Source: Caldifarciminota bacterium (lineage in GTDB: Bacteria; Hydrothermota; Hydrothermia; LBFQ01). Taken from it: DNA of 64,000 nt. Below the pieces are notes generated by a model, which saw only the letters and a list, made by a program, of their open reading frames with translations, was not told where the DNA came from and did not search any database. This document shows positions 1 through 64,000 of this stretch, piece by piece; position 1 is the stretch's first letter; the number at the start of each line of letters is the position of its first letter. The stretch lies in NCBI GenBank assembly GCA_027003075.1, contig JALWYV010000005.1:1-64000 (forward strand). Direction: 5' to 3'. The position numbers and the translations under genes were made by a program.

Positions 1-1212
1 CCCCAACTCCCAGACCTTCTCCACCACCATATTCACCGCCCGCTCCATCTCCCCCTCCTGCCCCGGCTCGTAGAGGACGTTGACGTGGATGTTGCCGTCC
101 CCTGCGTGTCCGAAGCTGGCCAACTTTACCCCGACCTTCCTCTCCACCTCCTCCGTGTGGGCTATGAGGTCGGGTATCCTGCTCCTCGGCACGACCACGT
201 CCTCGTGTCTTATGGCGTATCCGAGGCTCTCAAGGGCCGGAAGGACGCCCCTCCTCGCATCCCACAGTTTCCTCCTCGTACTCTCGTCCTCCGCCGCCAA
301 CATGTCCAACATGCCGTTCCTTTCGGCTATCCCGTAGGTCATCTCCACCTGAGTCTCAAACTCCGGGCCGAAACCGTCGTACTCTATCAGGAGGAAACTT
401 CCCGTGCCTTCCGGGAGGAAAGGGGCTATCTTCTCGCCCACGGCCTCTATACACTTGTGATCCACGAACTCAAGGGCGGAGGGAAGCAAACCCCTCCCCA
501 CCATCTCGGAAACCGTCCTGCTCGCCGAAACCTCGTCCGGAAAGGCCGCAAGGAGGGTGAACCTCTTCGGTGGACGGGGCAGGAGCCTCAGGGTTATTTC
601 CGTTATTATGCCAAGCGTCCCTTCGCTTCCGGTAAATAGGGAGGGAAGATCGTACCCCACGACCCACTTCTTCGTCCTCCTGCCCACCCTCATCCTCTCG
701 CCCGTGGCCGTCACGACCTCCAATTCAAGGACGTAGTGTTTGGTCGTCCCGTACTTTAAAGCCCTCGGCCCACCGGCGTTCTCGGCGACGTTCCCCCCTA
801 CGGTGCAGGTCTCAAGGCTGGCCGGGTCCGGGGGATAGAACAGGTTCATCTCCTCCACCGCCCTGTGGAGGTTTCCCGTTATGACTCCCGGTTCAACGAC
901 CACCACCAGATCTTCGGGGTCTATCTCCTTTATGCGGGCCATCCTGTCAAAGACTATCACGGCACCGCCCGGATGTGGTACGGCACCACCGCTAAGGGAC
1001 GTCCCGGATCCCCTCGGCGTTATGGGGATGCGGTACTCTTTAAGCACCTCAACCGCCCTGATAACGTCCTCCGTACTCTCCGGATGGATGACGACTTCGG
1101 GTACGACGGCAGGGGCGTCGGAGGAGTCTTCGGAGTACATGGCCCTGTGGTCGGGGTCGTCCCTCACCTTCCCCTCATCTAAGGCGAGTTTGAGCCTGTC
1201 CTTCCAGTTCAT
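1..1212 (-). CDS. FAD-linked oxidase (GlcD/D-lactate dehydrogenase-like), C-terminus beyond window edge
   Basis: Reverse-strand translation from CAT at 1210-1212: MNWKDRLKLALDEGKVRDDPDHRAMYSEDSSDAPAVVPEVVIHPESTEDVIRAVEVLKEYRIPITPRGSGTSLSGGAVP, a typical FAD_binding_4 PRGSGTSLSGG motif. Confidence 0.88.
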   Translation of the reverse strand, partial: MNWKDRLKLALDEGKVRDDPDHRAMYSEDSSDAPAVVPEVVIHPESTEDVIRAVEVLKEYRIPITPRGSGTSLSGGAVPHPGGAVIVFDRMARIKEIDPEDLVVVVEPGVITGNLHRAVEEMNLFYPPDPASLETCTVGGNVAENAGGPRALKYGTTKHYVLELEVVTATGERMRVGRRTKKWVVGYDLPSLFTGSEGTLGIITEITLRLLPRPPKRFTLLAAFPDEVSASRTVSEMVGRGLLPSALEFVDHKCIEAVGEKIAPFLPEGTGSFLLIEYDGFGPEFETQVEMTYGIAERNGMLDMLAAEDESTRRKLWDARRGVLPALESLGYAIRHEDVVVPRSRIPDLIAHTEEVERKVGVKLASFGHAGDGNIHVNVLYEPGQEGEMERAVNMVVEKVWELG

Positions 1213-1239
1213 GCGTATATTTTGAGGGGGAAAAGCAGC

Positions 1240-2289
1240 CTAACTCAACACCGTGAGGATCTGGGGTACCGTCGCGTCCGTCTTCACGGCCCCCGGATGG
1301 AACTGGGTCCTGCTGGCCTTAAATCCCGCTTTCCTGAGGAGTTTCACGACGCGGGAGGGCGAGGGCGTCCTGCCGAACCGGAAGGAGTCAAGGGGGTAGT
1401 ACATGGGTACGTCTATCTCCTCTATCACCTTTCTCAGGGCCTTTTCTTCTTTCCTCCAGCCGAGAGTCTTCGCCTCGTCCAGCATATTCCGGAGAAAGTC
1501 CCTGTCGTAAAGCGTCCCTGTCCACAGGGGACCGACGACCTCGTTCTCGCCACCGCAGACGCTACACGTACCCTTAGCCCTCACGGATACGGAGTAGGTT
1601 CCGCACTCCCTGCACCTCTGGACGAACCCCACACCTTCGGGACTCCTCCTGTCCATTACCCTCACTAAGAGACGGTAAGCGTACCCCTCGTAGTACACGA
1701 AAACGGGGGAAACGGAGAGGTTCAAGGCGCTGGCAGTATTCCACACCGAGTAAACGAGCGCCCTCGCACCCATTTCGGCGTAGGTTTTCCACGGCCTCAG
1801 GGCCACGCCGTAGAGCCTGACGTCGTCTCCCTTGCGTTTGCCGGAGAGGGTGGCCGTGTCCGTTGACGTGATGTAAGCGTACCCGCCCGGTCTAACGAGG
1901 CTCAGGGCGGTACTGAGAAAGGGGGAAGGGCTTCCAAAGGGGTCCAGGTCCACCCAATCGTACCTGAACCCTTCGCATACGAACCTCTGTCCGTCGGTGA
2001 GGAAGTCGGAGACGGTGATCCTCAACCCATCGGTGGGAAGGTTGTTATCAAGGTAGTTCTGCAGGAGTTCACACAGAAAACCCCTGTGACCCTCGTTCAC
2101 GTGGTGGATCTCCGGCCGTACGTACTTCGCGTACAGGAGGGTTCGGGTTCCCCCTCCGGCGAAGGTCTCAAAGATGGATAGGGGGCGGGCGACGCGGGCG
2201 GCCAGTACCCCCAGCCCCCGCGCCACCTCGGCCTTCGGATTGTAAAAGGCCCTGTTAAAGGAGAAACGTACGCCCTTCTCTACGGGCAA
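1240..2289 (-). CDS. trm1: tRNA (guanine26-N2)-dimethyltransferase Trm1 family
   Basis: ETFAGGGTRTLLYAKY, DLDPFGSPSPFL, TSTDTATLSG and a four-Cys zinc site CRECGTY...CSVCGG; TTG start next to the rpoD stop. Confidence 0.88.
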   Translation of the reverse strand: MPVEKGVRFSFNRAFYNPKAEVARGLGVLAARVARPLSIFETFAGGGTRTLLYAKYVRPEIHHVNEGHRGFLCELLQNYLDNNLPTDGLRITVSDFLTDGQRFVCEGFRYDWVDLDPFGSPSPFLSTALSLVRPGGYAYITSTDTATLSGKRKGDDVRLYGVALRPWKTYAEMGARALVYSVWNTASALNLSVSPVFVYYEGYAYRLLVRVMDRRSPEGVGFVQRCRECGTYSVSVRAKGTCSVCGGENEVVGPLWTGTLYDRDFLRNMLDEAKTLGWRKEEKALRKVIEEIDVPMYYPLDSFRFGRTPSPSRVVKLLRKAGFKASRTQFHPGAVKTDATVPQILTVLS

Positions 2290-2292
2290 ACG

Positions 2293-3993
2293 TTAAAGTT
2301 CCTCCATATCCCTGAACCGGCCCAGCTTGTGGATACGGATGGGGTTCTTCAGCTTCTCTATGGCCGATATCTCCAGCTGGCGTACCCTCTCACGGGTAAG
2401 ACCCAGCTCCCTTCCGGTCTCCTCAAGGGTACGGGGCTTCTTCCCGTCAAGGCCGTACCTCAGCTCTATCACCTTCCTCTCCCTTGGCGTGAGCATGGAT
2501 AGGGCCTCCTCAAGCTTCTCCCTGAGGGTCATGAGCTTGATCTCTTCCTCCGCCGGGAGCTTGCGGGTGTCGGAGAGAATCTCACCGAAGGAGGCGTCCT
2601 CGTCCTTACCTATGGGCTTGTCCATGCTTATCGGCTCCTTAGCCACGCTTATCGCTCTCTCCACCTTCTCTATGGGCATCTCAAGGTACTCGGCTATCTC
2701 CTCTATGGACGGTTCACGTCCCTTCTCCTGAAGCAGTGCCTTCTGGGCCTTGTTTATCTTGGTTATGGTCTCTATCATGTGGATAGGGATACGGATGGTA
2801 CGGGAGTGATCTGCTACGGCCCTCGTTATGGCCTGCCTTATCCACCACGTGGCGTACGTGGAGAACTTGAACCCCCTCTTCCAGTCGTACTTGTCTATGG
2901 CCTTCAGAAGTCCAAGGTTACCCTCCTGTATGAGGTCCCCGAAGTCAAGACCCCGGTTCATGTACCTCTTGGCCTCGCTTATCACGAGCCTGACGTTCCC
3001 CTCGGCCAGCTTCTCTCTGGCCCACTGGTACTTACGGTATATCTTAACCAGCTTTTCGGCCGTCTTCTTCGCCGTTTCGTAGGACTCTCCGAGTTCGGCC
3101 TCCATCTTGCGGATACGTTCCCTTATGCTCTCCTCAAGTGCCCTGTACTCGTCAACGAAACTCTGCGCCCCTATCTCTTCAAACATCTTCCTCTCGTTCT
3201 GGATCCTCTCCAGCTCCTCGTAGAGGCGACCGAGCTGCTGGACCTTCTTGTAGTAGTCCTTGTAGATCTCAACTATCCGGGTGAATATGGGACCCATGTC
3301 AAGGATCTTGTTGACTATCTCCTTGAAGGCGATCTCCGCTTCCCTCAACTCCTTCTCGTCAAGTTCGTCCCTCTCAAGGAAGTATTTACGGGCCAGAGGC
3401 CAGCGGGCCATGAGGTACTCTATACCACGGGAGAGACGCTTACGCTCCCTCTGGTTCTTTACACGGTTGGTCCAGTAGCCGGGATCCACCTGGAAGATCT
3501 CCTCGGCCTGCATCAGGCCCTTCTGGGCCAGCTGGACGAGGTACATGAAACGGGATAGACCGTAAAAGGTGGAGACGAGGGTACGGGTAAGTTCCGTCCT
3601 CGCTTCATCTATGGTTTTTGCCAGCTCCAGCTCCTCCTGTCTGGAGAGGAGCCTCATCTCCGCCACCTGCTTCAGATATATACGGACGGGGTCGTCCTTG
3701 TACTCGGAGGCGAGACGATCCTCCTCCGCCTGCAGGATGCTGTCTATATCCTGCTTGCGCTTGCTCTTCTTCCGGCGCGTGGAGTGTTCCGTCAGGTCCT
3801 TATCAAACTCCACCCCCTTCTCCATAAGGGCTATGACTATCTGCTCAAGGAGGGTGTCACTCTGAACGTACTCGGCCGGCAGCTTCTTGAGGAGCTCGTC
3901 AAAGGTGTAAGCCCCCTTCTTCGCCTTAGCCTCCTGGACTATCTCGTCCAGGATCGCCTGTATATCCTTCTTACGCTCCTTTACTCCCTTCAT
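2293..3993 (-). CDS. rpoD: RNA polymerase sigma factor RpoD (sigma-70)
   Basis: DLIQEGNLGLLKAIDKYDWKRGFKFSTYATWWIRQAITRA; TPRERKVIELRYGLDG...TLEETGRELGLTRERVRQLE. Confidence 0.98.
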   Translation of the reverse strand: MKGVKERKKDIQAILDEIVQEAKAKKGAYTFDELLKKLPAEYVQSDTLLEQIVIALMEKGVEFDKDLTEHSTRRKKSKRKQDIDSILQAEEDRLASEYKDDPVRIYLKQVAEMRLLSRQEELELAKTIDEARTELTRTLVSTFYGLSRFMYLVQLAQKGLMQAEEIFQVDPGYWTNRVKNQRERKRLSRGIEYLMARWPLARKYFLERDELDEKELREAEIAFKEIVNKILDMGPIFTRIVEIYKDYYKKVQQLGRLYEELERIQNERKMFEEIGAQSFVDEYRALEESIRERIRKMEAELGESYETAKKTAEKLVKIYRKYQWAREKLAEGNVRLVISEAKRYMNRGLDFGDLIQEGNLGLLKAIDKYDWKRGFKFSTYATWWIRQAITRAVADHSRTIRIPIHMIETITKINKAQKALLQEKGREPSIEEIAEYLEMPIEKVERAISVAKEPISMDKPIGKDEDASFGEILSDTRKLPAEEEIKLMTLREKLEEALSMLTPRERKVIELRYGLDGKKPRTLEETGRELGLTRERVRQLEISAIEKLKNPIRIHKLGRFRDMEEL

Positions 3994-5567
3994 TCAGCCT
4001 TTACCTCCGTTTCTTTTATGCGATGGGCCCTCCGACGGAATAGCCGTATGAGGGCCTCCTCATCTCCCGCCAGAGCGGTTTCTCTCAACTTCAGGTCGTC
4101 CAGCTCCTCCATAAGTCGGGAAAGAGCCTCCCTCACCTTCTCCCTCGGGAGGATTTCCCCGTGAACGACCGCCGCCTCTTCGGGCTTAAGTTTCTCGTAA
4201 AATTCGCCAAAAGGTACGCCCTCCTTCAGGGCCATGTACATCCTGTGCGTGAGGTTCGTGCGCTCGCTCAACCTCTCAAGTATCTCAAGCACCTCCTCCG
4301 TAAAACCGTAGTAGTACCCCAGTATCAGGAAGCGGTCCACAACCCGGATACTTCCGGGCTTTCTTGCCGTTATCCTCGGTGCATCCGATACGCTTATCCT
4401 GTACCCTGCCCAGCGGCTCACCTTCTCGGCGTAGAACTCGTATATGCTCCTCTCCGACCCGTAAAACGCCCTGAGGAGGGGCATAACGGCCTTAAGGCGG
4501 TTCCTTATCGCGAGAGGGTCGGAGGGTTTCTCACCGAGTACGTAGTCCACTATGTCCACCGGTTCGGGCAGTTTCTCCCCCTTCAGAAGGAAGGAGGCCG
4601 GGTCCTCCCCCTCCGGCAGGACGACCACCTGCGGTATTATACCGGCCGACGCCAGTATGACCGCCATCTTCAGGGCTGCCCTTGCGCCAGCCTCGTCGCT
4701 ATCCGGCACTATGAAGACCTTGGGGGCGAACCTGTAGAGTAGACGAGCATGCTCTTGTGTGAAGGACGTGCCCAGCGGAGCAACGGCGGTGTCGTACCCG
4801 TACTGGTGCATTATTATCACGTCAAAGTAACCCTCAACTATGTAGAAATGTCCCTTCTCCCTCGCTTTATGCTTCGCCCTGTTGAGGCCGTACAGGATGG
4901 AAGACTTCTTAAACACTATCGTGTCCCTGCCGTTCAGATACTTGGGGTTCCGTCCGTCAAGGGACCTCCCGCCGAAAGACACCACCCTGCCGGCCATATC
5001 GTAAATGGGAAACACCACTCTGCCGGCCATCATATCCCGCAGGTCACCGTTCCTGTTGTAGGCGACACCGCTCTCCAGAATGTCACGCGTGCTGAAACCC
5101 TCCTTTATGAGGAACCTTATCAGGGAGTGGGGATCGGGAGAGTATCCCAGTTCCCACGAAGCCACGCTCTCCGGTGTCAGACCCCTACCCTTAAGGTATT
5201 CCATCACCTCCCGGCTCCTCAGGAGGTTGGACTTGTAGAACTGCCTTGCTGTGGAGAGTATGCGGTAAAGCGTGTCCCTCCTTCCACCCGTAGGCTTTAC
5301 GTCTATCTCGTCTATCTCAAGGTTGAACATCTCGGCCAGACGTCTTATGGCTTCGGCCCTCGTTATCCCCTCTATCTCGGACAGGAAGGTTATGGCGTTA
5401 CCGGAGGCTCCACACCCGAAGCAATGGTACACTCCCTTTTCCGGATCTACGTAGAAGCTCGGTGTCTTCTCGCGATGGAATGGGCATAGACCCACGTACT
5501 CCCTCCCCGCCTTTTTAAGACGGGTATACCTACCCACCAGCTCAACTATATCTACCCTCTCAAGCAA
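3990..5567 (-). CDS. dnaG: DNA primase DnaG
   Basis: CHC2 zinc finger CPFHREKTPSFYV...YHCFGCGASGNAITF; TOPRIM VEGYFDVI...DSDEAG. Confidence 0.97.
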   Translation of the reverse strand: MLERVDIVELVGRYTRLKKAGREYVGLCPFHREKTPSFYVDPEKGVYHCFGCGASGNAITFLSEIEGITRAEAIRRLAEMFNLEIDEIDVKPTGGRRDTLYRILSTARQFYKSNLLRSREVMEYLKGRGLTPESVASWELGYSPDPHSLIRFLIKEGFSTRDILESGVAYNRNGDLRDMMAGRVVFPIYDMAGRVVSFGGRSLDGRNPKYLNGRDTIVFKKSSILYGLNRAKHKAREKGHFYIVEGYFDVIIMHQYGYDTAVAPLGTSFTQEHARLLYRFAPKVFIVPDSDEAGARAALKMAVILASAGIIPQVVVLPEGEDPASFLLKGEKLPEPVDIVDYVLGEKPSDPLAIRNRLKAVMPLLRAFYGSERSIYEFYAEKVSRWAGYRISVSDAPRITARKPGSIRVVDRFLILGYYYGFTEEVLEILERLSERTNLTHRMYMALKEGVPFGEFYEKLKPEEAAVVHGEILPREKVREALSRLMEELDDLKLRETALAGDEEALIRLFRRRAHRIKETEVKAE

Positions 5568-5614
5568 ACCACAGAATAATGGTAAATTTTACAATTTTGT
5601 CAACTACCGGCAGG

Positions 5615-5640
5615 AAAAAGGGGGGAAATTCCCCCCTTTC
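5615..5640 (-). terminator. Rho-independent terminator of the recA operon
   Basis: Minus strand GGGGGGAATTTCCCCCC followed by TTTTT, just after the stop of the PUR-like gene. Confidence 0.7.
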
Positions 5641-5643
5641 TTT

Positions 5644-5922
5644 TTACTCCTCCCCGAGCCTTTTCTTCATATCCATGAGGACCTCGTTAAACGCGTCCTC
5701 AAACTTGAGGAGGTCCTCCTGAAACACCACCACGCGGGTTCTCTTTACCGACCCATCCTTGAGCCTTCTCTTCTCGGATATGGCCATGTAAAGGTCGCCC
5801 TTGCGGTTCTTCTTGATATCTATGAAGTAGACCCGCTTTCCCGCCTTCACCCTCCGGGTAAAGAGGGAGTCGTCCATGTGCTCATCGCCCTGGAACTCAT
5901 GCTCCATCATGTTTTCCATCAT
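5644..5922 (-). CDS. PUR-alpha/DUF3276-like nucleic-acid-binding protein
   Basis: [44 protein letters not shown] resembles bacterial PUR/DUF3276; overlaps recA by 4 nt. Confidence 0.7.
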
Positions 5923-6980
5923 CTTTCCCCTCCTTCTTCCTTGTTTTGGTTTTCTTCCTTCTTAAGACCGAGAACCTCCAGGACTCTACCCTCTATCTCA
6001 CGGTACAGGTCCGGGTTCTCCCGAAGGGTCTCAAGGGACCTCTCCCGTCCCTGACCCAGCTGGTTACCCTCGTAGGAGTACCATGAACCGGACTTCTTTA
6101 TTATCCCGTGGGATACGGCCAGATCAAACACCTCACCCACGCGGTCCACACCCTTCCCGTATATCAGGGGTACCACCGCTTCTCTGTAGGGAGGTGCCAC
6201 CTTGTTCTTCACCACCTTGACCTTGAGCATGTGGCCTATGGGGTTGTTGTTCTTATCCCTGAGGGTCTCTCCCCGCCTGACTTCCAGCCTTACCGAAGAG
6301 AAGAACTTCAGCGCCCTTCCACCGGGCGTGGTCTCAGGGTTTCCGAACATTATACCTATCTTCTCGCGGACCTGGTTTATGAATATGACCACGGCGTTGG
6401 TTTTGGATACGTCGGCGGAGAGCATACGAAGGGCCTTTGACATGAGTCGGGCCTGAAGGCCCATCTGCTGATCCTCTATGGTGCCTTCAATCTCCGCTTT
6501 GGGTACGAGCGCAGCCACGGAGTCTATGACGACGATATCCACCGCCCCGGTCCTTATGAACTGGGAGGCTATGTCCAGCGCCTGTTCACCGTAGTCGGGC
6601 TGGCTTACCAGAAAGTTCTCCCTCGTGTTTATACCGAGAGATTGGGCGTAGGCTTCACTGAAGGCGTGTTCGGCGTCTATAAAGAGGGCCGTACCACCGA
6701 GTTTCTGGGCCTCTGCTATGGCCATCAAGGCGAGGGTGGTCTTACCTGAAGATTCCGCACCGTATATCTCTACGATCCTGCCCCGGGGATAACCTCCGAC
6801 CCCTATGGCGGCGTCAAGGGCAAGGGAACCGCTGGGGATAGCCTCAATCTTGAGGGTTGATTCCCCATCAAGTTTCATTACGGCACCGGGGCCGTAGGCC
6901 TTCTGAACCCTTTTGAGGGTTTCCTCAAGGAGCTTCCTTTTAACGTCCTCCACACTCCCCGACTCTTTCCTTTTTGCCAT
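5919..6980 (-). CDS. recA: Recombinase RecA
   Basis: [44 protein letters not shown]-like; ATG (MAKRKES) at 6980 preceded by AGGAGG. Confidence 0.98.
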
Positions 6981-7043
6981 CAACACCTCCTACCTTTCAA
7001 GACGGGTATTTTAAGGGGGAGATGCCGTTTTTGTGAGTTATCC

Positions 7044-8507
7044 CTATTCCCCATTACCGGCCTTCATATCCTTTACCCTGCTCTCCACCTCCCTCAACCT
7101 CCGCAGGACCTTCTCCTTGCCGAGGGCCTCAAGGAGGAGGAAGAGGCTGGGGCCAACGGCCATGCCGGAGACGGCGACCCTGCTGCCATGGATAAGGAGG
7201 GCATGCTTCACCCCCAGTTCGTCGGCGTACGCCCGTAATACCTCCTCAATCTTCTCCTCCTTCCACTCCTCCAAGGCCTCCAACCTGTCCGCCAGACCCT
7301 TCAGGTAGGTGAAGATGTTGGGGTCCTTCAGGCGCTTTTTAACTGCCTTCGGGTCGTAGGGGTAGTCCTCCCTATAGACGAAAACCCCGTACTCAAAGAA
7401 GTCCTTCAGAGTCTTTACCCTCTCCTTGAAGAGCCTGACCAGAACGGGTAGATGCTCGTCAGATACGGGATAACCCTGCCCCTTCCCCTTCAGGTACTCG
7501 TTGTACTCCCTGAGCCGTCGGATAAGTTCCTCGTCCGGAAGGGCGCGGATGTACTCGGAGTTCATCCAGTAGAGCTTGTTGTGGTCAAAGACGGCGGCGG
7601 ACTTGTTAACGTCCTTTATGTCAAAGAGCCTTATGGCCTCCTCCCTGCTTATTATCTCCCTGTTCCCTCCGGGGGACCATCCGAGGAGAAGGAGGTAGTT
7701 GAAGAGGGCCTCCGGCAGCACCCCCTGAAGTCTGAACTCCTCAAGGGAGGTTGAGCCGTGCCTTTTGGAAAGTTTCTGGCGGTCGGGTCCCAGTATCATC
7801 GGTAGATGGGCGAACTCCGGTATCTCCCAGTCCATCGCCCGGTATATGAGGATCTGCTTCGGGGTGTTGGGGATGTGGTCGTCCCCTCTTATAACGTGGG
7901 TGACCCCCATATCGTGGTCGTCCACCACCACCGCGAAGTTGTACGTGGGGAAACCGTCGGACCTGACGATTATGAAGTCACCGCCGAGGTCGTTGGTGTT
8001 GTAGGTTATGTCCCCATGCACGAGGTCGTGGAAGGTTACGTCAAGGTTATCGGGGACGTGGAACCTTATGGACGGCTTGCGTCCCTCCTCCTCGTACTTC
8101 CTCCTCTGCTCCTCCGTAAGGTGCAGGCATTTGCGGGAGTACCTGTAGGGGATACCCTTCCTTCTGGCCTCCTCCCTCTCGGCTTCCAGCTCCTCCGGCG
8201 TACAGTAGCACTTGTAGGCCTTCCCCCTCCTTATGAGCTCTTCGGCCACCTCCCGGTACCTCTGGAGCCTCTCGCTCTGGAAGACCACGTCCTCGTCCCA
8301 ATCAAGGCCGAGCCACTTCAGACCCTCAAGGATGGCGTCCACCCACTCCGGTTTGTACCTCTGCCTGTCGGTGTCCTCTATCCGCAGGAGGAACTTCCCA
8401 CCGGTGTGGCGGGAGTAGAGGTAGTTAAAGATGGCCGTTCTGGCCCCGCCCACGTGGAGGTACCCTGTCGGTGAGGGGGCGAATCTCGTCCTTACCGTCC
8501 TGTCCAT
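7044..8507 (-). CDS. gltX: Glutamyl-tRNA synthetase
   Basis: RFAPSPTGYLHVGGARTAIFNYLYSR, KLSKRHG; TACAAT 7 nt upstream of ATG. Confidence 0.98.
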   Translation of the reverse strand: MDRTVRTRFAPSPTGYLHVGGARTAIFNYLYSRHTGGKFLLRIEDTDRQRYKPEWVDAILEGLKWLGLDWDEDVVFQSERLQRYREVAEELIRRGKAYKCYCTPEELEAEREEARRKGIPYRYSRKCLHLTEEQRRKYEEEGRKPSIRFHVPDNLDVTFHDLVHGDITYNTNDLGGDFIIVRSDGFPTYNFAVVVDDHDMGVTHVIRGDDHIPNTPKQILIYRAMDWEIPEFAHLPMILGPDRQKLSKRHGSTSLEEFRLQGVLPEALFNYLLLLGWSPGGNREIISREEAIRLFDIKDVNKSAAVFDHNKLYWMNSEYIRALPDEELIRRLREYNEYLKGKGQGYPVSDEHLPVLVRLFKERVKTLKDFFEYGVFVYREDYPYDPKAVKKRLKDPNIFTYLKGLADRLEALEEWKEEKIEEVLRAYADELGVKHALLIHGSRVAVSGMAVGPSLFLLLEALGKEKVLRRLREVESRVKDMKAGNGE

Positions 8508-8566
8508 GGTGGGAATTGTAAGCGGGAGGGGAGGGTTTTGCCCACTATTGCTTCGGATTCAGTGAT

Positions 8567-10360
8567 CTAATAATCTTCTTTATCAAACAAGGCATATATA
8601 CTATCAGTTTGCTCCCCTATTACCTCTTTACAACTGGATCCCTCTCTGATAAATAGCTTATTTTTATACCATACCGGCTTTCCAACATCTTTTACAATTA
8701 TCATTAAAACCGTGTATCCATGGTACGTAATTGGAGTGGCATCAGAAATAACCTGTCTCTTTAGTTCTGATTTTAGAGCAGAATCCTTTATTTTCCCAAT
8801 TATTTTTCCAATATACTCATCTAAGGAAATACCTTGTAATTTCGCTTCTCTTTCTAATCCCACAACCCCAAATCTATTATAAACCCGCGGGACTTTTGAT
8901 AAATTGTCAAGTTTCTCAATTTTTTGTGTGTCCTCTTCTTTGTCTGTCACTCCTATAAAAATATAACCAACTTTGTTTTTGCCTAAATTTGCCATTGCAG
9001 TAATATTCTGAAGAACTTTCTCAAATGTATTTTCGTCAAAAGTGCGATTTCTATTTAAAGATAAAAAGCCTTGTTTAAATTCATACAGTGATGATTCTAC
9101 TTTAGCACGGAATAAATGATTTTCGAAGTCTAAAGTTAAGGCTCCAGAACTAAATACTGTAGTACGATCTTTAAAGTAAGGAGAAATCAACCCTTTGCAA
9201 ATATTAATATTTTTCCTTCTATCTTCTGATCTAACATAATGATGGGCGCTCTTGATTCTAGTCGAAAGATCTGTTAATGCTTCTATAATTTTTCCATATT
9301 CATGCGGTTCCTTTCCTTCTTTTATAAGCTCATAAAAAGCCATAAACATTGTATAAAAAGGCTCTTTTACAGGGTTGGGGCCAGCTTTAGGATTTAAAAT
9401 ATCTTTTAATCTCTTATCTGGGAAATATGTTTCCATCATATCTTTTATATATGAAAAAACTATCTTTATATCCTTTTTAAGATTTTCATACCCATATCTG
9501 TTTATTGCAGTTTCAACTTCAGGAGATCTATCTATTGTTCCTTTCCCATAATATTTGTCAAACTCCTCTTTGCTTGCTGGGAATGGTTTACCAAACACTA
9601 CTGAAAGCACTATATCTGCAATTAATTGTTCATCTAAACTATCTCTTAGTTGATGCACACTAAGAATCCCATGTTTGCACCAAAAGGTTTCTTCTGCTAA
9701 TATGCCATATCCAAGATTTAATCTTCTTGAGTCAATACTTATTTCGGGCATTTTTGATAATGGCAAAACATTGTTAGAAACATCTCCTCTAATCTCACTA
9801 CTTAGTTCTCGTACTATCTCCGCTAATTTTGTTGCAACTCCTGCTTGTCTAACTTCTTGAGGAGATAAATGTCTTCCAAATGCATTTATCCTCCTGAATA
9901 TCTCATTTATTTCCTCCTCGGTTGATGCCTTGTAGATAGCTATAGGAATTTGATATTCTAAAAACTTAGAAACTAGTTCCGCTGGAAAAAAATTAGATTC
10001 CCTTTCCGCGGGTTTGAATAGACCCTTTTCTGCATTTGTTTTGGCGGAAGGGAATTTCTCAATATCAAAATATACTTCCTGACCGTCCCACACTACAGCG
10101 AACTGATTTTCTATAAATCCAAATATAGCATTTAATCGTTGAATACCGTCAATAATTTCATAAGCATCAGTATCTTCCCTAAATTTTGCAAGCAAAATTA
10201 GAGGTATAGGATATCCTAAAAGTATACTGTTTATTAATGTTCTTTTTTCATTCAAAGTCCATACAAGTTTTCGTTGGTATTTTCTGTTAACAAATAATTT
10301 ATCCTCCCTATACCATCTATATAATTCCATTATACTAATACCGCGAGGTATTACACTCAT
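8567..10360 (-). CDS. DUF262 (ParB/Srx-like) N-terminal domain fused to a C-terminal AlbA_2/Schlafen-like domain; candidate defence protein
   Basis: N-term YQRKLVWTLNEKRTLINSILLGYPIPLI...EIIDGIQRLNAI (DUF262); C-term ESSLYEFKQGFLSL...QNITAMANLGKNKVGYIFIGVTD...PVWYKNKLFIREGSSCKEV (AlbA_2-like). Visibly AT-rich compared with flanks. Confidence 0.8.
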   Translation of the reverse strand: MSVIPRGISIMELYRWYREDKLFVNRKYQRKLVWTLNEKRTLINSILLGYPIPLILLAKFREDTDAYEIIDGIQRLNAIFGFIENQFAVVWDGQEVYFDIEKFPSAKTNAEKGLFKPAERESNFFPAELVSKFLEYQIPIAIYKASTEEEINEIFRRINAFGRHLSPQEVRQAGVATKLAEIVRELSSEIRGDVSNNVLPLSKMPEISIDSRRLNLGYGILAEETFWCKHGILSVHQLRDSLDEQLIADIVLSVVFGKPFPASKEEFDKYYGKGTIDRSPEVETAINRYGYENLKKDIKIVFSYIKDMMETYFPDKRLKDILNPKAGPNPVKEPFYTMFMAFYELIKEGKEPHEYGKIIEALTDLSTRIKSAHHYVRSEDRRKNINICKGLISPYFKDRTTVFSSGALTLDFENHLFRAKVESSLYEFKQGFLSLNRNRTFDENTFEKVLQNITAMANLGKNKVGYIFIGVTDKEEDTQKIEKLDNLSKVPRVYNRFGVVGLEREAKLQGISLDEYIGKIIGKIKDSALKSELKRQVISDATPITYHGYTVLMIIVKDVGKPVWYKNKLFIREGSSCKEVIGEQTDSIYALFDKEDY

Positions 10361-10469
10361 ACTCTATCCTCCTTTTCCTTAACCAAAAACATCTACCTAA
10401 GAGTTTATTATACCCCCGAACCTCTACCGATGTTCTCCAACTTCACACCCGCCCCCTATAATACCCGCC

Positions 10470-10874
10470 ATGTGGCTCGTATTCTCCCTTCTCACGATCC
10501 TGTTCTGGGGTCTATGGGGCTTCTTCATCAAGCTGGCCGCCCGTTATCTTGAGTGGTACCAGATCTACGTTCTGGGAAACGCCGCCGCCTTCCTCCTCTC
10601 TGGCTACTTCCTCGTCCGTTATGGGGCGAACTTCGTGGGTACAGGTAGGGGGCTTCTCCTCGGCCTCGCCGCCGGGGTCGTGGGAACACTCGGTTACATC
10701 TTCTTCATACTTGCGACCAAAACGGGCAGGGTTTCCATAGTCGTACCCTTAACCGCCGTATACCCCGCCGTTACCTTTATCCTCGCCCTCCTGCTGTTGC
10801 GGGAACCCTTCAACCTCCGCCACCTTCTGGGTATGGTCCTGGCACTGGCAGGGGCGATGCTGCTGTCCTTTTAA
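10470..10874 (+). CDS. EamA/DMT-family small membrane transporter
   Basis: 4 TM helices, ending RHLLGMVLALAGAMLLSF; TATAAT 7 nt upstream of ATG. Confidence 0.75.
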   Translation: MWLVFSLLTILFWGLWGFFIKLAARYLEWYQIYVLGNAAAFLLSGYFLVRYGANFVGTGRGLLLGLAAGVVGTLGYIFFILATKTGRVSIVVPLTAVYPAVTFILALLLLREPFNLRHLLGMVLALAGAMLLSF

Positions 10875-11479
10875 CGGACCCGCTCAGCAGGTATCTCCAC
10901 CCGGACCACACCCCTGAAGTCCCCCTCTTTGTACCCTATGGCCTTATCCTCGGGGTACTTCTTCTTAATGGCCTCGTACACCTCGGGCTTTATATCCTTA
11001 CCCGGCGTACCGTGGCAGGTAAGGCAGAGCTTAAGAACCTTCAGGGGGAAGTAGTAACGATATACGAGTTTATCCCCCACCTTCACCTTCTGAACGTAGT
11101 GCGCCGGAGGTTTCTTACCCTCCTTGAAGAACTTCTCAAAGTACCTTAGAGCCTCCTCCTCGTACTTATCGGGCTTGTTTTTTGGGTTTCTGTACTTGAA
11201 GGTGGTACGCTTTATCTTAACGCCGAAGGCTTCAGATATGCTGTCCGTAAGGGGATAGGCCCTCTCAGAGCAGTAGTTTATGGTCGCCACGGGTCCCTTC
11301 TCCTCAAGGGAGGTGGTTACCTCCCCCAGAAGAGTTTTAAGCAGGGTCATCGTCGCTTTCTTCCCTATCTCAACGACCTTTTTCTCCGTCTCTGGATCAA
11401 GGGAAGACTTTTTCCCGGCCGTAAGGAGTACACCACCGATCAGGACGGGTACCAGGGTGAGTGCTACCATCCTCCTCAT
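10871..11479 (-). CDS. DUF3365-like haem-binding periplasmic protein
   Basis: Signal peptide; YCSERAYPLTDSIS...IKRTTFKYRNPKNKPD...YYFPLKVLKLCLTCHGTP with CXXCH haem motif. Confidence 0.8.
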   Translation of the reverse strand: MRRMVALTLVPVLIGGVLLTAGKKSSLDPETEKKVVEIGKKATMTLLKTLLGEVTTSLEEKGPVATINYCSERAYPLTDSISEAFGVKIKRTTFKYRNPKNKPDKYEEEALRYFEKFFKEGKKPPAHYVQKVKVGDKLVYRYYFPLKVLKLCLTCHGTPGKDIKPEVYEAIKKKYPEDKAIGYKEGDFRGVVRVEIPAERVR

Positions 11480-11512
11480 AGCGAGGGTATTATAAAGTGG
11501 AAAATTTGTTTT

Positions 11513-12376
11513 CTAACCGCATGCCCCTTCGCACGCGTACCCTTCCGGTTCAACCTGAAGTGTGACGTGCTTTATCCCCATCTCTCCGAGTTTCTCCCGC
11601 ACCTCGGCGAGTACGCGGGATACTTCATCGGCACTTAGACCACCACTGAGGACGACATGGGCCGATACCGATGGCTCCCTTGACGAGATCGCCCAGACGT
11701 GGACGTCGTGAACCTCCTTAACCCCCTCAACCGATCCTATGGCCCGGGCGACCGTGAGGGAGTCGTACCCCTCCGGAGCGAACTCCATGAGTATACGAGC
11801 AGACTTCAGCATAAGGGATAAGCCATCCTTTAGAAGGATCGGTACGAAAAGTAGGGTCAAGAGGGAATCAACGGCCTTCCATCCCGTCAATACCATAACC
11901 AGCCCTCCGAGGACCACGGCGAGGGAAAAGGCGGCATCTCCCACGAGGTGGAGGTAAGCCGACCTTATGTTAAGATCCTCCTTGCCGTGCAGTATATACG
12001 CCGATATGGAGTTTACCACGAAGGCGATTGCACCCACCGTAAGGACGTACGTACCCATCACCTCGGATTCCCCTCTTATCAGGGATACAGCAGCCTCGTA
12101 ACCCACGTAGAGGACCGATAGGATGAGCATAACCGATCCTATGAAGGCACCGAAGGCCTCCGCCCTCGCGTAGCCGTAGGTTGAGATTCTGGTCGGTTTA
12201 CGTCGTGAGAGGTAGAGGGCGATCAGGGAAACGAAGAGTGCGAGTACGTCCTGAAGGTTATGGAGGGCGTCCGAGGCAAGGGCGAGGGAACCGGACACGT
12301 AGGCGAACCACAGCTCAAACAGTACGATCCCCACGTTCAGCACTATGGCCAGAGATAACCTCCGCAAGCGAACCAT
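11513..12376 (-). CDS. Cation diffusion facilitator family transporter
   Basis: SGSLALASDALHNLQDVLAL; GDAAFSLAVVLGG; start taken at MVRLRRL (12376) rather than 12415. Confidence 0.88.
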   Translation of the reverse strand: MVRLRRLSLAIVLNVGIVLFELWFAYVSGSLALASDALHNLQDVLALFVSLIALYLSRRKPTRISTYGYARAEAFGAFIGSVMLILSVLYVGYEAAVSLIRGESEVMGTYVLTVGAIAFVVNSISAYILHGKEDLNIRSAYLHLVGDAAFSLAVVLGGLVMVLTGWKAVDSLLTLLFVPILLKDGLSLMLKSARILMEFAPEGYDSLTVARAIGSVEGVKEVHDVHVWAISSREPSVSAHVVLSGGLSADEVSRVLAEVREKLGEMGIKHVTLQVEPEGYACEGACG

Positions 12377-12417
12377 TTTATAGGAGATACGAAACGCCAC
12401 CGTACAATCTCCCACCC

Positions 12418-12894
12418 GTGAGACGCTACGTAATAGGGTACCCGGTAAGGAACGGAAAGGTCCTGTTGATACACAAGAAGCGGGGTCTGGGCGAGGGGTT
12501 GTACAACGGGGTAGGGGGTAAGGTTGAGGATGGGGAGAGTTCGGAAAAGGCCATCGTCAGGGAAGCGGAAGAAGAGATAGGGATAAAGGTTAAATCCTAT
12601 CGCAGGATGGCCAGAATATTCTTCTACGACAACTACGGCACGTCTATGGAGGTGGACGTTTTCCTGATAGAGGAGTGGGAGGGTGAACCGGTGGAGAGCG
12701 ACGAGGCCCGACCCGAATGGTTCCCTATAGACTGCCTGCCTTACGATAGGATGTGGGAGGACGATCGGGTATGGTTATGGAGGGTCCTCAGGGGAGAGGA
12801 GCTCACGGCGAAGTTCTGGTTTAACGATATCTGGGGGAAGCACGAATCTCCCCGCATGTTGAGATGTGAAGTTAGTGCGGGCATCGTTGAATAA
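12418..12894 (+). CDS. NUDIX hydrolase (MutT/MTH1-like)
   Basis: Nudix box GVGGKVEDGESSEKAIVREAEEEIGI; GTG start at 12418. Confidence 0.88.
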   Translation: MRRYVIGYPVRNGKVLLIHKKRGLGEGLYNGVGGKVEDGESSEKAIVREAEEEIGIKVKSYRRMARIFFYDNYGTSMEVDVFLIEEWEGEPVESDEARPEWFPIDCLPYDRMWEDDRVWLWRVLRGEELTAKFWFNDIWGKHESPRMLRCEVSAGIVE

Positions 12895-12954
12895 CGGCCG
12901 GCTGGTGGTGGGATACTGCTCAGCGGTATAATAGGAGCCTTGAAAGGAGGAAAG

Positions 12955-13569
12955 ATGAAAGCGCAGTACGTGCCGATGGTGATAGAGCATGAGGGACGGA
13001 TGGAGAGGGCGTACGATATCTACTCCCGCCTTCTGAAGGACCGCATTATATTCCTTACGTCCCCCATAGACGACCACGTGGCCGGGCTGGTCATAGCCCA
13101 GATGCTCTATCTTGAGACGCAGGATCCGGAGAAGGACATATACCTGTACATAAACTCCCCCGGCGGACAGGTGACGGCCGGGCTTGCCATATACGACACC
13201 ATGCAGTACATAAAACCCCCCGTCGTTACGGTGGGGCTGGGTATGGCGGCGTCCATGGCCGCCGTTCTACTCGCGGCCGGTCATCCCGGCAAGAGACTCA
13301 TACTCCCCCACTCCCGCGTAATGATCCACCAGCCGTGGGGTGGAGTACAGGGGCAGGCGACGGATATAGAGATAGAGGCCCGCGAGGTCTCCCGTCTGAA
13401 GAAGATGTTGAACGAGATCCTCGCCCGGCATACGGGCCAGCCCCTGAAGAAGATAGAGAGGGATACGGACAGGAACTTCTACATGTCGGCGGAGGAGGCT
13501 CTGAGGTACGGTATAGTGGACAGGATCGTGGAGTTGAGGAAGTATGGAGAGATTAAAAAAGAAGCTTAA
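12955..13569 (+). CDS. clpP: ATP-dependent Clp protease proteolytic subunit
   Basis: [54 protein letters not shown] before ATG 12955 (in-frame TTG at 12940 also possible). Confidence 0.97.
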
Positions 13570-14782
13570 CGTCAGATGCTCCTTCTGTGGCCAGAGGGTT
13601 GAACCGGGCAGGTTCTTCACCGGAAACGGTGCCGTCATATGTTACGACTGCGTGAGAACGGCCTTCTACACGATAGAGGGTGACCTCCTCGCCGAAGAGG
13701 AGGAACCCATACCGGACCTCCCCACACCTTCTGAGATAAAGGCCTACCTTGACAGGTACGTCGTGGGACAGGAGGAGGCGAAGAAGGTCATATCCGTGGC
13801 CGTTTACAACCACTACAAGCGCATATACAACCGGAGCAAACTCGGTGGGGTGGAGTTTGAAAAGTCCAACATACTCCTGATAGGACCCTCCGGAACGGGC
13901 AAGACCCTCATAGCCCGAACCCTCGCCAAACTCCTGTACGTCCCCTTCGCCATATACGACGCCACCCCCCTGACGGAGGCCGGATACGTGGGCGAGGACG
14001 TTGAGAACATACTCCTCAGGTTAATACAGGCGGCCGACCACGACGTTGAGAGGGCGCAGAAGGGTATAATCTTCCTTGACGAGATAGACAAGCTCGCCCG
14101 AAAGGGCGACAGCCCCTCCATAACGCGGGACGTATCGGGCGAGGGGGTCCAGCAGGCCCTCCTGAAGATAATAGAGGGTACGGTGGCCAACGTTCCGCCT
14201 GCCGGCGGGAGAAAACATCCAGAGCAGGCCTACATACAGATAGACACGTCCGACATCCTCTTCATCTTCGGCGGGGCCTTTGAGGGGTTAGAGGAGATAG
14301 TCAAACGGAGGATAGGAAAGCGGGCGATAGGTTTCAGGACGGAGAGGGAGGAGGAACTGAGTCCGGAGGAGGAGAGGTACAGGATACTCCGCCACGTCGT
14401 CCCGGAGGACCTCATAAAGTACGGTATGATCCCGGAGTTCGTAGGCAGGGTCCCCATAATCGTACCCCTGCACCCCCTGAGCGAGGAGGACATGGTAAAG
14501 ATCCTGACGGAGACCTACAGCGCCCCCGTAAAGCAGTTCAAGAAGCTCTTTGAGCTGGAGGGGGTGGAATTAGAGTTTGAGGAGGAGGCTTACAGGGCGA
14601 TAGCCCGCAGGGCGATGGAGATGGGTACCGGTGCGAGGGGGTTGAGGAGCGTCTTAGAGAACCTCCTGATGGACGTGATGTTCCGTCTTCCCAACATAGC
14701 CCGCGAGATAGAGAAGGTCTACGTGGATAAGAACCTGAGGGTTATAACCGTACCGAGGAGACGGAAAAAGAAGGCCGTTTAA
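13544..14782 (+). CDS. clpX: ATP-dependent Clp protease ATP-binding subunit ClpX
   Basis: CSFCGQ/CYDC zinc finger; [36 protein letters not shown]; overlaps clpP. Confidence 0.97.
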
Positions 14783-15585
14783 CAGGGGAAATTTCCACCG
14801 TACGGCCGGAATATTACGGGTCGTCCCCGTCCCACTTTAACGACACCCTCCCGAAGGGCCTTCCTCATATCGGATACGGCCAGACTTACGGCCGTTATGA
14901 TATCGCACCCGCGGGAGAGTAGAGCCGCCACGGACGAGGCCAGAACGCAACCCGTCCCGTGAACGTCCACGTTTAGCTTCGTATCCACGAAGCGGTAGAC
15001 GCGGTCCCCGTCGGGCTTCCGTACTCTCAGGAGGTCAACCACCTCCCCCTCAAGGTGTCCCCCCTTTATGAGGACGGCCTCCGGTCCCATTCTCAGTATC
15101 CTTCCGGCCGCCTCCTCCATATCTTTGACGTTCCCTATTTCAATTCCGGTCAGGTACTCCGCCTCCGGAACGTTCGGGGTCACGAGCGTGGCCATGGGGA
15201 AAAGCCTCCTGACCATCTCCTCGGTACCCCTATCGTCCAGAAGTACGGCCCCGGACGTTGACCTCATAACCGGATCCACGACCAGGTTTTTCACTCCGTA
15301 CCGTTTCAGGAGATCCGCCACCACACCGACGATTTCGGCATCTGCCAGCATTCCCGTCTTAACGGTCTGAAAGTCCATATCCGATAACAGTATCTCCATC
15401 TGACGCCCCACATCGTCGGGATGTAAGGGGGATACACCGTACACCTTCCGGGTATCCTGAAAGGTCAGGGCGGTAATGACGGCAGCCCCGTACACCCCGT
15501 ACCGGTTGAAGGTTCTAACATCTGCGAGGGTACCTGCCCCTCCGGAAGGGTCAAAACCGGCAACGCTAATGGCCCTGGCCTTCAT
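14779..15585 (-). CDS. thiD: Hydroxymethylpyrimidine/phosphomethylpyrimidine kinase
   Basis: [36 protein letters not shown]. Confidence 0.93.
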
Positions 15586-15916
15586 CTTCCATTACCTTCA
15601 GGAACCTCCTTATGCGGTTGCGCAATCTCAGGATCTCGTTCCTGCACCTCTTTATCCTGGCACGCAGTTTAAGTTCCTCGTAGGATCTGACTATAACGTC
15701 CGGTGGGTACTCGTCGGATAGGGCCTTGAAGTCCACCAGTTTCCTGAAGTCCTCCGGCCCGTAGAACCTCCTACCGTTCCGCACCTTGGCCCTTATGAAC
15801 CCCATCCTCTCAAGGGAGTATATGCGGCTTCTATTTAATCCGGTTAACCTCTCAATCTCTGCGAGTGTGTAGTACAGGCGCCCCGGATCCCTTTCAAGGT
15901 AGTTCTTTCTCCTCAA
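15566..15916 (-). CDS. MerR-type HTH regulator
   Basis: YYTLAEIERLTGLNRSRIYSLERMGFIRAKVRNGRRFYGPEDFRKLVDFKAL. Confidence 0.75.
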   Translation of the reverse strand: MRRKNYLERDPGRLYYTLAEIERLTGLNRSRIYSLERMGFIRAKVRNGRRFYGPEDFRKLVDFKALSDEYPPDVIVRSYEELKLRARIKRCRNEILRLRNRIRRFLKVMEDEGQGH

Positions 15917-16980
15917 GGTGTGGCCTCGTAGAGTTTGCCGGGTAGCTCCCGGACGTAGCCTTTCATCTGGAGGGTGAGCAGGAGGGAGTATATCCGGGAC
16001 ATGGGAAATCCCGTACGGTACACGATCTCGTCAATATGTAGAGGTTCCTTGAGCAGGTCTAAGACGAAGGCCTCGGCCTCGTCCACGTCCTTCCTCTCCG
16101 TACGGTGGACCCGCTGGGGGATGCCTCCCGTAACGTCCTCAACGAAGTGATCTATATCGTAAACCGGCTTCGCGCCGTCAAACAACAGACGGTTGCTCCC
16201 GTAGGCCCTCTTATCAAGGGGGCTGAAGGGAACCGCCCACACGTCCTTCCCCTGATCAAGGGCCCAGGATGCCGTTATTAACGCCCCCGATCTGGAGGGG
16301 GCCTGTACGACCACCACGACGTCCGATAGGGCGCTTATCACCCGGTTCCGTGCCGGGAAGTTCCCCTGATTCGGAGGGGTGCCGAAGGGAAACTCAGAAA
16401 CTATGACACCACCGCCCTCAACTATCCGTTTGAAAAGAGAGAGGTTCTCACGGGGATACGGCCTGTCCATACCGGAGCCGAGAACCACCACCGTCCTCCC
16501 CCCTCCGTCTAATGCCCCCCTGTGGGCGTGGGTATCAATACCGTACGCACCGCCGGACACGACCACCACGCCGGCTTCGGCCAGCCTCTTCCCCATCTCA
16601 AAGCTTATCCTCTTAGCATCCTCACCCGGGTAACGAGTTCCCACTATGGCCACCGCCTTTTCGTTCAGGACGGTGGGGTCCCCCATGACGTAGAGGACGA
16701 CGGGCATGTTGTCGTAATGCCTGAGTTTCTCCGGGTAATCCTCGTCCATAAGCGTTAAGACCTTCACGTTGAGCTTTCTGGCCCTCAGGAGTTCCTCCTC
16801 CGCCCTCTTCAGATCTACGGACAGTACGTAAGAGGCCTTAACGGGACCCACGACCTCCCTGAGTTCCCCTTTTCTCGCAATTGCCTCCTCAACGCTCCCG
16901 AAGGTGGAAAGGATCTTCCGGATGGTCTTCGGTCCTATACCCTTTTGTAGATGCAGGGCCAGAATGTAGAGGTTCTCCAC
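15913..16980 (-). CDS. dprA: DNA processing protein DprA
   Basis: VAIVGTRYPGEDAKRISFEMGKRLAEAGVVVVSGGAYGIDTHAHRGAL, GNFPARNRVISALSD; GTG start at 16980 preceded 8 nt upstream by TAAAAT. Confidence 0.95.
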   Translation of the reverse strand: MENLYILALHLQKGIGPKTIRKILSTFGSVEEAIARKGELREVVGPVKASYVLSVDLKRAEEELLRARKLNVKVLTLMDEDYPEKLRHYDNMPVVLYVMGDPTVLNEKAVAIVGTRYPGEDAKRISFEMGKRLAEAGVVVVSGGAYGIDTHAHRGALDGGGRTVVVLGSGMDRPYPRENLSLFKRIVEGGGVIVSEFPFGTPPNQGNFPARNRVISALSDVVVVVQAPSRSGALITASWALDQGKDVWAVPFSPLDKRAYGSNRLLFDGAKPVYDIDHFVEDVTGGIPQRVHRTERKDVDEAEAFVLDLLKEPLHIDEIVYRTGFPMSRIYSLLLTLQMKGYVRELPGKLYEATP

Positions 16981-17030
16981 GTGGGCGTATTTTAAGGATG
17001 AAGGTAAACGCACCCTTAGAATCGTATTCC

Positions 17031-18962
17031 ATGCTGTTCCTCCTTACGCAGACGTGGGATATATGGACGAATACTGAGCTCCTGTTGGATGTATGTAGAT
17101 GGGGCGATACGGTTTACATGGCGACGGCTGGAGGGCTGCTCCTGAGCGACGGCACTTCCATCCTCCGATCTTACACGAAACTGGACGGTATAAAGAGTAC
17201 TCAGGTCCTGTCCGTAGCGTGTGAGGGTGGCGAGATCTGGATCCTGACACGGAACGGCGTTCAGTACAGGGAGGGGGAGAAGTTCCGGGATATACCCCTG
17301 ATAATCTTCGGTGATCCGGAGGAGATACTGGATGCCCGGAAGATAGAGAGAAGCGGAAATTTCCTCTTCATTCTCGGAAAGACACGTCCCACGGCGTTGA
17401 GGGTGTCAGATACGGTTGAGATAACCTTCCCCTCCGAGATCGGCAGGACGAACGTCCTTAAGATCTTTGGAGATAGGGTAGTAGTCGGGGGAGATTACGG
17501 TGCATTAATATCTCACGTGGACAGCTTTTTCGTATTTTCGGCGTGGGATACGCTCATAACCGGAAGGGAGGTTTACGACGTTGACACTTTCAGGGGGGAT
17601 TGGGTATTTGCCACGGATACGGGTGTGGTGGACACGTTCGGAAGGATATCCCTGAGTGGAACTCCCGTAAGTTTCCTTTACTCCCGAAACGATACCTTGT
17701 GGATATCGGCCCTCAGGGCACTCTTCGTTCTGGACTCCGTGGGAGCAGATACCGTACGGATGCGGAGGGGAGACGTAAGGTTTCTGGGTGAAGGTTTCGT
17801 AAGTTTCGGTTATTACAGCGATCCCTCCTATATGCACGGCCTCGGTATATACCGCCTTCCGGATCTATACCGCATAGAGACGGGAGGGCTCGGTTTTACG
17901 TCGGTTACGGGTATGGTTGAGCTGGGTGATAGCCTGATAGTGTGCGGTAAAGGTATAGAGTACTCGTGTGCTGTATGGCCCACGCGCAGGACCTTCAGTT
18001 TCTTCCTCGTAAACACCCTGAAGTACATAAACGGATACCTGTGGATCGGTTACCACGGAGAAGGTGTAAGGGCTTACAGGCCTGATTTCTCCGACACCAT
18101 AATTCTGAGGCCGTCCGAGTTCGGGGACTTCAGATTCGTGTTTGACTTTGCGGGCTTTCAGGGGGACGTTTACGTACTGTCGTGGAACTCTTCAGGTGCG
18201 GCGAGGTTGTTCAGGGTTGAGGACACGACGGTGGTGAGTACGGGCGTAAGCGGTTCGTCCCAGTACCTCCTTCACTCCACGGGGGATTACCTCGTCGCCT
18301 GCTCCGAGACCGAGTGCCGTTTCTACGACTCCAACCTCCAGATCTACGGCTCAGTGGGGGTGGGGGCTAACGTCGTGTACGGTTCCGGGGACTCCCTCCT
18401 GTTCGGAACGTCCAGCGGGCTGTACGTGGTCTCCGTATCAACCCTCACGTACTCCGGTCCCTATCTCGCCGGGAGGAACATAACGGGGCTGTGGAAGGGT
18501 CTGGACGGGAGCGTATGGGTGGCCGACGACAGGGGGATAGAGGTCCTTGACAGCAGCATGAACGTCGTTAAGACCTTCACCCCCTCTAACTCTCCACTCG
18601 CGGACCTTCCCGTATCCAACTCCCCGTACTTCCCTCTCCGCTATACCCTTCTGGCCAACCCGGATAAAAACAGGCTCTACATCGCAACGATGGGCGGTAT
18701 CAGCATCCTGACGTCCCCGGATATCGTCTCAGGGTGGGAGAGGGCATCCATGGTATACCCAAACCCGGCCAGAAAGGGCCAGACCGTGAGGGTTAAGAAC
18801 TGCCCTATAGGGGCGAGGGTTGTGCTGTACAGCGCCTCAGGTGCCATGGTGGCCGAAAATAACAGGTGTGAAATAAAGAACACCTTCCCTCCGGGGCTTT
18901 ATTTCCTGGCCGTCATAGGACCCGACGGAAGAAAAGTTTATCGGGTCGTGTTCACCGATTGA
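17031..18962 (+). CDS. Secreted beta-propeller-like surface protein with T9SS type A-like C-terminal sorting domain
   Basis: WIST/WVADDRGIEVLDSSMNVV propeller-like repeats; C-term MVYPNPARKGQTVRV...VVLYSASGAMVAE...FPPGLYFLAVIGPDGRKVYRVVFTD; TAGAAT 8 nt before ATG 17031. Confidence 0.75.
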   Translation: MLFLLTQTWDIWTNTELLLDVCRWGDTVYMATAGGLLLSDGTSILRSYTKLDGIKSTQVLSVACEGGEIWILTRNGVQYREGEKFRDIPLIIFGDPEEILDARKIERSGNFLFILGKTRPTALRVSDTVEITFPSEIGRTNVLKIFGDRVVVGGDYGALISHVDSFFVFSAWDTLITGREVYDVDTFRGDWVFATDTGVVDTFGRISLSGTPVSFLYSRNDTLWISALRALFVLDSVGADTVRMRRGDVRFLGEGFVSFGYYSDPSYMHGLGIYRLPDLYRIETGGLGFTSVTGMVELGDSLIVCGKGIEYSCAVWPTRRTFSFFLVNTLKYINGYLWIGYHGEGVRAYRPDFSDTIILRPSEFGDFRFVFDFAGFQGDVYVLSWNSSGAARLFRVEDTTVVSTGVSGSSQYLLHSTGDYLVACSETECRFYDSNLQIYGSVGVGANVVYGSGDSLLFGTSSGLYVVSVSTLTYSGPYLAGRNITGLWKGLDGSVWVADDRGIEVLDSSMNVVKTFTPSNSPLADLPVSNSPYFPLRYTLLANPDKNRLYIATMGGISILTSPDIVSGWERASMVYPNPARKGQTVRVKNCPIGARVVLYSASGAMVAENNRCEIKNTFPPGLYFLAVIGPDGRKVYRVVFTD

Positions 18963-19800
18963 AATCCACGAGGATATAACGGTTGGGATTAACGGGCTCC
19001 CCGTTAACTATAACTTCGTAATGGAGATGCTCACCTACGGACCTTCCGGTGTTTCCGACCAGACCTATAACCTGTCCCCTTCTGACCGTATCACCGGGGC
19101 GGACCAGAGCCCTTGATAGGTGGGCGTAACGGGTCTTTATGCCGTACCCATGGTTTATAACGACCTGTATACCGTAACCCCAGCCGTTCATACCGGCCTT
19201 CTCAACGATACCGTCCGCCGTGGCGACGACCGGGGTTCCCTCGGGGGCGGAGAAATCTATACCCTCGTGAAACTTAAGACCTCCGGTTATGGGGTCCTTC
19301 CTTATACCGAAACCGGATACCTTTATCCCCCTGACAGGGGGTATACTGGGTAGGTGCCTGAGACGATCTCTATCTGAGAAAGCCTTACTCTCCACGACCC
19401 GAAGCAGCCTTTCCTCAAACTCGGCGTAGGCCTCCAGTTTATCCAGATCGGCGTCTTTCAGGCTACCACCTATTCCCACCTCGCTCAGACTGGAAGCGTA
19501 TATCGGGAGGCCGAGGTAACCGGCGAGGACCTTCTGCTTCTCGTAGAGGGTATCAAGGCGGGCCGTCAGTTTCCTGAGTTTACTCCTGAGATGGGTATTC
19601 TCCGCTTTCAGGACCTCAATCCTCTCCTTGAGTACGTAGTTGTCGTAAACTTTCTTAATGCCGTAAACCGCCCCTCCCAGAAGGGAGAGTACCAGAAGGC
19701 CAAGTAACAGCAGACCACCTATCACCCAGCGGTTCGGGTCAACGCGAACTATCAGATAGGACTTACCAAAACGTTTAAAAATCACCTTTCCGCCTCTCAT
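18952..19800 (-). CDS. M23-family (LytM) metallopeptidase with N-terminal TM and coiled coil
   Basis: GFGIRKDPITGGLKFHEGIDFSAPEGTPVVATADGIV; HGYGIKTRYAHLSR; GEHLHYEVIVNGEPVNPNRY. Confidence 0.93.
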   Translation of the reverse strand: MRGGKVIFKRFGKSYLIVRVDPNRWVIGGLLLLGLLVLSLLGGAVYGIKKVYDNYVLKERIEVLKAENTHLRSKLRKLTARLDTLYEKQKVLAGYLGLPIYASSLSEVGIGGSLKDADLDKLEAYAEFEERLLRVVESKAFSDRDRLRHLPSIPPVRGIKVSGFGIRKDPITGGLKFHEGIDFSAPEGTPVVATADGIVEKAGMNGWGYGIQVVINHGYGIKTRYAHLSRALVRPGDTVRRGQVIGLVGNTGRSVGEHLHYEVIVNGEPVNPNRYILVDFNR

Positions 19801-19845
19801 GAAGAAGGTATTCTAAAGGTGAAGCCGCATGGTATGTAAATTTAC

Positions 19846-21246
19846 TTAAAAAGTTTTTGAAAACTTCATGGATATTTGCCAGAAGAGGTGATCGTTCTCG
19901 TACCTCCTCATGGCCGTAACCTCTCCACCCGGGAATCTGGACATCACGCCCACGGCCCGACCGTCCGGTTTTACGTCGTAGCTGAGGCCTACGTCCACAT
20001 CCCCCACCGATGCTATCGGAACCCACCCGTGGGAGTAAAGATCCATGCCCTTAACGAGCCTGTAATATATAGCACTGTCGGCGACGTACCTGCCCCTGTC
20101 CCACAGACGTATCCGCAGAAAGAACTCGCTCCTTCCCCTGTAGGAAACGGCGTTATCAAAGTACCTGTAGAGAGAGTTCTCAGCACTCCTGAAACGGTAT
20201 AGGGTATATATGGCCGATACCTCCCAGTCAAATCTGAAATTGCCCATCGTACGGAAGACACCCAGAACGTACCTCAGGAGGGTCCGGGTATTGGATGACC
20301 TGCTCCTGTGCAGGAAGACGTGATCCTCCATCCTCCTCCTGAGATATACGCCGGTGTTCTCTGTCTCCACGTTCCCTTCTATCAGTATGTTCCTGTAGAC
20401 CTGTGACCTGTCTTTGAGGACACCCGAGTACGTGTTCAGCGTACGGTTTACGGACATCACTATCTTGAATATCTCCATGAACACTGGAACGTACTCAAAC
20501 TTACTCCTCTCCTCCACCCCTACGGGAATTTCCCCCTCCGCCGTCAAACCGACGTAGTTGTACCGGTTCAGTCGCCCCTCAGCTCTGAAACGGTGAACCA
20601 CGAATGCTGTGGAGAAGTTCAGGGACACGTCCCCGACCGCCCGGTAAAGGGTGTAGCTCTTCATGGGTGTAAGGGGATACTCCCTTCCGGAATATCCCAC
20701 CGTAAGGTTGTAATTCACGGGAAGAAGGTGCTCAAACTTACCCCTGACGTAGGGGGAGAAGTCGTAGGTGATCAGATCCTCCGAGTAGGTGGGTAACCTG
20801 TAATGTGCCCTACCGTAGAGGGAGGTGAGGCCAACCGTATGACCGGCGAGGTCAAGAGAGGGAGAAAACCGGATCGTCCCGTAGCGGAGCAGCGGCCTTA
20901 ACTCACCGTTGAATTTGAGTAGTTTCCCCCTGTACTCAAGAAGTATCCCGGAGTTGTTTATAACGCGTTCGCCGACTATCATACGGGCATCACCGCCGAA
21001 GGTGAGGTTGCCGACGGAGTACCTGATACCTGTGGAGTACTCCCCTGCGGATGACGACCTGATGTTATCCCCGTACAGTTCCCAGCGCTTCCACGTGTAG
21101 GAGTAGGAGAGCTTCTGCGTCCGCTTCCCTATGGACGAGGAGGTGTAATCCTGAACCATGACGTAAAAGTTACGTCCCTGAAACAGTACGTCCGTCCAGC
21201 CGTAGTTGTCGTAAAAGTAGTGTGAGACCTCCAGAACGCCTATCAG
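19846..21246 (-). CDS. Hypothetical outer-membrane beta-barrel-like protein (5' end uncertain, possible CTG start)
   Basis: Alternating amphipathic strands and C-terminal aromatic (...FWQISMKFSKTF); frame stays open to 21246 where CTG lies 6 nt downstream of TAGAAT. Confidence 0.55.
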   Translation of the reverse strand: MIGVLEVSHYFYDNYGWTDVLFQGRNFYVMVQDYTSSSIGKRTQKLSYSYTWKRWELYGDNIRSSSAGEYSTGIRYSVGNLTFGGDARMIVGERVINNSGILLEYRGKLLKFNGELRPLLRYGTIRFSPSLDLAGHTVGLTSLYGRAHYRLPTYSEDLITYDFSPYVRGKFEHLLPVNYNLTVGYSGREYPLTPMKSYTLYRAVGDVSLNFSTAFVVHRFRAEGRLNRYNYVGLTAEGEIPVGVEERSKFEYVPVFMEIFKIVMSVNRTLNTYSGVLKDRSQVYRNILIEGNVETENTGVYLRRRMEDHVFLHRSRSSNTRTLLRYVLGVFRTMGNFRFDWEVSAIYTLYRFRSAENSLYRYFDNAVSYRGRSEFFLRIRLWDRGRYVADSAIYYRLVKGMDLYSHGWVPIASVGDVDVGLSYDVKPDGRAVGVMSRFPGGEVTAMRRYENDHLFWQISMKFSKTF

Positions 21247-21288
21247 AGATCTATTCTACGGAAGAACTACCCGTTTAGAATCGCAGGT

Positions 21289-21795
21289 ATGAAGGTAGCC
21301 ATACTCGTTGAGAACCTGTTTGACGAGCGGGAGTTCGTTTACCCCTACTACAGGCTCCAGGAGGAGGGGTACGACGTCGTCGTCCTCGCCCCCCGCTCTG
21401 GCACCTACAAAGGTAAGTCCGGTCTGGAGGTGAAGGCCGATGTGGCAATAGGGGACGTCTCCCCCGACGACTTCATGGGGCTGGTCATACCCGGCGGGTA
21501 CGCTCCGGACCGCCTGAGGAGGTATCCCGAAGTTCTGGAGTTCGTCCGCCGGATCAACGAAGCCGGAAAACCCATAGCCGCCATATGCCACGCGGGGTGG
21601 GTCCTGATAAGCGCCGGAATCCTGAAGGGCAGAAGGGTCACGGGTTTCTTCGCCATAAAGGACGACCTCGTTAACGCAGGGGCCATATACGAGGATGCCC
21701 CCGTTGTAGTAGACGGAAACCTGATAACCAGCCGGCATCCGGGAGATCTGAAGGTGTGGATGAAGGAGTACATAAAACACCTGCCCGCACGGTGA
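21289..21795 (+). CDS. DJ-1/PfpI family protein
   Basis: GLVIPGGYAPDRLRRYPEVLEFVRRINEAGKPIAAICHAGWVLISAGILKGRRVT. Confidence 0.93.
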   Translation: MKVAILVENLFDEREFVYPYYRLQEEGYDVVVLAPRSGTYKGKSGLEVKADVAIGDVSPDDFMGLVIPGGYAPDRLRRYPEVLEFVRRINEAGKPIAAICHAGWVLISAGILKGRRVTGFFAIKDDLVNAGAIYEDAPVVVDGNLITSRHPGDLKVWMKEYIKHLPAR

Positions 21796-21805
21796 ATCCG
21801 AATTT

Positions 21806-22861
21806 ATGCTAAGGCGATCGGATCTGAAGCGTCTCTTCTACGCTTATATCTTCCTCCTGTGCATCCTGAAGTGCTACCTTACGTTCGTGGCCTTCACTAC
21901 CGACTACCCGCTCTTCACGTCTGATGCGAGGGAGTACCTCAGGATAGCGGACAACCTTCTGAAATACGGGGTATTCTCATCGGATACCCACCCGCCCTTC
22001 AGACACGACGTCATTCGCGTACCCGTCTATCCCTTGCTTCTCCTCCTCCTCGGCCCCAGACCCATCCTCCTCCTTCAACATGTACTCCTTGCCATGTCCT
22101 CTTTTCTGCTTTTCCGCAGGGGTTACAGGAAAGAGGGACTCCTGCTCTTCTTCTCACCCACCATGGCCGTCTTCACGAACCAGAATCTTACAGAGGGTAT
22201 ATACGCTCCACTCCTGATATTCCTTCTGCTCTACAGGGGAGCTCTCTGGGGTCTCCTCTGGGGTCTCATGGCCCTGTTAAGGCAGGCCACGCTCGTTCTG
22301 TTCCCCCCTTTACTCGTGGTCGTTTTCTGGAGACGGTGGAAGAAGATCGTAATCCACCTTCTGCTCTTCCTCGTACCCGTCCTTTTCTGGGCAACGGTGA
22401 ACTACATGTACGGCAAGGTTTTTACCCTATCGGCGGGTTTCCATACCTCCCTTCTGGTGTACCTTGTGGGGAAGTTCTCCGATATATCCGATGTCCTATC
22501 TCACGAGAACTTCACCTATCTCGGTGAATGGATAAAAGTGATAAGCGGGAAGGTAATTTCGGAAATCGTGAAACATCCCCTTCACACCGTGTTCTGGTGG
22601 CTCGTGGGAAGTCTCTTTACGGTAGTGAAGGCGGTGGCGAGGGCGTACCTGCAACCCTTCGGGAGTACATGGCCTCTCGTCTATCTGACGTTTTACCCTT
22701 ACCTTGCATACCTGTACTGGAGGGCTCTGAAGGATAGGCGTCTTACGTTCCTCTGGATCTTTTACGTCCTTGCCGTAGGACCTATAGGAGATCCCCGCCT
22801 GAGGTTACCCCTTGAGGTTCTCACCCTCGGATGGTCGTTATTAAAAATTTCATACAGGTAA
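21806..22861 (+). CDS. Multi-pass membrane protein, GT-C glycosyltransferase-like
   Basis: DAREYLRIADNLLKYGVFSS followed by multiple TM segments. Confidence 0.55.
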   Translation: MLRRSDLKRLFYAYIFLLCILKCYLTFVAFTTDYPLFTSDAREYLRIADNLLKYGVFSSDTHPPFRHDVIRVPVYPLLLLLLGPRPILLLQHVLLAMSSFLLFRRGYRKEGLLLFFSPTMAVFTNQNLTEGIYAPLLIFLLLYRGALWGLLWGLMALLRQATLVLFPPLLVVVFWRRWKKIVIHLLLFLVPVLFWATVNYMYGKVFTLSAGFHTSLLVYLVGKFSDISDVLSHENFTYLGEWIKVISGKVISEIVKHPLHTVFWWLVGSLFTVVKAVARAYLQPFGSTWPLVYLTFYPYLAYLYWRALKDRRLTFLWIFYVLAVGPIGDPRLRLPLEVLTLGWSLLKISYR

Positions 22862-22890
22862 GTAAGATACGACCGTAGAATTTTCGTGCC

Positions 22891-24021
22891 ATGACAGAGA
22901 AATATCCGTTTTCCAAAGGACTTGCAGGTGTTCCGGCGGCTGAAACCGTTTTGAGTTTTATCAACGGACAGGAGGGGAAACTCTACTACCTCGGTATTCC
23001 CATAGAGGAGTGGGCGGAGTACTCCACCTTTGAGGAGGTGGCCCTCGCCCTTCTTCTGCGCCGTCTTCCGAAGAAAGAGGAGTTGAAGATGTTCAACGCA
23101 GCCCTCAGGTCCGCCCGTGAACTTCCTCCGGAGGTGGTTGACTTCATCATAGATCTCCCTCCCGATACCCACCCTATGGCGGCTCTCCGTACCGTGGTAT
23201 CTCTCCTTGAAGCTTACGATTACGATGCAAAGCTGGAAGATCTTGAAGCCAAGTTCCGAATCTCCGTACGCCTGATAGCCAAGTTCCCGACCATAGTGGC
23301 CTACTTTGACAGGGCACGTAAAGGTCTGGAGCTCATTCCGCCCGATCCCACCCTCGGACACGCCGCCAACTTCCTGTACATGCTCAAGGGTGAGCGTCCA
23401 ACGGACTACGAGGCGAGGGTGATGGACGTCGCCCTGATCCTGCACGCCGATCACGGCATGAACGCTTCCACCTTCACCACAATGGTGATCGCCTCCACGC
23501 TCTCCGATATGTATTCCGCCATTACAGGTGGTGTGGCCGCCCTGAAGGGGCCCCTCCACGGTGGTGCCAACGAGCGTGTCCTTAAGATGCTTCAGGAGAT
23601 CGGATCTCCGGAGAACGCCGAGAAGTACATCCTTGACAAGCTCGCCAGGAAGGAGAGGATCATGGGCTTCGGCCACAGGGTCTATAAGGCTTACGACCCC
23701 CGTGCCCGTATCCTCAAGAAGTTCGCCGAGGAGCTGACCAAGCGGAGCGAGTTCTACCAGACCGCCGTCAAGGTTGAGGAGATCATGATCCGGGAGAAGG
23801 GTCAGAAGGGCATCTTCCCGAACGTGGACTTCTACTCCGGCCTCGTTTACAACGCCCTCGGCATAGATACCGACCTCTTTACCCCCATCTTCGCCATAGC
23901 CCGCGTTGCCGGGTGGACGGCCCACGTCCTTGAGTACCTTGAGGACAACCGTATCTTCAGGCCTCGCGCCATATACAAGGGCGAGATAGACAAGAAGTAC
24001 ATCCCCATAGACGAGAGATAA
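22891..24021 (+). CDS. Citrate synthase
   Basis: LHADHGMNASTFT, GPLHGGANERVLKML, GFGHRVYKAYDPRA, NVDFYSGLVYNALGI. Confidence 0.97.
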   Translation: MTEKYPFSKGLAGVPAAETVLSFINGQEGKLYYLGIPIEEWAEYSTFEEVALALLLRRLPKKEELKMFNAALRSARELPPEVVDFIIDLPPDTHPMAALRTVVSLLEAYDYDAKLEDLEAKFRISVRLIAKFPTIVAYFDRARKGLELIPPDPTLGHAANFLYMLKGERPTDYEARVMDVALILHADHGMNASTFTTMVIASTLSDMYSAITGGVAALKGPLHGGANERVLKMLQEIGSPENAEKYILDKLARKERIMGFGHRVYKAYDPRARILKKFAEELTKRSEFYQTAVKVEEIMIREKGQKGIFPNVDFYSGLVYNALGIDTDLFTPIFAIARVAGWTAHVLEYLEDNRIFRPRAIYKGEIDKKYIPIDER

Positions 24022-24040
24022 GGGGAAACCCTTAACGTAT

Positions 24041-24067
24041 GGAGGGGGCATCCGCCCCCTCCTTTTT
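24041..24067 (+). terminator. Rho-independent terminator after citrate synthase
   Basis: GGAGGGGGC-ATCC-GCCCCCTCC-TTTTT. Confidence 0.8.
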
Positions 24068-24479
24068 ATTCTTCACCCCGCAGTTCCTTAAAGACGCCCA
24101 CACATCCGAGGTCCCTCTTTTCCATCTCCAGTCCAAAGGGGGTCAGATTCTGTCTGCCTGTTCCTTTACCGCCTATATCGTGGCACTCCGAACACCTGTT
24201 TTCCCTGAACCACCTCCGGGCCTCAAGGGAAGCGCTGTGCGACTTTATCCTGGTGAGCAGGGAGATGCAGCCGTACCCCTTCAGGGCTGCCTCTTTCCCG
24301 TAATCCGTGTACTCCTTCAGCCCCGGATAGACGTGACAGTTCTTACATCCGTACTTCCGAAAGACCTCAAGGGCGGAAATGGGATGTTCGGAGATATTCG
24401 CCTGTTTTTCCCTACCTTTCCCGATTGAGGTACAGGAAAGAGTTAAAACGACGGAAATAATGAGAATGGCACGCATCAT
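24066..24479 (-). CDS. Di-haem c-type cytochrome lipoprotein
   Basis: Lipobox LTLSC; CKNCH and CSECH motifs. Confidence 0.75.
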   Translation of the reverse strand: MMRAILIISVVLTLSCTSIGKGREKQANISEHPISALEVFRKYGCKNCHVYPGLKEYTDYGKEAALKGYGCISLLTRIKSHSASLEARRWFRENRCSECHDIGGKGTGRQNLTPFGLEMEKRDLGCVGVFKELRGEE

Positions 24480-24554
24480 AACGCAATTTTAAAGCGGTAC
24501 GGCTCGGGAATTCCACAGGGATAAGAATAGAAGCGACCGTATAATAGCCTCCTT

Positions 24555-27293
24555 ATGTTAGGTCTGGCACTTTTGGTTATAGGCTACGGTCCTTCCGACT
24601 TCACCCTGCAAGGGGGGAGGAGGACCATAAACGCACTCGGCCCCAACTACTACAACGGGGCCTATCAGGGCGACTTCGGTTTCGTCCTGAACTTCTTCAG
24701 TATTAACGGATTCATAAATTCCAACGTTACGTACGAGGACGTCTCCGCCGGTACAGAGCAGTATCAGGACGGTTTCTATTCCCTGAGGGATAGGTTCGGT
24801 CTTGGGATAGGGTTCAAGTACCTTGAGCTGGCCGTAGGTGGATCCTACTTCTTTGAGGCGTGGGATAAGGTAGCGTACTCCGGCAGGAAGTACGCCGACA
24901 ACGTCCACTCCCACGGCCCCGGAGACGCCTACGCCGGCGGTAAGATCATGCTTCCCTTCCACGGTGAGAAGATGTCCGTGAGTGTGGGCGGATCCTTCAT
25001 CTACACCTTCCCCAGGATATTTGATATCCAGATAGCCCATGAGAGAGATCTCACGAAGGACAACTACGTATCCGATTCCCGTGGCTGGTACCAGAAGGGC
25101 GGAGTGTTCCGCACCTTCACCTACGGTGGCCCCAGCTGGGACGCCCGTTTCCTCTTTACCTTCCTTCCCAACAACAAGTACATAGAGTTCAACGTGAACG
25201 TAGGGTACTCCCCCCGCAACCCCGACGACAACGAGGACGACGTTACTATCATAGGGTCCTCCCTGCTCTTTCACCTTCAGTCCTTCCATCCCTTCTTTGA
25301 GATCGTGCTTGAGGACTGGAAGAACGGACACGATACCTATGGGGACGCCCCTCTGTACCTCACGGGAGGCTTTAACATAGAAACCGGTACGGGTGTAATG
25401 TGGTCCTTCGGTATAGAGAAGCTCCTGTGGTACGACGGCTCCACCATAAGGTCGGAGAGGCAGGGAGCTCCCAAACTTGATGAGTACGTCAAGTACGACC
25501 CCGACGCACCCTCGGATCATAACGTGAACATCCTCACCAGACCCAAGTGGTGGTTCATAACGTGGAACCCTCAGGTCGGTGCATGGCTCGCCCTAAGCTA
25601 CACCTTCGTGCCTCCCTACGAGAAGAAACCCGAGAAGAAGAAGCCCGAAGTCAAGCCCACGTACATAGCAGGTGTGGTTATGGACGCCCGTACCCAGAAG
25701 ATGGTGGGCGGAGCGAAGGTCATACTGAAGGAGAAGGACATATCCGTAATAACGGGTGACGACGGAGCCTACAAGTTTGAGAACCTTGAGCCCGGTTCCT
25801 ACACCGTGATGGTTCAGGCTCAGGGGTATGCTCCCCAGAGCGCTGTGGTGAACCTTGAGCCGGGTAAACCCGCCATAAAGAACTTTGAACTCAAACCTGC
25901 TCAGACCTATGCCATCATAGGTGTGGTCTACGATAAGGAGAGCAACACCCCCATAGGCGGTGCCAAGGTTATAATCAAGGAGACGGGGGACTCCGTAATC
26001 ACTCAGGACGACGGTGCCTACAGGTTCTCCAACGTCCTGCCCGGCACCTATACCCTGATATTCACGGCCCCCGGATACAAGGGCTACACGGCCGTGGTTG
26101 CTGTTGAGGGCGGAACGGTCACCAAAGACGCCTATCTGGCAAAGGCCGAGCAGCCGAAGAAGGTCCAGAAGGTGGAGAAGCCCAGGATAGGGGCCATAAC
26201 CGGAGTTGTCACCGACGCCAAGAGCGGCGCACCTCTCTCCGGTGTTCAGATAATACTCAAGGAAAAGAACCTTACCCATACGACGGATCAGACGGGTGCC
26301 TTCCGGTTTGACAGCCTGCCCGAGGGTACCTACACCGTATCCTTCAACAGGGCCGGTTACGTCCCCCGTACGGAGATCGTAAACGTCAAGGCCGGTTCCC
26401 CCACGGTGTTCAACGTGTCCCTCGCTCCCGTTGAGAAGAACGTGGGTACGCTCTTAGGCAAGGTCATAGACAAGGAGACCGGCAATCCCATAGCCGGTGC
26501 CGTTGTTTCGGTTGAGGGCGTGGGTTCCGCCCAGACGGATCAGAGCGGTCTGTACCGCCTTGAGAACGTACCCGTAGGTGCGAAGACCGTTAAGGTGGCC
26601 GCCCCCGGATATAAGGAGGTCGCCGAGGTCATGAAGATCGCCAGGGGCGACAACGTCAAGAACTTCGCCCTTGAGCCGATGGTAGTTAAGGGATCCATCG
26701 TCATAAGCGTCGTTGACAAGGACAGCAAGAAACCCATAGCAAACGCCACCATCACTTTCCTCACGGGCAACTTCGGCCCCTACACCACGGACGCCAACGG
26801 TGTGGTCACGGTTAAGGATATACCCGCCGGAACCTACACGATAAAGGTAACGGCCGGCAAGTACGCTCCCCAGCAGAAGACCGTGGTCGTTGAAAAGAAC
26901 CGCACCAAAGAGGTCACCTTTGAGCTCGTGAAGAAGGGTACGGAGATCACCTTCCGTAACATCTACTTTGACGTGAACAAGGCCACCCTGAGGCCAGACG
27001 CCGAACCCGCCCTCAAACAGATCTGCCAGTTCCTCAAGGAGAACCCCACGGTGATAGTGGAGATTCAGGGTCATACCGACGAGCGCGGTTCCGCTTCCTA
27101 CAACCTCAGACTCTCTCAGGCCCGGGCCGAGTCCGTACGCCAGTGGCTCATAAACAACGGTTGCGCCACGCCCGACCGCCTCGTTGCCAAGGGGTACGGT
27201 GAGAGTATGCCCGTTATAAAGAACGCCAAGACCGAAGCCGAACATCAGCTCAACCGACGCGTCGTGATAAAGGTTCTGGGCGAGAAGAAGTAG
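24555..27293 (+). CDS. OmpA-family outer-membrane protein with tandem carboxypeptidase-regulatory-like domains
   Basis: Five consecutive repeats of the type IxGVVxDxxxxxPIxGAxVxLKE...TxxDGAYRFxNLxPGTYTVxVxAxGY; C-term OmpA IYFDVNKATLRPDAEPAL...VEIQGHTDERGSASYNLRLSQARAESVRQWL. Confidence 0.9.
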   Translation: MLGLALLVIGYGPSDFTLQGGRRTINALGPNYYNGAYQGDFGFVLNFFSINGFINSNVTYEDVSAGTEQYQDGFYSLRDRFGLGIGFKYLELAVGGSYFFEAWDKVAYSGRKYADNVHSHGPGDAYAGGKIMLPFHGEKMSVSVGGSFIYTFPRIFDIQIAHERDLTKDNYVSDSRGWYQKGGVFRTFTYGGPSWDARFLFTFLPNNKYIEFNVNVGYSPRNPDDNEDDVTIIGSSLLFHLQSFHPFFEIVLEDWKNGHDTYGDAPLYLTGGFNIETGTGVMWSFGIEKLLWYDGSTIRSERQGAPKLDEYVKYDPDAPSDHNVNILTRPKWWFITWNPQVGAWLALSYTFVPPYEKKPEKKKPEVKPTYIAGVVMDARTQKMVGGAKVILKEKDISVITGDDGAYKFENLEPGSYTVMVQAQGYAPQSAVVNLEPGKPAIKNFELKPAQTYAIIGVVYDKESNTPIGGAKVIIKETGDSVITQDDGAYRFSNVLPGTYTLIFTAPGYKGYTAVVAVEGGTVTKDAYLAKAEQPKKVQKVEKPRIGAITGVVTDAKSGAPLSGVQIILKEKNLTHTTDQTGAFRFDSLPEGTYTVSFNRAGYVPRTEIVNVKAGSPTVFNVSLAPVEKNVGTLLGKVIDKETGNPIAGAVVSVEGVGSAQTDQSGLYRLENVPVGAKTVKVAAPGYKEVAEVMKIARGDNVKNFALEPMVVKGSIVISVVDKDSKKPIANATITFLTGNFGPYTTDANGVVTVKDIPAGTYTIKVTAGKYAPQQKTVVVEKNRTKEVTFELVKKGTEITFRNIYFDVNKATLRPDAEPALKQICQFLKENPTVIVEIQGHTDERGSASYNLRLSQARAESVRQWLINNGCATPDRLVAKGYGESMPVIKNAKTEAEHQLNRRVVIKVLGEKK

Positions 27294-27314
27294 AGGAGAA
27301 AAAACCTTCCTATC

Positions 27315-27342
27315 GGGCGGGGACTGAGGTCCCCGCCCTTTT
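27315..27342 (+). terminator. Rho-independent terminator
   Basis: GGGCGGGGAC-TGAG-GTCCCCGCCC-TTTT. Confidence 0.8.
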
Positions 27343-27373
27343 CGTTTAAACACCACCGTAAAATACCAGTTCT

Positions 27374-28414
27374 ATGATCTGGATGATTCTGGTACAGGGT
27401 GGCGATGCTGACTTCGGCATCGTTGAGGAAGTCAAGGGTAAAAGAGCAAAGTTCTACGCTCTGGAGGGAATAATGGGGCTATGGTGGGGAAAGGACAGGC
27501 AGTACTACAGGGGGGATCTGGCGTTCCAGATGCAGTACGATGAGGGTTTCTACGGCAGGTTCTCTCTGGTTTCCTTCAACGAGTACGCTCTGCCGCCTTC
27601 TGTGGGTGTTAAGGAACTCTACGTTGAGAAAGCCTTTGATAACGGGTTAGACGTTAAGTTCGGTCTGGGACCCATATACTGGGAGAACGGTGTTTTGTTC
27701 GGAGATTACGTAGGGGGAAACCCCTTCTTTGAGGTGTTCTTCGGTAAGGAGATATGGATAGACCTCCTCCTGTACAGGGTAAACTCCAGCCTCGGAGCAG
27801 GCCTCAGGAGCGCATTTGACCTCGGCAACTTCGGACTCACGGTGTACGGTGTCTACGATACTACCCGGGCGGGATACGTTGGTCTATCCGTAGGTCTGGA
27901 TCTGCCTTTCTGGACGTTATCGCTTGAGGCCACAGGTGAAAAGGACTCCTCCGGATACGAAGGGGCGTACCTGCTCTACACCTTCGTCCGGCCGGGAAGG
28001 TGGTTCGTCGGTTTAATGTCCTATTCCTTCACGTCCGGGTTTGACAGGATAACTGCTCAGGGTCTGGATCTGGATCCGGATAGGTCCCCCTTCTTCGGTG
28101 TCTCCACACCCCTGACCTATAACATGCCCGGAATACCCTGGAGCAACCCACAGAACACGTCCGCCGAGGTCCTGAGGTTCGGTTTCACCCACGTCCTGAA
28201 CGAAGACTGGAAGATGACTCCCATATTTGATCTGGGAGCATACCAGTCCGTGGCCATGGACCTGAAAAACAACAACTCTCTCCTCGCCGACGTTCACCTC
28301 AGGTTCGACTGGACGGACACGTATTACGTGGGTCTTTCGGCCGGAGCAGTCGTACAGGACACCACTTTTTCCTGGGGTGTTGCAGCCTACACGGTGAAGA
28401 ACTTCAGCTTCTGA
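27374..28414 (+). CDS. Hypothetical outer-membrane beta-barrel protein
   Basis: Alternating aromatic/amphipathic strands, short hydrophobic N-term MIWMILVQG, ends in aromatic (VKNFSF); TAAAAT 9 nt before ATG. Confidence 0.6.
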   Translation: MIWMILVQGGDADFGIVEEVKGKRAKFYALEGIMGLWWGKDRQYYRGDLAFQMQYDEGFYGRFSLVSFNEYALPPSVGVKELYVEKAFDNGLDVKFGLGPIYWENGVLFGDYVGGNPFFEVFFGKEIWIDLLLYRVNSSLGAGLRSAFDLGNFGLTVYGVYDTTRAGYVGLSVGLDLPFWTLSLEATGEKDSSGYEGAYLLYTFVRPGRWFVGLMSYSFTSGFDRITAQGLDLDPDRSPFFGVSTPLTYNMPGIPWSNPQNTSAEVLRFGFTHVLNEDWKMTPIFDLGAYQSVAMDLKNNNSLLADVHLRFDWTDTYYVGLSAGAVVQDTTFSWGVAAYTVKNFSF

Positions 28415-29085
28415 TGACCTTCGGAGAGATACGGGAGTTTGACTTCTACCCGTTTTACGTGCGCCTTCGGGGGATAAAGATGCCCGTTCCCCTTTCGGGC
28501 GTGGACACCCTCATCATGTCGGGGAGGATAGATGCGACCCCGTACCCCTCTACCATGGCCCGTGCCATACCCGGAGGGTACGTCCGTCTGCCCTACGGCC
28601 TGGCCCTTGGTCCGGAGGCTCTTGATCTGATGTTGGTCTCCTCCGTTCAACCGTCGTCTATCTCCTCCCTCGGGATAATAAAGGGTTACGAGTTCATCCT
28701 CCACCTCCTTGAAGACGTCCTGAGGGAAAAGTTCGGTGTAAACGTCAAGAGCCTTCGTATCTCCGTATTCTCCGACCTCGTCCCCGGCGTTGACGCATAC
28801 CTTCTGTACGGTGATATCGCCTTAAGGATAGATGGTGACTCCTTCAGGTACACCTACAACATGGCAAGAGCCTACTACGAGGTGATGGGAAAGCCCGTGG
28901 ATATAGCCTTCTGGATAGCACGGGAGGACAGGGCCGGAGACGTTGAGAGTCAGGTGGGAAACTCCCTCGCCTACTGGATGTTACGCAGGGACGAGTTCCT
29001 CCTGCGTTACGCGAACGGGAGGAAGATACCCTTTGAAACCCTATATTCCCATGCCGAAGCCCTGCTGTTCAGGGTCTACGATTAA
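28414..29085 (+). CDS. MqnA-like (chorismate dehydratase/VitK2_biosynth family) protein
   Basis: Order of motifs resembles MqnA: SGRIDATPYPS..., LPYGLALGPEALDLMLVSS, VDAYLLYGDIALRI...YTYNMARAYYEVMGKPVDIAFWIARED. Confidence 0.5.
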   Translation: MTFGEIREFDFYPFYVRLRGIKMPVPLSGVDTLIMSGRIDATPYPSTMARAIPGGYVRLPYGLALGPEALDLMLVSSVQPSSISSLGIIKGYEFILHLLEDVLREKFGVNVKSLRISVFSDLVPGVDAYLLYGDIALRIDGDSFRYTYNMARAYYEVMGKPVDIAFWIAREDRAGDVESQVGNSLAYWMLRRDEFLLRYANGRKIPFETLYSHAEALLFRVYD

Positions 29086-29106
29086 ACTACCGTAGAATCC
29101 GCACTT

Positions 29107-30051
29107 ATGCCCAGAGTACTGGTAGCAGGTAACGCGGGGTTCATCGGCACCCACCTTACGGGGTATTTGCTTGATCTGGGATGGGATGTGGTGGGGGTTG
29201 ACAATTTCTCTACCGGGAAACCAGAAAACGTGGAAAGGTACAGAAAACGTCCTAACTTTACCTTTTACGAAATGGACATAACTCAAGAAGTACCTGAGGG
29301 GGGTTACGATTACATCGTCAACCTCGCATCTCCGGCCAGTCCCAAGAAGTACCTGTCCCTCCCTGTAGATACGATGCTGGTCAACTCCATAGGTGTGAAG
29401 AACCTTCTTGATCTCGCAAAGGATACCGGAGCCACCTTCCTCCTCGCTTCCACGTCCGAAGTCTACGGCGATCCCCTTGTACATCCCCAGCCGGAGGACT
29501 ACTGGGGGAACGTCAATCCCGTAGGTCCGAGAAGCGTTTACGATGAGGGGAAGAGGTTCGCCGAGGCCATAACCATGGCCTACTACCGGTACGACAGGGT
29601 CCCCGTAAGGATAGCGAGGATATTCAACACCTACGGCCCCTTTATGGACGTAGCGGACGGCCGGATAATTCCCAACTTCGCATATCAGGCCCTTACGGGG
29701 CAGCCCCTGACCATATACGGGGATGGAAGCCAGACCCGTAGTTTCTGCTACGTTTCGGACATGGTGGAGGGACTTTTCAGACTGCTCACCTACGAAGGAT
29801 TGGACGGCGAGGTGGTGAATCTGGGTAATCCGGACGAGAGGACTGTCCTGGACGTGGCCAGACTTGTCGTTAAGATATACGGTGTACCGGAGAACTTCAC
29901 CTTTCTCCCCCTTCCTCAGGACGACCCGAAGAGGAGAAAACCCGATATAACGAAGGCGAAGAGGCTCCTGAAGTGGGAGCCGAAGGTTCCCTTTGAAGAG
30001 GGTCTACGCAGGACACTTGAGTGGTATAAGGAGGTGATAAATGTGGGATAG
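29107..30051 (+). CDS. NAD-dependent epimerase/UDP-glucuronate decarboxylase-like
   Basis: VAGNAGFIGTHLTGYLL, NLASPASPKKYLSLPVDTM, STSEVYGDPLVHPQPEDYWGNVNPVGPRSVYDEGKR. Confidence 0.9.
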   Translation: MPRVLVAGNAGFIGTHLTGYLLDLGWDVVGVDNFSTGKPENVERYRKRPNFTFYEMDITQEVPEGGYDYIVNLASPASPKKYLSLPVDTMLVNSIGVKNLLDLAKDTGATFLLASTSEVYGDPLVHPQPEDYWGNVNPVGPRSVYDEGKRFAEAITMAYYRYDRVPVRIARIFNTYGPFMDVADGRIIPNFAYQALTGQPLTIYGDGSQTRSFCYVSDMVEGLFRLLTYEGLDGEVVNLGNPDERTVLDVARLVVKIYGVPENFTFLPLPQDDPKRRKPDITKAKRLLKWEPKVPFEEGLRRTLEWYKEVINVG

Positions 30052-30697
30052 CATCCCTTCCAGCATGCAGCCTTTCGTCTACGCCCTCCTTTTCGTCTTT
30101 GGCTTTCTCCTTGGAAGTATCCCGTGGGCCTACATAGTGGCGAAGGTGGTCGGGGGGATAGACATCCGCAAGGTAGGGAGCGGAAACGTGGGGGCAACGA
30201 ACGTCGCCCGTACCTTGGGCCTCAAGTGGGGTACCCTCGTCTTCGTTCTGGACGCCCTGAAGGGTTTCATACCCGTGTTCATCGTAAGGCTCCTTATACC
30301 CTACAACATAGAGCTGGCTATGGTTACGGCTCTGGGTCCGATACTCGGTCACATGTTCACGCCCTTTCTCGGCTTCAAGGGTGGCAAGGGGGTAGCGACA
30401 GCGGTCGGTGCCTTCGCCGCTCTAACTCCTCTGGGTGTCCTGATCGGCTTTATCGTCTGGATAACCGTCGTACTTACAACGGGCTGGGTGTCCCTCGGTT
30501 CCCTCCTTGGATCCCTGACCGTGTTCCTGTGGGTTCTCCTCTTTGACCCCAACAGGCACTCCCTGCCTTTCGTGGTCGTATCCGGTATAGTTGTCCTCTT
30601 TATCTGGATCAGACACTACGGAAACATAAAACGTCTCCTTTCGGGCAAAGAGCCGAAGATATGGGATAAGAAGAGGAAGCAACAGGAGAGAGAATGA
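30041..30697 (+). CDS. plsY: Glycerol-3-phosphate acyltransferase PlsY
   Basis: GSIPWAYIVAKVVGGIDIRKVGSGNVGATNVARTLG; FKGGKGVATAVGAF. Confidence 0.95.
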   Translation: MWDSIPSSMQPFVYALLFVFGFLLGSIPWAYIVAKVVGGIDIRKVGSGNVGATNVARTLGLKWGTLVFVLDALKGFIPVFIVRLLIPYNIELAMVTALGPILGHMFTPFLGFKGGKGVATAVGAFAALTPLGVLIGFIVWITVVLTTGWVSLGSLLGSLTVFLWVLLFDPNRHSLPFVVVSGIVVLFIWIRHYGNIKRLLSGKEPKIWDKKRKQQERE

Positions 30698-31050
30698 GGC
30701 TCCTCCTTATTCCCCTGATGCTCGTGGCCGTGGGATGCTCCGACGTCAGAGTCGTTAAGGATGCGGCCTACGACCCCGACCTCATGGGGGTACCGGCCTA
30801 CCCCGGAGCGAGGGTGAAGGGAGCGATAGTGACGGAGTCGGAAGGGAACAGGGTGGTAACCTACGTACTGATAACGAGGTCCCCCTACGACTCGGTAGTT
30901 TCGTTTTACCTGAGGGAGGCCGGAGGTACGGACAGTGTGGCGGCCGGTCAGATCTACACCATAAGGAGGGGTACAGAACTCCTCATCCAGATAAAGGAGG
31001 AGGGAGATCACAGAGAAATAAACATCACGAGGGCTGATCCCACCCGGTAG
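30694..31050 (+). CDS. Hypothetical lipoprotein
   Basis: MRLLLIPLMLVAVGCSD lipobox. Confidence 0.6.
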   Translation: MRLLLIPLMLVAVGCSDVRVVKDAAYDPDLMGVPAYPGARVKGAIVTESEGNRVVTYVLITRSPYDSVVSFYLREAGGTDSVAAGQIYTIRRGTELLIQIKEEGDHREINITRADPTR

Positions 31051-31056
31051 GACTCT

Positions 31057-31896
31057 TCAGGACAGCACCATCGCCACCATACTCAGAAACATGTAAGAGG
31101 AGGCCAGTTTAAACAGGATAAAGGCTTTCCGGTCGTCGGGTTTGCGTGCGTTAAGAAGGGAAATTATGAAAAAGAACAGGAAGGCGGACGTGAGAATGGC
31201 CATTGTGAGAATACTGGCGTTCAGGAAGAGGGCAGTGATCATCATGGCCGCGTAGGATAGTACCACGAACACAGGAACGAGGTACATGGAGAACCGTACA
31301 CCGTGGGTATTAGGGAGAACGGGAACACCGGCCCGGGCGTAATCTTCCCTGTACTTCACCTCAAAGGTTATGTTGTGGATGGGGACCCATAACAGTACGA
31401 TAAGGGCGAGGAGGAGACCGAGGGTGTCAACCCTCCCCGTAGCGAGAACCCTGCCTCCCAGTATAGGCATGGCTCCGGCTATACCGCCCCAGAGTATGGA
31501 CCAGGGGGTACGCCTTTTCGTCCACAGGGTGTAAACGACCACGTTGAAGAGGAAGCCGACCAGAGCAACTACGCCGTAGAGAGGACTGAGGGCAAAGGAC
31601 CAGATCAGGCCGAGAGCCGAGGTCAGAGCAGCCACTGCGAGAACTTCCCTCCTCGGAACCCTGCCCGAAGGTATGGGCCTGTTCTTCGTCCTCTCCATGA
31701 CGGAGTCTATGTCGTGATCGTACCACATGTTGAATAGCGTTGCCCCTCCTATCGTAAGGAGCATCGTACCTAAAAGGTGCAGGATCTTAATCGGATCCGG
31801 GTTCCCGGCCGTAAGGTATCCCACCAGCCCCGTGAGCACGAGCATAAGGGTCTGGTAGGGCTTTATCATCACGAGGTAGTCCCTCAAGCGTCTCAT
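31057..31896 (-). CDS. ctaB: Protohaem IX farnesyltransferase (haem O synthase)
   Basis: NMWYDHDIDSVMERTKNRPIPSGRV; YTLWTKRRTPWSILWGGIAGAMPILGG; start at MRRLRDYLVMIKP. Confidence 0.95.
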   Translation of the reverse strand: MRRLRDYLVMIKPYQTLMLVLTGLVGYLTAGNPDPIKILHLLGTMLLTIGGATLFNMWYDHDIDSVMERTKNRPIPSGRVPRREVLAVAALTSALGLIWSFALSPLYGVVALVGFLFNVVVYTLWTKRRTPWSILWGGIAGAMPILGGRVLATGRVDTLGLLLALIVLLWVPIHNITFEVKYREDYARAGVPVLPNTHGVRFSMYLVPVFVVLSYAAMMITALFLNASILTMAILTSAFLFFFIISLLNARKPDDRKAFILFKLASSYMFLSMVAMVLS

Positions 31897-32711
31897 CTTA
31901 TAGACCTCCAGAAGAGCAGTATGAGGGTAAGTATGGCAAGAGTGTAGTGGGTGGTTACCATGGTGGGACTGAGCATGCTGTAGGCGGATAGAGCACCAAA
32001 GATACCGGTAAGAAGCACAAGGAGAGATATAAAAACGAACCACTTTTTATTATCCGCACGGAAGATAAAGTAGAGTGATAGGCCGAATATAACGTACCCC
32101 ATGAGCCTGTGAATAACCTGAAGCATAACATCTCCCGTCCAGGGCTGCCCGAGGCAAAGAAAGATATCCTGACCACACGCAAATCCAGCCTGAGCCTTAC
32201 GTACGGTAGTGCCGAGGAGGATCTGAAGGAATACAAGAGCGAAGAGGATGGTACTCAAACGCCCGTCGCGATCCCCCGCCCAGACGAGTCTATCCGGGGG
32301 GTTATCCGCCCATTTCAACATGAGGGTGGCGGTAAGTATGGTGAGAAGGGCAAACAGGGCGTGAGATATTGAAACCCAGAAGGGCATCTTCAGAATTACC
32401 GTAAGGCCCCCTATGAGGATCTGGGCGACGAGGAATATAGCCAGCCATATACCCGCCTCGATCAAAAAGGTTCCCCTATAACGCCTGACAGCGAGAACGG
32501 TCGCCCCGGCGACGAATACGGAGGTTAAAGCCGCAAGCACCCTGTGGATATACTCAAGCATCGCGAAGTTCTGTTCTGGAGGTAAAAGGCTACCGTAACA
32601 AAGAGGCCAGTCCGGACATCCAAGGCAGGCCCCGAGAGCAGCGGTAGCGCTCCCGAAGACCATAAGGACAACCATACTTATTAGCGTACCCCAGAGTAAA
32701 AGTTTCCTCAT
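31893..32711 (-). CDS. ctaA: Haem A synthase (COX15/CtaA)
   Basis: ACLGCPDWPLCYGSLLPP, EYIHRVLAALTSVFV, VIHRLMGYVIFG. Confidence 0.92.
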   Translation of the reverse strand: MRKLLLWGTLISMVVLMVFGSATAALGACLGCPDWPLCYGSLLPPEQNFAMLEYIHRVLAALTSVFVAGATVLAVRRYRGTFLIEAGIWLAIFLVAQILIGGLTVILKMPFWVSISHALFALLTILTATLMLKWADNPPDRLVWAGDRDGRLSTILFALVFLQILLGTTVRKAQAGFACGQDIFLCLGQPWTGDVMLQVIHRLMGYVIFGLSLYFIFRADNKKWFVFISLLVLLTGIFGALSAYSMLSPTMVTTHYTLAILTLILLFWRSIR

Positions 32712-32885
32712 GGTAAGTCGGCAATTCTAAACCGGAGATATTATCCGGGTAAAGAATTTTTTACCGGATGGAAGAAGTGGAAATCATTTTTGATCTGCAA
32801 AGCCGAAACATAGATTTTGAGGACAGATAAGTGCGCAACTCCGTATAGGATTTGGAGGTAGGTACCCGTCCTTATAATCCCCGTC

Positions 32886-33599
32886 TTGAGAGTGGTTGTT
32901 GTAGTTCCCACGTACAACGAGGCCGACAACATAGCCGATCTCATACGGGAGTTGAGATCCCTTCCCGTATCACCCGACGTTCTTGTGGTGGACGACAATT
33001 CCCCGGACGGTACATGGAAGATAGTTGAGGAGATAAGACAGAAGGACCCGACCGTTCACCTCCTGAAACGCCCCGGTAAGATGGGGCTCGGATCGGCCTA
33101 CGTGGAAGGGTTTAAATGGACGCTTGATAGAGGTTACGACGTGATAGTACAGATGGACGCAGACTTTTCCCACAATCCGAGGGACGTTCAGAAGTTGGTT
33201 GAGGCTCTCAAAGACTGTGACGTGGTCATAGGTTCGCGGTACTGTAACGGTGTGAGCGTTGTTAACTGGCCTATCAGCCGCCTTCTCCTCTCCTACCTTG
33301 CAAACCAGTACGCTCGCCTCCTGACCGGTGTGAAGATAAACGATCTGACCGGAGGTTTCAAGGCGTTTAAACGGGAGGCTCTACAGGCCCTTGATCTGAA
33401 CAGGATCAAGTCCGATGGGTACGCCTTTCAGATAGAGGTGAACTTCTACCTCTGGATGAAGAGGTTCAAGATGTGCGAGATACCCATAATATTCGTTGAG
33501 AGGAGGGCCGGAAAGTCCAAACTCAACCGCTCCATAATATGGGAGGCCTTCTGGCTGGTTATCAGGCTCTTCCTGAAGAGGATAACCGGGAGAGTATGA
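32886..33599 (+). CDS. Polyprenol-phosphate mannosyl/glucosyltransferase (Dpm1-like GT2)
   Basis: VVVPTYNEADNIADLIRELR, VVDDNSPDGTWKIVEE, MDADFSHNPRDV, DLTGGFKAF; TTG start 7 nt after TATAAT. Confidence 0.92.
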   Translation: MRVVVVVPTYNEADNIADLIRELRSLPVSPDVLVVDDNSPDGTWKIVEEIRQKDPTVHLLKRPGKMGLGSAYVEGFKWTLDRGYDVIVQMDADFSHNPRDVQKLVEALKDCDVVIGSRYCNGVSVVNWPISRLLLSYLANQYARLLTGVKINDLTGGFKAFKREALQALDLNRIKSDGYAFQIEVNFYLWMKRFKMCEIPIIFVERRAGKSKLNRSIIWEAFWLVIRLFLKRITGRV

Positions 33600-34546
33600 G
33601 GTTCTATCGACTGATGCGTGTGGGGTACGGTGTACTGGAGGAGGCCCTTCTCACCCTCCGCAGGGAGTTTCCCGGATGCAGGTTCCTGATCTTTACAGGG
33701 GACGAGTACTCCCAGAGATATGGCCTCAGGGTTGCCGAGGTCGTGCGGGGCGATGCGATAATAGGGGACAGAGAACCGGAGGAAAGGGGGTACGGGTTGG
33801 TCATAGGTGTAGGTGGGGGGAGTGTTATAGACAGGGCAAAGCTCTGGGCCTACGAGAGGGGACTGCCGTTTATATCCGTACCTACCCTGCCCTCAAGCGA
33901 CGGCATCGCATCTCCGGTGAGTGTTCTGAACGGGAAGAGTCGTTTCCTTACCCTTCCGTACGGTATAATAGTGGATCTGGAGATAATGGAGTCTGCCCCC
34001 CGATGGAGCATTCTGGCTGGCACGGGAGATCTACTCTCCAACCTATCCGCCTCCGTGGACTGGGACCGTTTTAAAGATAGATCCACCGAGCCTTACTCTC
34101 ACGAGGCTTCCGTTATGGCAAGATCCGGTGCCCTATCCCTCCTCAACTCCTCCCCGGGCGACAACCTTGATCTACTGATATGGGGACTTATCCTGAGCGG
34201 TCTGGCTATGAACGTGGCAGGCTCTTCCCGTCCTGCGAGCGGACCAGAGCATAAGGTGAGTCATGCCCTTGACTTCATAGGGTACGGAGAGAAGCACGGC
34301 ATACAGGTGGGGATATTTACCCCCCTGTTCCTCAAACTTAACGGATATACGGGTTGGGAAAGGGTCAGGGAGTTCCTTACGGGGGTGGGCTTGCCGGATC
34401 ACGTTACCCTTACGGAGGAGGAGGCCGTTAAGGTATTCAGCAGGGCTTCGGAGACCAGACCCCACAGGTACACGGTAATAGAAAGTCTCGGATGGGAGAG
34501 GGTACTTGATGAGGCCGTTAATCTGGGCTTCGTACGTATAGTTTAA
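33596..34546 (+). CDS. egsA: sn-Glycerol-1-phosphate dehydrogenase-like (EgsA/AraM family)
   Basis: GVGGGSVIDRAK, VPTLPSSDGIASPVSVL, GTGDLLSNLSASVDWDRFKD, SSRPASGPEHKVSHALD, KHGIQVGIFT; ATGA overlap with upstream GT2. Confidence 0.88.
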   Translation: MRFYRLMRVGYGVLEEALLTLRREFPGCRFLIFTGDEYSQRYGLRVAEVVRGDAIIGDREPEERGYGLVIGVGGGSVIDRAKLWAYERGLPFISVPTLPSSDGIASPVSVLNGKSRFLTLPYGIIVDLEIMESAPRWSILAGTGDLLSNLSASVDWDRFKDRSTEPYSHEASVMARSGALSLLNSSPGDNLDLLIWGLILSGLAMNVAGSSRPASGPEHKVSHALDFIGYGEKHGIQVGIFTPLFLKLNGYTGWERVREFLTGVGLPDHVTLTEEEAVKVFSRASETRPHRYTVIESLGWERVLDEAVNLGFVRIV

Positions 34547-34572
34547 ACCGACCTTAAGAGGATCAGGAGGTC

Positions 34573-35028
34573 GTTGGTATCGGTACGAAGATAAGGCTCG
34601 TCCTATCCGTATCCCATCCAGCCGGAACCCTGTACGTTACGTACCCGGACGGTTTTCCCTTCGATATCATCGTCTCTGTGGTATACTATCTCGATAGCAC
34701 CTTCCTCGCCTTCTGTTCCGAGCACTATATGACATCCTTCATGTACGTATACGAGGGTAACAAAACGGTAATGTGAATACCGTACAGCGACGTCCCCATT
34801 CGCTACGTCGGGTACCCGAACCGTCCCCGTAAGGTAGTAATAGACTACAGGGATACGGTCTTCATATACGACGACTCCTCTGGCAACATTCTGATCTCCA
34901 ACGGTCACGTTAAGCTTGCTCCTTACAGCGGTGGGGTATACGCACCCCTTCCACCCGATTCGTATACGGATACCCTCCCCATTCCCGAAGGTGGTACGGC
35001 AGTGGTATGTTTCAGGTGTACGCAGTGA
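34573..35028 (+). pseudogene. Coding-like frame interrupted by a single in-frame TGA (34774-34776); start not identifiable
   Basis: Manual translation: ...KIRLVLSVSHPAGTLYVTYPDGFPFDIIVSVVYYLDSTFLAFCSEHYMTSFMYVYEGNKTVM-*-IPYSDVPIRYVGYPNRPRKVVIDYRDTVFIYDDSSGNILISNGHVKLAPYSGGVYAPLPPDSYTDTLPIPEGGTAVVCFRCTQ*. Confidence 0.5.
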
Positions 35029-35032
35029 GGGA

Positions 35033-35470
35033 TTACTCCTTATCCCGATTACGGAGATTTAAAAGAGCCAAAACGGCTTCCGCGGCCTCTTCACCTTTAT
35101 TCCCGAACTTTCCACCCGCCCTGTTCAATCCCTGCTCCAGACTGTCAACTGTAAGTACTCCCAGACCTACAGGTACATTCCTATCAACTGCTACCTTAAG
35201 CAGGGAGGAGATAACCGCAGAGGAGAGGTGATCCGCGTGGGAAGTTTCACCCTTCACTATACACCCTAAGACGACAAAACCTTCGTATTCCCCCTTTGCA
35301 GAAAGTATGGATACAGCCTGAGGTAATTCAAAAGAGCCGGGGACCCATACCACTTCGTACGAGCCCCCGGCTTCATCTATTTTCCTTATCGCACCTTCAA
35401 CGAGCCTCTCCGTAATGACGGAGTTGAAGCGGCTCGCTACGATGCATATCTTACTTCTGTTTTCCTTCAC
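35033..35470 (-). CDS. ribH: 6,7-dimethyl-8-ribityllumazine synthase
   Basis: VASRFNSVITERLVEGA, VPGSFELPQAV, LGCIVKGETSHADHL, PVGLGVLTVDSLEQ. Confidence 0.96.
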   Translation of the reverse strand: MKENRSKICIVASRFNSVITERLVEGAIRKIDEAGGSYEVVWVPGSFELPQAVSILSAKGEYEGFVVLGCIVKGETSHADHLSSAVISSLLKVAVDRNVPVGLGVLTVDSLEQGLNRAGGKFGNKGEEAAEAVLALLNLRNRDKE

Positions 35471-37043
35471 CTTCCCCCTTGTCGCTCCCTTCGGGCAGGA
35501 GTACGTACACCTCTACCCTGCGGTCCTTGGCCAGACCCTTACCCGTGGGCTCAAAGATGGTGTAGTTGGCCACCTCCTCAAATCGGCTCTCGTCCAGATC
35601 AAACTGCCTGAGGAGGTACTCCTTCACGGCGAGTGCCCTCTTCTTGGAAAGGAGTTCGTTGTAGAAGGCGCCTCCCCTGCGGTCGGCGTGTCCCCTTATA
35701 ACGACCTTGGCGTAAGGCTCCTTCATAAGGATCTCACCGACCTTGTTGAGCTCCTTCTGGTACCTGGGCTTTATTATGGTCTTGTCGGTATCAAAGTAAA
35801 CCACGGCGACCAGTTTGGGCTTACGGGAAAGCTTCTTGTAGAGTTTGACCTTTAGGACGGCGTCGGTCATGAGGTTCACACCCACGTCTATGGGCTGATA
35901 GTTCTCCTCGTCCTTGGAGATGGTAAGCAGGTAATTGGAGGCGGGGAGGCTATCGTTCCTGTAGGTGCCGCTCTGGTCGGTCGTTCCTTCGGTAGTAACT
36001 TTACCCACGATCTTCACCTTGGCGCCCTGTATGGGCTCACCGGAGAGGGAGTCAACCACGATAACCATGAGGGTACGGGGACCCTTTTCCTCCACAGCCT
36101 GTACTACGGCAGGTCCACCGGGCCCCATCATCGTAGGACCGGCAGGTCCATAGATCCTCTCGGCTATACGTGCCGGGGAAACGTGGGCTCCAGCGAAGAG
36201 CTCCCAGTTCCACTCCCACTTTTCGGGCTTGTCGGGGGAGAGATAGTACCTGTTGACGTAGTAATTCATGGATATGTTGGTACCAGCGGAGAGAACGAGA
36301 CCACCGTTGAAGAACCTGTACCGGATCATAGGAGTGGCAAAGAGGAAGTCCGTGTTGAAACTTATGGGCCCGTAGTACTTGAGCTCAAAGCCACTTTCAA
36401 GGTCGTAGTAACTGGTGAATATGCCGAGACCGAGAAAGAGCGGGTTCTCGGCAAGGCCACCCTCTTTGGTGTCAACGTTGTACCCGAAACCGAGACCGAG
36501 GTTTGCCAGAATGCGGGTGGACCACTGCTCGCTTATGAAATCGTATCCACCGGCTACACCGAGGCGACCTCCGAACAGACCCTCACGGACCTTGAAGTTG
36601 GTGGTATAGGAACCGACCTGTATCTCCCCAGCCTGCTTCTCTCCGGTAGGTACAAGGATACTTACGAGGGCAGATACGCCCCAGTTACGGCGGTTGAGAA
36701 ACTGGTACTTGGCACCCAATTCAAAGTCTCTCATACCACCGAACCACCTGTCGGGCTGAGTGGTATCATCAAGCTGCCCTTTATTAAGCCAGTTTATACC
36801 CTTAAGGGTGGCGTATATTTCAAGGTTTCGCACGGGGACGGTGTTGATGGAACCCCATCCGAGTAGAAAGTTCTGTATACCGTAAGGGCTGCTCCATATT
36901 TTTTCCGCATATATGGTGGTTTCCAGATAGTTGAGGTAACCACCACTCACCAGCTTTTCCTGCGAGGCTCTCCAATCAAAAACATCAAAATACCCGCTCG
37001 CACCTGTATTGGAGAGGTAGCCTATCAGCATTAACATGGTCAT
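35451..37043 (-). CDS. OmpA-family protein with beta-barrel and carboxypeptidase-regulatory-like domain
   Basis: C-term VYFDTDKTIIKPRYQKELNKVGEIL...VVIRGHADRRGGAFYNELLSKKRALAVKEYL; internal PIQGAKVKIVGKVTTEGTTDQSGTYRNDSLPASNY. Confidence 0.88.
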   Translation of the reverse strand: MTMLMLIGYLSNTGASGYFDVFDWRASQEKLVSGGYLNYLETTIYAEKIWSSPYGIQNFLLGWGSINTVPVRNLEIYATLKGINWLNKGQLDDTTQPDRWFGGMRDFELGAKYQFLNRRNWGVSALVSILVPTGEKQAGEIQVGSYTTNFKVREGLFGGRLGVAGGYDFISEQWSTRILANLGLGFGYNVDTKEGGLAENPLFLGLGIFTSYYDLESGFELKYYGPISFNTDFLFATPMIRYRFFNGGLVLSAGTNISMNYYVNRYYLSPDKPEKWEWNWELFAGAHVSPARIAERIYGPAGPTMMGPGGPAVVQAVEEKGPRTLMVIVVDSLSGEPIQGAKVKIVGKVTTEGTTDQSGTYRNDSLPASNYLLTISKDEENYQPIDVGVNLMTDAVLKVKLYKKLSRKPKLVAVVYFDTDKTIIKPRYQKELNKVGEILMKEPYAKVVIRGHADRRGGAFYNELLSKKRALAVKEYLLRQFDLDESRFEEVANYTIFEPTGKGLAKDRRVEVYVLLPEGSDKGEGEGKQK

Positions 37044-37046
37044 AAG

Positions 37047-37119
37047 TGCCCCGCGAGGGACTCGAACCCCCGACCCGCGGATTAAGAATCCGCTGCTCTA
37101 CCGACTGAGCTAGCGGGGC
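37047..37119 (-). tRNA. tRNA-Lys (anticodon CTT)
   Basis: Reverse strand GCCCCGCTAGCTCAGTCGGTAGAGCAGCGGATTCTTAATCCGCGGGTCGGGGGTTCGAGTCCCTCGCGGGGCA folds as cloverleaf; loop TTCTTAA; CCA not encoded. Confidence 0.96.
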
Positions 37120-37131
37120 ATCAGGTGGATA

Positions 37132-38130
37132 TTATAGAGCGGAAAAGGTATCTATGAGTATGCGGTTGAAAGCGTTTACCATATCCTTTACATCCGGCAC
37201 CTCTTCCCTTCCCTTCAAAGCATCCTTTTTCCATCTTTCCAGATCCCCCATAACCTTACGTATACCCTCCGAGACTGCACCCGGATCCACGGGAACCACA
37301 ACCACCCCCGGAAGGGTCCATACCTCGCTCCCGTCAACCTCCGTGGCGACAACGGGCGTTCCACACGAGAGGGATTCCATAACCGGAAATCCGAGGCCCT
37401 CACTCCGGGATGTGAGGACGAAGAGGTCCGCCGAAGAGTACAACCTCCTCAACTCCGCATCATTTTTTGGATAGAACCGGCGAAAGGGAACGGGCAGGTC
37501 GTTTAGAATATCTTTAGGCCCACCGACGAGCCATACCTCAACTTCACAGCACCCAGAAACATTAACTATGGCCTCCCTGAAGATATCCACCCCCTTCCGG
37601 CGCTCCTTCCGGGGCATGTACATTATTACCGTACGTTCACTTACCCTCAGGGCAGGGTCCGGGTCGGGATAGAACACACCCTTGTCCACACCGGCGGGGA
37701 TAACGTGGGGGGTGTCTATCGCCCTGGCCAGGGCCGGATTGTACGTGACCTTCGTTATGGGAAAAGAGTACGTGAGTCGTGCGAGGAGTTTGAAAAGGGG
37801 ATTTGAGTGGAAACGGTATTCAAGATCCTGAACGAAGTAAATTGCCCTGCGGGTGAAGGGGAACAGGTACGCGGTTGGCCAGAAGTTCAGGACGGAGAGG
37901 TCGTAGGACTTAAGTAGAGTCGTATACCTGAGGAGGGCGTACAGCCTGTTCCTACCAGGTACGGTCAACCTCCTGACCTCAGGCCGTATAAAGAAGGGGG
38001 TACTACCCCTACCCTCGGGGTAAATCAACGTAACCTCGTGCCCGTGATCCACTAAACCGTTCGCTATTTCAACTAACTTACGGACACCCCCGAAACTCCC
38101 GAGGGATAGCAGGGGAAAGGCTATCCTCAA
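37132..38130 (-). CDS. Glycosyltransferase (GT4-like)
   Basis: GSFGGVRKLVEIANGLVDHGHEVTLIYP; SRSEGLGFPVMESLSCGTPVVATEVDGSEV. Confidence 0.88.
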   Translation of the reverse strand: MRIAFPLLSLGSFGGVRKLVEIANGLVDHGHEVTLIYPEGRGSTPFFIRPEVRRLTVPGRNRLYALLRYTTLLKSYDLSVLNFWPTAYLFPFTRRAIYFVQDLEYRFHSNPLFKLLARLTYSFPITKVTYNPALARAIDTPHVIPAGVDKGVFYPDPDPALRVSERTVIMYMPRKERRKGVDIFREAIVNVSGCCEVEVWLVGGPKDILNDLPVPFRRFYPKNDAELRRLYSSADLFVLTSRSEGLGFPVMESLSCGTPVVATEVDGSEVWTLPGVVVVPVDPGAVSEGIRKVMGDLERWKKDALKGREEVPDVKDMVNAFNRILIDTFSAL

Positions 38131-38132
38131 CT

Positions 38133-38591
38133 TTACGTTCCGCTTCCGCCCTCCAACACCTTCACCTCCGGTATCTTACCATCAAAGTTTATCCACTTTC
38201 CCCCGCCGGTTATCTTCCACCGCCAGGAGACCTCGTATACCTTCTTGCTGGGTACGTGGACGGCCCGGGCGAAGTATATCACGAATACCGTATCCCCCTT
38301 CCGCTCCACCCTCCATCCGGAGGTATCCGGACGGGCCAGCTCGGGCATGTAGGCCACGTTTCCGCTGGCGGCCGCTTTTATTACCTTGCTCATAAACTGG
38401 GGATCCCTCGCTCTCTTACCCTCGTATTGGGCGACTATTACCGCAACCCCTTTTCCTCCGGCCACTATCTCCTTCTGGGCTTCGGTGAGGTTGGCCTGCA
38501 CCTTCTTTATGACAGCCTCATCCGAAAGGCTTCCGCCACCGCACCCGGCGATCAAACTACCTAAGAGCAACGCGGATATTACCTTACGCAT
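38133..38591 (-). CDS. Hypothetical lipoprotein
   Basis: MRKVISALLLGSLIAGCGGG lipobox. Confidence 0.6.
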   Translation of the reverse strand: MRKVISALLLGSLIAGCGGGSLSDEAVIKKVQANLTEAQKEIVAGGKGVAVIVAQYEGKRARDPQFMSKVIKAAASGNVAYMPELARPDTSGWRVERKGDTVFVIYFARAVHVPSKKVYEVSWRWKITGGGKWINFDGKIPEVKVLEGGSGT

Positions 38592-38615
38592 AGGATAGGA
38601 TTTTACTGTCGCAAG

Positions 38616-39563
38616 TCAGTACTTTTCATCAAAGCGGTCGGCACATGCTCCGTTTATTCTCAGACGGAACTTCTTTGATAGAGACAGGTTTATGGCCGAT
38701 TTCCCCCTGGTGCTGCTCCTGATAAACCGTAGATAATGGGGACGGAGGAAAGCCTTCCAGTTAACCTTTTTCACCTTCACCACAACGCTATCAACCGTGT
38801 CCTGTTTCACCTCTATGTACGGTGTGGCTATCTCTTTTATCTCGGCAAATAGACTTACCAGTGCTTCCCCCACGTCCTTCGGCCTCGGCTCCCACGCCCC
38901 TATCGCACCCTGTCTGACCATACTTATCCTATCAACGAACACTCCGACCTTCTTCTTACCTGAGGCTTTAAGTAGGTTCTGGATGTACTTTCCGGTGTTA
39001 ATACGGGAATCCGAAGGTATCCATACGACCTTTACCCCGACGTCCCTAAGGTCGGATAGGGCCTGTTCCATCTGGAGAGGGTTTTCAACCACCCTTACGT
39101 GGACCTCCGAGACCTCCGGATACTCCCCGTCAAAGGCGCCGGAGAGGGAGGACCATTCGTCCCTATGGAGCATGATGCCGAGGACCCTCGCGTCATCAAA
39201 CGTACAGGTCAAACGTTTGATCTGGATCGGGTAGGATATGGCTACGTACACGGACGCGAAGTTGGGAGGGGTCCTACGGAGCCTGTGGTAATTTTTAACG
39301 TAAAAGACCGGCCTGTCCTTCACGTTTTCCATGGCGAAGGATAGGGATTTGGGGCCGAGTACTACGACGAAGTCGTACCGTGATCCCGCCTTCTTCCAGA
39401 ACCTTTTCCAGAACTCCTCCGGTTTCGTTCCCCGTGGTACCTTCTCCCACTCCATAACGTGGACGTACCCCTGAAACTCCCTGCGAAGTACGTTTGTTAT
39501 ATCACGGGAGTAGAAGGCCATGGTATCCCTCAAAACGAGGATCTGGCTCAGGAGAAAAAGCAT
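38616..39563 (-). CDS. ABC-transporter substrate-binding-like periplasmic protein
   Basis: NPLQMEQALSDLRDVGVKVVWIPSDSRINTGKYIQNLLKASGKKKVGVFVDRISMVRQGAIGAWEPRPKDVGEALVSL; start assigned to MLFLLSQ at 39563. Confidence 0.6.
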   Translation of the reverse strand: MLFLLSQILVLRDTMAFYSRDITNVLRREFQGYVHVMEWEKVPRGTKPEEFWKRFWKKAGSRYDFVVVLGPKSLSFAMENVKDRPVFYVKNYHRLRRTPPNFASVYVAISYPIQIKRLTCTFDDARVLGIMLHRDEWSSLSGAFDGEYPEVSEVHVRVVENPLQMEQALSDLRDVGVKVVWIPSDSRINTGKYIQNLLKASGKKKVGVFVDRISMVRQGAIGAWEPRPKDVGEALVSLFAEIKEIATPYIEVKQDTVDSVVVKVKKVNWKAFLRPHYLRFIRSSTRGKSAINLSLSKKFRLRINGACADRFDEKY

Positions 39564-39617
39564 AAGATATAATGTTACGCCCGATTTGCCTGCAGGTGCG
39601 TCCTTAAAATCGCAGGC

Positions 39618-40328
39618 ATGAAACCGAAAGTGGTACTCGTAGGGTACGGAAGGATGGGAAAGGAGGTTCACAGCGTACTTCGGGAAAGGGGGTACCCTGT
39701 GGTTGGGATAGTGGAGAGGGGGGGCGGCCTGGAGGCCATAGACGGGGCGGACGTGGTCGTGGAGTTCGCCCTTCCGGAGGCCACTTTACCGGCCCTCAGG
39801 TACGCAGCAGAGAGGGGGAAGAGGTACGTCTTCGGGACGACCGGTCACACCCCGGAGCAGATGGAGGAGGTAAGGAAAATTTCGGAACGTACGGCCGTCC
39901 TCTATTCCCCTAATTTCTCCAGAGGAATAGCCGTTCTCAAACTCGTCCTGAGGAGGGTACTACCCCTCCTTGAGGACTGGGACAGGGAGGTGTTTGAGAT
40001 ACACCACAGGTGGAAGAAGGACGCTCCGAGCGGTACGGCCCTCGCCCTTGCGAGGATACTGGGGGAGGAGATAAACGTTAACAGGAGAGGACCGCGTAAG
40101 GAAGGGGAGGTGGGAGTGGCCAGCGTGAGAGGAGGGGACGTCTTCGGTGAACATACGGTCTTCTTTTTTGGAGAGGGGGAGAGGCTGGAGTTTACGCACA
40201 GGCTCACGTCAAGGAGGGCGCTGGCTCTGGGAGTCCCTCCTGCCATAGATTTCATCATGGGCAAGGATAGGGGACTTTACACGTTTGACGACGTCCTCGG
40301 GGCGTACCCGGGGGAGAGTCCGCAGTAA
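39618..40328 (+). CDS. dapB: 4-hydroxy-tetrahydrodipicolinate reductase
   Basis: VVLVGYGRMGKEV, FGTTGHTPEQMEEV, YSPNFSRGIAVLK, EIHHRWKKDAPSGTAL. Confidence 0.95.
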   Translation: MKPKVVLVGYGRMGKEVHSVLRERGYPVVGIVERGGGLEAIDGADVVVEFALPEATLPALRYAAERGKRYVFGTTGHTPEQMEEVRKISERTAVLYSPNFSRGIAVLKLVLRRVLPLLEDWDREVFEIHHRWKKDAPSGTALALARILGEEINVNRRGPRKEGEVGVASVRGGDVFGEHTVFFFGEGERLEFTHRLTSRRALALGVPPAIDFIMGKDRGLYTFDDVLGAYPGESPQ

Positions 40329-40338
40329 AATACCCTCT

Positions 40339-40683
40339 ATGTGGATTCTGACCGTAAGGTACGAGTTTGATGCTGCCCACAGGTTACCCGACATAGAGGG
40401 GCCCTGCAGGAACCTTCACGGCCACAGGTGGGTGGTTGAAGCCAACGTCAGGTTCAGGGAACTGGGCAAAGGGGGTGTTTCGGTTGACTTTAAGAAGATA
40501 AAGGCTGACCTCCATGCCCTCGGTCTGGATCATACCTACCTGAACGAGAAGATGGATGTACCCCCGAGTGCTGAAAACGTCGCTAAGTTCTTTTACGAGA
40601 GGCTCAGGGAGATGGGGTACGACGTCGTTTCCGTCAGGGTGTGGGAGACCCCCAACTACGCCGCCACGTATACCGAGGAGTGA
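40339..40683 (+). CDS. queD: 6-carboxytetrahydropterin synthase QueD
   Basis: YEFDAAHRLPDIEGPCRNLHGHRWVVEANV, DFKKIK, LDHTYLNE; TAAAAT 7 nt before ATG 40339. Confidence 0.92.
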   Translation: MWILTVRYEFDAAHRLPDIEGPCRNLHGHRWVVEANVRFRELGKGGVSVDFKKIKADLHALGLDHTYLNEKMDVPPSAENVAKFFYERLREMGYDVVSVRVWETPNYAATYTEE

Positions 40684-41300
40684 TGGACAGGATAGGCAGG
40701 GCCTACGAACGGTACCTTCAGGCTCCGAGGGGGGAGAAGGGGAAGGTCCTATCAGAGCTGGCGAGGAAACTCAGGGTAAGCGAGTCCAAGCTGCGGAGAA
40801 TATTTCGGGAGAGGTACGGTAAGAGGAGGAGGGTAAGGAAGTCCCCCACGAGTTACAGCAGGGACGATATACTGTACGCCATCCATTACTCACGGAAGAA
40901 TCAGGTATCTCTCCTGTACGCCTGCAGTTATCTGGTAAATACCCGTAAGGTTGTGAGGAAATCCTACGAGGAGGTGAAGGACCCGGTGAGGGCTTTTTAC
41001 CTCTCCGTGGTCCGGTTCATCCGCTCTTCCGACTCCCACGTACCGAAGGGCAGGAAGGTGAGCAAAACGGACCTGAAGAGGGCGCTACTCTCCACGGATA
41101 TGGACGAGAGGGAGAAGTTCCTGATAGCGATGGCCATAGATGGCATACTGACCAACTCCTCCCCCCTTAAGGACGAGGATAGGGAGGTACTCGTATCCCT
41201 CCTGCGCAGGGGGTACCTCTCACTAAGGCGGGGGAAGTACTTTATAACTCCGAAGTTGAAGTACGGGATCTTAGGGGATGGGGTACTTGAGGGGTCCTGA
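40683..41300 (+). CDS. Hypothetical basic protein with N-terminal HTH-like segment
   Basis: LSELARKLRVSESKLRRIFRERYGKRRRVRKS; TGATG overlap with queD. Confidence 0.5.
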   Translation: MDRIGRAYERYLQAPRGEKGKVLSELARKLRVSESKLRRIFRERYGKRRRVRKSPTSYSRDDILYAIHYSRKNQVSLLYACSYLVNTRKVVRKSYEEVKDPVRAFYLSVVRFIRSSDSHVPKGRKVSKTDLKRALLSTDMDEREKFLIAMAIDGILTNSSPLKDEDREVLVSLLRRGYLSLRRGKYFITPKLKYGILGDGVLEGS

Positions 41301-42195
41301 CCTTATAAACCCTTACGCGTGGGCGGTTACCTACCTGAGGTTCAGGAGTAAGCCGGTATACCCGGTTCTACCCTCTGTGGGTATAGGGAACCTCAGGACC
41401 GGAGGGACGGGTAAAACCCCGCTGGTTATGGAGATGGTGAAGAGGCTACCCTCTCCAGCCGTCGTCACCCTCGGATACAGGCGGAAGTACAGGGGTTGTT
41501 TCACGTCCGAGGAGCATCCCTCTCCCGACCACCTCGGGGACGAAGGGTACATGATACACCGGAAAACGGGTGTCCCGGTCGTAGCCTGTAAGGACAGACT
41601 GAAGGGGGCGGAGATTGCAAAGGCCCTCGGCGCCAGAGTGGTGGTGTACGACGACGTCTTCCAGTACTTCGGTGTTAGGCCCCACGTGAGCGTTCTGCTG
41701 CTCAGGCCCTCCGATGTCAACGCCTACGTTCTCCCCTTCGGCCCTTTAAGGGAGCCTTTCCCGGCATATCGGTTTGCGGATCTGCTCGTGTTCAACTTCA
41801 AACTGGATCCTCCATCACCTCTCCCCGATCTGGGTAAACCCACGTTCTCCATGAGGTACAGGGTGGAGGGAATGGTTAAGAACGGCGAGGTCCTTCCACT
41901 GAAAGGAAGAAAGGTCTTCGTATTCTGTGCCATAGCCGACCCCATGAGCTTTATAAAGGCCGTAAAGGAGGCAGGTGGGGAGATAGTGGGGAAGAAGATT
42001 TACCCGGATCACTGGTGGATATCCGAAAGGGACATCGTGGAGATAAGAAGGAAAGCCCGTGAAATGGAAGCCGTTCCCCTGTGTACGGAAAAGGACTTTT
42101 ATCGTATGGGTTTACCCGATATTCCCTATCTGAAGGTTTCCGTAAAGGTGGACGAAGGCCTGTTCAGGGAAATAGAAAGGAGACTCGGTGTTTAA
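41278..42195 (+). CDS. lpxK: Tetraacyldisaccharide 4'-kinase
   Basis: VGIGNLRTGGTGKTPLVMEMVKRL, LGDEGYMIHRKTGVPVVACKDR, DDVFQYF; LPFGPLREP. Confidence 0.93.
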   Translation: MGYLRGPDLINPYAWAVTYLRFRSKPVYPVLPSVGIGNLRTGGTGKTPLVMEMVKRLPSPAVVTLGYRRKYRGCFTSEEHPSPDHLGDEGYMIHRKTGVPVVACKDRLKGAEIAKALGARVVVYDDVFQYFGVRPHVSVLLLRPSDVNAYVLPFGPLREPFPAYRFADLLVFNFKLDPPSPLPDLGKPTFSMRYRVEGMVKNGEVLPLKGRKVFVFCAIADPMSFIKAVKEAGGEIVGKKIYPDHWWISERDIVEIRRKAREMEAVPLCTEKDFYRMGLPDIPYLKVSVKVDEGLFREIERRLGV

Positions 42196-44282
42196 TCCTT
42201 CTTCCTGCGAAAGAGAGCTGACACCTTTTCTCTGACGGTGGATAACCAGCCCGTCCGTTTCCTGCCGTACCGACCGTAGTACTTACTGTAATAGGTGGAT
42301 GCCCTGCCTATCTGGTTGAATATTACGAGGTCGGGTGTCAGGTCTATCTTCTTCAGGTTGGAGCGATGTGTATAGTTATAACGTACGACCAGAACGTACC
42401 TGACGGCGAACTGGTGCAACAGTTTTATCTCTGGTGAGACGGTAACCGGAGGGAGATCAAGCACAACCCTGAAACGCTGAATGAGATCCCCGATGTTGTT
42501 GAGCATCCTCCTGAAGACCAGCAGGTGGTCTTCCTCCGTTTTACCTACAGGGAGGATGTACAGGTAGTCGTGCACTTTGTGGGGATCGTATTTCCCGTTG
42601 GCATAACCCTCCACATCGGAAAGACCAAAGAGTTCACTCAACCCTTTGGCCCGGATATCCCCGTCTATCAAGAGCACCGGGATACCCGACAGGGCAGCGG
42701 TGGCGGCGAGGTTCGCGCTTATGAAGGTCTTCCCTTCTCCCGTCTGCGTACTGGTTATGGCCACGATCTCTTTGAGCTCGTCAAACATACCTAACCTGAA
42801 AAGTAGCTTTCTGAACTCGTTGAGAGCCGGGGAGGAGGAGTCCACCTCCTTGATACGAACCATCTGGTAGGGCAGGAGATCAAAACGGGAGAAGGTGGGC
42901 ATGGATATAACCCTGTCCTTCGGGAAAGGCAGCATATCCTCGTCAAGGAGGACGTCGGTTGTCAGATCCCTGAAAAAGGCCAGAGCAATGCCGATCACCA
43001 GTCCTATGAGGAAGCCGAGGAGGGCGGCAAACCTGCTCCTGCTGTATATTCCCACTTTTCTGACCGTCGGCTCCCCCAGAATGGATATGTCCGGGACGAG
43101 ACTCCCGAGCTGCACGTCGGTGTCGTTCAACTTCTGGCCCAGAACTATATAGAAGTCCTCCGCATTCTCAAGGTTCCTCTGGATGGTGAGCAGAACGGAC
43201 TGCTCCTTAAGTACGACCGGCAGGACCCTCTTGTAATAGGCCATCTGCTCTTTAACGTACTCCAGACTCCTGTCAACGGATTTAAGTATCAGGTTGTTAA
43301 GGGCGTGGAGTTTGCCTTCAAGTATACGGAACTGGGGATGGTGCCTGCCCTTCGTGGTCTCCACACCTCTCATCTCCAGAAGTAGAGATAGCCTCTGCCT
43401 CTGCAGGTCGTTTATTACGGCATCTCCCACATCCACGAAGACCGTATCTTCAGGGGATTTCCTGAGCAGATCCTTCAACTCCTTAAGGGCCATCTCTCTC
43501 TCTTTGAGATTTCCCATCGCGAGAAGCACCTTTTCCTCCGTGAGTTCCGGATACTTCATCTGTTTCTTAAACCTCTCAATCTCACTGGCGAAGTGTGTGA
43601 TCTCCTGTTTGTAGAATTCCATAAGTCTGGCGATGGTGTTCCTCTGTCTCAGGAGTTTCCGTTTTTTCTCCTCAAGGTGCTTCTTTATTATCCAGCGAGC
43701 GGTTACTTCTGCGGCCTTTAAAGCCCACCTCTTATCAGGAGACTGCTGTTCAAGTACGAAAAATACCGTAGGGGAAAGGGCGTTTCCACCTTCCCGATCC
43801 TCAAGCAATCGGATGTTCCCTCTGGAAAGCCGTTTCCATAACCCCAGAGTGTCGTAAACGATCACCGTGAACTTACTGGAGCAGGGGCACTTGACCACGC
43901 CGGGATTTTTCTCTGTGTACACTCCGGGTTTAAGGGCGGTTATCCCGGCTATACGGCCGCGAACGACCTCGTACATGAGAGAGGTGTCTTTCAGCCCTGT
44001 ATAAAACTCCGCAAACTTTATCTTCAGCTTCAGCACGTCAATGTCCACGGATTTTCTCTCCTGAGAGGTGGGAACCTGAGCCGTAAGCACGCTGACCTCT
44101 TTCTCTTTTGCCGTCTGCATCATGTAAATCTGGCCTTTAAAGATGGGTCCTTTCCTCAGGAGAAGGTTGGCTCCCACGGTCAGGAGAGTAGAGAGGAGGG
44201 TAACCAGGAGGATTAGTTTCCATTCCCTTAAAAATACCGCTTTTATCCGCCTGTAGGTGTACTGAAATCCAGTCTCGCTCAT
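42192..44282 (-). CDS. Polysaccharide co-polymerase/BY-kinase-like (Wzc family)
   Basis: Two TM helices flanking coiled coil; ITSTQTGEGKTFISANLAATAALSGIPVLLIDGDIRAKGL; C-terminal STYYSKYYGRYGRK. Confidence 0.85.
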   Translation of the reverse strand: MSETGFQYTYRRIKAVFLREWKLILLVTLLSTLLTVGANLLLRKGPIFKGQIYMMQTAKEKEVSVLTAQVPTSQERKSVDIDVLKLKIKFAEFYTGLKDTSLMYEVVRGRIAGITALKPGVYTEKNPGVVKCPCSSKFTVIVYDTLGLWKRLSRGNIRLLEDREGGNALSPTVFFVLEQQSPDKRWALKAAEVTARWIIKKHLEEKKRKLLRQRNTIARLMEFYKQEITHFASEIERFKKQMKYPELTEEKVLLAMGNLKEREMALKELKDLLRKSPEDTVFVDVGDAVINDLQRQRLSLLLEMRGVETTKGRHHPQFRILEGKLHALNNLILKSVDRSLEYVKEQMAYYKRVLPVVLKEQSVLLTIQRNLENAEDFYIVLGQKLNDTDVQLGSLVPDISILGEPTVRKVGIYSRSRFAALLGFLIGLVIGIALAFFRDLTTDVLLDEDMLPFPKDRVISMPTFSRFDLLPYQMVRIKEVDSSSPALNEFRKLLFRLGMFDELKEIVAITSTQTGEGKTFISANLAATAALSGIPVLLIDGDIRAKGLSELFGLSDVEGYANGKYDPHKVHDYLYILPVGKTEEDHLLVFRRMLNNIGDLIQRFRVVLDLPPVTVSPEIKLLHQFAVRYVLVVRYNYTHRSNLKKIDLTPDLVIFNQIGRASTYYSKYYGRYGRKRTGWLSTVREKVSALFRRKKD

Positions 44283-45304
44283 TCCAGATCCAGCCTCTGC
44301 TTTGCCCTCTTGTAGAACCTCTTAAGGTTGCGGATGATGCGTTTGAGTTTCTTTCTATCGGAAGACGGAGCCTCCTCGTAGTACTTCAGGGCAACTTCAA
44401 AGTACTTTATCGCCTCGTCAAACTTACCCAGAAAGTACTTGGTATAACCGAGGTAGTACGCGATGTATACCACGTTGTAGGGTACGTTCGGCTGATCCCT
44501 GAGTATCAGGTATAGTAGCCCTTCGTAAACGTCCTCCGCATCGTCAAACCGGCCTTCTCTTAAAAGCAATCCACCGTACACCCATCGGAAATACCGGCTC
44601 TCCGGGTACCTCTCAACGTAAGATCTCAGTATGGGTATGGCTTCTCTCGCCCGGCCTTCCCTCATGAGGACCCAGGCCAGCGTCAGGGCGGAGATAACGG
44701 AGGTGTAGTGTCCCTTTCTCCATGCAAGTTTGAGGTACTCTATGCCTTTCTTTTTTCTCTCCTCCCGGTTTTTCACAAGAAAGAAGGTGGGGATTATGCC
44801 TATGCGGTTGGGTGCCTTGGATAGGGCGTAGTTGTATATGCCCAGAGGGAAATAGGCGTCGTACAGTGTGGAGTCCTCCTCTATCGTGGCCTTCAGGGGT
44901 TTAACCCCCTCAAGGGCGTACTTCAGAGCTACCACGTAGTTCCCGGATCTGCCAGCGCGCATGGCCTTGTAGCCGTAGGACCCGGCTATAAAGAAGAGCA
45001 TCCACGCCTTTTCCTTACCCTTTACTCCATCGGACAGGCGGGCCTTAGCCTTCTCCTCCGCAATTTTCATGTTCTTGAAGAATTCGTTCTCGTATCTGTT
45101 AGTGTGGTAGTCCTCCATGTAGTAATCGTAAATGGCGGCCTTAAAGAAGTAACCCACCGGTTCGTGGGGATAACGCTTTATGGCCTCGTTTATTACGGAG
45201 AGAGCGGCCCCGTACCTCTCGCGATACGTGTACTCCAGAGCAGTTAACACGAGGCTGTCCAGCTCAGGACTGAACGGTACTGCTGCTGGGATTAAGAGTA
45301 TCAA
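44279..45304 (-). CDS. TPR-repeat protein
   Basis: YPHEPVGYFFKAAIYDY..., YLGYTKYFLGKFDEAIKYFEVALKYYEEAP; TTG start. Confidence 0.75.
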   Translation of the reverse strand: MILLIPAAVPFSPELDSLVLTALEYTYRERYGAALSVINEAIKRYPHEPVGYFFKAAIYDYYMEDYHTNRYENEFFKNMKIAEEKAKARLSDGVKGKEKAWMLFFIAGSYGYKAMRAGRSGNYVVALKYALEGVKPLKATIEEDSTLYDAYFPLGIYNYALSKAPNRIGIIPTFFLVKNREERKKKGIEYLKLAWRKGHYTSVISALTLAWVLMREGRAREAIPILRSYVERYPESRYFRWVYGGLLLREGRFDDAEDVYEGLLYLILRDQPNVPYNVVYIAYYLGYTKYFLGKFDEAIKYFEVALKYYEEAPSSDRKKLKRIIRNLKRFYKRAKQRLDLE

Positions 45305-47726
45305 CGGGTGTTATTTTACCGGTGATGGACTCGTTCAGAGGTAGGTCGTAGAAGAACCCCCTGAAGAGTATCAGGTTTCCCGGTACGTCCTTGGTTACGG
45401 CTACGGCGACCTCGTACTCTCTATGGCCGATCTTCAGGAGGGCCTTATCCCCGTCCTTAAGTCCCTGTTTCTCTGCGTACTCGGAGCCCACGAACACAGT
45501 CTTTTCCTTCACGAAGGGTTTGTGTATCCTGTTTCTGAAGGCGTAGTAGGAGCCACGGTAGATGTCGTGCGTGTGCAGGAGTAGCAGCCCATCACGTTTC
45601 TCGCCTTTCACAGGGGTATACCCCTCAACGGCGAAATCGTACGATGCGAGCGGGTACCTGTAAACCCTCTTGAGTTTGGCTATGGTGGGAACGTAATCGG
45701 GGTACGGCCTCTCCTCGTACGGCATGTCGTAAGGGTGGAAGTCAAGGTTCTGATAGACGAGAACGTTCTTAACCATCTCGTCAAACACATCGCGGGCGTT
45801 CCTCCACGGGGCGGTTCCACCGAGGCGGTTTATGAGGCTCTTGAATATCCACCAGGCAGGACGGCTACCCTCGTAGGGCCACAGGGCGTCTTTGCCGTAC
45901 TGCACCCTCCCCTCAAGGTTGGTACGGGTACCTTCCTCCTCGTAAGGTACGGTTATGGGCAGAACGGCCGAGGCGTACTCCGTGGAGGGGTCCCAGAAGG
46001 AGGTCATAACCACAACGAAGGGGGTGTTCTCAAGGGCCTTAACCACCAGATTCCTGTCGTAGTACTCGTAGAGAGGCTCAACCTCCCAGAGGAAAAGAAC
46101 GTCTATCTCACCGTTGGCTGCTTTCTGAAGGATCTCTCCAGTGGTGGAGCCGTCGGGGAAGGGTGTGAATTCAACGTCCACGAATCCCTGCCCGTTGGGG
46201 GCCGTCCTCAGGAGGAGGAACTTCACCCGGTCGTCCACTGCCGATACGTGGGCGAGATTGGACTGAGCTTCGGCGTCCATATCGTCCGGGAAGATGAGTA
46301 GGGGGGACTTAGCATCTTTAAACGCCTTCACCACGTCTGCAAGCTCCGGATCTGGCTCGTCAACGGTGAACTGGTAGGTAAGATAAGTTTCGCTTCCCGC
46401 AGGCACCTTCACCCACTCGGCCCATCCATCCCGTACGTACCTCTCCCTGTAGGGGTTCAGGACGAATATCCTGGCTCCCCTGCGGGCGGCTCTGACGAGG
46501 CGGATACCTATACCCGGAACGGTCTCTCTCACGTCCCCGAAGATGAATATGGCGTCAGCCTTATCTATATCGGCCACCTTCGCGGTTGAGGCGGAGTAAC
46601 CCACCGCTCTCCTTATCGGATCCTCCTTAAAGGCGGCGTGGGGAGGACGGAAGTCCACGTCCTGCGTCATGAGGATCTCCTTGAACAGCCTTCGGCCGGC
46701 GTAGGCGGCTTCGTTCGTCCCCCTTCCACCGGATATAACGGCGATCCTCTTACCCTTCACGTTCTCGGCTACCCAGTCAAGGGCTATCTCCCAGTTGACC
46801 TTTACCCACTTGCCGTCTCTGGACTTCAGGTGGGGATAGTCCACCCTGTCCTTGTGGTTGTAAACGTACTCGTGGGAGAACCTGTCCCTGTCCGTGATCC
46901 AGAACTCGTTTACGTCGGGGTTCTCGCGGCCGTTTATCCGCACCACCTTGTGGACGTCCTCCCTCTTACCACCCTTCACCATCTTACCCTTCGTGTAGGG
47001 TTTGCGGCTTATCACCTCCACCGTAACGTTGGCACCGAGGGAGTCCTCGGGACTTATGGCCGGAACTTTCTCAATGTTCCACGGCCTCGTGTAGTACTTG
47101 TAATCCCCACCGTTTATAGCTCCGACGGGGCAGATCTCAATGAGGTTGCCGGAGAACTCGTTGTTGACGAAGCGATCCTTCTCAGGCCCGAAGACGGTGT
47201 ACCATCCCCTGTCAAAGACTGACCAGTCCTTACCTCCTCCTATCGTCCAGTAGAAGGTGGAACACTTGAAGCACTGGATACACCTGTGAGGTTCAAGGTC
47301 AAAGTAGGGACCGGCGTCGTGCTTGGGGAAAAGCCTCTTGGGGAAGGTGTACTTGCTGGTCGTGGGGCCGAAGAGGTAGGTTATTTCCTGAAGGTCACAC
47401 TCTCCACCCTTATCGCATATGGGACAGTCAAGGGGGTGGTTCGTCAGGAGCAGGGCCACAACGGACCTCTGGGTCTCCTTAACCGGTTCGGTTGTCGTCC
47501 ATACCTTCATCCCGTTCTCAGCCCGTGTGGCGCACGCGGGCTTTAACCCCCTGCGTCCTCTCCGATCTTCAACCTCAACGAGACAGACCCTACACCCGGC
47601 CCATACAGGGAGTTTGGGATGATAACAAAAAACGGGGATCTTCTCTCCGTTCCTCCACGCTATATCAAGTAAGGTTTCGCCCTCTTTGAACTCAACTTCC
47701 TTACCGTTAAGCAGGATTTTTGCCAT
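45264..47726 (-). CDS. nuoG: NADH-quinone oxidoreductase subunit G (molybdopterin-oxidoreductase type)
   Basis: N-term 2Fe-2S GCRVCLVEVEDRRG; TNHPLDCPICDKGGECDLQ; HRCIQCFKCSTF; C-term molybdopterin-binding region. Confidence 0.9.
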   Translation of the reverse strand: MAKILLNGKEVEFKEGETLLDIAWRNGEKIPVFCYHPKLPVWAGCRVCLVEVEDRRGRRGLKPACATRAENGMKVWTTTEPVKETQRSVVALLLTNHPLDCPICDKGGECDLQEITYLFGPTTSKYTFPKRLFPKHDAGPYFDLEPHRCIQCFKCSTFYWTIGGGKDWSVFDRGWYTVFGPEKDRFVNNEFSGNLIEICPVGAINGGDYKYYTRPWNIEKVPAISPEDSLGANVTVEVISRKPYTKGKMVKGGKREDVHKVVRINGRENPDVNEFWITDRDRFSHEYVYNHKDRVDYPHLKSRDGKWVKVNWEIALDWVAENVKGKRIAVISGGRGTNEAAYAGRRLFKEILMTQDVDFRPPHAAFKEDPIRRAVGYSASTAKVADIDKADAIFIFGDVRETVPGIGIRLVRAARRGARIFVLNPYRERYVRDGWAEWVKVPAGSETYLTYQFTVDEPDPELADVVKAFKDAKSPLLIFPDDMDAEAQSNLAHVSAVDDRVKFLLLRTAPNGQGFVDVEFTPFPDGSTTGEILQKAANGEIDVLFLWEVEPLYEYYDRNLVVKALENTPFVVVMTSFWDPSTEYASAVLPITVPYEEEGTRTNLEGRVQYGKDALWPYEGSRPAWWIFKSLINRLGGTAPWRNARDVFDEMVKNVLVYQNLDFHPYDMPYEERPYPDYVPTIAKLKRVYRYPLASYDFAVEGYTPVKGEKRDGLLLLHTHDIYRGSYYAFRNRIHKPFVKEKTVFVGSEYAEKQGLKDGDKALLKIGHREYEVAVAVTKDVPGNLILFRGFFYDLPLNESITGKITPVDTLNPSSSTVQS

Positions 47727-47939
47727 GGAGGGTATTATACTGGGGAAGGGAAGTAAAGAACCCCCAGTCTGGAGGAACGATGCTATTATCCGTGCAGGGG
47801 AGTTTGCAGGTGGATCGGTGTCTGTACACGGGGTGATGATAAGTTTCCGGGGAATATAGGGTAAAGGTCTTTGCTGCTATGCTGAACGTTGGGGTAATTG
47901 TGGGACACTATGTGGCTGTGAGTGCATAAGTCTACATTA

Positions 47940-48193
47940 CAGACTGATTTGTATCACAAAGCGACTTCGTAAACCTCCGGAAAATTCTAACTTACGTGGG
48001 GTGCTTGAACGACCGTTCAAACGTATTAAAAGGCCGTTTCCTCAATAGTGATGGGCATCCACACCCACTTCGCAAACCCCCCGGGATTTCTGCAGGATTG
48101 GAGGTTTGCGAACCTCCACCTTCATTTTCCCGCCCTTATAATACCCGGTAGTTCCGCATGAGAATTGAGAATTTGGCGAGGGATGAGAGATGG
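47940..48193 (+). promoter_or_regulatory. CRISPR leader with palindromes and TATAAT (48137-48142)
   Basis: Non-coding, adjacent to the first perfect repeat; TTGAACG-AC-CGTTCAA (48005-48020), GGAGGTT-TGCG-AACCTCC (48100-48117), TATAAT. Confidence 0.65.
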
Positions 48194-49640
48194 GTTTACA
48201 GCCTACCTATAAGGGATTGAAACTTGTAATACTCCCATGCATCTTTAACCTCCTTGCCATGTTTACAGCCTACCTATAAGGGATTGAAACTTACCTGCCA
48301 GCGCTTTACGCCGTCGTCGTAGTATTTGGTTTACAGCCTACCTATAAGGGATTGAAACGGCCGCTTAGGAGACCTATGGAGGTGTGAAAATGGGGTACGT
48401 TTACAGCCTACCTATAAGGGATTGAAACCCAGCAGCCCTGGGCGTGGTCATGCCACGTTGATATGTTTACAGCCTACCTATAAGGGATTGAAACAAGGGG
48501 GTGAAAATGACTAAGCCTCGTATTCCCGATAGTTTACAGCCTACCTATAAGGGATTGAAACCCGCATCGCTGAATTCTGGCACGACCGGTATTCCCGTGT
48601 TTACAGCCTACCTATAAGGGATTGAAACATAATTCGGGATGTTCCCGTTCAAGGCGGCGGCGAAAACGTTTACAGCCTACCTATAAGGGATTGAAACCGG
48701 CGAGGAGCGTCTTACCGAAACGACGGCCACAGGCGAGTTTACAGCCTACCTATAAGGGATTGAAACTCCGAGGAGTGCCACCATATAGTTGTTATATCAT
48801 GGGCGGTTTACAGCCTACCTATAAGGGATTGAAACTGCTTCATTTGAGTACTCAAGTTCCCAGACACGTTTGGGTTTACAGCCTACCTATAAGGGATTGA
48901 AACAGGAACTCACGGAGGGACTTTTGCGGACTGGAGGTGGTTTACAGCCTACCTATAAGGGATTGAAACCGTGGAGTCCTCCGAAAACTGGCATACCCTC
49001 GTAGCCCGTTTACAGCCTACCTATAAGGGATTGAAACCCGGGGCAAGATGTGTTGCCGTGCAACCCAAGGCGGGTTTACAGCCTACCTATAAGGGATTGA
49101 AACAGGCCATCAACCCGCCGCAGGACGTAAAGGAACTAATGTTTACAGCCTACCTATAAGGGATTGAAACTGATCCCCCGCCGTCCATACCTCCCCATAG
49201 CAGGGATCCGTTTACAGCCTACCTATAAGGGATTGAAACCGGGCGGAGTCTGGTCCAGGAGCTGGAGGACTCCGCGTTTACAGCCTACCTATAAGGGATT
49301 GAAACAAAGTATTTGGTCTGATTCTAACAACGTAAACGCCCAAAGTTTACAGCCTACCTATAAGGGATTGAAACTGATTCGCGTTCTATCCCGCACCCTA
49401 CATAAGGATTCTGGTTTACAGCCTACCTATAAGGGATTGAAACAGCCTCATCTTTCACCTCCTTTTTCAGGTTTTCCGCAAGTTTACAGCCTACCTATAA
49501 GGGATTGAAACGCCCTTAGAACATCCATATCAAAGTGTTTTCCGGGGGTTTACAGCCTACCTATAAGGGATTGAAACTAGTGCGATACGAGGACCAGGAG
49601 ACAGAAGATAAGGTTTTCAGCCTACCTATAAGGGATTAAC
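48194..49640 (+). CRISPR. CRISPR array: 21 repeats GTTTACAGCCTACCTATAAGGGATTGAAAC (30 nt) plus a degenerate terminal repeat (49613-49640), 21 spacers of roughly 35-40 nt
   Basis: Repeat starts read at 48194, 48261, 48329, 48399, 48465, 48532, 48599, 48668, 48737, 48806, 48874, 48940, 49008, 49074, 49141, 49210, 49276, 49345, 49414, 49482, 49548; last GTTTTCAGCCTACCTATAAGGGATTAAC. Confidence 0.99.
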
Positions 49641-50750
49641 TCATAGAGTTATCCCGTACCTCTCAAGCACGAGATTCTTGAACTCCTTCGGATCGCGACT
49701 CACACGCAGCAGCCGACCTATTTCCATCCTCTTCATAACCGGGGGATAGTTGCCCGGAAACTCCTTCACAGCCTTCTGTACGAGTTCACGGAACTCCGCA
49801 ATGCGGGAAGTATAGTACTTCACGAACTCTTCCCACTCCATTACCTTCCTAAATCCTGGTCCTAGAACGTTTAACGTCCTGTCGTCTCTCTTCCACGCAA
49901 AGTTCACGTTGTACCTCTCAGCCATTTCCTCCATACGATCCTCCGGCAGATTTTTAGGGGCTTCGGTGAACCGGAGAGTATGGGCTACTATTCTAACGTC
50001 CACAGTGATAGCCCACACTTCCCTATCCTCTATCCACAGACGAACCAGAATAAACAGTGGAAATACGATGGCCAAATTACCTTTTATCCCAACAAAGGCC
50101 AACCTGACCTTTTCAAACTCTCCTCTCATCGGCTCTCCAAAGCTCTTTAGCGCCCGGAAAAACCCATGCCTGTCCTCTTCTCCCGGAACGTAGATTATGG
50201 AAAACCCCATAGCCCTCGCATGGAGGGTTGGATCAATCTTTTTCCTCTTTGGTTTCTTCTCCTTCTCCTCATCTTTCTTCCCGGATATCAAGGATAGGAC
50301 GATGCTCCTCGTTTTGGTTTCCTCAACGTCGGATCTGGAGGACAGTACTTTCCTCCTGACTATATCAATGCCGAACATCTCCTCAATCGCTTCCTCATCC
50401 ATATCCGCAACTTCTACGTACACTTCCCATCCGTTTTCTATTATCCCCTTTATCGTTTCCTTCAAAACATCTTCTGAACGTCGTACGATGTGTTGCAGAT
50501 ATTTCTCACCGTACTTCTCGGCTGCGTATCGGAAAAGCTTCATCCCCTGAAGTGATGATGGAGGACCTTCGGGTAACAGATCCAGCCACCACGGACTTTT
50601 AGCAAAGATGCCCTCGGCAGAAAGAAGTTTACCCCGGTATATGTAGATCGTCAGGATAGGATCTCCGAACATACCCCGCCTGACGTGTATAACACCGCTC
50701 CTCCTTTTGTGGATAAAATTGTTAACTACCTTCCGGATATCCTTCATCAA
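49641..50750 (-). CDS. Hypothetical protein with N-terminal DUF4388/PATAN-like segment
   Basis: N-term RSGVIHVRRGMFGDPILTIYIYRGKLLSAEG resembles PATAN/DUF4388; charged KKDEEKEKKPKRKK linker; stop codon abuts the terminal CRISPR repeat. Confidence 0.5.
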   Translation of the reverse strand: MMKDIRKVVNNFIHKRRSGVIHVRRGMFGDPILTIYIYRGKLLSAEGIFAKSPWWLDLLPEGPPSSLQGMKLFRYAAEKYGEKYLQHIVRRSEDVLKETIKGIIENGWEVYVEVADMDEEAIEEMFGIDIVRRKVLSSRSDVEETKTRSIVLSLISGKKDEEKEKKPKRKKIDPTLHARAMGFSIIYVPGEEDRHGFFRALKSFGEPMRGEFEKVRLAFVGIKGNLAIVFPLFILVRLWIEDREVWAITVDVRIVAHTLRFTEAPKNLPEDRMEEMAERYNVNFAWKRDDRTLNVLGPGFRKVMEWEEFVKYYTSRIAEFRELVQKAVKEFPGNYPPVMKRMEIGRLLRVSRDPKEFKNLVLERYGITL

Positions 50751-50811
50751 CGGTAGACAATACTAAAGCCGAAATCCCCTTCCGTTATCAGGCTCTGAAA
50801 GGTAAAAATTT

Positions 50812-51951
50812 TTAACCTTGCCCTCTGGCCAGTTCCACGGCCATACGCGCCCCTTCGGACATGGTCTCAGCCGTCTTCAGGGGCAGGCCGGATTCGGCCA
50901 GCATCTTACGGCCTATCTCCTCGTTCGTACCCGTCAACCTAACCACCACAGGCACCCTCACGTCCATGGTCTTAAAGGCCTCTATCAGGCCGGCGGCTAT
51001 GTCGTCGCACCGGGTTATGCCACCGAAGATATTTATGAAGACCACCTTCACGTTGGGGTCCCTCAGGATTATGTCCATGGCCTTCTTGACCTTCTCCGGG
51101 TTAGAGGACCCCCCCACGTCAAGGAAGTTAGCCGGCTCACCCCCCCAGTACTTTATAACGTCCATGGTGGCCATGGCCAGACCGGCCCCGTTCACCATAC
51201 AACCTATATCGCCGTCCAGTTTTACGAAGGAGAGACCGGCCTCCTTGGCCTCCTCCTCTTCGGGATTAACGTAATCCATGTCTTTGTACTGAAGGAGGTC
51301 AGGATGGCGGAACAGGGCGTTATCGTCTAATATTATCTTGGCATCCACGGCCACGAGATCGTTAGCAGGCGTAACGACGAGGGGGTTTATCTCGGCAAGC
51401 TGGGCATCGGTGGCGAAGTAGACTTCGGAAAGTTTCTGGTATATACCCGCGGCCTTCAGGGCGAGTTTGTTATCCTCAAAGACCTGAAAGGCCAGTTCCC
51501 TCGCCTCGTAGGGCTTCAGGGGTTCGGTTATGTGCTTCTTAACTATGGCCTCAGGCTTCGTCCTCGCTATCTCCTCTATGTCAACCCCACCCTCCTTTGA
51601 GGTTATAAACACGGCCTTAGAGGTACGCCTGTCAAGGGTTACGCTCACGTAGTACTCCTTTGCTATGTCAACGGCCTCGGTTATAAGGATCTTCTTGACC
51701 TTTATGCCCTTTATGGTCAGGTTGAGAATCTCCTCGGCTTTTTTAACGGCCTCATCGTAATCCTTCGCGAGTTTCACCCCTCCGGCCTTACCGCGGCCCC
51801 CTACGGGGACCTGCGCTTTTATGACCACGGGGTACTTCATCCCCTTGAGTATATCCTTCGCCTCCTCCACCGTACGGGCGAGCTTGCCAGTCTGGGTAGG
51901 TATGCCGAACTTCTTAAAGACTTCTTTGGATGCCCACTCAAGCAACTTCAT
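50812..51951 (-). CDS. sucC: Succinyl-CoA synthetase beta subunit
   Basis: MKLLEWASKEVFKKFGIPTQ, KAQVPVGGRGKAGGVK, AEINPLVVTPANDLVAVDAKIILDDNALFRHPDL, NIFGGITRCDDIA; TAAAAT 8 nt before ATG 51951. Confidence 0.95.
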   Translation of the reverse strand: MKLLEWASKEVFKKFGIPTQTGKLARTVEEAKDILKGMKYPVVIKAQVPVGGRGKAGGVKLAKDYDEAVKKAEEILNLTIKGIKVKKILITEAVDIAKEYYVSVTLDRRTSKAVFITSKEGGVDIEEIARTKPEAIVKKHITEPLKPYEARELAFQVFEDNKLALKAAGIYQKLSEVYFATDAQLAEINPLVVTPANDLVAVDAKIILDDNALFRHPDLLQYKDMDYVNPEEEEAKEAGLSFVKLDGDIGCMVNGAGLAMATMDVIKYWGGEPANFLDVGGSSNPEKVKKAMDIILRDPNVKVVFINIFGGITRCDDIAAGLIEAFKTMDVRVPVVVRLTGTNEEIGRKMLAESGLPLKTAETMSEGARMAVELARGQG

Positions 51952-52133
51952 AGGCGGGTATTTTACTGGTGCAGGCGAGGTTGTTCCCGTAATAGCGTTG
52001 TGAATTTTCCCAAACACTTTTCTACGTACGCTCTCCTCCCCGATGAAAGGATCCGGCTGGGGAACGTTCAGTTTTAACCTATCGTAATACTGAGTTATAA
52101 CATCGGACTTATCTCTCGTATAATCTCCCGACA

Positions 52134-53495
52134 ATGATCCTGCTTCCCCGCACCCGTTTCAACCGTATCCACATGGTGGGTATAGGGGGATCCGGCATGA
52201 GCGGAATCGCAGAGATCCTCCACCGCCTCGGTTTTTCGGTTCAGGGGTCCGACATAAGCCGTAAGGAGACGACGGAGAGGCTTGAGAAACTCGGAATTAA
52301 GGTCTTCTACGGTCACAGGTACGAGAACGTGAAGGGTGCGGATCTGGTGGTTTACTCCTCCGCCATACCGCCCGACAACCCCGAGCTTCAGGCGGCCAGA
52401 GAGATGGGTATACCGGTCGTCCAGAGGGCGGAGATGCTGGCCGAACTGATGAGGGTCAAGTTCTCCATAGCCGTATCCGGCGCCCACGGTAAGAGTACCA
52501 CAACCTCCATGGTGGGCCACGCCTTAAAGGCCCTGAACACCAACCCCACCGTGATAGTGGGGGGAATACTGCGGGAGGTCAGTACGGGTGGGATGTACGG
52601 CAGCGGGGACTACCTCGTGGCCGAAGCCGACGAGTCCGACAGATCTTTTCTGAAGCTCCTGCCCACCATAGCCGTCATAACGAACATAGACCGGGAGCAT
52701 ATAGACACCTACGGAAGCATGGCCAACCTGAAACTGGCCTTCATAGACTTCGCCAACCGGGTACCCTTCTACGGGGCGGTCCTGGCCTGCGGGGACGACG
52801 AGAACACCCGGCATATCCTCCCCTTCGTGGAAAGGAGGGTATTTACGTACGGCCTCGGCAGGGACAACTTCTTTCGGGCCGAAAATCTCAGGGAGGAGGG
52901 CCTGGGGAGCGAGTACGACCTCTTAGTCAACGGCCAGAGAGTAGCCCGTGTGAGGTTAAACGTACCGGGCGTATTCAACGTCAGGAACTCCCTCGCGGCT
53001 CTGGGGGTGGCGTGGGAACTGGGACTTAACCTGAAGGATGCAGCAGAGAGCCTTGCCACGTTCAGGGGCGTGGGCAGGAGGTTTGAGATCAAGGGGAAGG
53101 TAAACGGGGCAACCGTTATAGACGACTACGGTCACCATCCCACGGAGATATCCGCCGTCCTTGACGTGGCCAGAAGGCTCGGAAGGGTGATAGTCGTTTT
53201 CCAGCCCCACAGGTACACCCGTACCAGGGACCTCTACAAGCAGTTCGCCGAAGTCCTTACGAAGGCGGATTACGTGATTCTACTTCCGGTATATCCTGCG
53301 GGAGAGAAGGAGATACCCGGTGTAAGTTCCGGACTGATATACGGAAGGATGAGGGACATGGGCTATGAGAACGTTGAGATGGTTGGAAGCCTTGAGGAGG
53401 CGGCCGGGAGGGTGAAGGCCGTAGTTAGAGAGGGGGACGTAGTACTCCTTCAGGGAGCGGGGAACGTTTATAAGGTGTGGGATCTCCTCGTATAG
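52134..53495 (+). CDS. murC: UDP-N-acetylmuramate-L-alanine ligase
   Basis: IHMVGIGGSGMSGIAEILHRLGFSVQGSD, VSGAHGKSTTTSMVGHAL, VIDDYGHHPTEISAVL, FQPHRYTRT. Confidence 0.97.
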   Translation: MILLPRTRFNRIHMVGIGGSGMSGIAEILHRLGFSVQGSDISRKETTERLEKLGIKVFYGHRYENVKGADLVVYSSAIPPDNPELQAAREMGIPVVQRAEMLAELMRVKFSIAVSGAHGKSTTTSMVGHALKALNTNPTVIVGGILREVSTGGMYGSGDYLVAEADESDRSFLKLLPTIAVITNIDREHIDTYGSMANLKLAFIDFANRVPFYGAVLACGDDENTRHILPFVERRVFTYGLGRDNFFRAENLREEGLGSEYDLLVNGQRVARVRLNVPGVFNVRNSLAALGVAWELGLNLKDAAESLATFRGVGRRFEIKGKVNGATVIDDYGHHPTEISAVLDVARRLGRVIVVFQPHRYTRTRDLYKQFAEVLTKADYVILLPVYPAGEKEIPGVSSGLIYGRMRDMGYENVEMVGSLEEAAGRVKAVVREGDVVLLQGAGNVYKVWDLLV

Positions 53496-53538
53496 ATCGG
53501 ACCAACCATCAGGATAACGGGCTTATAATCCTTAAGTC

Positions 53539-53892
53539 ATGCAGATAGACGTTCAGCGACTCAGGAATTCTATAAAAGGTACGGGATGGGCAAAGTTCCT
53601 GGCCATCGTATACTACGTTCTGGGTGCCATTTACATCCTCGGATGCGTTACTATACCTCTGGGAATCTTCATGTTCATAATCGGCATAAAGACCTGGAAC
53701 GCGGCCAGCGACCTTGAAAGACTTAAATATACTGACGATCCGGAGAGACTCTATTCCGCCCTTGATAACATCGGCTCCATGTTCGTGTGGTCCGGCATAT
53801 TCATTGTCGTCACTCTGGTGCTTTACGCCATACTCCTCGTGGTTTACATCGCCTTCCTCTCATCCATGATGTCCACGATGTACACCCTTTAA
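53539..53892 (+). CDS. Small membrane protein (DUF5362-like)
   Basis: Three TM segments; CVTIPLGIFMFIIGIKTWNAASDLERL. Confidence 0.6.
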   Translation: MQIDVQRLRNSIKGTGWAKFLAIVYYVLGAIYILGCVTIPLGIFMFIIGIKTWNAASDLERLKYTDDPERLYSALDNIGSMFVWSGIFIVVTLVLYAILLVVYIAFLSSMMSTMYTL

Positions 53893-54587
53893 AAGCCCCG
53901 TACCCGCAGCGAAACGTAGGGGACGCCCTCGGCGTCCCTTATTATGCCCGTCCTCTCGTAGGGCCGGTAGCCCAGGGCTACCGTGAAGTCCCCCTTCTCG
54001 TTCCGAAACTCCAGACCGCCTTCAAGTGATAGGCTCGCATAAACCTTACGGTAATTTCTGCTCAAAGCCACAAAGGTTCTGACGTCCAAAAAGAGGCCCA
54101 CGCTGTCCCTGAGGGGTTTCCTGAACCTCTTAAAGGCCTTTACGTCTGTTCCCCAGTCCGTACCTTGAGATAGGAACTTGTACCTCTCATCGTAGATGTA
54201 CTGGGCTGCGGATATCTCCAGATCTCTCTCCCTGTACATGAAACGAAAAGCGTTCCAGTAGAGGGGCAGGGTATCAAGCTTGTCTATGTAATGCAGGCAG
54301 GGATGCTCTATCAGGAGGTAGAACGTTCCTCTGTCGGTCTCTTTGAACGCCCCAAACCAGACGTAGTAGTCAGCGTATATGGGGTCCAGCTGTATGGGAC
54401 CCACGTCGTACCCCAGCCACACGATAAAATCCCCCCCAACTACGGGGCCGTAATCCCTCCACCTGAAGAGTTTTATATAACCTCCTATATCTCCCACTGC
54501 GCTCTTATCCCTGTACTTGTAGGAGAACTTTGAGAAAGATGCCCACGATTCGTGCCGCATGTAAACGAAGGATAGGATAAACAGCAT
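53889..54587 (-). CDS. Hypothetical exported/outer-membrane protein
   Basis: Short hydrophobic N-term MLFILSFVY, beta-rich body, C-terminal Phe; TACAAT 6 nt before ATG. Confidence 0.55.
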   Translation of the reverse strand: MLFILSFVYMRHESWASFSKFSYKYRDKSAVGDIGGYIKLFRWRDYGPVVGGDFIVWLGYDVGPIQLDPIYADYYVWFGAFKETDRGTFYLLIEHPCLHYIDKLDTLPLYWNAFRFMYRERDLEISAAQYIYDERYKFLSQGTDWGTDVKAFKRFRKPLRDSVGLFLDVRTFVALSRNYRKVYASLSLEGGLEFRNEKGDFTVALGYRPYERTGIIRDAEGVPYVSLRVRGF

Positions 54588-54803
54588 GCGGGTATTGTAC
54601 CGACGACCTCTTTACCGACTTCAGAAAATCTCCATCTTACGGTCGGCACCCAACGGGGAGGTTCATCGTCGTTCCAGCAGAACGATCCGAACAGAAGGCG
54701 CTTCAATATCTACCGTTCCTCCACTTGACATACGGGTGAACTGTGGCCATTATTCTACACCGCATCAAGTTAACATAAGTTAAACACAAAAAGGAGGTGA
54801 ACC

Positions 54804-55238
54804 ATGGCAAGGCTCGTAAGGTTTGATCCCTTCAGGGAGCTTGAGGCGCTTCGCAGGGAGATGGAAAGGGTCTTTGACACCTTTCTGGCCGAGAGGGGGC
54901 TGGAAGGGGAGTTCGTCTGGACCCCGCCCCTTGAGGTCAAGGAGACCGACGACCGCTACATCGTCCGCATGGACATACCCGGCGTGAACAAGGAGGACAT
55001 CAAGATAGAGGTCACGGACAACACCCTCATCGTGTCCGGCGAGAGGAAGGAGGAAAAGGAGGAGAAGGAGGCCAGCTACTACCGCCGGGAGATCGCCTAC
55101 GGTTCCTTCTACCGCGCCATACAGCTCCCCTCCGACATAGACCCTGAGAAGATAAACGCAAAGTACGAGAACGGCGTTCTCGTGATAGAGATACCCAAGA
55201 GCGAAAAGGCCCGAAAGAGGGAGATCAAGGTACAGTAA
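54804..55238 (+). CDS. Small heat shock protein Hsp20
   Basis: MARLVRFDPFRELEALRREMERVFD, PPLEVKETDDRYIVRMDIPGVNKEDIKIEVTDNTLIVSGERK; AAGGAGGTGA Shine-Dalgarno. Confidence 0.96.
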   Translation: MARLVRFDPFRELEALRREMERVFDTFLAERGLEGEFVWTPPLEVKETDDRYIVRMDIPGVNKEDIKIEVTDNTLIVSGERKEEKEEKEASYYRREIAYGSFYRAIQLPSDIDPEKINAKYENGVLVIEIPKSEKARKREIKVQ

Positions 55239-55246
55239 AAGTCAGT

Positions 55247-55273
55247 GGGGCGGCTTGACCGCCCCGTTTTTTT
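55247..55273 (+). terminator. Rho-independent terminator after hsp20
   Basis: GGGGCGG-CTTGA-CCGCCCC-GTTTTTTT. Confidence 0.82.
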
Positions 55274-55301
55274 ATGAGCGGGGTTAGAATCCCCTCCTTA
55301 T

Positions 55302-55820
55302 ATGTTTGGGAACGTCATGTACGCTTTTTCACCGGAGAACCTGAAGATATCTCTCCTCCTGTTTTTTTACTCCGTGTTCCTCGGAATCCTTGACCTTATA
55401 ACCAAGGCCTGGGCTTACTCGTCCCTCAAACTGCACACTCCCGTGGAGGTGTTCGGTGACTTCTTCCGTTTTACCCTCGTCATAAACTACAACACGGCCT
55501 TCGGCCTGTCCTTCGGTGAGAACTTCCCCTACGCCCTGATGGCGACCGTACTGGCCGTAGCCCTGTTCGTCGTCATGGTTCTGGAGAGGAGAAAGGTGTA
55601 CAAGTTCCTTTACGCTACCATCCTCGGAGGTGCGATCGGCAACATAGTGGACAGAATATTGCGGGGCGGTGTGGTGGACTTTGTGGACGTCGGTGTTGGC
55701 GGATTCAGATGGTACACGTTCAATCTGGCGGACGTCTGGGTGACCATAGGACTTGCGGGACTGATGATCCTTCTGATCGTAAACGAGATTCCATCCCGCA
55801 GGGAGAAGTCTCAGTCGTAA
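55302..55820 (+). CDS. lspA: Signal peptidase II (lipoprotein)
   Basis: LDLITKAWAY, INYNTAFGLSFG, GGAIGNIVDRILRGGVVDFVDV, FNLADVWVTIG. Confidence 0.94.
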   Translation: MFGNVMYAFSPENLKISLLLFFYSVFLGILDLITKAWAYSSLKLHTPVEVFGDFFRFTLVINYNTAFGLSFGENFPYALMATVLAVALFVVMVLERRKVYKFLYATILGGAIGNIVDRILRGGVVDFVDVGVGGFRWYTFNLADVWVTIGLAGLMILLIVNEIPSRREKSQS

Positions 55821-55834
55821 AATAGACTCTCAGG

Positions 55835-57172
55835 ATGTGCGGAATCGTCGGTGTAAGGAGTAAAAGGGGCGTTCACCTCAGTCGTTTGATAACCGTCCTT
55901 CAGGGTCTACAACACAGGGGGCAGGAGGCGAGCGGTTTTGTGGGGATAACCGTGGACGGCAGGGAGGTGGGGTTTAAGGATCTCGGCCTGGTATCGGACG
56001 TCTTCCGGCGCTACGGCCACGACCCCATCCTCAGAGTCGCAATAGCCCATACCCGGTACTCAACGCACGGCGAAACCTACAGACCGGAAAACGTTCAGCC
56101 CTTCGTGGGGTTCATAGACGGCAGGATGATAGCCCTCGTCCACAACGGCAACCTGACCAACTACATGGACCTGCGCAGAGAACTTGAGAGGGAGGGGGTA
56201 ATATTCCGTTCCACGTCCGATTCCGAGGCCATACTCCTACTTTACGCCAAGGAAACTGGAGAACCGGACGAGAGGTTGAAGAAGCTCTCCGAACGTCTTG
56301 AAGGGGCCTGGACCGTCCTGATGATAGACGGGGACAGGATCGTGGCCTTCAGGGACCCTTACGGTTTCCGGCCCCTGTGGATGGGGAGGGAGGGAGAGGA
56401 CGTGTGGTTCGCCTCCGAGGACTCCGCCCTCCGCTCTGCCGACATAGAGGTGGTTGAGGAAGTGGGTATAGGCAAAGGGTACGTGGTGGGCGAAGGTTTA
56501 AAGCCCTTTACCGTAGGGAAAAAGCTATCCCTTCCATGTTCGTTTGAGCTGGTTTACTTTGCCCGTCCCGACAGCAACATCTTCGGCAGATCGGTTTACG
56601 AGTGGAGGCTACGGGCGGGTGAGATACTCGCTAAGGTGGACGAGGTGGAGGCGGACGTCGTGGTCCCCGTTCCAGATTCCGGGACGATATACGCCATAGG
56701 GTACTCGGGGGTGTCGGGAGTACCCTTCCAGATGGGGCTGATAAGGAGCCACTACGTGGGGAGGAGCTTCATACAGCCCAGTCAGGACATGAGAAGGAGG
56801 ACGGTACGGTCCAAACTCTTCCCGGTCCCCTTCGTACTTAAAGGCCGACGCGTGGTTTTAGTGGACGACTCCCTCGTCAGGGGAACCACCATGAGGGAGA
56901 TAGTCAGGATGGTCAGGGAGGCCGGAGCAAAGGAGGTGCACGTCCGTATAGGTTCTCCTCCAGTGATCTCCCCCTGTTATTTCGGAATAGATACGCCAAC
57001 GAAGGAGGAGCTGGCGGCGGCCCGGATGAGCCTTGAGGAGATAGGCAGGTTCATAGAGGCGGACAGTATCCTTTACCTGCCGTTAGATGAGTACAAAAGG
57101 GACATGGAGAACTTCTGCGTTTCCTGTTTCACGGGGAGGTACCCAGTCAGGGTACCGGATCTCCAGCCTTAA
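55835..57172 (+). CDS. purF: Amidophosphoribosyltransferase
   Basis: MCGIVGV...LQGLQHRGQEASG; HTRYSTHGET; VVLVDDSLVRGTTMREIVRM. Confidence 0.97.
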   Translation: MCGIVGVRSKRGVHLSRLITVLQGLQHRGQEASGFVGITVDGREVGFKDLGLVSDVFRRYGHDPILRVAIAHTRYSTHGETYRPENVQPFVGFIDGRMIALVHNGNLTNYMDLRRELEREGVIFRSTSDSEAILLLYAKETGEPDERLKKLSERLEGAWTVLMIDGDRIVAFRDPYGFRPLWMGREGEDVWFASEDSALRSADIEVVEEVGIGKGYVVGEGLKPFTVGKKLSLPCSFELVYFARPDSNIFGRSVYEWRLRAGEILAKVDEVEADVVVPVPDSGTIYAIGYSGVSGVPFQMGLIRSHYVGRSFIQPSQDMRRRTVRSKLFPVPFVLKGRRVVLVDDSLVRGTTMREIVRMVREAGAKEVHVRIGSPPVISPCYFGIDTPTKEELAAARMSLEEIGRFIEADSILYLPLDEYKRDMENFCVSCFTGRYPVRVPDLQP

Positions 57173-57183
57173 AATTCCCTGCT

Positions 57184-57708
57184 ATGAAGAGGATGATACC
57201 CCTTCTTGTGGGAGTACTTTTCTTTGTCGGAGCGACCGGCGACAAGCCCTTATTCAAGGCCAAAGCCTCAGTTTTCGGTTTCAAGGATAAGAAGATAAAG
57301 GGTGAGGTCTTTTTCTACCAGTACCCAGATATGAGCGTCCACGTCTTTGGCAAGATAACCGGCCTTCCCAGGAACCGCACCTTCGCCATACACGTACACC
57401 AGTTCGGGGATTGCTCCTCACCCAAGGCCTCCGGTGGTCACTTTGATCCCTACCACAGTGGTAAACACGGCCACCCCAACGATCCTATAGGCACACACCA
57501 CTCAGGAGATATGCCCAACATAAAGAGCAACGGTAAGGGGGAAGCCCTGATAGATTTCCGTACTAAGGCCTTTACCGTGATACCCTCTCCCTATTCCGTA
57601 CTCGGAAGGGCGGTTATAATCCACGCCGGTCCGGACGATTACAAGTCCCAGCCCGCAGGGAACGCCGGTTCCCGTATAGCCTGCGGAGTTATAGGTGTGG
57701 TGAAGTAG
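57184..57708 (+). CDS. sodC: Periplasmic Cu/Zn superoxide dismutase-like
   Basis: FAIHVHQFGDCSSPKASGGHFDP, HHSGDMPNIKSNGKGEA, GRAVIIHAGPDDYKSQPAGNAGSRIACGVIG. Confidence 0.93.
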   Translation: MKRMIPLLVGVLFFVGATGDKPLFKAKASVFGFKDKKIKGEVFFYQYPDMSVHVFGKITGLPRNRTFAIHVHQFGDCSSPKASGGHFDPYHSGKHGHPNDPIGTHHSGDMPNIKSNGKGEALIDFRTKAFTVIPSPYSVLGRAVIIHAGPDDYKSQPAGNAGSRIACGVIGVVK

Positions 57709-57711
57709 GTC

Positions 57712-58149
57712 TCAACGCAGGTTAAAGATTCTCTCTATACGCTGTATTCTGTTTTCGTCGTAGTTCCGGGATAGCACATCCCGGAGCTCCGTCAGTATAA
57801 CCTGCAGGACGGTTCCCATCTGTATGGTGCCGAGTTTGACGTGAACGACGAAGGCGAACCTTGAGGCCACGTTGAAAACGACGATCAGGCCGTTGTCCTC
57901 CGTCTCAAATAGGTAATAGGAGCCGAACCTTACTTCCCCACTTTTGAAACTTATGGCCGGATTTTTCCTCATCAGGTTCACGATGCGACCGTGGTATCTC
58001 AAGAACTGCGGTGGGATGTTGTAGGTAAAGTCAAGGATATCTCCCCTTATGACGTCTATTGCGCCCATCCCCAGAATGATGTCCCCGAACTCCTTCTTTA
58101 ACACATCAAAGGAGGCCCGAAGGGCCCCCTCGATCTCCCTCGGAGCCAT
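57712..58149 (-). CDS. Hypothetical protein (possible roadblock-like partner)
   Basis: Overlaps the upstream roadblock-like gene; small alpha/beta protein. Confidence 0.4.
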   Translation of the reverse strand: MAPREIEGALRASFDVLKKEFGDIILGMGAIDVIRGDILDFTYNIPPQFLRYHGRIVNLMRKNPAISFKSGEVRFGSYYLFETEDNGLIVVFNVASRFAFVVHVKLGTIQMGTVLQVILTELRDVLSRNYDENRIQRIERIFNLR

Positions 58150-58532
58150 CAGGAGAACACTTTGGAGTTGAATTCCCTGATGACTTTCGGTATAACAACG
58201 TTCAAAACTATACCTATCTGGACCTTCGCAAGGTCCACCAACATCCCCAGAAGGTACTTTTCATGGAGGTCAACCACTATGACCGCCTTATGGTCCTTCA
58301 GGTCTATGAGGAAGTAGCGGTGCATGGGAGGGAATCCGGCCTCCTTAGCGGCCTCGTGTATGAAGTGGTATATCTTTCCAAAGAGGGCGCAGGCCACCGG
58401 GTTGGAGTTGTACCCTATCAGGGGAACGAGATTCTCCTTGTCAAAGATGTCCGACGCCAGAAGACCCGCCCCCATATCCTGCTTGAAGGTCTCAAAGACC
58501 TCCTGAAGTTTCTTAACGTTCAGCTCAGCCAT
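58149..58532 (-). CDS. Roadblock/LC7-like small protein
   Basis: AGLLASDIFDKENLVPLIGYNSNPVACALFGKIYHFIHEAAKEAGF...YFLIDLKDHKAVIVVDLHEKYLLGMLVDLAKVQIGIVL. Confidence 0.5.
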   Translation of the reverse strand: MAELNVKKLQEVFETFKQDMGAGLLASDIFDKENLVPLIGYNSNPVACALFGKIYHFIHEAAKEAGFPPMHRYFLIDLKDHKAVIVVDLHEKYLLGMLVDLAKVQIGIVLNVVIPKVIREFNSKVFS

Positions 58533-58570
58533 AGCCTTCTATTGTAACGGTGAAGTAATAATTTATAATC

Positions 58571-60133
58571 TCAGTCCTGCAACTTCTCCATAACGTCAAG
58601 GTAGAGGCCGTCCGGGGTGGTCTGGAGCAGTATGCGAACCTTCGTATCCGGAGGATAAAGGCCGAGGAACCCCTGAGGGTCTATAACCCTGACCCCGAGG
58701 AGCTTGTTGGATATGTCCTCCAGCCTGCCCTCTATCAGGATGTAGGAGTTCAGACCCAAAAAGCCCATCTTAACGAGATCCTTGAAGAACTTGTCGTCAA
58801 CCTCTTCGGACTTGAGTACGAGGTCCGCCTTGGCGCTGACGTAGTCTATGTCTCCCTTCTCGGCGAAGAAGGCGTCTATCTCCTCAACGAGTGAGGGTAG
58901 GAAGGCCTCGTCCATGGAGAAACCGGAGGCCACCTTGTGTCCACCGTAGTCTATCAGCATCCAGGAGATGCTATCAAGGAGTTCCAGCGTGTCAAAGCCC
59001 TGAGGAGCCCTCAGCTCTCCCACGACCTTCTTGTCGTCCCTGCGGCCGAGGGCTATTGATGGCACCTTGTACTTCTCCTTTAGCTTGTTGGCGACGTACC
59101 CCAGATATCCCATCCCTTTCTTTCCGAGGTCAACCATTATGTAGGGACGGGAAGTGGAAACGCTATGCTTTATCTCGGAAAGGATCTCCTCCGCTTTGCG
59201 GTACCAGATCTCGGAGAAGGTTACCAGCCTCCTCATTATCTCCTCGGCCACGTTTATATCTTTGGTCATAAGGAGCTCAACACCCTCGTGGTAGTTACCC
59301 TTCGTGTGGGACGAGGATATGATGTTGGTAAGCTCGTAGAGGGTGGGCTTTTTACCCTTGACGTTCTCGTAGGCCTTCTGGAAGGTAAAGGTGTGCTCGG
59401 TGAATATCTCCTCAGCCTTGTTATAAAGCGCCCTGTTTTCGGAGAAGATGGGCATGCGATCGGCGATTATCCCTATGGTGGACCATACGAAGTACTCCGG
59501 TTTTTCCTGAATAATCGTGGATATGTCCCAGTGGTTGGTTATCTTGAAGAGGTACCACGCGAACTTAAAAGCCACACCAGACCCCGACAGGTAGGGGTAC
59601 GCTCCTCCCCGCTTGGGGTTCACTATCAGGTAGTCCGGATCCTGAACGAAGACCTCGTGGTGGTCTGTAACGATCACCTCTATACCCATCTCCCGCGCCA
59701 TCGCTATTTCCTCTTCGGCGTTCGTACAGCAATCGGTCGTTATTATGAGTTTCACCTCGTTCTGAGCCGCGTACTTAAGGCCTTCCTCGTTGATAGAGTG
59801 CCCGCCTTTACTTTTCTTATCAGGGATGTAATAGAGTGCACGCCCTCCCACCGTTTTTATGGCATCGTAAAGGATGGAAGTCCCGGTGACACCGTCGGCG
59901 TCGTCGTGTCCCCACACCAGAATCGTCTCCTTACGACCTATAAACTTCGCAGTGAGTTTTACGGCCTCCTCCATATCGGGTATGAGTTCGGGAGGAGGCA
60001 TGTTCTCCACCTTCGGCTCAAAGGTCACCTCCAGAAGAGCCTCGTCGTTTATACCCTTTTCCACGAGCAACCTCGCGACGAGCGGATGTATATCCCTCTC
60101 TACTATGGCAGAGACTATGTCCCCTTTGATCAC
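58571..60133 (-). CDS. DHH-family phosphoesterase, RecJ-like single-strand exonuclease
   Basis: LVWGHDDADGVTGTSILYDAI, DCCTN, VTDHHEVFVQDPDYLIVNPKRGGAYPYLSGSGVAFKFAW. Confidence 0.92.
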   Translation of the reverse strand: MIKGDIVSAIVERDIHPLVARLLVEKGINDEALLEVTFEPKVENMPPPELIPDMEEAVKLTAKFIGRKETILVWGHDDADGVTGTSILYDAIKTVGGRALYYIPDKKSKGGHSINEEGLKYAAQNEVKLIITTDCCTNAEEEIAMAREMGIEVIVTDHHEVFVQDPDYLIVNPKRGGAYPYLSGSGVAFKFAWYLFKITNHWDISTIIQEKPEYFVWSTIGIIADRMPIFSENRALYNKAEEIFTEHTFTFQKAYENVKGKKPTLYELTNIISSSHTKGNYHEGVELLMTKDINVAEEIMRRLVTFSEIWYRKAEEILSEIKHSVSTSRPYIMVDLGKKGMGYLGYVANKLKEKYKVPSIALGRRDDKKVVGELRAPQGFDTLELLDSISWMLIDYGGHKVASGFSMDEAFLPSLVEEIDAFFAEKGDIDYVSAKADLVLKSEEVDDKFFKDLVKMGFLGLNSYILIEGRLEDISNKLLGVRVIDPQGFLGLYPPDTKVRILLQTTPDGLYLDVMEKLQD

Positions 60134-60669
60134 TGCTTACCTCCTTCTTTTAAAGCTTTTTCCAGAAATATTCCGAGCTTACGCGTTTTCTCCACCTCCT
60201 CGTGGAGATGTTCGGCCTCGTCCTCTATCTTGAGGCCACATACCGGGCATATACCCTTACAGTCCGGAGAGCAGACAGGATTTATGGGCAGGTTTGATAT
60301 GAAGATCTCCCTTATTATGGGTAATACGTCCACCTCATCCCGCTCAATGTAAATGCTATCAACGTCCTCGTCCTTCAAAGACTCCCCACCCGTGTACTCC
60401 CCTCTCCGTAGTATGTTTTCGTCGGAAAAATGGAAGGTTTCCACGTACTCGTCAAGGCACCGGGAACATACGAACCGCATCTTCACCTCACCCTCAACCT
60501 TCAGGTGGTACCCTATATCCACCCTGGCGACGGTTATCTTAACGCTGGCATTCCCCACCACGGAGTACTCCCCCCTGTAGTCCATCTCCTCCGGTGTCAC
60601 CTCAACCTTGAAAGTGCGGGGTTTGTACCCTATGTCCTTGAGCAGGATGAGTATCTCACTCCTTCCCAC
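60130..60669 (-). CDS. DUF177/YceD-family protein
   Basis: MRFVCSRCLDEYVETF; INPVCSPDCKGICPVCG. Confidence 0.88.
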   Translation of the reverse strand: MGRSEILILLKDIGYKPRTFKVEVTPEEMDYRGEYSVVGNASVKITVARVDIGYHLKVEGEVKMRFVCSRCLDEYVETFHFSDENILRRGEYTGGESLKDEDVDSIYIERDEVDVLPIIREIFISNLPINPVCSPDCKGICPVCGLKIEDEAEHLHEEVEKTRKLGIFLEKALKEGGKQ

Positions 60670-61099
60670 TTTCCAACCTCTTTTTAAAAGACTTCAGTAC
60701 TCCCATCACGAAGGACGGGGACTTCTCCGCGGAAAAGCGCTTCGCGAACGTGCCGTAGTCGTAGATGGTCCGGTTCACGTCATCGGCACCCTTCAATATC
60801 TCGGCCATTCCGGCAAGTATAGCCGCCCTGTCAAGGGCGAGCAACCTCTCGGGTCTCCATCCCGTCAGGGTATCGGATAGGTGCCCGTATAGGGCGTCCT
60901 CGTTCCGAAGGTAGAACTCTATAAGATCCCTCAGCCTGTCCACCTCCTCCGGGGATAGATCCTCCCTCTCCCTTACGTCGCTAAGGAAACTTTCAGGATC
61001 CTCCTCGTTGCTCTCGTACCTGTAGATGTACTCCGCGAATAGGCTCCGCACCACCTCCTGAGGGGTCTTGAACATATCGCGGTAAAGTCGTTTATCCAT
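60656..61099 (-). CDS. nusB: Transcription antitermination factor NusB
   Basis: LLALDRAAILAGMAEILKGADDVNRTIYDYGTFAKRFSAEKSPSFVMGVLKSF. Confidence 0.82.
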   Translation of the reverse strand: MDKRLYRDMFKTPQEVVRSLFAEYIYRYESNEEDPESFLSDVREREDLSPEEVDRLRDLIEFYLRNEDALYGHLSDTLTGWRPERLLALDRAAILAGMAEILKGADDVNRTIYDYGTFAKRFSAEKSPSFVMGVLKSFKKRLESGKE

Positions 61100-62483
61100 C
61101 TTTCCTCCAGTCTTCTACTATCTTTGCCGCTTTTACAAAGAACGAAGGTGAAACGGAGAACCTGCGAAATCCAAGAGACAGCAGGAAACGGAGCCCATCC
61201 TCGTCGGATGCGAGCTGTCCGCATACGCTTACGGGTCTTCGGGAGTTATTGAGTACGTGTCTGAGGAGGTCACCGAATACCGGGTTTACCTGTTCTTTTA
61301 TGTCGCTCGTACCCCTCTCCCTTCCCGTGAAAAAGGCCCAGAGGTCGTTCGTCCCCACCGAGAAGAAGGTAGCGTAATCGTTCACCCCGGATATGCTCCA
61401 TGCAAACGAAGGGACCTCAACCATGAAACCTAAGTGTTCTATCCCCTTTGAGGTTACGTAGTCGTAGAAGGTTCGGGCGGTGTCGGGGAAGTCTACCATG
61501 GGTATCATTATACGGAAGTTCGGATACCTTTTTACGATTTCCAGAAGGGAATCAAACTTCTCCCTGAGGTCGTTCAGGAGCCTCATGGCCCCCCTCGTCC
61601 CGTGGTACTTCTCGCCCCCAACGTCGTACGCTCTGATTATTACGGGGGCATTGAGGCGGGCGAACCTCTCCCAGTCCACCCGTCCCAGATCCACGTTCAG
61701 GAGGTACTCCGTTCGCAGCAAACCCACGCCCGTTTCGTACCTCTCCGCCCAGAACACGTCCTCCGGGATGTCAAGATTAAGAAGTATCTCCACCTCCTCA
61801 CCGTCGGCCGTCAGGAAGATTCTCCCCTTCCTTATGTGTTCCTGTCTGTCAAAGGTATCTATGGGTTTACGGGAGACGATCCCGGCCTCCCCATCAACGT
61901 AAACGACCTCGCCGTTCCTGAACTTCGTGGGATCTATTCCCACAACTGTAGGTATATGGGCGTTAGCGAGGATTATGGCCGCGTGGGAGTCAGATGAAAG
62001 TTCCTTCAGGACCACGGCCGCCACCTTTCTGGTTTTTAGTTTGAGGGCTAGGGGGATGCTTACGCTCTCGGCCACGAAAACGGTGTCCTCGTTTATGGGA
62101 AGGTCAAGGGTGCCGTTATGGAGTATATCGTGTATTATCTGTACTATCTCCTGAGCCTTGCGGGCGAAGAAGGGGTCAGCGGATCTCATCCTCTCAACTA
62201 AGGGTCTCAGGGCTATGTCAACGGCCTCCTTTTCGGATACACCGAGGTCAAGACAGGTTTTAAGCCTCTTTCTGAACGTCGGGTCGGTGATTATCAGCCG
62301 TACGAACTGGGCGAAGACGTCCTCCTTTTCCCTCTCAAGATCACCGGCTATGCGATCCAGCACACCTAAGAAATCTTCCTCTATTCGGGAGGGAGTGGCG
62401 AAAACGAAGACCCTCCCCTTCGCCCTTCCCGGCACCAGTCCAACGCCTGTAAGTACTTCGTCAGTCCCTGTGCTATTCCTCAT
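61092..62483 (-). CDS. ptsI: PEP-protein phosphotransferase (EI-like, short)
   Basis: ELSSDSHAAIILANAHIPTVVGIDP (phospho-His region), VGLLRTEYLL, RAYDVGGEK, FFSVGTNDLWAFFTG, PVSVCGQLASDEDGLRFLLSLGFRRFSVSPSF. Confidence 0.9.
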   Translation of the reverse strand: MRNSTGTDEVLTGVGLVPGRAKGRVFVFATPSRIEEDFLGVLDRIAGDLEREKEDVFAQFVRLIITDPTFRKRLKTCLDLGVSEKEAVDIALRPLVERMRSADPFFARKAQEIVQIIHDILHNGTLDLPINEDTVFVAESVSIPLALKLKTRKVAAVVLKELSSDSHAAIILANAHIPTVVGIDPTKFRNGEVVYVDGEAGIVSRKPIDTFDRQEHIRKGRIFLTADGEEVEILLNLDIPEDVFWAERYETGVGLLRTEYLLNVDLGRVDWERFARLNAPVIIRAYDVGGEKYHGTRGAMRLLNDLREKFDSLLEIVKRYPNFRIMIPMVDFPDTARTFYDYVTSKGIEHLGFMVEVPSFAWSISGVNDYATFFSVGTNDLWAFFTGRERGTSDIKEQVNPVFGDLLRHVLNNSRRPVSVCGQLASDEDGLRFLLSLGFRRFSVSPSFFVKAAKIVEDWRKDG

Positions 62484-62763
62484 TGAACTTTACCACCTCT
62501 ATTAAATGGGCAAGTGCCTCAACGGCTTCCTCCGCGTCCGGACCCTCGGCCTCAATTACGAGTTCCGTTCCCATGGGTGCGGTAAGCATCATTACACCGA
62601 ATACGCTCTTGGCGTTCACCTTCATCCTGGAACCGTCCGCTTCCTCCTTTATCAAAAAAATGTCGCTCTCAAACTGCCCCGCCAGAGAGGAAATAAGCGT
62701 ACTCGGCCGGGCGTGCAACCCCAACTTGTTCCTCAACCTTACTTTTCTTACGACTTTACTCAC
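62473..62763 (-). CDS. ptsH: Phosphocarrier protein HPr
   Basis: VRLRNKLGLHARPSTLISSLA; MKVNAKSVFGVMMLTAPMGTELVIEAEGPDAEEAVEAL. Confidence 0.93.
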   Translation of the reverse strand: MSKVVRKVRLRNKLGLHARPSTLISSLAGQFESDIFLIKEEADGSRMKVNAKSVFGVMMLTAPMGTELVIEAEGPDAEEAVEALAHLIEVVKFNEE

Positions 62764-62800
62764 GGGAGGGAAGGCATTTTACGGTCGGAAGGTTCACTTC

Positions 62801-63469
62801 TCAAAGGGGGTATATCCTGTGCCACATCGTGAAGGTCCTTCCGTCGCCCGAGACTATACCGACGTCTCCGGATCGCACAACGGTCTTTACCCGGTTTAAG
62901 CCATGGCGGAGGAGGAAGTCGGCGGCGCTTGAGAGGGTTCCCGTGGCACACCCCATCGGCTCCTCTGGATAACCGTACTCCCACGTCCTGACGAAGAGGG
63001 AGTTGCCCACGAGGGTGTAGACGTTAGTATGGTACGGCATCCCCCCCTTCACCGTGGCCCGGTAGAATTCCCTGAGGGGAAAGTCCTCCATTCTCCCCAC
63101 GACAGGTACGACCAGATGTTTTACCCCCTCCATCTCAACGAGGGTGTGATCCCCTCTAATGTTAACCTTCAGATCAAGGGTTATGCCGACGTAATCGCCC
63201 CGGACCTTTACCACTTTGGGGCCGTGGGCATCAACCACGGTCTCCCCGTCCCTACCGTTGAGGCCGAGGTATCCCACCACCCGTGTGGCGTTCCCACAGA
63301 AGGGTACCCTATTGCTCAGGTAATTGAAGTAGTAGAGTTCCGTAGTCCTTTCCTTTTTGATGTACACCCATCCGTTGAAACCTTCCGGCAACTCCGGAAA
63401 ACGTGCAGGATCCGGTTCTCCAGACCCCTTAACTACGAGGAACCTATCTCCACCGATGGATACCTTCAT
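62801..63469 (-). CDS. dapF: Short diaminopimelate epimerase-like protein
   Basis: VPFCGNATRVVGYLGL and MGCATGTLSSAADFLLRHG correspond to the two catalytic-Cys motifs of DapF. Confidence 0.75.
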   Translation of the reverse strand: MKVSIGGDRFLVVKGSGEPDPARFPELPEGFNGWVYIKKERTTELYYFNYLSNRVPFCGNATRVVGYLGLNGRDGETVVDAHGPKVVKVRGDYVGITLDLKVNIRGDHTLVEMEGVKHLVVPVVGRMEDFPLREFYRATVKGGMPYHTNVYTLVGNSLFVRTWEYGYPEEPMGCATGTLSSAADFLLRHGLNRVKTVVRSGDVGIVSGDGRTFTMWHRIYPL

Positions 63470-63726
63470 ATCATCCGGCTTATCAGGAGAAAGATTAAAC
63501 CGGTGAACACGCCCATAAGGGAGAGTTCAACCTTCAAGCCCACGGAGAAGACGAGGAAGTAGAGGTCAAGGGTAACGTTCTGAAAACCCATGGAGAAGCG
63601 GTACGTTACGGCTTCAAGCGCTCCGCTCGGTGGTACGAAGAGGGGTAGAACGGCCGATAGAACCTCCCCTACGGCTATCCCCAGAATCGTCATAAACAAA
63701 TAAAATACGGGAGGTTTTTGAAACAA
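63466..63726 (-). CDS. Small membrane protein (DUF4321-like)
   Basis: MTILGIAVGEVLSAVLPLF...LDLYFLVFSVGLKVELSLMGVFTGLIFLLISR. Confidence 0.6.
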   Translation of the reverse strand: MFQKPPVFYLFMTILGIAVGEVLSAVLPLFVPPSGALEAVTYRFSMGFQNVTLDLYFLVFSVGLKVELSLMGVFTGLIFLLISRMI

Positions 63727-63727
63727 G

Positions 63728-63811
63728 TGCCGGGAGTGGGACTCGAACCCACACGGGGATTACCCCGGGGGATTTTAAATCCCCTGCGTCTACCGATTCC
63801 GCCATCCCGGC
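63728..63811 (-). tRNA. tRNA-Leu (anticodon TAA)
   Basis: Reverse strand GCCGGGATGGCGGAATCGGTAGACGCAGGGGATTTAAAATCCCCCGGGGTAATCCCCGTGTGGGTTCGAGTCCCACTCCCGGCA; long variable arm; CCA not encoded. Confidence 0.96.
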
Positions 63812-63860
63812 AAGGACTATATTTTAAAGTGGTCGGGTACGCAAATTGGTCATAGGATCG

Positions 63861-64000
63861 TTATGGTAGATGTAAAAGTGGACTTGAGGACCCTCTTTCG
63901 TAGAATTCTCGTTTGAAATATTCTTCCTCAACGTCGTTGGTAGGCAGATATATCTCTACAGGGATTTTTAAATTCTTTAAATAATGGTACATAAGAGGAC
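63861..64000 (-). CDS. Partial or short ORF running to the window edge
   Basis: Reverse-strand translation MYHYLKNLKIPVEIYLPTNDVEEEYFKREFYERGSSSPLLHLP*; no family recognised. Confidence 0.3.
   Translation of the reverse strand, partial: PLMYHYLKNLKIPVEIYLPTNDVEEEYFKREFYERGSSSPLLHLP

Follow-up and report, generated by a model that had tools for sequence, protein, structure and literature searches.

The G1PDH gene and its surroundings

The window, the whole stretch of 64,000 nucleotides analysed here, is part of a MAG of WOR-3, a poorly known candidate phylum. The assembly comprises 62 contigs with a total of 2.11 Mb and has a completeness of 93%. It encodes a protein of the glycerol-1-phosphate dehydrogenase (G1PDH) family, and the following genes are relevant for its interpretation:

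30041..30697, forward strand: PlsY, acyl-phosphate:glycerol-phosphate acyltransferase of the bacterial ester-lipid route (TIGR00023 192 bits, cut-off 137)
31057..31905, reverse strand: UbiA-family heme O synthase, CtaB (TIGR01473 226 bits, cut-off 210)
32886..33599, forward strand: Dpm1-like family-2 glycosyltransferase (GT2) of the polyprenyl-phosphate type, 237 amino acids (PF00535 114 bits; P. furiosus DPMS 5mlz 129 bits)
33596..34546, forward strand: G1PDH (EgsA/AraM family), 316 amino acids
41278..42195, forward strand: LpxK, tetraacyldisaccharide 4'-kinase of lipid A (TIGR00682 122 bits, cut-off 92)

The ATG at position 33596 is the start codon of the G1PDH gene and belongs to an ATGA (33596-33599) that overlaps the stop codon of the GT2 gene upstream, as an earlier reading made from the sequence alone (the sequence-only reading) had claimed. 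All G1PDH/AraM motifs named there are present in the open reading frame, and the plsY and lpxK genes that it placed near G1PDH are both found, with scores above their cut-offs. Since LpxK belongs to lipid A, the organism should have an outer membrane. The UbiA-family gene at 31057-31905 was considered as a DGGGP synthase and ruled out, since it encodes heme O synthase. The start of plsY is overlapped by a gene for a dTDP-glucose-dehydratase-like epimerase (29107-30051). A G1PDH with 91% identity and the same gene layout is present in a GenBank MAG labelled "candidate division WOR-3 bacterium".

The window protein is a divergent member of the G1PDH family

The window protein scored 190 bits with the NCBIfam model for G1PDH (NF002022), versus 49 bits with the model for glycerol dehydrogenase. 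The equivalog cut-off of NF002022 is 413 bits; such a cut-off is the threshold for transferring a name between close orthologues and is no boundary of the family. The score of 190 bits below it thus marks the window protein as divergent. Among solved structures, the G1PDHs of M. jannaschii and Pyrobaculum matched with 133-134 bits and glycerol dehydrogenases proper with at most 46 bits, a margin of about 88 bits. The best PDB match, 3ce9, was deposited as a glycerol dehydrogenase and groups with the G1PDHs in our tree. An AlphaFold2 model of the window protein computed from three input sequences had a mean pLDDT of 45, too low to be of use.

For the comparison of residues, 57 WOR-3 proteins of the family were aligned with archaeal G1PDH, AraM and glycerol dehydrogenases. 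D145, H219 and H234, which we take from family knowledge to be the metal ligands, are invariant in all 57. R212 (in SRPASG), H223 (SHALD) and R291 (RPxRY) are kept in the window protein and common to the solved archaeal G1PDHs, and they are missing from all three aligned glycerol dehydrogenases. The window protein thus shares both the metal ligands and the substrate-site residues with the archaeal enzymes (M. jannaschii 4rgq, Pyrobaculum 5fb3), and in its N-terminal part it can be aligned to the short form of the enzyme known from Pyrobaculum.

A maximum-likelihood tree (70 sequences, 344 columns) placed AraM, the archaeal and Streptomyces sequences and all WOR-3 sequences in one G1PDH group separate from the glycerol dehydrogenases. 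AraM-type sequences form a distinct, well-supported branch (98.6/99). The three archaeal G1PDHs form one branch (41.6/96) inside a mostly bacterial group, and the sequences of the window's own WOR-3 family, f1, are not within it: they sit on a long branch beside family f17, in a tree whose backbone is not settled. The branch of archaea and AraM is supported by 95.8/87; sequences of another family, f12, join it weakly (94.8/56).

The long f1 branch in the poorly settled tree, together with the score below the equivalog cut-off, could be taken to mean that the window protein is another iron- or zinc-dependent dehydrogenase, such as a glycerol or alcohol dehydrogenase. Against this stand the conserved R212, H223 and R291, the margin in the structure search and the separation of the two groups in the tree, and we regard this identity as very improbable. 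The grouping with other iron-dependent dehydrogenases, which the sequence-only reading had named as evidence against G1PDH, was not observed. By its sequence the protein is of the archaeal-type enzyme family, and in this sense the designation "archaeal-type" made there stands; it does not extend to an archaeal origin of the sequence. A recent transfer from archaea was considered and dropped, as the poorly settled tree gives it no support.

The genome encodes a G1P and a G3P route

The genes that would be required downstream of G1PDH are present elsewhere in the assembly. A GGGP synthase (GGGPS) is encoded at G000:C1:14928-15560 (PF01884 116 bits, cut-off 23.9; TIGR01769 165 bits, cut-off 161.6). 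Its best match among solved structures is the Flavobacterium GGGPS 4jej (163 bits). All residues tested, which were taken from the list in PMC9385802, are kept, namely the Asp that binds Mg, the catalytic Tyr/Tyr/Glu and the Thr that group II has instead of the group-I Asn. The enzyme is assigned to group II and not to the heptaprenyl PcrB type. Among nine UbiA proteins, the one on contig C55 is the best match to archaeal DGGGPS models (PRK12884 141 bits, PRK12882 113 bits, both under the equivalog cut-offs), and it contains motif 1, D-x3-D (NDLFDLPED), and motif 2, Y-x4-K (YNYYLK). A geranylgeranyl reductase (GGR) with the GGR catalytic domain PF22578 is encoded on contig C22 (TIGR02032 227 bits, cut-off 158.8). 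These genes are scattered across contigs, and the pathway loci have a similar GC content of 52-56%.

The bacterial route is represented by GpsA (C57), PlsX (C59) and the PlsY of the window; plsY is thus separated from gpsA, unlike in most WOR-3 families read. Both gene sets are present, and therefore a G1P and a G3P route are encoded side by side. A search for glycerol kinase in this genome found none. CarS (CDP-archaeol synthase) had no match in the window genome, and the weak matches elsewhere in WOR-3 (at most 28 bits) were taken for CdsA-type proteins. Since no CarS was found, CDP activation would need a bacterial CdsA, which is able to replace CarS (PMC7852524). Two 3.7-kb loci of the same assembly (on C18 and C46) encode identical UbiA (phosphoribosyltransferase-type) and transketolase-like proteins, which reflects either a duplicated stretch or redundancy of the MAG assembly.

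In the pathway that we propose, G1PDH would reduce dihydroxyacetone phosphate to sn-glycerol-1-phosphate (G1P), GGGPS would couple G1P to geranylgeranyl diphosphate, the DGGGPS-like UbiA protein would attach the second chain and GGR would saturate the chains. The product would be an archaeal-like G1P isoprenoid ether lipid, alongside ordinary G3P ester lipids made via GpsA, PlsX and PlsY. We consider it probable that the window gene encodes a working G1PDH feeding such an ether lipid beside the ester lipids: the genes are present, the reactions are assigned by homology and conserved residues, and the lipid is a prediction. The sequence-only reading had raised a mixed-stereochemistry lipid and had suggested a search for GGGPS, DGGGPS and UbiA homologues. 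All of these were found, so that a prenyl-glycerol-phosphate pathway appears to be encoded, and with GGR and the GpsA/PlsX/PlsY genes the potential for mixed lipids is well supported at the gene level; a membrane of mixed stereochemistry is what this gene set predicts.

Distribution of the pathway in WOR-3

Among 147 WOR-3 genomes, G1PDH was found in 72, GGGPS in 91 and a DGGGPS-like UbiA protein (E < 1e-12) in 90; 60 of the 147 encode all three. GGGPS and DGGGPS occur together in 83 genomes and are both missing from 49 (Fisher p = 7e-23), and for G1PDH and GGGPS the numbers are 63 and 47 (p = 3e-10); both p values ignore shared ancestry and are thus optimistic. In 26 genomes from ten families (f3, f5, f8, f9, f10, f11, f12, f14, f28, f29), GGR and GGGPS are no more than about 1.5 kb apart. 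Binning errors were examined as a source of the mixed gene set and rejected: four single-contig genomes (G075, G086, G087, G088) each encode G1PDH, GGGPS, DGGGPS, GGR, GpsA and PlsY, so the mixed state is not a binning artefact. Family f10 has GGGPS and GGR without G1PDH, and in one of its genomes (G053, 99% complete, 4 contigs) PlsX was not found, while PlsY and GpsA are present.

The neighbours of G1PDH differ between families

The GT2 gene is adjacent to G1PDH in all seven f1 loci read, and in at least six of them the position of the junction is identical (in the remaining locus, L016, the tblastn match to GT2 stops a few residues before the junction). Identities of G1PDH are 66-91% for most of the genus. 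The pair is thus not a product of chance. Within the genus, the coupled GT2 is more conserved than G1PDH (80-96% versus 63-91% identity, L011-L016). This GT2 gene was not found beside G1PDH in any other family read, and for this reason the coupling does not define the role of G1PDH; it was discarded as the key to its function. The suggestion of the sequence-only reading that the Dpm1 coupling points to a glycoconjugate linker was not supported, since the coupling is restricted to f1 and other WOR-3 families have different G1PDH neighbours.

An NTP transferase (Pfam NTP_transf_3) is encoded directly upstream of G1PDH in f4 (L079), f9 (L080), f18 (L086-L088) and f19 (L029), and in an f18 genome a CDP-alcohol phosphotransferase (PF01066) adjoins G1PDH. 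Streptomyces fungicidicus (L136) has cytidylyltransferase, dehydrogenase, CDP-alcohol transferase and glycosyltransferase genes in one run. Our literature search found no description of an NTP transferase - dehydrogenase - CDP-alcohol cassette. Families f18 and f19 encode G1PDH and no GGGPS, and since their G1PDH lies beside an NTP transferase, another use of G1P in the phylum is indicated. From these neighbourhoods we infer a second use of G1PDH in cassettes of the f18/f19 type, which may provide a CDP-activated alcohol made from G1P. If this were the general role, G1PDH would supply CDP-activated glycerol or another alcohol for a glycoconjugate or a polar head group and not lipid backbones. 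The neighbours in f4, f9, f18 and f19, the Streptomyces run and the missing GGGPS in f18 and f19 agree with such a role; however, no cassette of this kind adjoins G1PDH in f1 or f12, and GGGPS is present in every member of both families, which makes it quite improbable as the function of the window gene. In family f30 (L093, L094), G1PDH is followed by a Gfo/Idh/MocA oxidoreductase and then by LpxB and a DUF374-type acyltransferase (the last two named by sequence reading), a neighbourhood that by the same reading would place G1PDH in a lipid A context.

The second ether bond is less certain in f1

Motif 3 of the DGGGPS candidates differs between families. All six f1 candidates read (L006 1405-2196, L166-L170) have Ser or Thr at the position of the first Asp, with the rest conserved (VKSLQDMEGD in f1, KDIEDIDGD elsewhere), and the complete motif is present in f12 and in the remaining families read. 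In MjDGGGPS, replacement of the residue at this position by Ala strongly lowered activity (PMC9385802; we read the residue as D180, the motif numbering there being inconsistent), so that by this reading the position is essential in that enzyme. Since the first Asp of motif 3 is replaced in f1, formation of the second ether bond is uncertain there, and by sequence it is less certain in f1 than in f12; the f1 product may be a mono-ether instead of a di-ether.

In its strongest form, this would mean that G1P in f1 is taken no further than the prenyl mono-ether (GGGP), which would then be dephosphorylated or decorated like the heptaprenylglycerol of Bacillus, with the UbiA paralogue doing another job and the lipid serving as a minor modifier or linker and not as bulk lipid. 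The replaced Asp in six of six candidates otherwise conserved and the coupling of a Dpm1-like transferase to G1PDH would be in line with this, and Bacillales produce a C35 mono-ether on G1P (PMC9179154). On the other hand, all eight f1 genomes encode the UbiA orthologue together with GGGPS, the co-occurrence of GGGPS and DGGGPS in the phylum is nearly perfect, and the GGGPS is of group II, with the residues of a GGGPS, and not PcrB-like. We therefore consider a halt at the mono-ether unlikely and retain the archaeal-like ether lipid as the predicted product.

Family f12 appears to have lost gpsA

Family f12 comprises five genomes (G001-G005) with completeness values of 99, 99, 96, 99 and 91%. 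All five encode G1PDH, GGGPS, DGGGPS, GGR, PlsX and PlsY, and GpsA is missing from all five: its C-terminal domain is absent and its N-terminal NAD domain is matched with at most 28 bits, compared to 133-142 bits in gpsA-bearing genomes. Glycerol kinase (GlpK) was searched for in the five genomes and not found. Of the other 88 high-quality genomes (completeness of 90% or more, contamination of 5% or less), just two lack GpsA. An absence from five of five genomes of one family, compared with 2 of 88 elsewhere, is not explained by sampling.

Gene order indicates how gpsA would have been lost. In f18, f19 and f22 the order is der-plsY-gpsA-merR, and in f22 der is preceded by a radical-SAM gene. 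The f12 order is radical SAM-der-plsY-merR in four genomes and der-plsY-merR in G002 (L096-L105); plsY and merR overlap or abut, and gpsA is gone from between them. A gpsA that is merely divergent or unassembled was rejected, since none of the five genomes has either domain as GpsA, and at the former gpsA position plsY directly adjoins or overlaps merR. A binning error was rejected as well, because one 548-kb contig of G002 contains G1PDH, DGGGPS, PlsX and a PlsY. The f12 PlsY proteins retain the GSGN[VI]GATN and GGKG motifs. The family also has the gene run alaS-GGR-GGGPS-ispE-spoVG-prs-rplY-pth, in which the isoprenoid-precursor gene ispE accompanies GGR and GGGPS (gene names by sequence reading; GGR and GGGPS confirmed by domain search).

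The PlsY proteins of E. coli and B. subtilis use G1P and G3P about equally well, and both are also accepted by PlsC (PMC13400652; Rieche et al. 2026). The simplest reading of the f12 gene set is that G1P alone would be made and that both ether and ester lipids would be built on it. In full, G1PDH would have replaced GpsA, and sn-G1P, as the sole de novo product, would feed ether lipids via GGGPS, DGGGPS and GGR and ester lipids via a stereo-permissive PlsX/PlsY route, so that all phospholipids would have the archaeal backbone stereochemistry. We offer this scenario tentatively and give it somewhat less than an even chance. The main alternative is that f12 obtains G3P by salvage or import.

Discussion

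Archaea build their membranes from isoprenoid ethers on G1P and bacteria from fatty acid esters on its mirror image G3P, and this lipid divide is a classic open question about how early cells evolved. GGGPS and DGGGPS are already known from bacteria; in WOR-3, G1PDH, GGGPS, DGGGPS and GGR occur together in many genomes of one phylum. WOR-3 is listed in a table of Coleman et al.; apart from this table, our search, which covered open-access papers, retrieved none that deals with G1PDH in WOR-3.

The nearest known case is that of the Cloacimonetes in the FCB group, which like WOR-3 have homologues of GGGPS and DGGGPS together with GGR, keep the G3P-fatty-acid route and lack CarS. Their GGGPS and DGGGPS yielded an archaeol phospholipid in E. 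coli, but the four MAGs with these genes contain no G1PDH (PMC7852524; Villanueva et al. 2020), whereas WOR-3 has one. Furthermore, GGGPS adjoins DGGGPS in Cloacimonetes and GGR in many WOR-3 families. Bacillus subtilis, with AraM and PcrB, likewise combines a bacterial G1PDH-family protein with an enzyme of the GGGPS/PcrB family; WOR-3 differs in that its G1PDHs are separate from the AraM-type branch, its GGGPS belongs to group II and it also encodes a DGGGPS-like protein and GGR. The promiscuity of PlsY and PlsC was described for purified E. coli and B. subtilis enzymes (PMC13400652). WOR-3, including f12, likewise relies on the PlsX/PlsY route, and G1PDH seems to be the sole de novo source of glycerol phosphate in f12.

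The WOR-3 gene set fills the gap reported for Cloacimonetes, where GGGPS and DGGGPS occur without G1PDH. Since the best-studied bacteria with GGGPS and DGGGPS lack G1PDH, the stereochemistry of their lipids is open; WOR-3, with G1PDH, GGGPS, DGGGPS and GGR together and in some cases on a single contig, is a more promising candidate in nature for a membrane of mixed type and could be used to test whether a bacterium can build a membrane on the archaeal backbone. The loss of gpsA in f12 is a more surprising result than the potential for mixed lipids. If it is real, sn-G1P would be the only glycerol phosphate that these bacteria make themselves, and a family that has lost gpsA and kept PlsX and PlsY makes it testable whether a bacterial membrane can be built on G1P alone.
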